A stretch of DNA of 42,451 nt from the NCBI GenBank assembly GCA_026387575.1, contig JAPLLK010000086.1, positions 1 through 42,451 on the forward strand, given 5' to 3'. This document shows positions 1 through 42,451 of this stretch, piece after piece; position 1 is the stretch's first letter; each line of letters begins with the position of its first letter. The translations under genes and the position numbers were made by a program. The notes below the pieces were generated by a model. The model did no database searches and had not been told where the DNA came from. It saw only the letters and a list, made by a program, of their open reading frames with translations. Origin of the DNA: Nitrospirota bacterium (GTDB taxonomy: Bacteria > Nitrospirota > Thermodesulfovibrionia > Thermodesulfovibrionales > UBA1546).

Positions 1-2
1 CA

Positions 3-104
3 TCGTGGTTCCCTATAGATGAAGCTATACGTAAGGTCAGCTACAAGGGAGACAGGGAGATATTGGAGAAGGCGAAGGAGATGATTTTAACTTTCAATTT
101 TTAA
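3..104 (+). CDS. C-terminal end of a probable Nudix hydrolase (partial)
   Basis: An open frame runs in from the left edge and stops at 102-104, five bases before the next start codon. The 33 visible residues (SWFPIDEAIRKVSYKGDREI then LEKAKEMILTFNF) resemble the tail of Nudix hydrolases, where a W-(x)2-(I/L)DEA segment is followed by a 'sYk.dReileka' helix. The catalytic Nudix box would lie off the window, so the call rests only on tail similarity. The close spacing suggests co-transcription with the heptose adenylyltransferase downstream. Confidence 0.45.
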   Translation, partial: SWFPIDEAIRKVSYKGDREILEKAKEMILTFNF

Positions 105-108
105 TTAT

Positions 109-564
109 ATGCATAAAGTACTTGACTGGAAAGAGCTGAAAACGAAGATTGATGAGGCGAAGGCTGCCGGCAGGAAGGTTGTCTTTACCAACGGCTGCTT
201 CGACATTATTCATGCAGGTCATGTGAGGTATCTCAGAGAGGCAAAGAAGCTTGGAAATGTACTTGTCATTGGTTTGAACTCGGATAAGTCTGTTTCTATC
301 ATAAAGCCCGGAAGGCCTGTCAATCCTCAGGATCATAGGGCGGAGATTTTGTCTTCGCTTGAGATGGTGGATTATGTAACCCTGTTTGATGAAGAAACTC
401 CCTATGAATTGATTAAAATGCTCAAGCCGGATGTTCTTGTCAAGGGCGGTGACTGGAAGAAAGAGGATATTGTCGGCTCTGATATTGCAAAGGAAACCCG
501 CAGCCTGCCGTATATTAAAGGCATTTCAACAACAGAGATAATCGAAAAAATAAAAAAGCTGTAA
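109..564 (+). CDS. rfaE2: D-glycero-beta-D-manno-heptose 1-phosphate adenylyltransferase (RfaE domain II)
   Basis: This is a cytoplasmic enzyme that transfers AMP from ATP to heptose 1-phosphate, giving ADP-heptose for LPS inner core. The 151-residue protein is one cytidylyltransferase-like Rossmann domain: the nucleotide-binding GCFDIIHAGHVRYL segment with the HxGH signature sits near residues 29-42, GLNSD follows near 55, and the C-terminal STTEIIEKI matches the family's ST-T-xII motif. The length fits the stand-alone domain II; the kinase domain found in E. coli HldE is absent. It implies a heptose-containing LPS, hence a Gram-negative envelope. It lies 8 bp upstream of mfd. The family call is secure; exact sugar specificity is inferred. 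Confidence 0.9.
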   Translation: MHKVLDWKELKTKIDEAKAAGRKVVFTNGCFDIIHAGHVRYLREAKKLGNVLVIGLNSDKSVSIIKPGRPVNPQDHRAEILSSLEMVDYVTLFDEETPYELIKMLKPDVLVKGGDWKKEDIVGSDIAKETRSLPYIKGISTTEIIEKIKKL

Positions 565-572
565 TTTCACTG

Positions 573-3500
573 ATGGATTTCACACCTTTCTTAGATAGAA
601 TAAAAAGTATTGCGTCTTTCTCCCGCATCTATAATCTCACAGGCTCTTCCATGGCGCTTTTTCTCGCGCTTCAGAAAAAGCCGTTTATCATGGTTGAAGC
701 AACAGAGGAAACAGCAGAGGCTTTGTACAGGGATATATTGTTTTTCAGGTCTATCCTGCATCTGCATGAGACTAACAGCATTTTCTTTCTTCCCGAGCCT
801 GACGGGCATGATGTATGCGGAAAAAGGGCTGAGATGGCTTATAGATTCGGAGACAGCGATTCTGTTGTAATGTCAAATGACGCTGCGAAAGCCGGCATAT
901 GGCCTGTAAGTGAGTTAAAAAACAGCGCGCTGGTACTGAAGCCTCATCTTGAAATCAGCAGAGACGTGCTGGAGCAGAAGTTAGTCTATCTCGGATACAA
1001 ACATGTCCCGATAGTTGTTGAACACGGAGAGTTCAGCCGCCGAGGATGGCTTTTTGATATATTCCCTTCAACAGGAGAAAATCCGCTGAGAGCAGAATTT
1101 TTCGGAGATGTAATTGAGACAATAAAGATGTTTGATGTAAGCACACAGAAATCAATAAGAAAGATTGAAGAATTCACTGTCCTGCCTTCAATGGAATATT
1201 CAGATGCCGGCAACATCTTCTCAGTATTTAAAGGTGCGAATGTTTTTTACTCTGATTCCATTCACAATCCGCGTGATTTTCCTGAAGGCGCTGTTGTCCT
1301 TTCAAGGTTTTCTTTTGCAGGAGAGGGGATTGATGCCGGGCTGCTTGCAATTGCCGGTTACGGCATATACCACAATGAGAGAAAATCCATTTATGAGCTT
1401 CCTGATGCAGTTAAAGCATTAACAAAGGATAACAGGGTGGTTATGGTTGCGGCATCAAAAGGGCAGGCTGAGAGGCTGAGAGTTATTTTTATGAATAACG
1501 ATGTTATTGCGCCTCTTATTGCAAAAGAAAACATTGCTGAATATGAGGGGAATATATCAATAACTGTTGGCGAGCTGTCATCAGGATTTTTAATTTCAGG
1601 ATTTCTGATCCTTACCGAAAAAGAAGTCTTCGGCGAACGGCCTGCATTCAGGCCGATAAAAAAATCAAAAGTGTCAGAGCTTCTTATATCGCTGGATGAC
1701 CTGTCTCCCGGAGATTTTATTGTGCACAGGGACCATGGAATCGGGAAATTCACGGGTCTTGTGAGGCAGACAATAGAAGGCTATGAGGGAGACCTTATGG
1801 TTCTGGAGTATTCAGGTGGCGACAGGCTTTATCTTCCGCTTTATGGGATAGAGAGGATAAGTAAGTATCATGCTGAAGAGGGCATTGTTCCGAAGATAGA
1901 CAGACTCGGGGGAAAGACATGGCAGAAGACTAAGGAGAAAGCAAGTAAAAAGATAAAAGAGATGGCGGAGAAGCTGCTCAAACTCTATGCGGAAAGACAG
2001 GTTTCAAGAGGGTTTTCATTCAGCGCAGATTCAGAACTGCACAGTGAGTTTGATAATTTTTTCCTTTATGATGAAACGCCTGACCAGATAAGAGCAATTG
2101 AAGAGATTAAAGCTGCTATGGAGTCAGAAGAGCCGATGGACAGGCTTCTGTGCGGAGATGTAGGTTACGGAAAGACAGAGGTTGCCATGAGAGCGGCATT
2201 CAAGGCAGTTTATGATAACAGGCAGGCTGCAGTTCTCGTCCCCACGACACTCTTATGCGACCAGCATTACAGGACCTTCAGGCAAAGGTTCTCTGCGTTT
2301 CCTGTTACAGTGGATTATCTGAGCAGATTCAAGTCAAAAAAAGAGCAGACAGAGACTATCCGCAGAGCCGCGAAAGGGGAGATTGACATCCTGATAGGAA
2401 CCCACGCACTGCTCAGAAAGGATATGAATTTTCATAACCTCGGCCTGCTTATAATCGATGAAGAGCACCGATTTGGCGTTGCGCAGAAAGAGAAAATCAA
2501 AGAACTTAAAAAGGGTGTTGATGTGCTGACCCTAAGCGCAACTCCGATACCGAGGACGCTTAATATGGCGCTGTCAGGCATAAGGGGGATGAGCCTTATT
2601 GAGACACCGCCGGAGGAAAGGCTTGCAGTAAAGGGCATAGTCTCAGCATTCAATGACGAGCTTATACGCAATGCGATAGAAAGAGAGCTTGAGAGGGGAG
2701 GGCAGGTATATTTTGTACATAACAGGATTAATGATATGGAAAAGGTTTTCAGTCACGTCAGGCAGCTTGTACCTAATGCAAAGGTTTCTGTTGCACACGG
2801 GCAGATGCATGAGAGGGAGCTTGAAAGGATAATGCAGAGATTCATCAATAAAGAGATAGATGTCCTTGTTTCAACAACTATCATAGGCTCGGGGCTTGAT
2901 ATACCTGATGCAAACACGATAATTATAAACAGGGCAGACAGGATTGGACTCGCAGACCTTTATCAACTGAAAGGCCGTGTCGGCAGAAGCAATGTCAGGG
3001 CATATGCATATTTCCTTATCCCCGGCGAAGATATCCTGACGGATGAGGCAAAGAAAAGGCTTCAGGCTATTCAGGATATGAGCTATCTCGGCGCAGGATT
3101 CAGGCTTGCAGTGAAAGACCTTGCGATAAGGGGGACAGGGAATCTCCTTGGCCATGAGCAGTCAGGACACATACATGCAGTGGGATTTGATATGTATATA
3201 GAGATGCTTGAAAAAGCAGTTTCCGAACTAAGAGGGATAAAGATTGAAGAAGAGATAGAGCCCCGCATAAGCCTTAAAGTCTCGGCATTTATTCCTGAGG
3301 AGTTTATTGAAGATGTCACGCTGAGGCTGAGTGTTTACAGAAAGATAGCATCGGCAAAAAACCATGAAGACCTTGATGCCCTGATTGAAGAACTGAATGA
3401 TCGTTTCGGTCATATGCCGTTAGAGGTCCAAAATCTTTTTGATGTAATGAAGCTTAAAATAATGGCAAAGAAATTGCTGATTACTGATATCACGGATATG

Positions 3501-3686
3501 AGCGGGAGAGTCCATGTAACTTTCTCAAAAAATACACCGGTTGCAGGAGAAAAGATACTCGGGTTGTATAATATTATCGGCAAGAGGGTGAGGTTTCTTC
3601 AGGACGGTTTTGAGATTGATGTCGAAAATTTTATTTGGGATGAAACATATAAGATTACAAAACAAGCTTTAGAAAAATTATGTTGA
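573..3686 (+). CDS. mfd: Transcription-repair coupling factor Mfd
   Basis: Mfd is an ATP-dependent translocase that removes RNA polymerase stalled at DNA lesions and recruits UvrA. The 1037-residue protein has an N-terminal UvrB-like region, a CarD-like RNA polymerase interaction domain (PGDFIVHRDHGIGKFTGL, near residue 380), then a RecG-like helicase core with Walker A GDVGYGKT (near 528-535), Walker B DEEHRFG (near 628) and SATPIPRTL. The C-terminal TRCF domain closes the protein. It is somewhat shorter than the roughly 1150 residues of E. coli Mfd, with the difference mainly in the N-terminal half. The gene follows rfaE2 by 8 bp, so the two are probably co-transcribed. Confidence 0.96.
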   Translation: MDFTPFLDRIKSIASFSRIYNLTGSSMALFLALQKKPFIMVEATEETAEALYRDILFFRSILHLHETNSIFFLPEPDGHDVCGKRAEMAYRFGDSDSVVMSNDAAKAGIWPVSELKNSALVLKPHLEISRDVLEQKLVYLGYKHVPIVVEHGEFSRRGWLFDIFPSTGENPLRAEFFGDVIETIKMFDVSTQKSIRKIEEFTVLPSMEYSDAGNIFSVFKGANVFYSDSIHNPRDFPEGAVVLSRFSFAGEGIDAGLLAIAGYGIYHNERKSIYELPDAVKALTKDNRVVMVAASKGQAERLRVIFMNNDVIAPLIAKENIAEYEGNISITVGELSSGFLISGFLILTEKEVFGERPAFRPIKKSKVSELLISLDDLSPGDFIVHRDHGIGKFTGLVRQTIEGYEGDLMVLEYSGGDRLYLPLYGIERISKYHAEEGIVPKIDRLGGKTWQKTKEKASKKIKEMAEKLLKLYAERQVSRGFSFSADSELHSEFDNFFLYDETPDQIRAIEEIKAAMESEEPMDRLLCGDVGYGKTEVAMRAAFKAVYDNRQAAVLVPTTLLCDQHYRTFRQRFSAFPVTVDYLSRFKSKKEQTETIRRAAKGEIDILIGTHALLRKDMNFHNLGLLIIDEEHRFGVAQKEKIKELKKGVDVLTLSATPIPRTLNMALSGIRGMSLIETPPEERLAVKGIVSAFNDELIRNAIERELERGGQVYFVHNRINDMEKVFSHVRQLVPNAKVSVAHGQMHERELERIMQRFINKEIDVLVSTTIIGSGLDIPDANTIIINRADRIGLADLYQLKGRVGRSNVRAYAYFLIPGEDILTDEAKKRLQAIQDMSYLGAGFRLAVKDLAIRGTGNLLGHEQSGHIHAVGFDMYIEMLEKAVSELRGIKIEEEIEPRISLKVSAFIPEEFIEDVTLRLSVYRKIASAKNHEDLDALIEELNDRFGHMPLEVQNLFDVMKLKIMAKKLLITDITDMSGRVHVTFSKNTPVAGEKILGLYNIIGKRVRFLQDGFEIDVENFIWDETYKITKQALEKLC

Positions 3687-3695
3687 GTTTTATGG

Positions 3696-3701
3696 TAAAA
3701 T
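3696..3701 (+). promoter_or_regulatory. TAAAAT -10-like box directly before the TPR gene
   Basis: TAAAAT ends 7 bp before the ATG at 3709, inside the mfd-TPR gap. A transcript starting there would have little or no leader, and the ATG has no Shine-Dalgarno sequence. No clear -35 hexamer is visible. It belongs to the recurrent TATAAT-near-start pattern of this window. Confidence 0.35.
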
Positions 3702-3708
3702 AGTGGCG

Positions 3709-4407
3709 ATGAAAAAACTGATAATTTTAATTCTAGCTGTTTTTGTCGGTTCCTGTGCAACGGCAAGCGTAGAGAACATGCAGAAGGCGACGGCCCATTA
3801 TAAGCTCGGCGTTTCGTATCTTAATGAAAATAATGTTCAGCCTGCATTTATTGAGTTCAGAAAAGCATACGAGCTTAATCCTGAGGACAAGGAAGTGCTT
3901 AATGCCATCGGGATAATATACCTGCTGAAATTTGAGGATTTTCCAAAGTCAATAGACTTCTTTCAGAAGTCTGTAAGTGTTGACCCTAATTTTTCAGAGG
4001 CTCATAATAATCTCGGTTTTGCATATGAGAAAAGCAGGAGATTTAACGAGGCGATTGAATCCTATAATAAGGCGCTTTCAAACCTCACATACAGGAGTCC
4101 TGAAAAGGCATATTACAATCTTGGGAGGATATATTACAGGACTGGAAAATATGATGAGGCAATAAATGCGCATAAGGAAGCGCTGAAGAGGATGACGGAT
4201 TTCTATCCTTCATATTACGGACTTGCGCTCTGCTATAACGCGAAAGGCAGATACGGGGACGCATCATTAGCCATAACAAAGGCAATAGAGATTGAGTATA
4301 AAGGCAGCAAAAGCAAAGCGGTTAGTGATCTGAGCCAGAAAAAGCTGAATGCAAGAGGCGAAGACGAGAAAGATATCGCTGATTATCTGGAAATTTTGAA
4401 GTATTAA
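3709..4407 (+). CDS. TPR-repeat lipoprotein (PilF/PilW-like)
   Basis: This is a probable outer-membrane-anchored tetratricopeptide-repeat protein. The start is taken at ATG 3709 rather than GTG 3703, because MKKLIILILAVFVGSC then forms a normal lipoprotein signal with lipobox VGSC at the end. About five TPR units follow; the repeats AHYKLGVSYLNENN, VLNAIGIIYLLKFE, AHNNLGFAYEKSRR and AYYNLGRIYYRTGK are plain to see. The size (about 232 residues) and architecture match pilotins such as PilF/PilW of type IV pili, but no pilus genes are nearby, so the specific role is open. It starts 22 bp after mfd and has its own -10-like box. Confidence 0.75.
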   Translation: MKKLIILILAVFVGSCATASVENMQKATAHYKLGVSYLNENNVQPAFIEFRKAYELNPEDKEVLNAIGIIYLLKFEDFPKSIDFFQKSVSVDPNFSEAHNNLGFAYEKSRRFNEAIESYNKALSNLTYRSPEKAYYNLGRIYYRTGKYDEAINAHKEALKRMTDFYPSYYGLALCYNAKGRYGDASLAITKAIEIEYKGSKSKAVSDLSQKKLNARGEDEKDIADYLEILKY

Positions 4408-4414
4408 AGCTGAA

Positions 4415-4479
4415 AATTAGAAGTTAAGAGTTAATAAACTCCTTAATTTTGAATCTTAAATTTTCAATTTTAAATTTTG
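4415..4479. repeat. Degenerate AT-rich heptanucleotide repeat tract
   Basis: The gap before the tRNA cluster is made of 7-nt units of drifting sequence (for example agttaag, agttaat, then ttaattt, taaattt, tcaattt, taaattt). The same style of tract occurs elsewhere in the window, including inside coding genes. Confidence 0.6.
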
Positions 4480-4485
4480 GTAATA

Positions 4486-4562
4486 CGGGGCGTAGCGCAG
4501 CCTGGTAGCGCGCCTGCTTTGGGAGCAGGATGCCGGAGGTTCGAATCCTCTCGCCCCGACCA
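4486..4562 (+). tRNA. tRNA-Pro (anticodon TGG)
   Basis: A full cloverleaf is visible: acceptor CGGGGCG pairs with CGCCCCG, the T-arm has GGTTCGAATCC, and the anticodon stem CCTGC/GCAGG encloses loop TTTGGGA. CCA is encoded at 4560-4562. It is first in a five-tRNA cluster. Confidence 0.97.
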
Positions 4563-4565
4563 TAT

Positions 4566-4642
<77 letters not shown>

Positions 4643-4763
4643 AGTGAATTTCGCTCTGTGAAATTCACAGCAGACAGTGAACAGTCATTAGTGAACAGCG
4701 GATTTGATTTTAATTGTTTTTTTCTTTTACTATTAACTATTCACTGATAACTGTTTTTAGAAT

Positions 4764-4840
4764 GGTGAGTGTAGCTCAATGGTCAGAGCATTGGACTGTG
4801 GCTCCAAGGGTTGGGGGTTCGAGTCCCCTCACTCACCCCA
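4764..4840 (+). tRNA. tRNA-His (anticodon GTG)
   Basis: Acceptor GTGAGTG pairs with CACTCAC. The extra G at 4764 opposite discriminator C at 4837 is the G-1 identity element of tRNA-His. The anticodon loop is CTGTGGC and CCA is encoded. Confidence 0.97.
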
Positions 4841-4859
4841 ACTAATAACTGTATTTGAT

Positions 4860-4935
4860 GCGCCTGTAGCTCAGTGGATAGAGCATCGGCCTCCGGAGCC
4901 GAGGGTCGGAGGTTCGAATCCTCTCAGGCGCGCCA
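4860..4935 (+). tRNA. tRNA-Arg (anticodon CCG)
   Basis: Acceptor GCGCCTG pairs with CAGGCGC, anticodon loop CTCCGGA lies between TCGGC and GCCGA, and CCA is encoded. Confidence 0.96.
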
Positions 4936-4943
4936 TATAAACA

Positions 4944-5019
<76 letters not shown>

Positions 5020-5089
5020 TTTATGCTTTATTGGATTTTTAGTATTAAATATTTTGATGAAAATTCAAAGTAGCCGCTGTTCTTACGGC

Positions 5090-6241
5090 TCAGAGATATA
5101 TATGCTTCTGCAGGAATTGTTTCCAGTTCATAATTAAGATATTCCCCAGCCTGTAGGGCTCATCAGTATTGCATACGACATGGCACGGCACTTGCGGATA
5201 GTCTTCATGGAAAGAGTTTAATCCGGTAAGTTGAGCTGTCGTAATTGTTTTAGACCACTTTATTTCATAAGCGCCTGTGAGCTTGCCTGATTGCTCTATT
5301 ATCAAATCTACCTCTGCACCCGTGTTTGTCCGCCAATAGTACAGATTGATCATCTTCTGTGACGTCTTTATCAATTTCATGGTTTCTATGACAATAAACT
5401 GCTCAAATAATCTTCCAAGGAGATATGGGTCGGAAATGGCATGATCGTAACGGTTAATGATATTTGTAACACCATTATCGAACAAGTAAAATTTGGGGTG
5501 ACCTGTAAGACGTTTCCGTACGCTCTTCCTCCACGGCTCCAGACGAAAACCGATAAGGGTGTCCGCGAGGATTTCATAATATGTCTTGACAGTCATAACG
5601 GCCTGCTGGCACTCACGGGCAACAGTTGAATAGTTTACTATTTGTCCGAACTGGCTTGCTGCCATATCAAGAAATTTTGAAAAAGCACCTATCTGCCGGA
5701 CAATGCCCTCAGCCTGAATTTCTTCACGGAGGTAAATATCAACATATGCGTTCAGAAGGTCAATCTTATCTGCCTCCTTTTCAGCAAGGAAAACAGGAGG
5801 CAGCGACCCAAAACGCAGGAAATGCATAAGCTGTGTCTTCCCTGAGACCTCATGCCACATAAAGGGAAAGAGAAGCCGTTGCACTGCCCTGCCGCCGAGG
5901 AGATTTGCATATCCCCGTTTGAGTTTTCTGGCGCTCGAACCGGACATAATAAAATGCAAAGACGTGCTGTCAATAAGATGCTGAACTTCATTCAAAAGTT
6001 CAGGGACACGCTGTATCTCATCTATAAAGACATGCCTTATGCTTTTCTTTTTCTCTATGACCTCTCTCCTCAGAAGCGAGGGGTCTTTTGAGTATTTAAA
6101 GAACTGATCGCTCAACAGCAGATTAACCTGATAGACCTTGTCATGAAAAACACTGTTGATAAGGGTGGTTTTTCCAGACTGCCGGGGCCCGAACAAAAAG
6201 AATGATTTATTTAAAGGCAGCTTAACAATTCTCTTTACCAT
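5090..6241 (-). CDS. AAA_14/DUF4143 ATPase
   Basis: This 383-residue P-loop ATPase is of the family that pairs an AAA_14 domain with a C-terminal DUF4143 domain. Walker A GPRQSGKTT is at residues 18-26, Walker B VFIDEIQ at 71-77, and a sensor-like FIMSGSSARKLKRG segment near 97-110. The DUF4143 part contains the nuclease-like segment TGAEVDLIIE followed by YEIKWSK near residues 307-330, which resembles a PD-(D/E)xK core. Such proteins are common, highly mobile and of unsettled function, often suspected in toxin-antitoxin or defence roles. It is the only gene of the first tRNA-Lys segment. The start ATG at 6241 is preceded by no strong ribosome-binding site. Confidence 0.85.
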   Translation of the reverse strand: MVKRIVKLPLNKSFFLFGPRQSGKTTLINSVFHDKVYQVNLLLSDQFFKYSKDPSLLRREVIEKKKSIRHVFIDEIQRVPELLNEVQHLIDSTSLHFIMSGSSARKLKRGYANLLGGRAVQRLLFPFMWHEVSGKTQLMHFLRFGSLPPVFLAEKEADKIDLLNAYVDIYLREEIQAEGIVRQIGAFSKFLDMAASQFGQIVNYSTVARECQQAVMTVKTYYEILADTLIGFRLEPWRKSVRKRLTGHPKFYLFDNGVTNIINRYDHAISDPYLLGRLFEQFIVIETMKLIKTSQKMINLYYWRTNTGAEVDLIIEQSGKLTGAYEIKWSKTITTAQLTGLNSFHEDYPQVPCHVVCNTDEPYRLGNILIMNWKQFLQKHIYL

Positions 6242-6328
6242 GATGTAAAAGTGTATTACATATTTACAACGATGTCAAGAGGCATAATGAATCTAAGCAG
6301 TATAAAAATAACCGAAAGGAGGAGTTGG

Positions 6329-7066
6329 CTATGTCATATGCCAATGATTGGGGAGGCAAGGAGGATTCTTAATCAGCGGGTCGCAGGTTCGAATCCTGCA
6401 CGGCTCACTTTTAAAATCAAGGAGTTGCGGGGAAACCTGCAACCCCTTCTTATTTGAATTGGCTGTCTGATTGGCTAAACTGTTATCTAATCTCTTTATA
6501 GCCTCTTGCTCGTAATCCTCTGGAGACACTACGTAATATTTCATTGTTGTCTCTATAGACTTGTGCCCCAACCACTTCTGCAGAGTTTTAGGAGGCACAC
6601 CGAGTAAAGCTCAATCAGTTCCAAATGTCCTTCTAAGGTCATGAAATCTTACATCTTCAAGCCTTGCCCGCTTTAAAGCCGAACCAAAGGACTTCTTGAT
6701 ATTCTCAAGTGGTCTGCCGTATTTATCATGAAAGAGATAATCACCCCTCTGCTTTTCCAATAATGTAATTATCTCCGCTTTAGCGGTATCTGAAAGGGAA
6801 ACCGTTCTGGAATCTCCGCCCTTGCCATCTTCAACCCTTAGAACATTTCTGTCCAGTAAGATATCCGTTTTCTTGAGATTTAAAAGCTCACTTTTCCTAA
6901 GGCCAGTATGAAGGTCAATTATCACCATTGATTTTAAATACGGCGATTTAGGCTCTTTAGAGCATGCATCTATCAGCAGTACCTTTTCGGATGACCTTAA
7001 GAATCTGAACCTTGGTCTTTCCTTCTCAAACTTAAAGCCCTTGACTGGATTTATTACAAGGAATCC
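6329..7066 (-). pseudogene. Phage-type tyrosine recombinase (integrase), 5'-truncated and nonsense-interrupted
   Basis: This is the remnant of the site-specific recombinase that presumably drove insertion at tRNA-Lys. Reading leftwards, the frame opens abruptly after two stop codons (about 7067-7072) with FLVINPVKGFKFEKERPRFR, the linker typical of phage integrases, so the N-terminal DNA-binding region is gone. The catalytic box HTGLRKSE and HDLRRTFGT are present. An in-frame TGA at about 6608-6610 then breaks the frame, and it resumes as ALLGVPPKTLQKWLGHKSIE with the nucleophile segment TTMKYY. The 3' end overlaps att copy 2, as integrase genes often do. It lacks integron-integrase hallmarks, so it is not IntI. 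Confidence 0.88.
6367..6410 (+). repeat. att core copy 2 (tRNA-Lys 3' fragment)
   Basis: Identical over 44 bp to 4976-5019, but there is no tRNA 5' half in front, so it is not a tRNA gene. A short imperfect hairpin (GGAGTTGC at 6421 with GCAACCCC ending at 6446) follows, as a related hairpin does after copies 3 and 4. Confidence 0.9.
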
Positions 7067-7131
7067 CCATTACTACACGTAGTTCGTAACCAGAACGGTT
7101 TTATATGGGTATTGATTTACGGGAGAAGTAT

Positions 7132-7222
7132 ATTTAACGCTGGCCATCGAGCCGACCGGGAATAGCCTCTGCGGTTTTTTGCAAGGGTTGGTTGCCCCGG
7201 TCGGCTCATGGTGTTGTTAAAC
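7132..7222 (-). repeat. attC-like recombination site 3 (integron cassette end)
   Basis: A 91-nt imperfect palindrome. On the minus strand it begins with R'' box GTTTAAC and ends with R' box GTTAAAT, both exact matches to RYYYAAC and GTTRRRY. Inner arms GAGCCGACCGGG (7149-7160) and CCCGGTCGGCTC (7196-7207) pair perfectly, with an unpaired base between them and the outer arms. The stop codon of the HEPN-like gene lies inside the R'' box, as is usual for cassettes. Confidence 0.82.
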
Positions 7223-7819
7223 ATTCTCAATATTTTTTGTAGCTTCTTGGTATGCAATTGCCTGAAACTTCTTGACTAACATGGATAACCCCTCGATGGA
7301 TATTTCGATTTCAAAAATGTCAGAACTGTCTCTAAAGTCTTCGTCGTAAAACTTTATGATCGTTCTCTTTTCGAACTCGAAGTCATCCTTTCGATGATTA
7401 AGATCATGCGGCACATTAATTGAAATATTCCCGTGACCCAGAGCATTCCTGATTCTTCGTACGACGTATTGGATGGTTGGATTGGGTTTCTTCGGAGAAT
7501 TATATTTTGTCCCAACAAAACCCCACTCAGAAGGAGCAGTGTTGACGGAATCTTCGGGTAGAAGCTTACACCATCGTGCTTTACTGAGTAAAATACCACA
7601 ATAAAGATACCCAAATATTGACCCCAGACAATATGGGACCGAATGTCCTGAATATTGTATCTTCTTTAGCCACTCTGCATGAAAGTCGCGGACAGTCATG
7701 TCCTTTATTCTGTGATCAAAGATAGCTGCCGATATATTTCTTAAGAAATCTAACGAATACATGCTCCCCGAAATAATATCCATGGCGATGTTGTCGCTTT
7801 CGCTATTGACTGTAGACAT
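7217..7819 (-). CDS. HEPN-like protein carried as an integron-type cassette
   Basis: A cytoplasmic, mostly helical protein of about 200 residues with no signal peptide. The segment VVRRIRNALGHGNI contains R-N-A-L-G-H, the R-x4-H signature of HEPN ribonucleases, and the surrounding 'RNAlgHGn' context matches HEPN families found in toxin and phage-defence genes. The start is placed at 7819 because AAAGGGGA lies about 8 bp upstream; an ATG at 7837 has no ribosome-binding site. The gene is bounded by attC-like sites at 7132-7222 and 7850-7940, so it is one mobile cassette. No nucleotidyltransferase (MNT) partner is adjacent. RNase activity is an inference from the motif. Confidence 0.6.
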   Translation of the reverse strand: MSTVNSESDNIAMDIISGSMYSLDFLRNISAAIFDHRIKDMTVRDFHAEWLKKIQYSGHSVPYCLGSIFGYLYCGILLSKARWCKLLPEDSVNTAPSEWGFVGTKYNSPKKPNPTIQYVVRRIRNALGHGNISINVPHDLNHRKDDFEFEKRTIIKFYDEDFRDSSDIFEIEISIEGLSMLVKKFQAIAYQEATKNIENV

Positions 7820-7849
7820 GGCAATTTCCCCTTTCATATATTTTCATGT

Positions 7850-7940
7850 GTTTAACGACATGGCTAAGCCGTGCCGCCACAGACCTTTGCGGAAAACCGA
7901 CCGACGCAATTCCGTGTCGGTCTTGAGCCAATTGTTAGGA
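7850..7940 (-). repeat. attC-like recombination site 2
   Basis: A 91-nt imperfect palindrome. On the minus strand R'' is TCCTAAC (first base off consensus) and R' is GTTAAAC (exact). Arms TGGCTAAG (7861-7868) and CTTGAGCCA (7922-7930) pair with one extra base on one side, the extrahelical-base arrangement that gives attC sites their polarity. The stop codon of the upstream cassette gene lies within the R'' box. Confidence 0.8.
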
Positions 7941-8483
7941 GGTCAGTTTGTTTGTAATTAAATATTTGCGGCCTTTTTGGTCGATTGACCACGCTAAATA
8001 TCCTTGCCTCCCATGGACAGTTCCGAAAGCACCTTGCCTTGATACTTCTCGGTACATAGTATGGTTTTTAATCATCTGCATTACTCTTAGTTCTTCGAGA
8101 TGGAATTTAGCCATTTGCAAAGTAGTAAGGCTAAGAGATTGGGCTATCTGTTCCGCCGTTAAATTGTCTTGCCTAAAAAGTAATTTGAGTACATTAATGC
8201 TTACTTCATCAAGGGGGTTATCATGAGAAGATTTGCCATAAGTCTCTATTTTATTTTTCAGTTCTTGATTCTCTTTTTTAAGGTTTTGAAGTTGCGTTTT
8301 AAAATCCTGATTTTCCGATTCAGACTTTTCAAGTCTTATTGTAAGGGCCGATATTTCCTTTTCCGCTGCCGTCAATTGGTCTCTGAGAAAGGCAAGATTC
8401 TTCTCCGTTATAATCGCCGAACCATGCTCCACGACAAGTTTGCTAAGAGAGTCGGATAATGCCGTTATTGGATTTAATTTCAT
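7935..8483 (-). CDS. Coiled-coil and winged-helix cassette protein
   Basis: I do not recognise this 182-residue protein as a named family. Residues about 25-85 form a strong coiled coil (KNLAFLRDQLTAAEKEISAL and on through repeated leucine heptads). Residues about 95-150 read as a winged helix-turn-helix (SINVLKLLFRQDNLTAEQIA then LSLTTLQMAKFHLEELRVM), ending in a beta-rich tail. It may be a DNA-binding regulator. Its ATG at 8483 follows directly on the attC1 R' box, and the AGGAG within that core sequence serves as the ribosome-binding site. Its stop codon is inside attC2. This tight fit between gene and recombination sites is characteristic of integron cassettes. Confidence 0.7.
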   Translation of the reverse strand: MKLNPITALSDSLSKLVVEHGSAIITEKNLAFLRDQLTAAEKEISALTIRLEKSESENQDFKTQLQNLKKENQELKNKIETYGKSSHDNPLDEVSINVLKLLFRQDNLTAEQIAQSLSLTTLQMAKFHLEELRVMQMIKNHTMYREVSRQGAFGTVHGRQGYLAWSIDQKGRKYLITNKLTS

Positions 8484-8493
8484 ATTTATTTAC

Positions 8494-8583
8494 TCCTAAC
8501 GATTGAAGTCACTGGCGCGGGCACTACAAAAGTCAAAAATCAAACCACGCTGATCCCGCGTCCAGTGAAGTGATTCGTTAGGA
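8494..8583 (-). repeat. attC-like recombination site 1
   Basis: A 90-nt imperfect palindrome with terminal TCCTAAC and GTTAGGA boxes. Arms CACTGGCGCGGG (8510-8521) and CCCGCGTCCAGTG (8555-8567) pair with a single extra base in one arm, an extrahelical base as in genuine attC sites. It closes the cassette carrying the lipoprotein gene 8600-9034. Confidence 0.8.
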
Positions 8584-8599
8584 ATTTCATCTATTCATT

Positions 8600-9034
8600 T
8601 TATTCAGGAGCTTTTACAGGTAAAGATTTTCCGACATTTACAATGTCAACTGCCTGTGCAAACCGCTTATGAAATGAGGTTTCTGTTAGTGTCGTTGCTA
8701 TATTCATAGAGAGCCTACGCTTTGTAACAACAGTCACTTTTGTTCTGTCCTTATCAATAAGGTCTATCCATGCTCCCATAACAGCACCCATTGAAACCAT
8801 GTTCATTCCACTGCTTGTGAGCATATAACCATCTTTGCGATGTTCCTCTATAGCATCTGCTCCTTCCCAACGAAAAACAGCTTTTGCAATATCCCAAGCC
8901 TGATCGGCTGTTACAGGGTAAACAATACTTGTTCCTGAATCTTTGGAAACAACAACATCACCCATGGTTGCACATCCGCTGATCAATACAATAATCAGAA
9001 GCATCATTAACATTTGCCATTTTGATTTGCCCAT
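8600..9034 (-). CDS. Cassette-borne lipoprotein of unknown function
   Basis: A 144-residue exported lipoprotein. After a lysine-bearing N-terminus comes a hydrophobic stretch MLMMLLIIVLISGC with lipobox LISGC, then a compact domain (IVYPVTADQAWDIAKAVFRW... RTKVTVVTKRRLSMNIATTL) that looks like a small alpha/beta fold. I cannot name the family. The ATG at 9034 is preceded by a strong GGAGG. It sits between a GTTAGGA core at 9062-9068 and attC1, so it is the first of three cassettes. Exported lipoproteins of unknown function are common cassette cargo. Confidence 0.72.
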   Translation of the reverse strand: MGKSKWQMLMMLLIIVLISGCATMGDVVVSKDSGTSIVYPVTADQAWDIAKAVFRWEGADAIEEHRKDGYMLTSSGMNMVSMGAVMGAWIDLIDKDRTKVTVVTKRRLSMNIATTLTETSFHKRFAQAVDIVNVGKSLPVKAPE

Positions 9035-9061
9035 TTTAAGTCCTCCTTTTTTTTATTTTGT

Positions 9062-9068
9062 TCCTAAC
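9062..9068 (-). promoter_or_regulatory. Cassette-array boundary core (GTTAGGA)
   Basis: On the minus strand GTTAGGA matches the R' boxes at the other cassette junctions and marks the 5' edge of the first cassette. No attC palindrome and no recognisable attI lie beyond it. The nearby CTACCTCGAAGGTAG palindrome (9077-9091) is the only structure seen. Confidence 0.45.
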
Positions 9069-9091
9069 ATATAATCTACCTCGAAGGTAGT

Positions 9092-9567
9092 TTCTGCCTT
9101 TACGACAGCAATATAGCACATTTGAGTAAAAAGAAAAAGTCAAAAAATCTTTAAATCAAGGGGGCGCAATATGCTGCTGCTGGCATTTTGCGATAATAAG
9201 GACTAAAAGCCAGGCAGGCTTTTTGTGGCAAAATCGTCCAACGCAGTTTATTTTCCTTAGAAGCCTGCTGTGTTCCCCCTTATTTAAAAAGTGCCTAGTA
9301 CAGGAAGTACCAAACAATGGAAATGTCAGTTTAAAAATGGTATAACTTTCAAGCCTGCATGCCAACAAAAATTATTAAACTGTTCAGTTATTATTTTAAA
9401 AAACGCAGAATATTTTGTGTCTCCGCAACAAAATATACAGCTTTCCATCGAAAACAGATAAATAATTTTTTTTGTCAAACGCCTCATAAACTTTTTAAGC
9501 AATAAATTCAAAAGGTTAGAAGTGTATTGATTTCCAAGGGTTTTAGATGGAATGTGACTTTTAAAAC
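9092..9567. other. AT-rich stretch without a recognisable gene
   Basis: About 480 bases between the cassette array and att copy 3. Frames on both strands are short and show no family I know. A minus frame at 9326-9622 exists only because it reads antisense through the tRNA-Lys fragment. It may be decayed element DNA. Confidence 0.6.
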
Positions 9568-9611
9568 TCTTAATCAGCGGGTCGCAGGTTCGAATCCTAC
9601 ACGGCTCACTT
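9568..9611 (+). repeat. att core copy 3 (tRNA-Lys 3' fragment)
   Basis: 43 of 44 positions match 4976-5019; the one change (TGCAC to TACAC) breaks a T-arm pair. There is no tRNA 5' half. Confidence 0.9.
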
Positions 9612-9621
9612 AAGAAAATCA

Positions 9622-9656
9622 AGGGGTTGCACTAAAACTGTAACCCCTATTTTTTT
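9622..9656 (+). terminator. Rho-independent terminator after att copy 3
   Basis: AGGGGTTGCA (9622-9631) pairs with TGTAACCCCT (9639-9648) around a 7-nt loop, followed by a run of T. It would stop read-through from the tRNA side. Confidence 0.7.
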
Positions 9657-9872
9657 GACCCAGTGACTATATGGTGACTACTCCTATTTTTTGATTGATT
9701 TTATGTTTCATGAGTTAATTCAAGCATTTTGCATAACAAATAAAAAATCTTTTAAGGAAATAGGCGAGAAATGTCCTGATTACAAAGAATAGCCGTTTCA
9801 ACTAAAGGGAAAAAATCAACAGGAGAAGCTGTCAAGAGTAATAGCTTGTCGAGTTGCAGAGCCTATCTCCTA

Positions 9873-10292
9873 TTACTTTTCTGCCTTCTCTACTTTTTTC
9901 TCTTCCTCTTTCGGTATAGGTGCTTGGTTTATAGCTTCCACTTTATCGTTTTTGTCATAAGTGATAGTCAACTTTTTCTTCTCACCAATAAAGCCCTCAA
10001 TCGGGGTCCCAATTACTTCCCATAACCCTAATGTCAAAATATCCATAATTCCATGACCGATAGCACGACCAGCAGACGGCTTATTGCCTATCTCATATTC
10101 ATATACATCAACCCGCTTGCCCTCTGGAATAGTTACAGAATTAATAGGGCTTCCTAATTGTAGCTCTACCTCTCCTCTTGCTGAGCCTACACGAAACGCC
10201 CCAAAGTTCGGGTCTTCTTTGCCAGACATTGCCATGCCGACAGAACAGCCAGAGATAGAAAACAGAAGAATAATGTATAGGAATTTTCTCAT
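9873..10292 (-). CDS. Small lipoprotein with a SmpA/OmlA-like region
   Basis: A 139-residue lipoprotein: MRKFLYIILLFSISGC gives the signal and lipobox (SISGC). The segment VGSARGEVELQLGSPINSVT resembles the 'G.t..eV...lG.P' turn of SmpA/OmlA-type domains, which suggests an envelope-assembly or periplasmic binding fold. A small hydrophobic patch (GHGIMDILTLGLWEVIG) and a lysine/glutamate-rich tail follow. It is the only gene in the third tRNA-Lys segment, between att copies 3 and 4. The function is unknown; the export prediction is firm. Confidence 0.72.
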   Translation of the reverse strand: MRKFLYIILLFSISGCSVGMAMSGKEDPNFGAFRVGSARGEVELQLGSPINSVTIPEGKRVDVYEYEIGNKPSAGRAIGHGIMDILTLGLWEVIGTPIEGFIGEKKKLTITYDKNDKVEAINQAPIPKEEEKKVEKAEK

Positions 10293-10452
10293 ACTACCCC
10301 CTTTTGTGTATTTGCCACAATATTACTCATTAACAGGAGCAATGTAAAGCATAAAATATAAGAAGCTATATAGAGGGCTAACGAATAAGTATTGTTTTCC
10401 ATTGTGCCTTTTTTGTGCATTTCATACCTGACAAAATAGGCAAAAATGAAAA

Positions 10453-10525
10453 TGCCTTGCCTCTCTGTCTATCCTACAAATATAAGCATTGATAAGCATT
10501 TATCAGGATAGGGAAAAGCAAGGCA
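10453..10525. repeat. Imperfect 73-nt palindrome
   Basis: TGCCTTGC (10453) pairs with GCAAGGCA (ending 10525), and CTATCCT (10469) with AGGATAG (10505), with unpaired spacers between the two stems. The apical part holds a direct repeat ATAAGCATT. It lies just inside att copy 4. It does not fit the attC box pattern. Confidence 0.5.
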
Positions 10526-10541
10526 CTTTCTAACGCATACC

Positions 10542-10585
10542 TCTTAATCAGCGGGTCGCAGGTTCGAATCCTGCACGGCTCACTT
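10542..10585 (+). repeat. att core copy 4 (right end of the tRNA-Lys region)
   Basis: Identical over 44 bp to 4976-5019, and the outermost copy. It is therefore the likely right boundary of the tandem elements. Confidence 0.9.
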
Positions 10586-10595
10586 AAGAAAAATT

Positions 10596-10633
10596 AAGGG
10601 GTTGTCCCGAACGCCTTCGGGATACCCCCTTTT
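10596..10633 (+). terminator. Rho-independent terminator after att copy 4
   Basis: A strong two-part hairpin: AAGGGG with CCCCCTT outside and TCCCGAA with TTCGGGA inside, then TTTT. It probably represents the original terminator downstream of the target tRNA before the insertions, shifted 5.6 kb away. Confidence 0.72.
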
Positions 10634-10959
10634 GTTTTGCCCCGTCACTACAACTCTTTTGATTTGCCTTTTGTTAATAAATAAGCCAGCGCTTGATTTT
10701 TGTTAAGGTTTGTTTGACAATAAAATATCCAGTGAGTTAGAGGCTCACAGGGCATTACCCATACATCATGGAAATGTGGATGGTTTTAATTAAATGAAAA
10801 AGATGCAATTAAGAAAATGGGAATAATAAATAACAACTGTTTCCATTAAGACTTTAATGAAGCGCATTTGGTTGATAATAAAAAAACGGTGAGTACAGCT
10901 TCACTTCGTAGTTACTCTAACTTTTTAATAGTTTTGGGTAGGAATGGAGATAATATTAA
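10634..10959. other. Non-coding AT-rich stretch
   Basis: About 325 bases with no convincing gene on either strand. I see no clear promoter or repeat beyond a TTGACA hexamer near 10709. Confidence 0.5.
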
Positions 10960-11163
10960 ATGAAATGTCAAAGGTGTTTAGCATTGGGTTTGGGAGTATG
11001 CCTTTGCTTCCATATTTTTGAAGCGTTGCCTGAGGCAGGCTATAATTATGAACACACGCATGAGGACCATCTTACGAGTCCGACAGAGCGGGCGATTATT
11101 GCAGGATCTACGGCTGTCAGTAATGTGGCCTCGAGCACTTTTTTTCAGAGAGAAGATTTCTGA
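10960..11163 (+). CDS. Short hypothetical protein (doubtful)
   Basis: A 67-codon frame. Residues 25-67 (YNYEHTHEDHLTSPTERAII... onward) have plausible protein composition, while the start is cysteine-rich and poor. A weak GGAG lies about 12 bp upstream. It may be the remnant of a longer gene or chance. I recognise no family. Confidence 0.22.
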   Translation: MKCQRCLALGLGVCLCFHIFEALPEAGYNYEHTHEDHLTSPTERAIIAGSTAVSNVASSTFFQREDF

Positions 11164-11219
11164 TAAGCAAATGACAGGTAAAAAAAGCGCTAACGGATTG
11201 TTAATTGTAGTGAGGTTAT

Positions 11220-11966
11220 ATGAGAAAGTGGCAAAAGACAACAGAGCGATATGTTGCATTTCTTGACATTATGGGATTTAAGGATCGGGTGTTTCGGGCG
11301 CGCCATGACGATGTGCTGAAAGTTATGGAAAAACTTAGTATTTATATTAAGTCCATAAAAAGTAATGCCAAGGCGAGGATCAAAGTACGAAGAGGCGTTA
11401 CTCTTCCAGTATTTTTTTCTGACACCATTTTGCTTGTTTCTAATGATGACTCTCAGGAATCGTTAGAAAGTATCATCAGGTCTTGCAGCTGGTTGACTTG
11501 GAAATGCTTGTCGATGGGTCTCCCTATTAAGGGCGCTATTTCATATGGGACACAGACCGCAGATTTTAATAAGTCTATTCACTTTGGAAAAGCTCTGATT
11601 GATGCATATTCATTACAGCAGGAAGTATATTTTTATGGTGTAGTTTTTCATGATAGTGTAGAGCTAAAGCTCAAAAATATTTTGACATTACAGTATCGAA
11701 ACGAATGTATATCTTATGATACACCGTTTAAGAAGGTAGGTAAGATTAAACATTACGTTGTTGATTGGACAATTATTGATGAGCTTAAAGGAATGGGAGG
11801 AAATCCTACTTGCCTGGATATCGTGAATGAACTTTATTTAACTGTCTCTGGTGAACCAAGAAAATATGTCGATAATACTGTTGAATTTGTAAATTCAATG
11901 AAGCTGCCAGTCACCAGTCCTAATACCCAAGGTCCCCTGTTCCATCGCAAGACTGATCAACAATGA
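11220..11966 (+). CDS. Stand-alone class III nucleotidyl-cyclase-like protein
   Basis: A 248-residue soluble protein whose motif order matches class III cyclase catalytic domains. VAFLDIMGF (12-20) corresponds to the 'lfaDi.GFt' strand with first metal-binding Asp16. FFSDTILLVS (65-74) corresponds to the 'GD...a' hairpin with second Asp68. GLPIKGAISYG (100-110) resembles the 'iriGi..G' strand, and HFGKALIDAYSLQ (121-133) the 'GdavN.AarL' helix. No sensor or membrane domain is attached. Comparable small cyclases act in Pycsar-type anti-phage signalling, but no effector gene is adjacent, so a defence role is conjecture. The ATG at 11220 lies after GTGAGGTTAT. It sits just right of the tRNA-Lys island. 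Confidence 0.55.
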   Translation: MRKWQKTTERYVAFLDIMGFKDRVFRARHDDVLKVMEKLSIYIKSIKSNAKARIKVRRGVTLPVFFSDTILLVSNDDSQESLESIIRSCSWLTWKCLSMGLPIKGAISYGTQTADFNKSIHFGKALIDAYSLQQEVYFYGVVFHDSVELKLKNILTLQYRNECISYDTPFKKVGKIKHYVVDWTIIDELKGMGGNPTCLDIVNELYLTVSGEPRKYVDNTVEFVNSMKLPVTSPNTQGPLFHRKTDQQ

Positions 11967-11981
11967 TTAGCGAATGAAAAT

Positions 11982-12021
11982 ATACTGATACATCGATGTA
12001 CTAATAACGATGTATCAGTAT
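11982..12021. repeat. 14-bp inverted repeat after the cyclase-like gene
   Basis: ATACTGATACATCG (11982-11995) and CGATGTATCAGTAT (12008-12021) are perfectly complementary around a 12-nt loop. There is no T run, so it is not a standard terminator. It may stabilise the transcript end or be a binding site. Confidence 0.6.
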
Positions 12022-12118
12022 GGAAAATAAACAGTTTCCTTTTGAGATGGTATGCGTGTTGCTGTTCCGAGGCTGTTACAACAGCAGAACGCCACTAGTG
12101 TTCCTTTTGAAGTGCTTT

Positions 12119-12991
12119 TCAACCCACCTTTGCTAAATACGCTCTGACGTTTTCTTTATACGCCTCGTGAAGCAGTTTCGTAACTGAGCCTACCTGATAG
12201 CTGACTGAATCAACCTTGCACACAGGCATAATCTCCATTGTCGTATTGGTGATGAAAACTTCTGAGGCTCTGTATATGTCTTCTTTCTTAAACTTGCTTT
12301 CTTTTGTTGTTATGCCGTGTTTTTTAGCCAGTTCTAAGACTATATTCCGTGTGATGCCGTCAAGAATCCCGCAGTCAAGCGACGGCGTGCATAAAACCGA
12401 CTTATTCTTCTTTTTCAGCACAAAGAAGACATTGCATATAGTTCCTTCAGTAAGATGTCCTTGCGAATTCAACATAAGCGCCTCGTAAGCCTTTTTCTTC
12501 TTGGCCTCAATCTTAGCAAGTATATTGTTCAGGAAATTAAGTGATTTTATCTGCGGATTGATTGCTTCCTTGAGGTTTCTTTTCACAGAGGAGATGATGA
12601 GCCTTACGCCTTTTTTATAGAAAGAAGCGGGATAATCCTTGAACTCATTCGTTATTATTATAAAAGTAGGTTTCTCGCAGAGCGCAGGGTCAAGTCCTAT
12701 CTTGCCGGATCCCCTTGAAACCGTAATCCTTATATATGCATTCTTCAGTGAGTTTGCCTTAAGCGTTTTATGTATTGCTGACTTTATCTCTGCCGCGCCT
12801 TTAGGAATGGCAAGCTGGATAAGGGACGCTGAACGATACAGCCTCCGGATATGTTCGTCAAGCATGAAGACAACGCCTTCATAAGCGCGCATGGTCTCAT
12901 ATATGCCGTCGCCGTAAAGAAAGCCGTGGTCAAAAACAGAAACCTTTGCTTTAGATTCAGGAATAAGCCTGTTGTTTATATAGACATGCAT
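12119..12991 (-). CDS. Class IV PLP aminotransferase (branched-chain / D-amino acid / ADC lyase family)
   Basis: A 290-residue PLP enzyme of fold type IV. The N-terminal VFDHGFLYGDGIYETMRAY is typical, the PLP lysine is in INPQIKSLNFLNNILAK, and LTEGTICNVFFV is the phosphate-binding loop segment. The family covers branched-chain aminotransferase (IlvE), D-alanine aminotransferase and aminodeoxychorismate lyase (PabC); motifs alone do not separate them here, though the sequence around the lysine fits IlvE or D-amino acid aminotransferase best. It is transcribed away from the decarboxylase gene, with a TATAAT box 5 bp before its ATG, so a leaderless mRNA is likely. Confidence 0.88.
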   Translation of the reverse strand: MHVYINNRLIPESKAKVSVFDHGFLYGDGIYETMRAYEGVVFMLDEHIRRLYRSASLIQLAIPKGAAEIKSAIHKTLKANSLKNAYIRITVSRGSGKIGLDPALCEKPTFIIITNEFKDYPASFYKKGVRLIISSVKRNLKEAINPQIKSLNFLNNILAKIEAKKKKAYEALMLNSQGHLTEGTICNVFFVLKKKNKSVLCTPSLDCGILDGITRNIVLELAKKHGITTKESKFKKEDIYRASEVFITNTTMEIMPVCKVDSVSYQVGSVTKLLHEAYKENVRAYLAKVG

Positions 12992-12996
12992 ATTTC

Positions 12997-13002
12997 ATTA
13001 TA
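12997..13002 (-). promoter_or_regulatory. TATAAT box 5 bp before the aminotransferase ATG
   Basis: A perfect -10 hexamer on the minus strand followed by GAAAT and the ATG. Transcription would begin at or within the start codon. No good -35 is seen at 16-19 bp. Confidence 0.42.
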
Positions 13003-13073
13003 TCATCATGATGGAGCTTGTGGCAGCCAATTTTGTTGGCAAAAATAATTATATAAAAAGCTAAAATATGTTT

Positions 13074-13079
13074 TATAAT
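13074..13079 (+). promoter_or_regulatory. TATAAT box 7 bp before the decarboxylase ATG
   Basis: A perfect -10 hexamer, then AAATTCC and ATG at 13087; no Shine-Dalgarno is present. It is divergent from the box at 12997-13002, so the 95-bp gap serves two promoters. Confidence 0.42.
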
Positions 13080-13086
13080 AAATTCC

Positions 13087-14250
13087 ATGCCGAGGACCTT
13101 TAAAGTAGAAAAATACCATACAGACATTGTTTCCAAAAGCACACTGTTTAAGGCGCTGAAATATCTTGACAGGAAAAATATTGAAACGCCGTTTCTTCTT
13201 ATGGACAGGGAGAAGGTAAAGGAAAAGGCCTCTCTCATAGGGCAGAACATACGGAACTCAGCGGTCTTTTATGCTGTTAAGGCAAATCCCGATATTGAGG
13301 TAATCAAGCTTACGGATAAACTTGGTATGGGTTTTGAGATAGCCTCAGAGGGCGAGCTGAAGCTGCTTTCCTCAATAGGCGTAGAGCCTGAAAGGATAAT
13401 ATCAAGCAATCCGGTCAAGACTTTTAAGTTTTTGAAAATGGCGGCATCATACGGGGTCAACTATTTTGCGTATGATTCCGAGGATGAAGTGGATAAAATG
13501 GCGAAATTCCTGCCGGGCTGCAATGTCTATGTCAGGCTTTGTGTGCCGAACGAGGGAAGCGAATGGCCTCTGAGCAAGAAATTCGGAGTTGAGATTGATA
13601 AAGCGGCAGAACTGCTCTTTTATGCACGTAAGAAAGGGCTTAACGCTGTCGGAGCCACCTTTCATGTCGGGTCGCAGTGCACAAATATTTACAACTGGAA
13701 CAGCGCTCTGGATAAGGCAAGGGCTTTATGGGATATTGCAGAAGAGAAAGGCATAAAGCTGAGCCTGTTGAATATCGGGGGAGGGTATCCGATAAAATAC
13801 ACAAAGAATGTTGTTGATGTTGACGCCATAGAAAAAAATATAGACAAGCTTATCCGTGAGAAATTTCCGCATGATGTAAGAATAATTATAGAGCCGGGCC
13901 GGGCAGTTGTAGGAGATGCAGGCATATTTGTCACTTCTGTAATCGGCAAGGCAAGCAGGGGAGATGATAACTGGCTTCATATTGATGTCGGGGTCTTTAA
14001 CGGGCTGATGGAGAGCGTCGGCGGAATAAAATACAGTTATATCGTTGAGACCTCAAGGCAGACAAAATATAAAAGAAAATGGACAGTTGCAGGCCCGAGC
14101 TGTGACAGCTTTGATGTTATTGATAAGAATGTAAACTTGCCGGAGCCTGAAATAGGGGGGCTCATTCTTATACTTTCAGGCGGGGCATATACGATATCCT
14201 ATGCGTCAGAATTCAACGGTTTTTCAATACCGAAGACTATTTTGATATGA
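13087..14250 (+). CDS. Ornithine/lysine-type decarboxylase (PLP fold type III)
   Basis: This enzyme decarboxylates ornithine (or lysine / diaminopimelate) to a diamine for polyamine synthesis. The 387-residue protein has the alanine-racemase-like barrel: FYAVKANP with PLP Lys65, HVGSQ, GGGYP and EPGRAVVGDAG. GPSCDSFDV supplies the active-site Cys339 and Asp of the ornithine-decarboxylase subgroup. The length matches short bacterial ODC/LODC enzymes rather than the large E. coli SpeC. Spermidine synthase follows 76 bp downstream, which supports ornithine as substrate and putrescine as product. Substrate choice between ornithine and lysine cannot be settled by eye. Confidence 0.88.
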   Translation: MPRTFKVEKYHTDIVSKSTLFKALKYLDRKNIETPFLLMDREKVKEKASLIGQNIRNSAVFYAVKANPDIEVIKLTDKLGMGFEIASEGELKLLSSIGVEPERIISSNPVKTFKFLKMAASYGVNYFAYDSEDEVDKMAKFLPGCNVYVRLCVPNEGSEWPLSKKFGVEIDKAAELLFYARKKGLNAVGATFHVGSQCTNIYNWNSALDKARALWDIAEEKGIKLSLLNIGGGYPIKYTKNVVDVDAIEKNIDKLIREKFPHDVRIIIEPGRAVVGDAGIFVTSVIGKASRGDDNWLHIDVGVFNGLMESVGGIKYSYIVETSRQTKYKRKWTVAGPSCDSFDVIDKNVNLPEPEIGGLILILSGGAYTISYASEFNGFSIPKTILI

Positions 14251-14326
14251 CAGTGATTGGGGACAGTAATCAGTAACTGACACTAATCACTGTCACTGTT
14301 CACATATCACTAAACAGGAGGGGGAA

Positions 14327-15163
14327 ATGATAAGGTTTTATGAAAGTGATCCATATGCGCCCATCCAGTATACCTATGAGGTTGAAGACATTCTCTACAA
14401 CGGCAAGAGCAAGTTTCAGGAGATTATGGTTATCCGGAATCCTCATTTCGGCAAGATGCTTATCCTTGATGGGGTAGTGCAGATAACCGAGAGGGATGAG
14501 TTTTTCTATCACGAGATGCTTACGCACGTTGTTCTTCATGCGCATCCTGCCCCCAAGAAGGTGGTTGTTATCGGAGGAGGAGACGGAGGCGCTGTCAGGG
14601 AAATCCTGAAGCATAAGACAGTGGAAAAGGTATATTTTATTGAAATAGATGAAGAGGTGATAAACGTATCCAGAAAGTTCTTCCCTGCGGTTGCCTGTGA
14701 TGTTGATGATCCGCGTGTGGAGATAAAATGCATGGACGGAGCTGAATTTATAAAAGGACGGGATGCCGACATTGACGCTGTTATAGTTGATTCGACTGAC
14801 ATAGTCGGGTTTGCCACAAGCCTTTTTACAAAAGAGTTTTTTTCGGCCATTAAGAATTGTTTGACCAAAGACGGGTTTTATGTGACCCTTTCAGAATCAC
14901 TCCATTTTCATAAGGACATTGTCATAGAGGTGCAGGAGACGATGAAGGCAGTATTCCCCGTGGTTGACATATATACTGCGCCGATTGCAACTTATGCCGG
15001 CAACTGGTGGACATTCTCTGTTGCTTCAAAAGGCCTTTCCCCGCGTGATATGAGAAGAAAGTTTGAGATAAATACAAAATATTACAGCGATGAGATACAC
15101 CGGCAGGCTTTTCTTCCAAAGGGCATGTATGAGAAGCTGATGCAGAGGAAGCTGGAGTGGTAA
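14327..15163 (+). CDS. speE: Polyamine aminopropyltransferase (spermidine synthase)
   Basis: It transfers an aminopropyl group from decarboxylated S-adenosylmethionine to putrescine. The 278-residue protein has the N-terminal beta domain (YEVEDILYNGKSKFQEIMVI), the nucleotide-binding VVIGGGDGGAVREIL near residue 82, VEKVYFIEID, and VIVDSTD with the catalytic Asp region. GGAGGGGG before ATG 14327 is a strong ribosome-binding site. It lies downstream of the decarboxylase, and the pair covers ornithine to spermidine except for SAM decarboxylase, which is not in this window. The region between the two genes consists of degenerate short repeats. Confidence 0.94.
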   Translation: MIRFYESDPYAPIQYTYEVEDILYNGKSKFQEIMVIRNPHFGKMLILDGVVQITERDEFFYHEMLTHVVLHAHPAPKKVVVIGGGDGGAVREILKHKTVEKVYFIEIDEEVINVSRKFFPAVACDVDDPRVEIKCMDGAEFIKGRDADIDAVIVDSTDIVGFATSLFTKEFFSAIKNCLTKDGFYVTLSESLHFHKDIVIEVQETMKAVFPVVDIYTAPIATYAGNWWTFSVASKGLSPRDMRRKFEINTKYYSDEIHRQAFLPKGMYEKLMQRKLEW

Positions 15164-15174
15164 TCTACCCCATC

Positions 15175-15204
15175 TTGACACGGCAAGCTGTTTCCTGATA
15201 AATT
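15175..15204 (+). promoter_or_regulatory. Sigma-70-type promoter of the hrcA operon
   Basis: TTGACA (15175-15180), an 18-bp spacer and TAAATT (15199-15204), placed immediately upstream of the CIRCE element. This is the expected arrangement for an HrcA-repressed heat-shock promoter. Confidence 0.65.
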
Positions 15205-15205
15205 A

Positions 15206-15232
15206 TTAGCACTCTCCTGTTGAGAGTGCTAA
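15206..15232 (+). promoter_or_regulatory. CIRCE operator (HrcA binding site)
   Basis: TTAGCACTC (15206-15214), 9-nt spacer, GAGTGCTAA (15224-15232): an exact match to the CIRCE consensus. It overlaps the expected transcript start and lies 19 bp before hrcA, so HrcA represses its own operon. Confidence 0.97.
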
Positions 15233-15251
15233 TTGGCAAGAGGTATTAGGC

Positions 15252-16286
15252 ATGCTTGATGAAAGAGACAGAGAAGTGCTCTGTGCGATAGTCCAGAGCT
15301 ATATAAATAATCCAGACCCTGTAGGGTCAAGGTTTATCACAAGGAAGTATGCCTTCAGCCTTTCACCTGCTTCCATAAGAAATATAATGTCTGACCTTGA
15401 GGAGCTGGGGTTTCTCAGGCAGCCGCACACCTCTGCAGGGAGGGTGCCTACAGATAAAGGCTACAGATTTTATGTTGATTCTCTGTGTTCCCATGAACAT
15501 CAGTATGATAATAGGGCATTTTTTTATGAGATTACAAGAGAGCTCGAGTCCATTAAAAATGATATAGACATCCTGCTCAGCGAGACAACAAAGAGGCTGT
15601 CCAATTTCTCACATTACCTTGGCGTGGCGCTCTCTCCCAAGGCAGGTTCAGCGACATTTAACAGAATTAAGCTGTTAAAACACAGAAGGAACCATGTGGT
15701 GACTGTCCTTTTTACGGATGAAGGGATGGTAAGGAATAAGGTTGTGGATGTTGATTTTGATTTGACGCAGCGTGACCTTAACAGAATAGCCTCATACCTT
15801 AATTCTGAGTTTTATGGGTGTAACCTTAACGAGATCCGGACAAAAATAGTAAGGGAAATGTCCGAGGAAAAGATATTATGCGATACCCTTATCTCAAGGG
15901 CAATAAGGATATGCAGAGAGGTGCTCTCGTCTCCATCCGGCAATATATTTATTTCAGGATTTACAGAAGTCCTCGGACTACCTGATTTTTCGGATGTTGA
16001 GAAGATAAAAGAGATTTCAAGGGCCATGGAGGATAAACACCTTATTATAAAGCTGCTTGATAAGTTTTCAGAATCCGCCAAAGACGAAGTTCAGGTCATA
16101 ATAGGTTCTGAAAATTCTCTGGCAGGGATGAAAGGGTTCAGCATTGTGGCGGCAACTTACAAGGAAGGCAGCATGCCTGTTGGCAGTGTCGGCGTAATCG
16201 GTCCGACACGAATGGATTACTCAAAGACCATAGCTATGGTTGATATAGTTTCAAAGTTCATAACAAAGGTGATCGAGGGGAAATAA
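15252..16286 (+). CDS. hrcA: Heat-inducible transcription repressor HrcA
   Basis: HrcA is the dimeric repressor that binds CIRCE and is kept active by GroEL. The 344-residue protein starts with a winged helix (LDERDREVLCAIVQSYINNP, then VGSRFITRKY and the recognition region SPASIRNIMSDLEELGFL followed by HTSAGRVPTDKGYRFYVD), then the GAF-like middle and C-terminal dimerisation region ending GVIGPTRMDYSKTIAMVDIV. Length and motifs are standard. The stop codon abuts the grpE start. With CIRCE just upstream it controls hrcA, grpE and dnaK, and possibly dnaJ. Confidence 0.97.
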   Translation: MLDERDREVLCAIVQSYINNPDPVGSRFITRKYAFSLSPASIRNIMSDLEELGFLRQPHTSAGRVPTDKGYRFYVDSLCSHEHQYDNRAFFYEITRELESIKNDIDILLSETTKRLSNFSHYLGVALSPKAGSATFNRIKLLKHRRNHVVTVLFTDEGMVRNKVVDVDFDLTQRDLNRIASYLNSEFYGCNLNEIRTKIVREMSEEKILCDTLISRAIRICREVLSSPSGNIFISGFTEVLGLPDFSDVEKIKEISRAMEDKHLIIKLLDKFSESAKDEVQVIIGSENSLAGMKGFSIVAATYKEGSMPVGSVGVIGPTRMDYSKTIAMVDIVSKFITKVIEGK

Positions 16287-16967
16287 GTGAGACATAAGAC
16301 AAAGAAAAAAACAGACGAAAATATGAAAGGCGATAATTCTTGTATCGAGACTGCTGAAGCGGATTCATCTGCCTTGGGCGGACAAGAGGAGTCTGCCGCC
16401 GGTATTGCGGCAGAGACGCAGAAAAACGCTGCTCTGGAAAGCGGAAAGCCGGAGAAGGATATAGAAGAGGAACTCCGGCAGGAAAAAGATAAATACCTGA
16501 GGCTGTACGCTGATTTTGATAATTACAAGAAGCGGGTCGCGAGAGACAAGGAGGAATTAATAAAATACGGCAATGAATCCTTGCTGTATGAACTGCTTCC
16601 TGTTATTGATAACCTTGAGATGGCTATGAAACACTCGTCAAATGATACATCAGCAGGGCTTGCGCAGGGAGTGGAGATTACTCTTAAGGAGTTTCTAAGG
16701 GTGATTGATAAATTCGGACTTTTGCCGATTGACGCATCCGGCAAAATGTTTGACCCTTCGCTGCATCATGCAATGACTCAGGTGGAGAGGGATGATATTG
16801 ATGAAAACATGGTTGTGGAAGAATTCAGAAAGGGCTATATGTTCAGAGAGAAGGTATTAAGGCCGTCATTGGTTGCTGTGTCGAAAAAGCCTGCAAAGAG
16901 CAATCAGCTATCAGCAGTCAGCGAAGAAAGAGAAAATAAAGAAGAAAAAATAGAGGAGGAGAAATAA
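16287..16967 (+). CDS. grpE: Nucleotide exchange factor GrpE
   Basis: GrpE releases ADP from DnaK. The 226-residue protein has a long acidic, low-complexity N-terminus, a coiled-coil stalk ([20 protein letters not shown]) and the C-terminal beta domain with [16 protein letters not shown] and [20 protein letters not shown]. The start is GTG at 16287, directly after the hrcA stop, so translation is probably coupled. The tail is unusual: residues about 206-212 (SNQLSAV) come from three copies of a 7-nt repeat (16903-16923), followed by a lysine/glutamate run. A strong GGAGGAG inside its last codons serves dnaK. Confidence 0.95.
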
Positions 16968-16969
16968 AA

Positions 16970-18904
16970 ATGGCAAAGGCAATAGGAATAGACCTTGGCA
17001 CAACGAATTCTGTTGTTGCAGTTGTTCAGGGAGGAGAGTCTGTAGTTATCCCGAATCAGGAGGGAATGAGAACAACGCCTTCTGTTGTTGCTTTTACAGA
17101 GAAGGGCGAGAGGCTCGTAGGACAGATAGCAAAAAGGCAGGCTATTACAAATCCTGAAAACACGATATTTTCAATAAAGAGGCTGATGGGGAGAAAATAC
17201 AACACGCCTGAAGCTGAGCATGCAAGAAAACGGCTGCCTTATAAAATCGTAGAAGCGCCTAATGGAGACGCGCATGTTGAGATAAGAGGCAAGCGTTATT
17301 CGCCGCCTGAGATATCGGCAATGATACTCCAGAAACTCAAGCAGGCTGCGGAAGATTATCTCGGAGAGACTGTAAATGATGCTGTCATAACAGTGCCTGC
17401 TTACTTTGATGACAGCCAGCGTCAGGCTACGAAGGATGCAGGGAAGATTGCAGGTCTTAATGTCCTGAGGATAATCAACGAACCGACAGCCGCCTCTTTG
17501 GCTTACGGCATGGATAAAAAGAAAGAGGAAAAGATTGCTGTTTATGATTTCGGAGGCGGCACATTTGATGTGTCCATTCTTGAAATAGGAGAAGGCGTAA
17601 TTGAGGTTAAGTCTACAAACGGTGATACATATCTCGGCGGAGATGATTTTGACATCAAGATTATTGACTGGATGGTGGAAGAGTTCAAGAAGGATCAGGG
17701 CGTTGACCTCAAGCACGATAAGATGGCCTTGCAGAGGCTTAAAGAAGGCGCAGAGAGGGCAAAGATTGAACTTTCAACTGCAATGGATACAGAGATAAAC
17801 CTTCCGTTTGTTACAGCGGACGCAACAGGCCCGAAACACCTTTTAATGAAGCTTTCAAGGGCGAAATTTGAGCAGCTGACAGGAGATCTCATAGATAAGA
17901 CAACAGGGCCTTGCAAGAATGCGCTTAACGATGCAAATTTATCCGCCTCAAATATAGATGAAGTTCTTCTTGTCGGAGGACAGACAAGGACGCCAAAGGT
18001 TCAGCAGACTGTTCAGGGCTTTTTCGGGAAAGAGCCCAACAAGACAGTTAACCCTGATGAGGTTGTCGCTGTAGGAGCAGCAATACAGGGTGCAGTGCTG
18101 AAGGGAGATGTCAAAGAGGTGCTTTTGCTTGATGTTACGCCTCTCTCTCTTGGCATAGAAACACTCGGCGGAATATTCACAAAGATAATAGAAAGGAATA
18201 CTACAATCCCAACCAAAAAGAGCCAGACATTCTCAACAGCATCAGACAACCAGCCTGCTGTTTCAATCAAGATATGTCAGGGTGAAAGAGAAATGGTGTC
18301 GGATAATAAGCTGCTTGGAAACTTTGAGCTTGTAGGCATTCCGCCTGCGCCGAGGGGAATGCCTCAGATAGAAGTAACTTTTGATATTGATGCAAATGGG
18401 ATACTTCACGTGTCTGCCAAAGATCTTGGCACAGGAAAAGAACAGTCAATAAGGATAACTGCTTCAAGCGGGCTTAGCTCGGAGGAAGTGAAAAAGATGA
18501 CGCGTGATGCTGAGTCTCATGGAGAAGAAGATAAAAAGAAGAAACAGCTCGCAGAGGCAAGGAACGAAGCTGACACGATGATATACAGCGTGGAGAAATC
18601 TCTGAAGGAATATGGAGATAAGTTGAGCGAATCTGAGAAGAAAGATATAGAGGCATCTCTTGAAACGTGCAAGAAGGCAAAGGACTCAGGCACTGATGCT
18701 TCTGAGATAAAGTCTTCTGTTGAAAGCCTGATGAAGGCATCGCACAAACTTGCGGAGCATATATATAAAGCAGCCGGAGACCAGCAGGCAGCCGCAGGCG
18801 CAGGAGCAGGCGCAGGAGCAGGCACAGGAGCCGCTGGAAAACCTTCGGAAGAGGATGTTGTTGAAGCAGAATTTGAGGATGTAGATAAGAACAAAGAAAA
18901 ATAA
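16970..18904 (+). CDS. dnaK: Molecular chaperone DnaK (Hsp70)
   Basis: DnaK is the ATP-dependent Hsp70 chaperone. The 644-residue protein starts [20 protein letters not shown], has the second Hsp70 signature [15 protein letters not shown] and the third [13 protein letters not shown], then the interdomain linker [12 protein letters not shown] and the substrate-binding domain. The C-terminus carries an Ala-Gly repeat (AAAGAGAGAGAGTGAAG) encoded by a GCAGGA-type tandem repeat before the conserved [13 protein letters not shown] tail. The start at 16970 is 2 bp after grpE with a strong ribosome-binding site. Confidence 0.98.
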
Positions 18905-18911
18905 GAAAACA

Positions 18912-19041
18912 GAGAGGATACAATATTTTCGCTCATTCTCGCCCGATAAAATCGGGGCTCCGAGGTTTTTGCCTCATGATATTTATAAGAGTTGCTGTCT
19001 GAATATCGGCAAAAAAATCCGCTTAAATACTGTATCCTCTC
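18912..19041. repeat. Long-range inverted repeat filling the dnaK-dnaJ gap
   Basis: GAGAGGATACAATATTT (18912-18928) and AAATACTGTATCCTCTC (19025-19041) are complementary at 16 of 17 positions and enclose 96 nt. The enclosed part has further small hairpins (CCCGAT/ATCGGG and GAGG/CCTC). The whole gap can fold as one branched structure. It could be a processing site that separates dnaK and dnaJ messages or a small inserted element. Confidence 0.65.
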
Positions 19042-19042
19042 A

Positions 19043-19048
19043 TATAAT
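19043..19048 (+). promoter_or_regulatory. TATAAT box before dnaJ
   Basis: A perfect -10 hexamer 11 bp upstream of the dnaJ ATG, overlapping the end of the inverted repeat. It could give dnaJ its own short-leader transcript independent of CIRCE. No clear -35 is seen. Confidence 0.35.
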
Positions 19049-19059
19049 GGATGAGTTAA

Positions 19060-20157
19060 ATGAAAGATTACTATGAAATCCTTGGTGTATCAAGAGATGC
19101 TTCTGCGGCTGACTTAAAGAAAGCCTTCAGACAGCTTGCCATGAAACACCATCCGGACAGAAACCCTGAAAATAAAGAGTCCGAGGAAAAATTTAAAGAG
19201 ATAAATGAGGCATACACATGTCTCTCCGACCCTGACAAAAAGTCTAACTATGACAGGTTCGGGACAGCCGAGGGCATGGGCACCGGTTTCAGTCCTTTTG
19301 GAGCAGGGTTTGGCGATGTATTTGAGGACCTCTTTGGAGATTTCTTCGGCACATTTACAGGACAGCAAAGAAAACGGCCTGCAAAGGGGATGGACCTCAG
19401 GTATGACCTTGATATAACACTCATGGAAGCGGCATTCGGCACCGAAAAAACTATTGAGATTCCAAGATGGGACAACTGCGCTGACTGCAAAGGAACAGGC
19501 GCAGCGCCGGGAAAAGCGCCGGCAACATGCCCTAATTGCAAAGGGTCAGGACAGGTCAGATTCCAGCAGGGGTTTTTCAGTGTTTCCAAGACATGCGGCA
19601 AGTGTCATGGCGAAGGTAGGATTATCACAGACCCGTGCAAACCATGCAAAGGACAGGGCAGGATTAAGAGATATAGGGAAGTAAATGTCAGAATCCCTGC
19701 CGGTGTTGATACAGATTCAAAACTGAGGATGTCCGGGGAAGGAGAGCTTGGGCTTTACGGCGGGCCTCCCGGTGACTTATATATTTTTCTTAATGTGGAA
19801 GAACATCAGTTTTTTAAGCGAGAGGGCATGACTTTATACTGCAAAGTGCCTGTCTCTTTTCCGCAGGCTGTGCTCGGTGCTGAGATTGAAGTTCCAACAA
19901 TTGACGGCATTACAAAATTAAAGGTTCCTCAGGGCACGCCCTCGGGCAAATCATTTCATCTTAAAAGCAAGGGGATGCCAAGACTCGGAAGTCATCAGCG
20001 CGGAGATCAGATTGTGATTATTAATATAGAGGTTCCGAAGCACCTTACCCAAAGGCAGAAAGAGATACTTGAGGAATTTGCAAAGATAAACGGCGATGAG
20101 ATTTCAAAGGGATTCAAGGAAAAGCTGAAGGACTTGTTTGCAGGGACGAAGCAGTAA
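19060..20157 (+). CDS. dnaJ: Chaperone DnaJ (Hsp40)
   Basis: DnaJ is the co-chaperone that stimulates DnaK ATPase and delivers substrates. The 365-residue protein has an N-terminal J domain ([23 protein letters not shown] in KHHPDRNPE), a short Gly/Phe linker, and the zinc domain with four CxxCxGxG repeats: [24 protein letters not shown] and CKPCKGQG. The C-terminal substrate-binding domains follow. All key residues are intact. It is separated from dnaK by a 155-bp structured gap. In many genomes rsmE follows dnaJ; here an R-M module lies between dnaJ and an rsmE fragment. Confidence 0.97.
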
Positions 20158-20340
20158 TTTTCCTTATTTCAATTTTTCGGTTATGCCTTTCTCAGCGTTA
20201 GATTCAGGATAACGGTTTGGCTTTGCGAAAGTGGCCATAAATGGCGCAGCGTTTTTGGCTTCATTGCAAATGCTGTGACATAGGTCATTTGCATGGCTGC
20301 TACCTAATAAATACAATATTGCTGACATCGCAAAGTCGGT

Positions 20341-20362
20341 GTTAGTTGCAGTGCCGTGCCGA
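20341..20362 (+). repeat. Left 22-bp inverted repeat of the R-M module
   Basis: GTTAGTTGCAGTGCCGTGCC plus GA. It matches the reverse complement of 22890-22911 at 20 of 22 positions. It lies 6 bp beyond the methyltransferase stop codon. Confidence 0.75.
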
Positions 20363-20368
20363 TGCTGT

Positions 20369-22183
20369 TTATGGGGTAAACGCAGGATGCTGCTGAATCG
20401 GAACTGTTTCAAAGAAAGAGCCTTGATATTCTTTTTCCCTGTCTTTCCTGTATGTTGCAAAAAAGGCATTCCACTTTTCCCCAGTCACATACTGCAATAT
20501 ATCGTCCGGCAGATGGATTAGAAGTTTACGAGCATCTTTAAACCCAAGATGGTCGGCTATTTTGAAAAAATTGATGCGCATTAGCATGTCTTTGGTGTAT
20601 GGACGCTTAGCGTCAGTGAACGTAATAGCCCGAAGCAAATCTTGAGCATAGGAGCTATTAAGTATTGCCACAGCGATGAGCGCTTCTGATATGTCATCAA
20701 AGCCTAAGAAATAACAGGTATCATCCAACATCATCGGCTTATTATTAAAAGGCATGACAAGTGAGAAAGATGGTTTTTTATATAACCCTGAAATTGCCAC
20801 TTTATACGGTTTAAAGGAATATTCTCCTATCCCAAAAATAGAAAATAACGGTTTTCCTTTGTAAATACTTGATCTTCTCTCTGAGAAAAACTGTATATTC
20901 TTGGATAGGTATCCGTAAATGTGCGGAAATTTCTCTGAAATATATTTTGTATCTTCCCCAATCTTCTTCTGAGTTAAAATAGTGTATTTTCTTGGTTTTG
21001 TAATCAAAGGAGACTGAATGTCAGAACTTTTCACTAAACCGTAAATTAAGTCATCTTCTAATATCAGTTCCTCATTGAAGCCATTGATAAATTTGCCATC
21101 CTCCATCTTAAGTTCTAGTATTTTAGAGCAATCATGTTTTATCCCTTGCCGCCAAATAAAAGGGCAGGTTCCATCGAAGTCTCTGCTGTTCTGATAAAGA
21201 GCAACATCAGATACAAATTTATGGCCAATCCAGCCAAACTCACTTTCAACTAAATTTGGCGAGTTGAGAAAAGATGCTTTACAGATATATTGAAGAGAGT
21301 TTCTTCCAAATCTGCATTTGAAAAGAGAGGCCTCTACAGATGCCTTGAAGTATGTCTTGGCATCAAATTTTAAAGCGGCCATATCATAAATGTCATAAGT
21401 CGTTTTTGGAAGGTCATATATCAAGTTCTTAATTACGGAATTCTTCGCCAGCATTGCCATATATCCGCTTTGCTTAGCAAATGAATTGAGCATCATTAAT
21501 ATGATATATTCCCCGATATCAAAGTTCCCTTTCCCTGTGATGGCGTCAAATCCATTGTGAGACTTAAAGTTGCTCTTCACAGGGAGATTGCTGGAATTCA
21601 GAGTACTCAATTCCGAATTAGTAACCCACGGTGGATTACCGAGAACAAGAACCTTTTCTTTCTCTGCGGCTTTTCCTATGCGTGAAAAATCAAATCCAAA
21701 AATGTCTTTGCAGTATAGGAAAATAGAAGGCTTGTTCAGGTGGGGATTTTCAATAAACAGTTCAAGTATAGCGAATTTTGTAAACCAACAATAAGGTTCA
21801 TAGATTTCCACACCATACACTTGTTTAAGTTTTGGAAACGCTTTAAGGGCTGACATGATAAATGAACCTTTGCCGAATGTTGGTTCTACGACAGTTTCAG
21901 GGATGAGGTTTTCTTTCAAAAGAATGTTGCATACCAAGTCGCTCAGAATGCTTGGTGTTTGAAAGTCGCCAAATTCTCTCCTTTCCAAGTCTTCAGAAAC
22001 GATGTGACATGGTTCGAGAAGTTCTAAGAAAAACAAGAAATCGTGCTCGCTCCCAAAGAAGTCATTGATTCCACAAAGATGCACAAGCAAATCGTCTGCG
22101 TCCTTGGAGGTTTGAATATTATGGAAACTGCTTCTTAAGGAATCAAGAGTCGATGGCTTTATATTTTGCAGGGCCTTTTTCAT
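20369..22183 (-). CDS. DNA adenine N6-methyltransferase of a type II R-M system
   Basis: A 604-residue DNA methyltransferase that should protect host DNA from the partner endonuclease. Motif X-like GDFQTP is at residues 72-77, the SAM-binding motif I EPTFGKGSF at 100-108, and the catalytic NPPW motif IV at 183-186; this order and the NPPW tetrapeptide indicate an adenine-N6 enzyme of the gamma type. The long C-terminal half likely forms the target recognition domain. The start codon overlaps the stop of the endonuclease gene by 4 bp (ATGA), so the genes are translationally coupled, endonuclease first. The recognition sequence cannot be predicted from here. Confidence 0.86.
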   Translation of the reverse strand: MKKALQNIKPSTLDSLRSSFHNIQTSKDADDLLVHLCGINDFFGSEHDFLFFLELLEPCHIVSEDLERREFGDFQTPSILSDLVCNILLKENLIPETVVEPTFGKGSFIMSALKAFPKLKQVYGVEIYEPYCWFTKFAILELFIENPHLNKPSIFLYCKDIFGFDFSRIGKAAEKEKVLVLGNPPWVTNSELSTLNSSNLPVKSNFKSHNGFDAITGKGNFDIGEYIILMMLNSFAKQSGYMAMLAKNSVIKNLIYDLPKTTYDIYDMAALKFDAKTYFKASVEASLFKCRFGRNSLQYICKASFLNSPNLVESEFGWIGHKFVSDVALYQNSRDFDGTCPFIWRQGIKHDCSKILELKMEDGKFINGFNEELILEDDLIYGLVKSSDIQSPLITKPRKYTILTQKKIGEDTKYISEKFPHIYGYLSKNIQFFSERRSSIYKGKPLFSIFGIGEYSFKPYKVAISGLYKKPSFSLVMPFNNKPMMLDDTCYFLGFDDISEALIAVAILNSSYAQDLLRAITFTDAKRPYTKDMLMRINFFKIADHLGFKDARKLLIHLPDDILQYVTGEKWNAFFATYRKDREKEYQGSFFETVPIQQHPAFTP

Positions 22184-22848
22184 ATCTTGTTTATTATGCG
22201 TACTATTCCGTCAACGCTTTCAGAGAGTTTGACAACGCGCCCATATTGTAATCGCCACTGTAGAGCATTAGAGATTGTCAGGTAGCCTTGTTCAGGTTTA
22301 TTGCGCAAAATTTCTTCGGCTAAATCGCGCATCATTATTTCATCTGCCGGAAGGTTCCTATCTGTGAGATATGCGATTATATCTTCAGAGTTTGCATTGT
22401 TGTCGAGCATTTGTCGGATTGTTTTTGTTATCTGGAAGTCTGCGGTTCTGTGCTTATGGATAAACGAGCAACTGACAAAGTTGAGGCGGGCAACCTTTTT
22501 AGTGGGGTCGTCGGTCTTCTCGTATACGAAAAGAAGTAAGTTATAGCCCAGACCATAAATTTTTTGTCTTGCATTTTTGAAGGGGCATGATGATTGAGGC
22601 TGTTCAATTGAGGTTACTTTGATATCGGTATTGATATCGCTGGATGGCATATCAATGCCGTTTGCGGAGGAACCTATTTCAGCGTCATAATTTTCATCAA
22701 GATAGTCCGAGAACTTGTGTTCTATAAACGTCCCAACTGCCTTTCCATCGGTTACGCCATACAAATCTTTGTTGTCAAATGTGGATTCCCTTTCACAAAA
22801 GGCCTTTGCTTCCTTAATTAGTTCATCAGTTGTCAGTTTCGGCTTCAT
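22180..22848 (-). CDS. Type II restriction endonuclease (PD-(D/E)xK-like)
   Basis: A 222-residue protein directly upstream of the methyltransferase. NGIDMPSS with Asp66 followed by TDIKVTS with Asp75-x-Lys77 matches a PD-(D/E)xK nuclease core, and GTFIEHKFSDYL supplies the upstream acidic helix. The C-terminal part (YLTISNALQWRLQYGRVVKL) may be a winged-helix DNA-binding segment. Overlap with the methyltransferase start, shared strand and enclosure by inverted repeats support the R-M assignment. GGAGAATAA before ATG 22848 is a good ribosome-binding site. The family is inferred from context and motif; specificity is unknown. Confidence 0.72.
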   Translation of the reverse strand: MKPKLTTDELIKEAKAFCERESTFDNKDLYGVTDGKAVGTFIEHKFSDYLDENYDAEIGSSANGIDMPSSDINTDIKVTSIEQPQSSCPFKNARQKIYGLGYNLLLFVYEKTDDPTKKVARLNFVSCSFIHKHRTADFQITKTIRQMLDNNANSEDIIAYLTDRNLPADEIMMRDLAEEILRNKPEQGYLTISNALQWRLQYGRVVKLSESVDGIVRIINKI

Positions 22849-22889
22849 TTATTCTCCTAAAGTTATAATTCTCAAGCATTGTATCCTTT

Positions 22890-22911
22890 TCGGCACGGCA
22901 TTGCAAATAAC
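22890..22911 (-). repeat. Right 22-bp inverted repeat of the R-M module
   Basis: TCGGCACGGCATTGCAAATA plus AC on the plus strand; its reverse complement matches 20341-20362 with two differences. It lies 41 bp upstream of the endonuclease start. Confidence 0.75.
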
Positions 22912-23061
22912 TTGTTCACATCCGCAATTAATTGCATATACACCGCCAAAATGGGGGGATAGACGCAATGCGGATATCCCAATTCGCTGCCATCACAAGA
23001 ATTCTATCAATCCCACTTTTTCTTGTCAATCACTAGTTTCCGGAGATATAATACATTTTAA

Positions 23062-23295
23062 ATGCGCATTATCATTCCGAAAAAAGAAATACAAAAAGAT
23101 AAGATAACAATTTCCGGTGAAAAGGCGCGGTATCTTATATCCGTGCTGAGGTGCGGCGCGGGAGATGAGCTTCAGGTCTTTAACGGCGAGGGAAGTTTTT
23201 ATAAATCTAAAGTTGAGAGCCTTGTTAATTCTCATAAAATAAAAGGTTTTATCTTCTGGGAAGAGAGGGGATTGCCTAAGTTCTGTGCATCCTGA
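23062..23295 (+). pseudogene. rsmE: Truncated rsmE (16S rRNA m3U1498 methyltransferase), N-terminal part only
   Basis: About 65 residues match the N-terminal PUA-like domain of RsmE: MRIIIPKKEI, then ISGEKARYLISVLRCGAGDE and VFNGEGSFYKSKVE. The protein then departs from the family and stops at 78 codons, against about 240 for a full enzyme. The SPOUT methyltransferase domain with its knot is missing, so no activity is expected. A TATAAT box lies 9 bp before the ATG. The break point lies just upstream of the split tRNA-Leu, so one rearrangement may explain both. Confidence 0.78.
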
Positions 23296-23336
23296 TATTT
23301 TCTGCACAAAATTGCTATATTCGGAATTAGCTGTGT

Positions 23337-23366
23337 TTGACCTGATGTCAAACAATCCTTTAAAAT
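23337..23366 (+). promoter_or_regulatory. Promoter of the nested tRNA-Leu locus
   Basis: TTGACC (23337-23342), an 18-bp spacer and TAAAAT (23361-23366) end 7 bp before the first base of the outer tRNA (23374). The -35 hexamer lies in a GTTTGAC/GTCAAAC hairpin (23335-23353). Placement exactly at the outer tRNA 5' end implies that the whole locus is transcribed from there. Confidence 0.6.
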
Positions 23367-23373
23367 CAATCAA

Positions 23374-23610
23374 GCGAGAGTGGCGGAACTGGTCTACGAC
23401 TCGTAGAGCAGACGCGTCCCGACTTAGTGGGCTGTTTTTAATTAGCAGATTAGGGCGTGTGGCGGAGTTGGCAGACGCGCCAGACTTAGGATCTGGTGGG
23501 GCAACCCATGGAGGTTCGAATCCTCTCACGCCCACCATTTGAGAGAAGATTAAAGATGAGTTAGTCGGGATGGGCAACCTGTAGGGGTTCAACTCCCCTC
23601 TCTCGCACCA
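23374..23610 (+). tRNA. Split outer tRNA-Leu interrupted in the anticodon loop by another tRNA-Leu
   Basis: The 5' half starts GCGAGAGTGGCGGAACTGGT at 23374 and runs to CCCGACTTAG (23418-23427). The 3' half starts TCGGGATGGGCAACC at 23565 and ends in CTCTCGC-A-CCA at 23610. Acceptor GCGAGAG/CTCTCGC pairs 7 of 7 and the anticodon stem CCCGA/TCGGG 5 of 5 across a 137-nt interruption that holds a complete tRNA-Leu. TTAG occurs at both edges of the interruption. The D-loop also has a 16-nt insertion (23394-23409). The remaining sequence looks like a class II tRNA-Leu with a long variable arm and encoded CCA. It may be a disrupted gene or a gene with an intron-like insert; as it stands it would not be read as a normal tRNA. 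Confidence 0.75.
23453..23537 (+). tRNA. tRNA-Leu (anticodon TAG), nested inside another tRNA-Leu
   Basis: A complete 85-nt class II tRNA: acceptor GGGCGTG pairs with CACGCCC, anticodon stem CCAGA/TCTGG encloses CTTAGGA, the variable arm is TGGGGCAACCCA, the T-arm has GGTTCGAATCC, and CCA is encoded. All identity features look normal. It has no promoter of its own close by and lies entirely within the outer tRNA-Leu. Confidence 0.96.
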
Positions 23611-23655
23611 TTATAAATAATTCCGGATAAATAGAGATTTATCTGAATCCTTTGT

Positions 23656-23661
23656 TATAAT
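23656..23661 (+). promoter_or_regulatory. TATAAT box 6 bp before the ATG at 23668
   Basis: A perfect hexamer followed by CTCCCT and ATG, with no Shine-Dalgarno sequence. A leaderless transcript is the simplest reading. Confidence 0.42.
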
Positions 23662-23667
23662 CTCCCT

Positions 23668-24237
23668 ATGGAAAGAAAAGTAACATATTTTGAAAAACCC
23701 GGAAAAGAAAACACATCCGCATGTCTTGAAGTTGTCAGGCAGGCGATAAAGGACAACTCATACAAACATCTTATAGTGGCAACCACAGGCGGAGATACAG
23801 GCATCTTATTTTCAGAGGCATTAAAAACATCTGCTGTTAATCTTGTTGTTGTAACGCATTCTGCGGGATACAAAGAAGCAAACACAATGGAAATACCAAA
23901 TGATGTCATAGAGGAAATAAAGGCAAACGGCGCAAAGATTTACACAGGAACAATGCTTACACATTCATTGGAAACAGCCTTTTCATCCAAATTCGGAGGG
24001 TTATATCCAACGCTCATTATCGCCCAGTCTCTAAGAAGGTTTGGAGAAGGGCCAAAGGTGTGCTGCGAGATTGTTATGATGGCTGTTGATGCAGGCCTTA
24101 TACCTGAAGGTGAGGAAGTCCTTGCTGTCGCAGGCACAGGCAGAGGCGCTGATACAGTGATGGTTATTAAATCTGCCGCATCAAAGCGGTTTCTTGACCT
24201 TAAGGCGCTTGAGATACTTGCAAAGCCGAGAGCTTAA
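23668..24237 (+). CDS. Pyruvate kinase alpha/beta (C-terminal) domain protein
   Basis: A 189-residue protein that corresponds only to the allosteric C-terminal domain of pyruvate kinase, without the catalytic barrel. The glycine-rich LIVATTGGDTGILFSEAL and GEEVLAVAGTGRGADTVMVI segments are the recognisable landmarks; the latter matches the phosphate-binding turn of PK_C proteins. Free-standing versions are common in anaerobes and archaea and have no established function; catalysis of the kinase reaction is not expected. It precedes pepA by 66 bp on the same strand. Confidence 0.8.
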   Translation: MERKVTYFEKPGKENTSACLEVVRQAIKDNSYKHLIVATTGGDTGILFSEALKTSAVNLVVVTHSAGYKEANTMEIPNDVIEEIKANGAKIYTGTMLTHSLETAFSSKFGGLYPTLIIAQSLRRFGEGPKVCCEIVMMAVDAGLIPEGEEVLAVAGTGRGADTVMVIKSAASKRFLDLKALEILAKPRA

Positions 24238-24264
24238 ACTCAGTTATCGTAAAAAGGAGTTTAG

Positions 24265-24303
24265 ATGCTGAAGAGATTTTCAAGGATTCATTTTAGGTTT
24301 TAA
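24265..24303 (+). CDS. 12-residue leader peptide abutting pepA
   Basis: AAGGAG lies at 24255-24260, followed by ATG 24265, the peptide MLKRFSRIHFRF, TAA at 24301-24303 and then directly the pepA ATG. The good ribosome-binding site belongs to this mini-gene, not to pepA, which has none in front. Ribosomes finishing the leader could reinitiate on pepA. It is in the same frame as pepA, separated by the single stop. Confidence 0.4.
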   Translation: MLKRFSRIHFRF

Positions 24304-25755
24304 ATGAAGATATCCGTTAAAAACATCAGAGAAACAAACTGCATCTGTGATGCGCTGATTCTTCCTTTTGTAGAAGGGGAGGCGGAGTTTTATAGAAAAT
24401 TCGGCACAGCCTTTCAGAAACAAATCAGGAAAGCATTCTCAAAGGAATTCCACGGTAAGAGGAATGAGCTTCTTCTAATGCCAGCGCCTGAAGGGATAAA
24501 ACCTGAACGGATTTTGCTTATCGGCCTCGGCAAAAAAAATGAGATGTCTGACGAGAGGATAAGACAGGCAGGCGGAAAAGCAGCAGTATATTTGCGCGAC
24601 AAGGGGATGAAAAAGATTGCGGTTTCCACAAACCTTATATCATCTCTTAAACTTTCGCCTCTGAATTTCATTGAGGGAGCTTTGCTTGGGTTATATACTT
24701 TTGAAAGATACAGAAAAGAAAAAAACAGCAAAAAAATAGAGAGCATTACGGTTCTCTCAAAAATATCAAAAAGGCTTAGCGATGAACTCAGATGGACCGA
24801 GACCATAACATCCTCTGTATATTTTGCAAGGGATTTGATAAACACTCCGTCCAATGACATGACTCCTTCAGACCTTGCAAAGACAGCGGTTTCTCTAAGA
24901 CAAAAAAATCTATCAGTGAAAATCCTTGAGAAAAAGGATGCAGAAAAACTTGGAATGGGAGCATATCTCTCTGTTGCAAAGGGATCCAAAGAACCGCTGA
25001 AGTTTATTGTGCTTGAATATAAAGGCAGCAAAGGGAACCCTCTGGTGCTGATAGGCAAGTCAATAACCTTTGACAGCGGAGGCATATCGCTGAAACCTTC
25101 CGATGGCATGGAAAAGATGAAATATGATATGGCAGGAGGCGCAGCAGTCTTGGGCGTGTTAAAAGCTGTCTCTGCTTTGAAACTTCCTGTTAATCTTATC
25201 GGCATACTGCCGGCAACAGAAAACCTGCCGGGAGGCTCTGCAACAAAACCCGGTGATGTAGCCGGAACAATAAGCGGCAAGACCGTTGAAATAATCAATA
25301 CAGACGCTGAAGGACGTTTGATTCTTGCAGATGCAATAGGATATGCAAAGCGTTTCAAGCCAAGGGCGATTATTGATATCGCAACCCTTACAGGCGCATG
25401 TTCCATTGCGCTTGGAAACGAGGCAATAGCCATGATGGGAAATGACAGGAAATTGCTTGATAAAATCAAACAGTCTGCTGACAATATCTACGAACGCGTA
25501 TGGGAAATGCCTTTGTTTGATGAATACAAAGAGTATATAAAAAGCGATATAGCTGATATCAAAAACACAGGCGGCAAAACTGGTTCATTGGTAACAGCGG
25601 CATATTTTCTCTATGAATTTGCAGAAAAAACACCATGGGTTCATCTTGACATAGCAGGCACTGCGTGGGTGGAAAAAGACAAACCTTATATCCCGAAAGG
25701 CGCTTCAGGCATCGGCGTGAGGCTGCTAATAGATTTAATAAAAAATATTAAGTAG
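24304..25755 (+). CDS. pepA: Leucyl aminopeptidase PepA (M17 family)
   Basis: A cytosolic two-metal aminopeptidase that trims N-terminal residues from peptides. The 483-residue protein has the N-terminal macro-like domain and the C-terminal catalytic domain with the metal/substrate loop GKSITFDSGGISLKP (near residue 250), NTDAEGRLILADAI (the family signature, near 333-346) and ITSxx-like TGSLVTAAYF. The length is standard. Some homologues bind DNA, but nothing here speaks to that. The start codon follows a leader peptide stop with no gap. Confidence 0.95.
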   Translation: MKISVKNIRETNCICDALILPFVEGEAEFYRKFGTAFQKQIRKAFSKEFHGKRNELLLMPAPEGIKPERILLIGLGKKNEMSDERIRQAGGKAAVYLRDKGMKKIAVSTNLISSLKLSPLNFIEGALLGLYTFERYRKEKNSKKIESITVLSKISKRLSDELRWTETITSSVYFARDLINTPSNDMTPSDLAKTAVSLRQKNLSVKILEKKDAEKLGMGAYLSVAKGSKEPLKFIVLEYKGSKGNPLVLIGKSITFDSGGISLKPSDGMEKMKYDMAGGAAVLGVLKAVSALKLPVNLIGILPATENLPGGSATKPGDVAGTISGKTVEIINTDAEGRLILADAIGYAKRFKPRAIIDIATLTGACSIALGNEAIAMMGNDRKLLDKIKQSADNIYERVWEMPLFDEYKEYIKSDIADIKNTGGKTGSLVTAAYFLYEFAEKTPWVHLDIAGTAWVEKDKPYIPKGASGIGVRLLIDLIKNIK

Positions 25756-25774
25756 CTTGGCTGGCCAATACTAT

Positions 25775-26947
25775 TTAATTAATATACCCCTCAATCAAAA
25801 TATCTTCGCCGATTCTCTTTAGGGTTATATTTTTTAGCTGATGCGCCTCTGAGAGTTTTCTGAATGTCTTTCCGCCGACAGACGGAAATGACTCTTTACC
25901 GCCGATAATCTTTGGCGCTATGAAAAACATGACCTTGTCAACTATGCCGTATTCAAGCGCGTGGCTGTTTAAGGAAGAGCCTCCTTCAAGCAGCAGAGAT
26001 GTTATCCCCATCTCACCGAGCTTTTTCATCAGCCAACTCAGGTCAACGCGCTCTCCATCATAGTCAATTATCTTTACGCCTTTATTGGACAGCGCACTTA
26101 ATTTCTGACTTCTGACTTCTGACTTCTGACTTCTTTTCGCTATTATTACCGTCTCAGGCGGTGTATTCAATATTTTCGCATCAATAGGGATCTCAAGCTC
26201 AGGGTCTATTACAATTCGTATGGGATTTTTTATACTTGAACCCTTGGACCCTTGTCGCCTGAGGCGACTCGCCGGGGCGAGGACCCTTGCAGTTAACTGT
26301 GGGTCATCAGCTTTGATAGTCCCTATAGCTGTCATCACAGCATCAACACTGCCTCTTGTTTTGTGAACCAATTCTCTTGCCTTTTCTCCTGTAATCCATT
26401 TTGACTCGCCTTCAGGAGTTGCAATCTTTCCGTCAAGGGTCATTGCAACCTTTAATATCACAAACGGTTTTTTTGTCATAGTATATTTTGCATAAGCCTC
26501 GTTCAGCTTCATTGAATCTTCCTCAAGAACTCCTGACACTACGTTTATGCCTGCCCCTCTCAGTTCTGCTATCCCTTTCCCTGAAACCTTTGGATTTGGG
26601 TCTTTCATACCTATGAAAACTTTCTTTACCCCAGCTTTGATAATAGCCTTTGTGCATGGAGGCGTTCTTTTGTCTGTATGACAGCATGGTTCAAGGTTCA
26701 CATAAAGCGTTGCGCCTTTTGCCTTTTCTCCTGCGTTGTCTATGACAAGCGCCTCTGCATGAGAAGTGCCGGGTTTTCTGTGATAATCCTCTGCAATGAT
26801 TTTCCCATTTTTGACAAGCACTGCTCCGACCATCGGGTTCGGGCTTGTCATGCCGCTTGCCTTTCCGGCAAGCCTCAGAACTCGTTTCATTATTGAGATG
26901 TTATTCATTTTAATATCTTGATATGCCCTCATAAAAGTGTAAGACAT
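25775..26947 (-). CDS. ribD: Riboflavin biosynthesis bifunctional deaminase/reductase RibD
   Basis: RibD deaminates the pyrimidine 2,5-diamino-6-ribosylamino intermediate and then reduces the ribosyl side chain. The N-terminal deaminase has HAE (about residues 63-65) and PCCHTDKRTPPC zinc ligands; the C-terminal reductase has VILKVAMTLDGKIATPEGES and LLLEGGSSLNSHAL. The start is uncertain: ATG at 26947 or, closer to family length, ATG at 26908. Two foreign-looking in-frame inserts lie in the reductase: about 17 residues (VLAPASRLRRQGSKGSSIK) from a palindromic element at 26246-26289, and RSQKSEVRSQKLS from four 7-nt repeats at 26103-26130. It is downstream of aconitase on the same strand and converges with pepA. 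Confidence 0.93.
   Translation of the reverse strand: MSYTFMRAYQDIKMNNISIMKRVLRLAGKASGMTSPNPMVGAVLVKNGKIIAEDYHRKPGTSHAEALVIDNAGEKAKGATLYVNLEPCCHTDKRTPPCTKAIIKAGVKKVFIGMKDPNPKVSGKGIAELRGAGINVVSGVLEEDSMKLNEAYAKYTMTKKPFVILKVAMTLDGKIATPEGESKWITGEKARELVHKTRGSVDAVMTAIGTIKADDPQLTARVLAPASRLRRQGSKGSSIKNPIRIVIDPELEIPIDAKILNTPPETVIIAKRSQKSEVRSQKLSALSNKGVKIIDYDGERVDLSWLMKKLGEMGITSLLLEGGSSLNSHALEYGIVDKVMFFIAPKIIGGKESFPSVGGKTFRKLSEAHQLKNITLKRIGEDILIEGYIN
26103..26130 (-). repeat. Perfect TTCTGAC x4 repeat inside ribD
   Basis: Four exact tandem copies of a 7-nt unit. Read on the minus strand it encodes SQKSEVRSQK, a peptide with 7-residue period. It sits in the reductase domain between strands. Confidence 0.9.
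26246..26289. repeat. Palindromic mini-element with 9-bp direct repeats inside ribD
   Basis: GGACCCTTG occurs at 26246-26254 and 26281-26289. Between and overlapping them are two hairpins, GTCGCC-TGA-GGCGAC (26254-26268) and CTCGCC-GG-GGCGAG (26268-26281). The direct repeats look like target duplications or a neighbouring short tandem repeat. Confidence 0.7.
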
Positions 26948-26977
26948 TCAATCCACCGAGAAAAGAAACCCTTTAAG

Positions 26978-28921
26978 CTAAGCTCCTTGCTGTTTTGTGT
27001 AAGGAAGCAATCCGCCCTTTATAATAATCTCCTTCTGCCTGTCATTCAAATCTGATACGGCCTCAAATGCCGCGCCCTTTGTGATGTTCTCAACCTTATA
27101 AACCTGATTTCCATTAAGTGAATTTATTACATCCTTAATGACAAGCCTGTCGCCCTGACCGTAGTTCTCATAGTCAGAAGGGTTTTTGAACTGTAATGGC
27201 AATACCCCGAAATTTATGAGATTAGCCTTGTGTATCCTTGCAAATGTCTTTGCCATCACTGCCTGAAGCCCAAGGAACATCGGAGCCATTGCTGCGTGCT
27301 CGCGTGATGAGCCCTGACCATAGTTCTCACCGCCTATGATAATCCCTCCGCCTTTTTCCTTTGCATCTTTAGCCCTCTTGCTGAATGTGTTGTCAATGTT
27401 CCTGAACACAAACTCTGATATCGCAGGAATATTTGAGCGGAAAGGAAGCACTGCAGAGCCTGCCGGCATAATGTCATCAGTTGTTATGTCATCGCCTACT
27501 TTCAGTAAAACCTCTGCCTCAATCTTGTCTTTCAGAGGCTCTTTTACCGGGACATCTTTAATATTCGGTCCCTTGATTACCTTCACATCTGAGGTATCTT
27601 TCATGGGAGGAATTATAAAACTCCTGTTTATCAGATATTTAGAAGGCTCTTCAAAGGTTGCAATCTTAATGCCTGATTCGCGGGGATCAACTATTTCTCC
27701 CTTAATAGCAAAGACAGCGCATGAGACAGGACTTGTAAGATAAACAAACGCATCTTTTGTGCCGCTTCTTCCTTGGAAATTCCTGTTATATGAGCGGACT
27801 GATATCTGGCCGCTGCCCGGCGCGCCTCCCATTCCAATGCATGGCCCGCATGATGCCTCAAGCATTCTTGCGCCGGATGCGACCATATCTGCAATGAACC
27901 CTTCCCTTGATACCATCTCATATACCTGCTTTGAGCCCGGATTTATGAGAAGGTTCACACCTTCGGAAACAGCGTTGCCTTTTAACACGGATGCGACTGT
28001 CTTCATTGCCTGATACGATGAATTTGTACAGCTTCCTATACATATCTGGTCAACCTTTGTGCCTTTAAGGCTTTTCACAGCAACAACATTATCAGGGCTG
28101 TGAGGCTGCGCAATCATCGGCTCTATAGCGCTTAAGTCAATATTTATTATCTCCGGATACTCTGCGTCATCGTCTGCCTTAAGCTCTACCCAGTCAGTTT
28201 CTCTGCCAACTGCTTTAAGATAGAATTTTGTCCTTCCATCACTCGGGAATACAGAGGTTGTTGCCCCAAGCTCTGCGCCCATATTTGTAATCGTAGCCCT
28301 TTCAGGGACATTCAGGTCTTTTACTCCTGGGCCTCCGTATTCAAATATCTTTCCGACACCGCCTTTTACAGTAAGCCTCCTCAGAATCTCAAGGATAACG
28401 TCCATTGCAGTAACCCATGGGCGATTGAGTTTTCCTGTGAAATCTATCTTTACGACCTTGGGCATTGTGAGTTCAAACGGTGCTCCGGCCATCACTGTTG
28501 CAGCATCAAGCCCGCCTACGCCTATAGCTATCATTCCCATTCCGCCGCCTGTTGGTGTATGGCTGTCAGTGCCGAGTGCGATTTTTCCGGGTGCAGCAAA
28601 CTGTTCAAGATGAACCTGATGGCAGATTCCATTGCCGGGCCTTGAGAAATACGCGCCGTATTTTGCGGCTGCGGTCTGAAGGAATTTATGGTCATCAGGA
28701 TTCATGTAATCTGTCTGGAGCATGTTATGGTCAATGTATGAGACAGCAAGCGGAACCTTAACCCTATCAACGCCAATCGCCTCAAACTGAAGCCATGTCA
28801 TAGTGCCGGTTGCATCCTGAGTATATACCTGGTCAATCCTGAGCCCGACAGGACTGCCGGTTTTCAACTCGCCATATTCCTTATGCGCCTCAAAAATCTT
28901 TTCTACGATATTTTTACCCAC
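26978..28921 (-). CDS. Aconitate hydratase (monomeric, prokaryotic short type)
   Basis: It interconverts citrate and isocitrate using a [4Fe-4S] cluster. The 647-residue protein has ligands Cys298 in CIGSCTNSS and Cys358/Cys361 in CGPCIGMGGAP, substrate-binding HLEQFAAPGKIALGTDSHTP and the swivel-domain GGENYGQGSSREHAA. The length of about 650 is that of the shorter aconitase type found in many anaerobes, rather than the 890 of AcnA. The start is GTG at 28921 with GAGGTG just upstream. RibD follows on the same strand. I leave the symbol blank because acnA/acnB naming does not fit this type well. Confidence 0.93.
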   Translation of the reverse strand: MGKNIVEKIFEAHKEYGELKTGSPVGLRIDQVYTQDATGTMTWLQFEAIGVDRVKVPLAVSYIDHNMLQTDYMNPDDHKFLQTAAAKYGAYFSRPGNGICHQVHLEQFAAPGKIALGTDSHTPTGGGMGMIAIGVGGLDAATVMAGAPFELTMPKVVKIDFTGKLNRPWVTAMDVILEILRRLTVKGGVGKIFEYGGPGVKDLNVPERATITNMGAELGATTSVFPSDGRTKFYLKAVGRETDWVELKADDDAEYPEIINIDLSAIEPMIAQPHSPDNVVAVKSLKGTKVDQICIGSCTNSSYQAMKTVASVLKGNAVSEGVNLLINPGSKQVYEMVSREGFIADMVASGARMLEASCGPCIGMGGAPGSGQISVRSYNRNFQGRSGTKDAFVYLTSPVSCAVFAIKGEIVDPRESGIKIATFEEPSKYLINRSFIIPPMKDTSDVKVIKGPNIKDVPVKEPLKDKIEAEVLLKVGDDITTDDIMPAGSAVLPFRSNIPAISEFVFRNIDNTFSKRAKDAKEKGGGIIIGGENYGQGSSREHAAMAPMFLGLQAVMAKTFARIHKANLINFGVLPLQFKNPSDYENYGQGDRLVIKDVINSLNGNQVYKVENITKGAAFEAVSDLNDRQKEIIIKGGLLPYTKQQGA

Positions 28922-28992
28922 GCCGCACCTCGCATTTTCAGAATCGATTTATTTATTCTACATATCGGAAGTCAACGGAATCAACTTTTAAA

Positions 28993-29949
28993 TTATTCGG
29001 TATTTTGTATCAACCAATCAAGAATTTGCTTGATATGTTTAAAAATCTCATTAACATCCTGAATGCCTGTAATATCTATCCAGTGTATATCCTCTTCTTT
29101 ATTGAACCACGTAAACTGCCTCTTGGCATAACGCTTTGTGTTCCTCTTAATGAGCCTTATCGCTTCTTCAAACGGTATCTCTCCATTAAGATACATTGCA
29201 ATCTCTTTGTATCCTATTGCCTGCATACAAGAAAGTTCAAAGGTTGGATTTTGGAGTTTGGAGTTTGAAACAAGACTCGTGAGCTTCTTAACTTCTTCCA
29301 CAAGCCCTTTCTCTATCATCTTATCAACACGATTCTCAAGCATCCTGTAAAGTTCTTTCCTTTCCCTTCTGAGCCCTATCTTTATAAATTCATACGGCAG
29401 AGGGGTTGTGAGTTTTTGCTGGAACTCCGAGATGCCTTTTTTAGTTTTAAGGCATACCTCGAGAGCCCTTATGATGCGTCTTGTGTCAGCAGGCATTATC
29501 TTTGATGCCGCCTCTGGGTCGAGTTCCTGCAAATAACTATAAAGCGCGCCGATCTGTCCTTCCTCAAGAGAAGCAAGTTCTTCCCTGAGTTTCCAGTCAG
29601 CGGAAGGGCCGCTGAATATCCCCCTCGTCATCGCCTTTATGTAAAGCCCTGTCCCTCCGGCAACAATGGGGATTTTCCCTTTTCTGTGAAGCTTATCTAT
29701 TACCGGCGTAATATCCTCAATATATCTGCCGGCGCTGTACGGCTCTGAGGGGCTTATAATGTCTATCATGTTATGCTTCACACTCATCCTCTGATCTTCA
29801 GACGGCTTTGCAGTCCCAATGTCCATTCCCCTGTAAATCTGCATTGAGTCTGCGCTGATTATCTCTGTGTCCAAAGCCTTTGCAAGAAGGATGGAGACTT
29901 CTGTTTTTCCAACGCCTGTCGGGCCTAATAAAAGGATTACTTTATTCAT
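28993..29949 (-). CDS. miaA: tRNA dimethylallyltransferase MiaA
   Basis: MiaA adds the dimethylallyl group to A37 of tRNAs reading UNN codons. The 318-residue protein has the P-loop LLGPTGVGKTEVS (GPTGVGKT at 9-16), ISADSMQIYRGMDIGTAKPS, GGTGLYIKA and the tRNA-binding QAIGYKE and RYAKRQFTWFN. A short insertion near residue 227-238 (SNSKLQNPTFEL) derives from three 7-nt repeats at 29247-29267. It lies 27 bp downstream of rlmN on the same strand; both modify RNA. Confidence 0.95.
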   Translation of the reverse strand: MNKVILLLGPTGVGKTEVSILLAKALDTEIISADSMQIYRGMDIGTAKPSEDQRMSVKHNMIDIISPSEPYSAGRYIEDITPVIDKLHRKGKIPIVAGGTGLYIKAMTRGIFSGPSADWKLREELASLEEGQIGALYSYLQELDPEAASKIMPADTRRIIRALEVCLKTKKGISEFQQKLTTPLPYEFIKIGLRRERKELYRMLENRVDKMIEKGLVEEVKKLTSLVSNSKLQNPTFELSCMQAIGYKEIAMYLNGEIPFEEAIRLIKRNTKRYAKRQFTWFNKEEDIHWIDITGIQDVNEIFKHIKQILDWLIQNTE

Positions 29950-29976
29950 TGCTTTTAATATTCTTAAGCCATATAC

Positions 29977-31068
29977 TCATGCCGTGTATCCAGCCTTAAG
30001 CTGCCCGCAAGCGGCAAGAATATCCTGCCCCTTGCTCTTTCTTATAAAAGTATAAATTTTACCTCGTACAAGAATCTCCTGAAAAGCAAGAATGCTGTTA
30101 TCAGAGGGCCTTTTAAACCTGCTTTCTGCAAATGGATTAAAAGGAATAAGATTCACCTTTGAAGGAATCCCTCTGAGAAGCGCCACAAGCCTCTTTGCAT
30201 CAGACAGAGAATCATTCATGCCGTCTATCATCACATATTCAAATGTTATCCTGTCCCTCGGAGATAAATGAATTTTCCTGCAGGCGTCAAGCAAAACCCT
30301 GATGGGATATTTCTTGTTTATTGACATGAGCTTGTTTCTTACTTCATCGGTAGCCGCATTCAGAGAAACAGCAAGATTAACGTGAGGCGCCCTTCTGTAA
30401 AGTTCTGCAATCTTAGGAGCGATTCCGCATGTAGAAAGCGTTATCTTCCTCTTTGAAAAACCCATAAACTCGGTTATCCTGTGAAGCGCCGCAACCACCT
30501 CATCAAGATTTAACAGCGGCTCACCCATCCCCATAAAGACGATATTGGTAATCCCCCCTGTGCCCCCCTTTAGTAAAGGGGGGTGAGAGGGGATTTTTGA
30601 TTCTGAACTTTCAACTTTTAATTTTGAACTCTGAACTCTTGATACAGCAATTATCTGGTCAACAATCTCATGCGCCTTAAGATTTCTCTTAAACCCTATG
30701 CCACCTGTAAGACAGAAACCGCACGACATGGCACACCCGACTTGAGAGGAAATACAGAGCGTGTGACGGTCTTCATCAGGGATAAGTACGCTCTCTATCG
30801 ATTCTGCATCTTCTATGCCGAAAAGGAATTTTTCAGTGCCGTCTTTTGAGGTCTGCCTTCTGAGCAGTTTAAGGTTGCTTATATACGCTGTCTCTGAAAG
30901 CCTTTTCCTTAACTCTTTTGAAAATTCGGTGATATCTTCTATTGTCTCAGCTTTTTTTTCGTATATCCAGTGAAGTATCTGTTTTGCCCTGTAGGCAGGG
31001 AGCCCCAGCTCTTTTACAAACTCCTCCATTGCAGCTTTGCTTAATGCCTTGAGATTGATTTTTGCCAT
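29977..31068 (-). CDS. rlmN: Dual-specificity RNA methyltransferase RlmN
   Basis: A radical-SAM enzyme that methylates C2 of A2503 in 23S rRNA and A37 in some tRNAs. The 363-residue protein has the cluster motif C112-x3-C116-x2-C119 (GCAMSCGFC), the conserved VFMGMGEPLLN, and the late cysteine of the resolving pair near the C-terminus (AACGQLKAG). Residues about 145-172 (VQSSKLKVESSESKIPSHPP and LLKGGTGGI) are an extra in-frame insert from six 7-nt repeats plus a perfect palindrome. This insert sits between the radical-SAM core helix and the next strand, and the enzyme is otherwise intact. A TATAAT box lies 5 bp before the ATG. Confidence 0.95.
   Translation of the reverse strand: MAKINLKALSKAAMEEFVKELGLPAYRAKQILHWIYEKKAETIEDITEFSKELRKRLSETAYISNLKLLRRQTSKDGTEKFLFGIEDAESIESVLIPDEDRHTLCISSQVGCAMSCGFCLTGGIGFKRNLKAHEIVDQIIAVSRVQSSKLKVESSESKIPSHPPLLKGGTGGITNIVFMGMGEPLLNLDEVVAALHRITEFMGFSKRKITLSTCGIAPKIAELYRRAPHVNLAVSLNAATDEVRNKLMSINKKYPIRVLLDACRKIHLSPRDRITFEYVMIDGMNDSLSDAKRLVALLRGIPSKVNLIPFNPFAESRFKRPSDNSILAFQEILVRGKIYTFIRKSKGQDILAACGQLKAGYTA
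30563..30583. repeat. Perfect palindrome inside rlmN encoding PPLLKGG
   Basis: CCCCCCTTTA (30563-30572), one base, TAAAGGGGGG (30574-30583). On the minus strand it encodes the PPLLKGG(x)GG peptide, which I have seen repeatedly in proteins of unrelated bacteria as a translated intergenic repeat. Confidence 0.85.
30602..30643 (-). repeat. Six degenerate heptanucleotide units inside rlmN
   Basis: tctgaac, tttcaac, ttttaat, tttgaac, tctgaac, tcttgat: 42 nt, hence in frame, encoding most of the RlmN insert. Confidence 0.8.
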
Positions 31069-31125
31069 TGTTTATTATAACAAGTCAGAGAAATTAGAAG
31101 TTTTTGAAGACCTATATTCTTAAAG

Positions 31126-31192
31126 TCCTACACTTAACCTTGAAGTGAAACAAAACCTGTCTGCCGCGCTGCCAGAGGCAGGAAAAAAGCGA
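31126..31192 (+). repeat. Dispersed repeat family, copy A
   Basis: 67 nt starting TCCTACACTTAACCTTGAAG and ending in AAAAAAGCGA. It aligns over its full length with the minus strand of 36432-36500 at roughly 86 percent identity. It lies in the divergent rlmN-def gap. Confidence 0.7.
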
Positions 31193-31231
31193 TGTAGGGT
31201 TTGACGAAATTAGGAACAACTGACAAGTTAG

Positions 31232-31276
31232 TCCTCCGGTTCGCCTCAGCGAATCCGCCTGAGGCGGAAAGGAGGA
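31232..31276. repeat. Multi-hairpin palindromic element
   Basis: Outer TCCTCC (31232) and GGAGGA (ending 31276), inner TTCGC/GCGAA and TCCGCC-TGA-GGCGGA. The TCCGCC-TGA-GGCGGA core resembles the GTCGCC-TGA-GGCGAC element in ribD. Confidence 0.6.
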
Positions 31277-31322
31277 AGTAGATTAAAGTAAAGCAAGAAC
31301 TATTAAGCATCATTAAAATGGG

Positions 31323-31329
31323 TTATAAT
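31323..31329 (+). promoter_or_regulatory. TATAAT box about 5 bp before def
   Basis: TTATAATAAAAAATGG places a -10 hexamer about 5 bp before the ATG at 31335. There is no Shine-Dalgarno sequence, so the transcript is probably leaderless. Confidence 0.42.
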
Positions 31330-31334
31330 AAAAA

Positions 31335-31853
31335 ATGGCGCTGCTTAAGATTAAAAAATATCCTGAAAAGATCTTAAAGGAAAAAACTACTCCTGTTGTT
31401 AATATAAACAGCAGCATCCAGAGATTGATAGATGACATGATAGAAACAATGTATGCTGCGAAAGGGGTTGGCCTTGCAGCTAATCAGGTTGGAGTTTCAA
31501 CGAGGCTATGCGTGATAGATGTAAGCGTGGCTGATGAAAAAACACCCCTTATAGTACTAATAAATCCGGAGATTGTTGAAAGAAAAGGCTCTATTGAGGC
31601 TGAAGAGGGGTGTCTCAGTATCCCTGAGTATAGGGCAAAGCTAAAAAGGGCAGAGGAGGTTCTGGTAAAGGGTTTTGACAGAAAAGGCAAACCCATAGAG
31701 ATAGCAGGCGGAGACCTTTTTGCAAGGGCGCTTCAGCATGAGATAGACCATCTTGACGGATTACTCTTCATTGACAGATTGAGCCCCATCAAGAGAGAGT
31801 TTTTTAAAAAACGCTATAAAAAAACTTTAAGTGAAAAATCTAGGAAATCATAA
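31335..31853 (+). CDS. def: Peptide deformylase
   Basis: A metalloenzyme that removes the formyl group from nascent N-terminal Met. The 172-residue protein has all three family motifs: GVGLAANQVG, EEGCLSIP with the metal Cys, and QHEIDHLDG with two metal His and the catalytic Glu. It is followed 32 bp later by fmt, the enzyme that adds the formyl group; this pairing is widely conserved. The gap between the two holds a short heptanucleotide tract (31852-31879). Confidence 0.97.
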   Translation: MALLKIKKYPEKILKEKTTPVVNINSSIQRLIDDMIETMYAAKGVGLAANQVGVSTRLCVIDVSVADEKTPLIVLINPEIVERKGSIEAEEGCLSIPEYRAKLKRAEEVLVKGFDRKGKPIEIAGGDLFARALQHEIDHLDGLLFIDRLSPIKREFFKKRYKKTLSEKSRKS

Positions 31854-31885
31854 CTCTTAACTCTTAATTTTAAACTCGGAGATAA

Positions 31886-32812
31886 ATGCGTATAGTCTTT
31901 TTTGGTACACCTTTATTTGCAGTCTCGTCACTTAAAGCGCTAATTCAGGCTGGGGAAGAAATCTCTGCAGTCGTAACACAACCTGACAGAAAAAAGGGCA
32001 GGGGGCATCTGCTTTCGCAGTCACCTGTAAAACAAATCTCAGTAAGAAACGGGATAAACACGCTTCAGCCTGAGAAAATGAATGATGCTACCTTTCTGAA
32101 TGAACTTTCATCAATCAGGCCTGAACTTATAGTGGTTGTGGCTTACGGAAAGATTCTTACAGAGGAGATCCTCAGGCTTCCTGCGCTGGGTTGCATAAAT
32201 GTCCATGCATCACTTCTCCCAAAATACAGAGGCGCTGCACCGATTGCATGGGCGATAATAAACGGCGAGAAAAAGACAGGCATTACGACAATGCTTATGG
32301 ATAAAGGGCTTGACACAGGCGATATTCTGCTTCAGGAAGAGCTTGAGATTAGTGGTGATGATACAACAGAAACCCTGACCATCGGGTTGTCTGAACTTGG
32401 AGCATCGCTGCTGCTTAAGACGATAAGCATAATAAAGAACGGCTCATTGAAACCACAGAAACAGTCAGGTGAGGCTACTTATGCGCCTATTATCAAAAAA
32501 GAGGATGGTCTGGTCAACTGGTCAAAGACAGCGGCAGAACTGTCCAATTTTGTGAGGGGAATGCACCCATGGCCCGGGGCGTATTGTTATTTGAATGGGG
32601 AAATGATTAAACTTATTGGTGTTAAGGCGATAGCCGGTTTGGGAAGGGCAGGGCGTATAGAAAAAGCGCGTGACGGTGAGTTTATTGCAGGCACAGGCAG
32701 CGGGCTGCTTTCTATTGTTGAACTTCAGCCACAGAACAAAAAAGTGATGCCGGCAAGGGCATTTCTTCTGGGAAGAAACATAAACGAAGGGATGTATTTC
32801 GATGAAGCGTAG
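31886..32812 (+). CDS. fmt: Methionyl-tRNA formyltransferase
   Basis: It formylates initiator Met-tRNA using 10-formyl-tetrahydrofolate. The 308-residue protein begins MRIVFFGTPLFAVSSLKALI, has the catalytic INVHASLLPKYRGAAPI segment (Asn, His, then SLLPKYRG), the Asp of KGLDTGDIL and the C-terminal tRNA-binding OB domain. The length is normal. It overlaps the DUF116 gene by 11 bp, so those two are translationally coupled. Confidence 0.96.
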   Translation: MRIVFFGTPLFAVSSLKALIQAGEEISAVVTQPDRKKGRGHLLSQSPVKQISVRNGINTLQPEKMNDATFLNELSSIRPELIVVVAYGKILTEEILRLPALGCINVHASLLPKYRGAAPIAWAIINGEKKTGITTMLMDKGLDTGDILLQEELEISGDDTTETLTIGLSELGASLLLKTISIIKNGSLKPQKQSGEATYAPIIKKEDGLVNWSKTAAELSNFVRGMHPWPGAYCYLNGEMIKLIGVKAIAGLGRAGRIEKARDGEFIAGTGSGLLSIVELQPQNKKVMPARAFLLGRNINEGMYFDEA

Positions 32813-33329
32813 ATGGATAAGGGGATTGGTGTTGAGGTTTTTGTATCCAATGCTTATGGTTATCGGCTCTTTCAGAAAGGATAAAAAGGAACAGCTTCAG
32901 AGATTTATTATAAATCTTAACAACAGGCTTGTCAGAGCTGAAAATCCGAAGACAAAAAAGATACTGCTACTCTTGCCGCACTGCCTTCAGATAGATGAAT
33001 GCACGATTAGGCTTACGCATAACATTTATAACTGTGAAGGATGTGGCAGGTGCGAGATAAAAGATCTCATTCAGATTGCTGATGATAATAAGCTTAACCT
33101 TTCTGTCGCAACAGGCGGTACTCTTGCAAGAAGGATTATAAAAGATTTAAGACCTGATGCAATAGTTGCTGTTGCCTGTGAAACAGACCTTAGCAGCGGG
33201 ATTGTTGATATCTATCCTCTGCCTGTACTGGGTGTTCCAAACGAACGGCCTTTTGGACCATGCGTGAATACGCAGGTTAGTTTAGAGAAGGTGAAAGAAG
33301 CAATAAGATTTCTCAGCAGAGATACATAA
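32802..33329 (+). CDS. DUF116 family protein
   Basis: A 175-residue cysteine-rich protein. The sequence LLLPHCLQIDEC, then NCEGCGRCEIKDL and a third patch VAVACETDLSSGI match DUF116, a family of unknown function found next to def and fmt in many anaerobes; the cysteines suggest a metal or Fe-S site. A short hydrophobic N-terminus (RGLVLRFLYPMLMVIGSF) could contact the membrane. It overlaps fmt by 11 bp. Confidence 0.85.
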   Translation: MKRRWIRGLVLRFLYPMLMVIGSFRKDKKEQLQRFIINLNNRLVRAENPKTKKILLLLPHCLQIDECTIRLTHNIYNCEGCGRCEIKDLIQIADDNKLNLSVATGGTLARRIIKDLRPDAIVAVACETDLSSGIVDIYPLPVLGVPNERPFGPCVNTQVSLEKVKEAIRFLSRDT

Positions 33330-33479
33330 TATCCTTAATAAAATTATCTTTAAAAACCTATAGTTATAGCATATTTGATGACCTTTTCTTAGCCGGAGGC
33401 ATTTAGCGCTTGGATATAACACTTGACCTCAGTGAACTTATTGATAACAAATAATGATTTGCAGATTAAATTTTTTTAT

Positions 33480-33509
33480 TTGACCATTATACAGAAGGTG
33501 TTTTAATCT
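33480..33509 (+). promoter_or_regulatory. Possible dsr operon promoter
   Basis: TTGACC (33480-33485), 18-bp spacer, TAATCT (33504-33509), 59 bp before dsrA. The -10 is weak. The 236-bp gap otherwise contains AT-rich sequence with no obvious operator. Confidence 0.3.
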
Positions 33510-33568
33510 GTTTAGCTTACTTTTTTTATGAAAATTAGGCTATAAAAATCATACAAAGGAGGAATTTG

Positions 33569-34798
33569 ATGAAGAAGTATAATACGCCCTTGATTGACGA
33601 CCTTGAAAAGGGTCCGTGGCCAAGCTTTGTCACAGAGATGAAAAAAGCTGCCAAGAACAATGAGATGGCGAATGACGCTCTCGGTCATCTTGAAAAATGT
33701 TACAGCACTAAGGTTGGATACTGGAAACACGGCGGTATAGTCGGCGTTCTCGGCTATGGAGGCGGAGTTATCGGAAGGTATTCAGAATTAGGCGAGGAAT
33801 TTCCGGGAGTAGCGCATTTCCATACCGTCAGATTAAACCAGCCGAGCGGATTTTTCTACACAAGCAAGGCGCTTAAGGAGATATGCGATATATGGGATAA
33901 ATACGGAAGCGGCCTTACAAACATGCATGGTTCAACAGGCGACGTGGTTCTTCTGGGTTGCAGGACAGAATCGCTTGAGGCGGTATTCGCTGAATATTCC
34001 TCCCGCGGATGGGACCTCGGCAGTTCCGGTTCAGCGCTCAGAACCCCGAGCTGCTGCGTTGGCCCTGCCCGCTGTGAATGGGCAAACTATGATACCCTCG
34101 GGCTGAACTATGCGCTGACACAGGAATTCCAGGATGAGATGCACAGGCCGTCGTTCTCTTATAAATTTAAGTTTAAGTTGTCAGGTTGCGCCTGTGACTG
34201 TGTTGCATCACTCGCACGTTCCGACATGTCCATTATCGGAACATGGAAGGGTAATATCGTGATCGACCAGGCCGAAGTCAAGAATTATGCCAAGAATGGG
34301 ATGGACATCAACGCCGAGATCGTGAATATGTGTCCGACCCAGTGTATCAGCTATGACGGCAAGGAAATGAAGATAGATAATGCTGAGTGCAACAGGTGCA
34401 TGCACTGTATAGCAAAGATGACAAAGGCCCTGAAGCCTAGTGGTGAAAAAGGAGCAACTATCTGTATCGGCAGTAAGGCCCCGATTGTTGTCGGCTCTCT
34501 TCTTTCATGGGTTATCGTTCCGTTCATCAAGCTTGAGCCGCCATATACCGAACTGAAAGACTTAATCAGAAAGATTTGGGATTGGTGGGATGAGAATGCA
34601 AAGCCGAGAGAGAGAATCGGTGAGGTCATCGAGATGAAAGGCATGAGGTCCTTCCTTGAATATATTGGCGTACCGCCTATGCCGCAGCAGATAAAGGAGC
34701 CGAGAAAAGATCCGTTCATGTTCTACACGGAAGATGACATTGCTTCATTCAAGACAAAGGAAGCAGAAGAAAAGAAGACCGGTAAATATAAATTCTAA
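33569..34798 (+). CDS. dsrA: Dissimilatory sulfite reductase alpha subunit
   Basis: DsrA with DsrB forms the siroheme enzyme that reduces sulfite in sulfate respiration. The start is ATG 33569, six bases after a perfect GGAGG; the codon before it is TTG. The 409-residue protein has the siroheme/[4Fe-4S] ligand set C-x5-C (CVGPARC) and C-x3-C (CACDC), followed by a ferredoxin domain with CPTQC and CNRCMHC. All eight cluster cysteines are in place. It heads dsrA-dsrB-dsrD, which with DsrD indicates the reductive type rather than the oxidative rDsr of sulfur oxidisers. Confidence 0.98.
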
Positions 34799-34836
34799 AT
34801 AAATTATATATTTTAATGTAAGGAGGATATAGAAAG

Positions 34837-35907
34837 ATGGCATTACCACAGAGAAAAACAGATATAGGCCCACCCAATTTTGAACAGTTTCTGCCGCCGG
34901 TAATTAAAAAGAACTATGGAAAATGGAAATATCATGAAGTTCTTACCCCCGGCACGATGGTGCATGTTGCTGAGAGCGGAGACAAGCTTTGGACAGTAAG
35001 GGTTGCATCTCCAAGACTCATAGCAACAGATACAATCCGTGAGCACTGCGACATCGCAGAGAAGTACTGTGACGGACACCTGCGTTATACGACAAGAAAC
35101 AATGTCGAGTTTCTCGTGTCTGATGAGAGCAAGCTTGAGCCGCTCAAGAAAGATCTTACAGCCCGCGGCTTCAAGATGGGTGGTATTGGTTATGGTATCA
35201 GCAATATTGTCCATACCCAGGGATGGGTACACTGCCACAGCGCTGCCACTGACGCGTCAGGACTTGTGAAATCCATGATGGATGAACTCTATGAATACTT
35301 TGAGTCAAAGAGACTCCCCAATAAGCTCAGACTCGCGGTCGCCTGCTGTGTTAATATGTGCGGAGCTGTCCATTGCTCTGACATAGCTATTGTTGCGGTG
35401 CATACAAAGATCCCTACAATTGCCCACGCAAACTTTAAGAACATGTGCGAGCTTCCTACGGTCATCGGATCCTGTCCGACCCGCGCGATCAGCCCTGATA
35501 CCGCACAGAAGAGTGTAAAGATCAACCCTGAAAAGTGTATGTTCTGTGGTAACTGCTTCACCGTATGTCCACCGATGAGCATCAAGGATCCAGAGAGAGA
35601 CGGTATTGCAATCGTTGTCGGCGGTAAGGTCAGCACCTTAAGGACTAACCCGAAATTCTCCAAGCTCGTTATCCCTTACATCTCGAATGAGCCGCCAAGA
35701 TGGCCGAAGGTTGTTGCAGCAGTAAAACACATTGTTGAGGTTTATGCTGCGAATGCACGGAAACACGAGAGGGTCGGTGAATGGATCGAGAGGGTCGGCT
35801 GGGAGAGGTTCTTCTCTCTTACCGGTATCGATTTCACATTCCATTCTATCGATGACTTCACCTTTATGAGAGATACCTTGAGGACGTCGCCAGCTTTCAA
35901 GTGGTAA
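34837..35907 (+). CDS. dsrB: Dissimilatory sulfite reductase beta subunit
   Basis: The partner of DsrA that carries the catalytic siroheme. The 356-residue protein has the [14 protein letters not shown] segment (Cys133), [11 protein letters not shown] (170-180) for the siroheme-linked cluster, and a ferredoxin domain with Cys234, Cys237, Cys240 and Cys244 ([13 protein letters not shown]). GGAGG lies about 9 bp before the ATG. It follows dsrA by 38 bp. Confidence 0.98.
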
Positions 35908-35928
35908 TATATTAGGGATTTAAGGACA

Positions 35929-35957
35929 AGGGCAGTCCCGAGAATCGGGATTGCCCT
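35929..35957 (+). promoter_or_regulatory. Strong hairpin between dsrB and dsrD
   Basis: GGGCAGTCCCGA (35930-35941) pairs with TCGGGATTGCCC (35945-35956) through one G-T wobble, with an A-T pair beneath. No T run follows, so it is more likely a processing or stability element that sets dsrAB above dsrD expression than a terminator. Confidence 0.65.
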
Positions 35958-35996
35958 ATTATAAACTCTATAAAAGCTATCATGGGGGTAAGGTAT

Positions 35997-36245
35997 ATGG
36001 AAACAGCTGAACTACAAGACAAAATTTTTGCCTTCGTACAGGCCGCACAAGGTAAAAAGAAACTGAAAGAAAAGGATATCATCAACGGCATGAACGCTGA
36101 GACCGGGATTGATAAGGATGTGGTTAAAAAGGCGATGAGGGGAATGATCGATGTGGGAAGGCTTATGTATTCCTACGGCGGTGGTGCAAGCTCAGTGGAA
36201 ATTCCGAGTGAAGAGTATCTCAGGGAAAAAGGACTTATAAAGTAA
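35997..36245 (+). CDS. dsrD: Dissimilatory sulfite reductase accessory protein DsrD
   Basis: A small winged-helix protein that activates DsrAB in sulfate reducers and is a marker of the reductive pathway. The start is taken at ATG 35997, just after GGGGGTAAGG; an ATG at 35982 lacks a site. The 82-residue product (METAELQDKIFAFVQAAQGK onward) has the helix-turn-helix (KLKEKDIINGMN and DKDVVKKAMRGMIDVGRLMY) and the wing YGGGASSVEI. It ends the dsr cluster and is followed by a clear terminator. Confidence 0.93.
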   Translation: METAELQDKIFAFVQAAQGKKKLKEKDIINGMNAETGIDKDVVKKAMRGMIDVGRLMYSYGGGASSVEIPSEEYLREKGLIK

Positions 36246-36273
36246 ATTCAGCGGTTTAATTAACTGATATTTG

Positions 36274-36311
36274 AAAGGCAGTGAAAGCTTTTATGCTTTA
36301 ACTGCCTTTTT
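36274..36311 (+). terminator. Rho-independent terminator of the dsr operon
   Basis: AAAGGCAGTGAAAGC (36274-36288) pairs with GCTTTAACTGCCTTT around loop TTTTAT, with one unpaired base opposite in the stem, followed by TTTTTG. It closes dsrABD. Confidence 0.85.
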
Positions 36312-36431
36312 GATTTAAGGGTTGAGGGTGGTTGTGTGGCAGAGCCTAAGCCGTCAGGTTTGAGATTTTTCTGTTTGTGACGTGTTAGCGAAAGTATCTC
36401 GCATACTGTGTTCTTCCTCCATACTTTGAAG

Positions 36432-36500
36432 TCGCTTCTTCCCTGCCTCTGCCAGCACGGCAGAGGCAGGGTTTGTTGCACTTCAAGGTTGAATGTAGGA
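36432..36500 (-). repeat. Dispersed repeat family, copy B
   Basis: 69 nt; the minus strand aligns with 31126-31192. Its core is a perfect 13-bp inverted repeat CCCTGCCTCTGCC / GGCAGAGGCAGGG (36441-36471) with a 5-nt loop. It lies between dsrD and acs. Confidence 0.72.
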
Positions 36501-36517
36501 TCCCCTCTGCAATTATT

Positions 36518-38494
36518 TTAAAGCCTTCCTTTTACCAGATTGTCAACAACAGAAGGATCTGCAAGCGTTGAAGTATCGCCGAGATCTTCTATCTGACCCT
36601 GCGCGATTTTTCTGAGTATCCTTCTCATTATCTTGCCGCTTCTTGTTTTTGGTAAGCCAGGCGCAAACTGGAGTTTGTCTGGTGACGCAATTGGACCTAT
36701 AGCAGTCCTTACATGACCGATAAGAATCTTCTTGAGTTCTTCTAAAGGCTGTTGACCTTCCTTGTCCTTGAGGGTCACGTAAGCATAAATGCCCTCACCT
36801 TTAATCTCATGCGGAAATCCGACAACTGCAGCCTCTGCAACTGCCTCGTGACTTACGAGCGCTGACTCAACCTCTGCAGTGCCGAGCCTGTGTCCTGAGA
36901 TATTTATGACATCATCTATTCTTCCCATGAGCCAGTAATCGCCGTCCTCGTCTACCCTAGCGCCATCTCCTGTCAAATACTTACCTGGGAACCTTGTAAA
37001 ATACACTTCTTTTATCCTCTTGTTCTCAGGATCACCATACGTGCCCCTTAGCATCCCAGGCCATGGTTTTTCAATTACAAGATAGCCGCCTTCATTTACG
37101 CCCGCAGGGGAGCCGTCTTCTTTTATAACCTTTGGAGCAACACCTGGGAACGGCCTGTTTGCAGAGCCAGGCTTTAATGTCATTGCTCCCGGCAGAGGCG
37201 TTATGAGAATGCCGCCTGTCTCTGTCTGCCACCATGTATCAACAATCGGGAGCTTTTCTTTTCCAACATGAACATGGTACCACATCCACGCCTCTGGATT
37301 TATTGGCTCTCCTACGGTGCCAAGAACTTTGAGAGAAGAAAGGTCGTGCTTTTCCACCCAGCTCTCGCCTTCTTTCATTAACGCCCTTATGGCTGTGGGC
37401 GCAGTATAAAAAATATTAACCTTATGCTTATCAACTATATTCCAGAATCTTCCTGCATCAGGGTATGTGGGAATGCCTTCAAACATAAGGCTTGTTGCCG
37501 CTGCAGAAAGGGGGCCATAGACTATATAACTATGTCCAGTTACCCAACCTATGTCTGCTGTGCAGAAATGGATATCTTCATCGTGATAGTCAAATATCCA
37601 TTTAAATGTAAGGTTGGTATAGAGTAAATATCCTCCTGTTGTATGAAGAACACCCTTAGGTTTTCCTGTGGAGCCTGATGTGTAGAGTATAAAGAGCGGG
37701 TCTTCGGCATCCATTTTTTCAGGTTCGCAATAATTCGCAATATCAGGGGCATTCATCTCTTCATGCCACCATACATCTCTGTCGGGCTCCATGTCTATTC
37801 CATCAACCCTTTTTACAACTATCATTTTTTCCACTGTTGGGCATTCACAAAGCGCTTCATCAGCATTTGACTTAAGCGCAACCATCCTTCCCCCCCTTAC
37901 GCCTTTATCTGCGGTAATTATTAGCTTTGACTTACAGTCCTGAATCCTGTCCTTTAAAGCCTGCGCGCTGAACCCTCCGAAAACAATGCTGTGAATCGCG
38001 CCTATCCTTGCGCAGGCAAGCATTGAGATTGCAAGTTCAGGTATCATCGGAAGATATATAGTTACCCTGTCTCCCTTTTTGACGCCGTGCTTTTTCAGAA
38101 CATTTGCAAACCTGTTGACCTCATAATAAAGCTGCTGATAGGTGTATGTTTTATATGAGCCGTCATCTGCTTCCCAGATGATTGCCGCTTTATTCCGTAC
38201 AGGTGTATTTATAAACCTGTCAAGGCAGTTATATGAGACATTGAGCTTGCCGCCCTTAAACCATTTAATCTCGGGTTTTTCAAAATTGTATTCAAGAACT
38301 TTATCCCACTTCTTGAACCATGTAAGGTTTTTTTCAGCCATCTCCGCCCAGAAAGACTCAGGATCCTCAATAGATTTTTTGTAAATATCCTCGTACTCTT
38401 TTATGCTCTTTATGTGAGCATTTTTGCTAAATTCCTTTGACGGCGGAAATATCCTTTCTTCAGACATTAAGACTTCAATATTCTTTTTTGACAT
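36518..38494 (-). CDS. acs: Acetyl-CoA synthetase (AMP-forming)
   Basis: It activates acetate to acetyl-CoA through acetyl-AMP. The 658-residue protein has an N-terminal ACAS_N region, the adenylate-forming signature [11 protein letters not shown] with AVHTTGGY-like context, the [10 protein letters not shown] acetate/AMP loop and the C-terminal hinge and catalytic Lys in [15 protein letters not shown] (the regulatory acetylation site). The length is normal. GGAGGAAG lies before ATG 38494. An OFA-type transporter and a DUF294 signalling protein are upstream on the same strand; the group suggests acetate uptake and control. Confidence 0.96.
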
Positions 38495-38606
38495 CCCTTG
38501 CTTCCTCCTTTTTTATGGTTTTTTCTAATGTCTCTTTTTAATATCAATTTGTGTTATCACTGATATTAAAAGATTAAGTAAATAATGTTCAATCTTTAGC
38601 ATGTAA

Positions 38607-39754
38607 TCAAGCCTTTGACCATTTCGGTCTTTTGTTAAATCTGCTAAGAATAACTGCTATAATCAGTATAGTCGCCGATATGTAGAATGCTAAGTCATAT
38701 GAGCCTGTAGCATCCTTAATATATCCACCTATCAACGGCATCAAAAAGCCTAAACCCCATCCGAGGAATACTAATCCATAATTGAACCCGAGATTCTTTG
38801 CGCCGTAAAAATCAGCAGTAAATGCAGGCAATAATGCCAAACCGCCCCCGTATTGCCAGTAGGCGATACCCACCGCTAAGAATAATAGCGGTATGTTCCC
38901 AGTTTTCATAATATATGGGGTTGCAAGAACAAATAAGGCAGCAACAAGTCCATTTAAGGTATATGCGTTAGCCCTTCCAATTTTATCCGAATAAAGACCT
39001 GTGCCTACTCTACCAAAAGCATTTACTGCACCTCCGTAGGACGCTATCAACCATGCATTGGCAATGAAAAAGTCTAGTTTCCCCGCGGTCTTTGACAACA
39101 TAGGAGCGTAGGTGGAATATAACCGGCAGGAGGCCATGAAAGCAGTTGGCCGGCAATAATAACAACTATAGCAAAAAAGACTCCCAAGCCGATGAAACTT
39201 CCAGAAATGCCGTAATTGTTCATAAGATATTTTGCCAAAGGAGCTATATATAGTGCTGCTCCTCCATATCCACCAACAACAAGACCTGCGATTAGTCCGC
39301 GTTTATGCGGTCCAAACCATTTAAGGGCAGCCGGCGTAGGAGCAGCATATCCAATGCCCATGCCTATACCGCCGAGAATTCCAAAACCTACTATTAGACC
39401 TGTATAGCTTTTCATCAGTCCGGCAATAATGCAGCCAGCTGCAAGAAAAAGTCCACCCATAGTAGCGCCAACCTTAGGACCGAATTTGTCCTGAATACGT
39501 CCTCCTGGAATCATAAAAAGTGCGAAAATCAGCCCGCAAAGGAAATAGGCAACTGTTCCTTGAGCATCAGTAAGGTAAGGCCAGCCTGCATTAATACCTG
39601 TCATTACTTCACCAGCATCCGCTTTTACCTTATTTACCAATACCCCTTTCCAAACGCTCCAGGCATAGAGAATTCCAAGACAGAGATTTATTGCCATTCC
39701 AGCAGAAACAACAACCCAAGCTCTTCCTGGTACTTTACCAATTCCTTCTGTCAT
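38607..39754 (-). pseudogene. OFA-family MFS transporter, broken by deletion and frameshift
   Basis: The family carries oxalate, formate or related carboxylates. The first frame (39754 to 39074) supplies six transmembrane helices, from GRAWVVVSAGMAINLCLGIL to FFAIVVIIAGQLLSWPPAGY. The next half (from about 39137 to 38607) is in a different frame, beginning near YAPMLSKTAGKLDFFIANAW and running to TILIIAVIL. The segment normally joining them, including helix 7, is missing, so about 60 residues and the frame are lost near 39074-39137. A sequencing error alone would not explain the missing helix. GGAGGG before ATG 39754 shows it was once a normal gene. Confidence 0.8.
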
Positions 39755-39938
39755 TTTTCCCTCCTTGTTTATTAAACATGACTTCTATTATCAAAACTTT
39801 GATACTCTTTTTTATATCTATCAGCACCTCCTTTAAAAAAAAATAACTGATTCTAATAATCATTCAAGCTTGATTATCTCTCTTCTGATTGTTGTTTTGT
39901 AAAATGCGGCTCTAACAATCAAATTATCACTACAAAAA

Positions 39939-41831
39939 TCATGCACTCATATCTTTAATTATGAAGCTCTGGATTTTTGATATAAGATAAAACACCTCTT
40001 TTATTGTCTTTTTTTCGAAGTTATTTAAATCATTAGGATTTATAAAATCATCAAGATCTTTTCCTGATTCTATCTGCTCGAACTGATGACGTATTTTTAA
40101 AAGCATAACAAACTCGAAAGCATACTCAAGTTCTTCTGCGTATTTTTCAACTAAGGGATGCTTGTTTCTTAATTCGTTTATCCTGTCTATTGTGGATGTC
40201 TCTTTTACGCCTTTTTCGATAGCAAAAAGGCGTAAAATATCAACAATTGGAGAAATTCCTTTTAACTCGATGTCCAGTTTGCCTTTGTGCCGACTAAGCT
40301 TATCGAATACGAATTGATTGAAAAAGCCGATAGGAGGTCTATTTTTTATTATTGTCTTTGCTATATTTTCCAGAAAAATCCGTTGGTCGCAAACAGTAGA
40401 TATGATATAGTTTCGCAGGGCTTCAGAAAGTTTAAGGTCGCCGTATATTGGCCTGAAATCGAAAAATATAGTAGAGTTGCTCACTGTCTTTGTACTTGAC
40501 TCATGCATAAAATCAAAAAAATATTTTTTCCACACTGTAAGAGGCTGGCAAAATTGCTGATTACTCGCCATATAATTTGCAGGATAGCGAGGAAATCCGC
40601 ATTTCAGTAAACTGTCGCTGACTGATGATGAGAATGCCAAGAAATATTGTTTTATCAATTTTTCATTTTCATTCCTGTCAGAGTCAGCATATAGTATAGC
40701 GTTGTTCTGATCTGTCTTAAACGTCTGTTCTTTGCGACCTTCACTGCCGAATCTTATCCAGCAGTAATTCAAAGGAGGGCGGCCAAGATTTTTCTCGGTG
40801 ATTTCAAGTATTTTCTTGAGCATCCGGTCATTTATCTCTGTGATTATCCTTGTTATATTGCTTGCCTTTGCCCCTTCTTTTAATAAAAGCCCAATAATTT
40901 TAACTGTCTTCTTTGAAACAGTGATTAGTCCATCAATGGTCTGCTGGTTTTCGATTTCCCTTGCTAAGGAGATAGGGGATGTCCCCTGAAGCATCATAAG
41001 GTCATGGTTTGTTATGATTCCCATGAGCCTTCCTTCATCAACAACAAGAAGATGGTGTATATTGTAGCGAATCATTTTTAGGAGCGCCTCAAAACAATAG
41101 TCATGTGCCTCTGCCTTAATAAGTGAAATACTCATTATTTTGCTTATTCTCTCATCAACGTTCCGTCCTTTTGATACAACCTTATCGCGGAAATCCCTGT
41201 CAGTAACTATGCCAACAGGGGCACCATCTGATTCAATGAGTACGAGAGAGCTGATTTCTTTCTTTGACATAATCTCGGCTGCTTCCTTAAAAGTTATATC
41301 ATGAGGGGCTGTTGTTATCTCTTTTGTTGCAAGCTCACCGACAGTAGTTGTGAAAAGTAGTTTGTCCCCGCCGCCAAAGATAAGGCTTTTATTGTGCATC
41401 TCCTTAAATGTTTTATCTATATATTTATTAAGGAAAGATTTTAGAAAAAATTCTGCGAAAGCAGGGTTTGTGTCAAGGAGTTCATTGATAGTTTTCCTGC
41501 TAATTAAATAACAAGTGGTGTCTTCTATAGCAATAACACTAGTCCTTGATTTGTCCCCACTGACAACAGACAAAAATCCGAAGTTATCACCCTCGCTTCT
41601 GTAATCAATTAAAACCTCTTCATCATCTGTTGATCTTATTGAAACCTTGACCCCCCCTGTTTTAATTACCCTTAAATGTTCACTTGGAGGTCCATCCTGA
41701 TGCAGGATTGTAAAACCTTTTGGATAAAATTCCATTGTGACATTTGCTGCAATTTTTTTTAATGTGTTTAAATCTAAGTGCTCAAATGGTTGTTTGTTAG
41801 CAAAAAATTCTATGACATCTTCAAGAAACAT
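39939..41831 (-). CDS. cNMP-binding, CBS and DUF294 nucleotidyltransferase-like signalling protein
   Basis: A soluble regulator of about 630 residues. The order of domains is a cyclic-nucleotide-binding fold (about 20-135), two CBS domains that sense adenylates (about 165-285, with GIVTDRDFRDKV and GIITNHDLMM), a DUF294 nucleotidyltransferase-like domain with FGSEGRKEQTFKTDQNNAI (near 365-385) and a DUF294 C-terminal helical domain. The start is set at ATG 41831 because the frame before it begins with TTG and adds only LLLLI; no ribosome-binding site is visible. Such proteins often sit beside acs and acetate transporters and may report energy status. Confidence 0.88.
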   Translation of the reverse strand: MFLEDVIEFFANKQPFEHLDLNTLKKIAANVTMEFYPKGFTILHQDGPPSEHLRVIKTGGVKVSIRSTDDEEVLIDYRSEGDNFGFLSVVSGDKSRTSVIAIEDTTCYLISRKTINELLDTNPAFAEFFLKSFLNKYIDKTFKEMHNKSLIFGGGDKLLFTTTVGELATKEITTAPHDITFKEAAEIMSKKEISSLVLIESDGAPVGIVTDRDFRDKVVSKGRNVDERISKIMSISLIKAEAHDYCFEALLKMIRYNIHHLLVVDEGRLMGIITNHDLMMLQGTSPISLAREIENQQTIDGLITVSKKTVKIIGLLLKEGAKASNITRIITEINDRMLKKILEITEKNLGRPPLNYCWIRFGSEGRKEQTFKTDQNNAILYADSDRNENEKLIKQYFLAFSSSVSDSLLKCGFPRYPANYMASNQQFCQPLTVWKKYFFDFMHESSTKTVSNSTIFFDFRPIYGDLKLSEALRNYIISTVCDQRIFLENIAKTIIKNRPPIGFFNQFVFDKLSRHKGKLDIELKGISPIVDILRLFAIEKGVKETSTIDRINELRNKHPLVEKYAEELEYAFEFVMLLKIRHQFEQIESGKDLDDFINPNDLNNFEKKTIKEVFYLISKIQSFIIKDMSA

Positions 41832-41849
41832 AATAAGAAGTAATAGCAA

Positions 41850-42075
41850 TTAATATACCCAAATGAAATATTACAGGTAAAATAAATTTTGTTTAAAATC
41901 AATACATTACAAGGCAAAAATAAGTTTTTTTTATTTGCTTATAAGAGATAAATTTGAAGTTTTATTACAAAAAGTAGCAATAAATCCAAAGGCATAAAAA
42001 AAACAAGCAAAACAACAAGTTAGGTAGCGCTACAATAAGTAACCTTCAAAATAGTAATCGAGAAAAAAAGTAGCA
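41850..42075. other. AT-rich intergenic region
   Basis: Very AT-rich. One imperfect palindrome (AAGGCAAAAATAAG with ATTTGCTT, 41911-41940) with a T run could act as a terminator for either neighbour. No sigma-54 -24/-12 pair is seen. Confidence 0.4.
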
Positions 42076-42451
42076 TTATTTTCGCTTTAAGCCCAATTTT
42101 TTCCGCTTCTCCCATAATGATTTTCTTGTAATTCCAAGCATATCCGCAAGCTTCTGCTCATTACGTTCTTCCTGATACTTTACTATGAACTCCTTGGTGT
42201 AATCTTCTATGGAAAGGGCTTTATCCAGTGACTCTGATACAAAGTTGGCAGATGCCATAATCCCCTCAGGTAAATGCTCCGGGGAAATTGTATTGCTCTC
42301 TGTTATAAGCACTGCCCTCTCAATAATGTTCTGGAGTTCCCTGACATTGCCCGGCCAGTTATAATCCATCAGCAAATTGAGAGCCTTATCGTCAATAAAC
42401 TGTACATTTTTACCTATATCACAGGAATACTTCAGAAGGAAATACCTTGTA
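42076..42451 (-). CDS. Sigma-54-dependent response regulator, C-terminal end (partial)
   Basis: The frame is open to the right edge. It shows the end of the NtrC-type AAA+ domain (RYFLLKYSCDIGKNVQF, LLMDYNWPGNVRELQNIIER, with the WPGNVREL motif) and a Fis-type helix-turn-helix (EQKLADMLGITRKSLWEKRK). It is an enhancer-binding activator of sigma-54 promoters. The receiver or sensor domain is outside the window. Its position upstream of the DUF294 gene, on the same strand, allows but does not prove linked control. Confidence 0.92.
   Translation of the reverse strand, partial: TRYFLLKYSCDIGKNVQFIDDKALNLLMDYNWPGNVRELQNIIERAVLITESNTISPEHLPEGIMASANFVSESLDKALSIEDYTKEFIVKYQEERNEQKLADMLGITRKSLWEKRKKLGLKRK

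What the first reader, a model, noticed from the sequence alone, without database searches (positions are those of the whole stretch)
23374..23610. A complete tRNA-Leu nested in the anticodon loop of a second, split tRNA-Leu
Seen: outer 5' half 23374-23427 and 3' half 23565-23610 keep perfect acceptor (7/7) and anticodon-stem (5/5) pairing although 137 nt separate them, and the insert contains an intact tRNA-Leu(TAG) at 23453-23537. TTAG flanks the insert on both sides. A promoter (TTGACC-18-TAAAAT) ends exactly 7 bp before the outer tRNA. Known: bacterial tRNA-Leu genes can carry group I introns in the anticodon loop, but these are longer and do not hold a tRNA; split tRNAs exist in some archaea. 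Inferred: processing of the inner tRNA by RNase P and the 3' endonuclease would free two outer halves that can still anneal as a split tRNA, or the outer gene is recently dead.
Basis: partly seen in the sequence, partly recalled or inferred. Interest (0 to 1): 0.85.

Follow-up and report, generated by a model that had tools for sequence, protein, structure and literature searches.

The report
A tRNA nested inside another tRNA
In these Nitrospirota-type bacteria the only working leucine tRNA for one codon family sits inside the split remains of the tRNA gene it replaced, apparently the scar of an old insertion into an essential gene, and the same double gene recurs in distant families.

Summary
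A complete tRNA-Leu(UAG) (23453-23537) lies in the anticodon loop of a second tRNA-Leu whose halves (23374-23427, 23565-23610) still pair 7/7 in the acceptor, 6/6 in the anticodon stem and 5/5 in the T-stem. It is not an assembly error: the arrangement, intact or eroded, recurs in four other genomes of the genus and in families f17, f19, f21 and f15 of the class. In f17 the unconstrained fold is a perfect double cloverleaf. The outer gene is the original: a sister genome has it uninterrupted, with the same promoter, downstream flank and UAG anticodon. Each genome has one UAG tRNA: the inner one where nested, the outer type where not. The outer is very unlikely to decode: its anticodon triplet is not conserved, its D-loop carries a 16-nt hairpin, and it is decayed in G003, G007, f15, f19 and f21. 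Best reading: a fossil of an insertion into the tRNA-Leu(UAG) anticodon loop by an element carrying a replacement tRNA (as in phage tRNA-dependent lysogeny), worn down to that tRNA. The nested allele probably entered this genus laterally from an f21-like lineage. Whether the relic's structure is under selection remains open.

The parts
23337..23366 (+). promoter of the original (outer) tRNA-Leu gene, TTGACC-18-TAAAAT, now driving the nested gene
   Evidence: same promoter before the uninterrupted gene in G001, G008, G009, G010, G012, G013
23374..23427 (+). outer tRNA-Leu, 5' half (acceptor strand, D-arm, 5' anticodon-stem strand, TTAG)
   Evidence: identical to the native gene of G001 at 1-19 and CAGACGCG; 7/7 acceptor pairing
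23393..23408 (+). 16-nt palindromic hairpin insert in the outer D-loop, TCTACGACTCGTAGAG
   Evidence: absent from native genes; shared with G005, G006, G007 and, diverged, with f21 G439 and G441 and f19 G377
23417..23422 (+). outer anticodon-stem strand TCCCGA, pairs with 23565-23570
   Evidence: same pair of arms in G005, G006, f17 G316, f19 G340 and G413, f21 G441; native genes have CNGGA/TCCNG
23428..23452 (+). 5' spacer between outer half and inner tRNA
   Evidence: pairs imperfectly with the 3' spacer in the predicted fold
23453..23537 (+). inner, complete tRNA-Leu(UAG) with encoded CCA: the only UAG tRNA of the genome
23538..23564 (+). 3' spacer
23565..23610 (+). outer tRNA-Leu, 3' half (anticodon-stem strand, variable arm, T-arm, acceptor strand, discriminator A, CCA)
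   Evidence: G006's copy is identical to the native G001 gene over 39 nt; the window's differs by one inserted base
23626..23643 (+). hairpin GATAAAT-AGAG-ATTTATC downstream, retained in G001, G005, G006 and G007; possible transcript end (no T-run)
   Evidence: not scored as a terminator

Best explanation
The outer gene is the original tRNA-Leu(UAG), interrupted in its anticodon loop by DNA that brought a complete tRNA-Leu(UAG) of another sequence type (acceptor GGGCG). The incoming tRNA took over and is now the only UAG tRNA. The disrupted gene was not restored, so its halves remain as relics that lend the promoter, leader and trailer of the new gene. The likeliest origin is an integrative element that targets the anticodon loop without rebuilding the tRNA and carries a same-isotype tRNA, as in phage tRNA-dependent lysogeny, later worn down to the tRNA and two short spacers. 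The nested allele is old in the f17/f19/f21 lineages. It probably reached part of this genus by lateral transfer, with recombination inside the homologous outer halves. The inner tRNA is presumably released by the ordinary 5' and 3' tRNA maturation enzymes. The remaining outer parts pair around it, which may keep the near-identical 5' relic from competing with the inner tRNA for folding. Shown: replacement, homology and synteny, recurrence, decay. Inferred: the element type, the transfer, processing, the insulating role.
For: Uninterrupted ortholog in G001 with the same promoter, downstream flank and UAG anticodon. Exactly one UAG tRNA in each of 14 genomes where it was found: inner type in G000, G003, G005, G006, G007; outer type in G001 and G008-G013. 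All other Leu isoacceptors are present in the window's genome. Outer decayed in G007 (3' half lost), G003 (5' half nearly gone), f15 G428, f19 G340 and G413, f21 G439 and G441. The same anticodon loop is an insertion site in the family: G011 and G008 carry a displaced 5' half 1.3-1.6 kb upstream of a rebuilt gene. Anticodon-loop attachment sites are common (2083 of 3919 mapped islands, PMC4383910). Non-rebuilding integration complemented by an element-borne same-isotype tRNA is demonstrated in phages (PMC10865867). Inner tRNA 95% identical to G439 of f21, and the D-loop hairpin plus GTCCCGA/TCGGGAT arms are shared with f19/f21. Shared downstream genes among f17, f19 and f21 nested loci.
Against: No integrase, intact element or attachment core has been found around any nested locus; viral collections gave no match. 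Simple site-specific insertion should leave the native CNGGA/TCCNG stem, but nested outers have TCCCGA/TCGGGA, so the outer stem changed before or after insertion, or came with the insert. Three genomes of the genus and f17 keep the outer halves almost perfect, more than a plain relic needs. The insulating effect in folding calculations is small, absent when both halves are present, and depends on the model.
Confidence: 0.62

Rival explanations
1. The outer RNA is a selected functional structure, not a decoding tRNA: a tRNA-shaped scaffold or leader that folds, protects or paces processing of the inner tRNA, kept by purifying selection.
For: The 5' module GCAGACGCGTCCCGAATATTTTATATTATA is nearly identical in f17 G316 and f19 G377 and close in f21 G441, although neighbouring proteins are 60-70% identical. 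In f17 the unconstrained fold is a perfect double cloverleaf. In the genus the outer 5' half shows 0-1 substitutions in 54 between G000, G005 and G006 while wider flanks differ by about 10%. Eroded copies in several lineages show a helix around the inner tRNA or a hairpin in the relic D-arm; the G428 hairpin has z = -5.0.
Against: The immediate downstream non-coding flank is equally conserved (0-4 of 63). Leader-trailer pairing is strong only in G000, G006, G340 and G413 and ordinary in G007, G439, G428 and G316. The outer is lost piece by piece in half of the lineages, and many relatives with a free-standing inner-type tRNA have no such module.
Confidence: 0.22
2. Plain relic: the outer halves do nothing and survive only because deletions between promoter and inner gene are rare or harmful.
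For: Repeated erosion at different ends in different lineages; no conserved anticodon.
Against: The 3' half has no such protection, yet is intact in G000, G005, G006, f17 and G340; conservation of the 5' module across families.
Confidence: 0.1
3. The outer halves, freed by maturation of the inner tRNA, anneal or are ligated into a functional split tRNA-Leu.
For: Perfect acceptor and anticodon-stem pairing; an RtcB RNA ligase is encoded in this genome; pairing of acceptor and anticodon stem is near certain in the model.
Against: Anticodon triplet not conserved; spacers would remain in the loop; D-loop carries a hairpin; the outer T-arm is not favoured in the predicted fold of G000 (pair probability 0.01); outer dispensable in half of the relatives; RtcB is equally present without nesting; all Leu isoacceptors are already covered.
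Confidence: 0.05
4. Assembly or binning error.
For: The genome is a 98-contig draft, and two near-identical tRNAs are a classic assembly trap.
Against: Same junctions in G005, G006 and G007, assembled separately, and homologous junctions in f17, f19 and f21.
Confidence: 0.01

Closest known systems
Phage tRNA-dependent lysogeny (Guerrero-Bustamante and Hatfull 2024, PMC10865867)
   Same: integration in a single-copy host tRNA gene without rebuilding it, rescued by an element-borne tRNA of the same isotype; one published case uses a tRNA-Leu (CAA)
   Different: here no prophage or integrase remains; the replacement tRNA sits 25-30 nt inside the split gene; the state is fixed and inherited across species
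Genomic islands in tRNA genes (Islander, PMC4383910)
   Same: anticodon loop as target; displaced tRNA fragment next to a working tRNA; true islands of this kind appear at the same gene in G011 and G008
   Different: islands restore the target from a fragment of itself; here both halves stay broken around a different, complete tRNA
Split and intron-containing tRNA genes of archaea (reviewed in PMC4390854)
   Same: tRNA gene interrupted in the anticodon loop with both halves able to pair
   Different: no splicing-endonuclease pathway is expected in bacteria; the insert holds a tRNA; the outer anticodon is not conserved
Group I introns in bacterial tRNA-Leu(UAA)
   Same: anticodon-loop interruption of a tRNA-Leu
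   Different: no group I intron matched; the insert is 137 nt and holds a tRNA

Membership tests
tRNA-Leu(UAG), inner gene | class II cloverleaf with UAG anticodon over the Rfam threshold | tested here: met
   59.4 bits against 29; ARAGORN
tRNA-Leu(UAG), inner gene | only UAG tRNA in the genome | tested here: met
   draft genome about 92% complete
tRNA-dependent lysogeny (as origin) | element inserted in a tRNA gene without rebuilding it | tested here: met
   both outer halves flank the insert and neither is completed
[quoted passage not shown]
   UAG in both inner and native gene
tRNA-dependent lysogeny (as origin) | tyrosine integrase and phage genes in the insert | tested here: not met
   insert is 137 nt; no element found at any nested locus, so this is not claimed as a member, only as the likely origin
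tRNA-dependent lysogeny (as origin) | short attP/attB common core of about 8-17 bp | tested here: inconclusive
   anticodon-loop junction seen, but the outer stem differs from native, so no core can be read
split tRNA | halves rejoin to a tRNA with a conserved anticodon | tested here: not met
   junction triplets differ among relatives
split tRNA | both halves transcribed and joined | not testable with these tools
   needs RNA data
group I intron tRNA-Leu | group I intron core in the insert | tested here: not met
   Rfam scan of 22800-24200 up to E = 1 lists only the tRNA

The most novel reading that the evidence does not exclude
The nested gene makes a selected double-cloverleaf precursor in which the old tRNA survives as a folding and processing scaffold for the tRNA that replaced it: a tRNA turned into a cis-acting chaperone of another tRNA, kept over family-level divergence (perfect in f17) and spreading laterally as a unit.
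Probability: 0.22. Interest if true: 0.85.

Novelty: new variant of a known kind. Interest (0 to 1): 0.66.

Why it matters
It is a gene architecture for which a search of the open literature library found no report: a complete tRNA inside the anticodon loop of another. It preserves in chromosomes the replacement of an essential single-copy tRNA by an incoming tRNA of the same isotype, a step so far shown in phages in the laboratory. It gives a natural series (intact, eroded, lost) for asking how displaced tRNA genes decay and whether a relic can be kept as a scaffold. It is also a trap for annotation: tRNA finders report only the inner gene.

Tried and rejected
Target-site duplication (TTAG repeats): not conserved in sisters. 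Group I intron: no Rfam match. Phage, plasmid or viral carrier of the inner tRNA or of the nested junction: only ordinary tRNA-Leu similarity in phages (best 76-83%) and plasmids, none in viral contigs. Other nested tRNA-Leu in the phylum by a double D-arm pattern: only the loci already known; three further hits (G281, G312, G411) were not opened: by their matched sequence two run into ordinary tRNA-Leu genes and one looks like chance. Intact element in G019: its inner-type tRNA lies about 4 kb from the genes that flank the native tRNA in a sister genome, but no native halves or integrase are there. Purifying selection on the outer within the genus: inconclusive, because the downstream flank is equally conserved. 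Insulation by the D-loop hairpin: 3-6-fold effect on inner folding in leader-only RNAs of three genomes, none in G006 and none with both halves present. A tree of the genus from one flanking gene did not resolve whether the G003 and G007 deletions are independent.

Full report
What is there. Window 23374-23610 holds two tRNA-Leu genes, one inside the other. The inner, 23453-23537, is a complete tRNA-Leu(TAG), the only one ARAGORN and Rfam report. The outer is split by 137 nt in its anticodon loop. Acceptor (7/7), anticodon stem TCCCGA/TCGGGA (6/6) and T-stem (5/5) remain, with discriminator A and encoded CCA. The promoter TTGACC-18-TAAAAT lies 7 nt upstream. The whole RNA folds with z = -4.5 against shuffles.

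The outer gene is the original. In G001, of the same genus, an uninterrupted GCGAGAG-type tRNA-Leu(TAG) has the same promoter and downstream flank. The same native gene with the same promoter is found in six of the genomes of the other genera of the family (G008-G013). The outer 3' half of G006 is identical to G001 over 39 nt, and the 5' half over its first 19 nt. Each genome in which a UAG tRNA was found has exactly one: inner type in G000, G003, G005, G006, G007; outer type in G001 and G008-G013. The window's genome also has tRNA-Leu UAA, CAA, CAG and GAG. The inner gene has therefore replaced the outer.

The arrangement is not a local accident. Within the genus the nested form is intact in G000, G005 and G006. 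In G007 the 3' half is reduced to TCCCCTCTCTCGCACCA. In G003 the 5' half is nearly gone and the 3' half is TTCCCCTCTCTCGC. Three of these are public MAGs: JAHILQ01, MNVK01 and DOHC01. In other families of the class, f17 G316 has a perfect nested pair without the D-loop hairpin. There the unconstrained minimum-free-energy fold is a double cloverleaf. f19 G340 and G413 keep the TCCCGA/TCGGGA arms but have lost the 5' acceptor strand. f21 G441 and G439 and f15 G428 keep other parts. f19 G377 has the 5' module in front of an intact native-type gene. f21 G374 has a 5' half of an inner-type gene 14 nt before an intact one.

History. The nested loci of f17, f19 and f21 share downstream genes, so the nested state is old there. 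In f1 only part of one genus has it. The f1 inner tRNA is 95% identical to that of f21 G439, and the D-loop hairpin and GTCCCGA arm are shared with f21 and f19. Lateral transfer into the genus, by recombination in the homologous outer halves, is the simplest reading; this is inference.

Mechanism of origin. The anticodon loop of this same gene is a real insertion site in the family: in G011 and G008 a displaced 5' half lies 1.3-1.6 kb upstream of a rebuilt gene. Anticodon-loop sites make up 2083 of 3919 mapped islands (PMC4383910). [quoted passage not shown] The nested locus looks like the fossil of such an event. Missing are an integrase, an intact element and a readable attachment core. The changed outer stem (TCCCGA/TCGGGA against native CNGGA/TCCNG) is not explained by simple insertion. 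In the genus it amounts to two paired changes and one added pair relative to CAGGA/TCCTG.

Is the outer functional? As a decoding tRNA, very unlikely. The junction reads CTTAG only in this genome, CTTGG in G005 and G006, CGTGG in G007, and has no anticodon in f17, f19 or f21. It is decayed in half of the lineages. RtcB is present with and without nesting. As a leader or scaffold it is possible. The 5' module is nearly identical between families whose neighbouring proteins are 60-70% identical. Relic D-arms have become hairpins of different sequence in at least three lineages, and the G428 hairpin has z = -5.0. In leader-only RNAs, removal of the hairpin lowers correct folding of the inner tRNA 3-6-fold in G000, G005 and G007, but not in G006 and not when both halves are present. 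Against it: the downstream flank is as conserved as the outer, and leader-trailer pairing is not generally above chance in the eroded copies.

Verdict. A real, recurrent and, as far as the searched literature shows, unreported architecture. The most likely explanation is ordinary in its parts: tRNA-gene insertion, replacement and decay. The open and interesting question is whether the relic is kept for a purpose.

Noticed in passing
G316:C96:4499-5803 (L177) and G340:C23:2962-4266 (L178): RtcB has an in-frame TGA exactly at the conserved metal-binding cysteine (GYDIN-U-GVR against GYDINCGVR in G000 and G441), in two families: probable selenocysteine RtcB. SelA/SelB and tRNA-Sec were not checked.
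   Followed up: partly
L074 (G006:C17), about 2.1 kb directly after the outer CCA: an insertion at the CCA end of the outer tRNA, with GCACCA repeated at its far end, in a sister genome; its ORFs look by eye like a carboxymuconolactone-decarboxylase-type protein and an HxlR-type regulator, with no integrase recognised
   Followed up: partly
23062-23295: a short ORF with only the PUA domain of an RNA methyltransferase (RsmE-like) lies directly upstream of the promoter: a truncated gene at the edge of the locus
   Followed up: partly
20369-22848, minus strand: two adjacent ORFs (604 and 222 aa) with no Pfam match; by eye the larger looks like a DNA methyltransferase (NPPW motif) and the pair like a restriction-modification system near the tRNA
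   Followed up: partly
L071 (G011) and L072 (G008): islands or their remnants that displaced the 5' half of tRNA-Leu(UAG) 1.3-1.6 kb upstream of a rebuilt gene; 5'-fragment islands are the rarer kind (159 of 3919 in PMC4383910)
   Followed up: partly
L169 (G374), about 100 nt upstream of the tRNA: a 5' half of a GGGCG-type tRNA-Leu whose D-arm has become a GCATG-AAC-CATGC hairpin, 14 nt before the intact gene: the same locus hit again by a similar event
   Followed up: no
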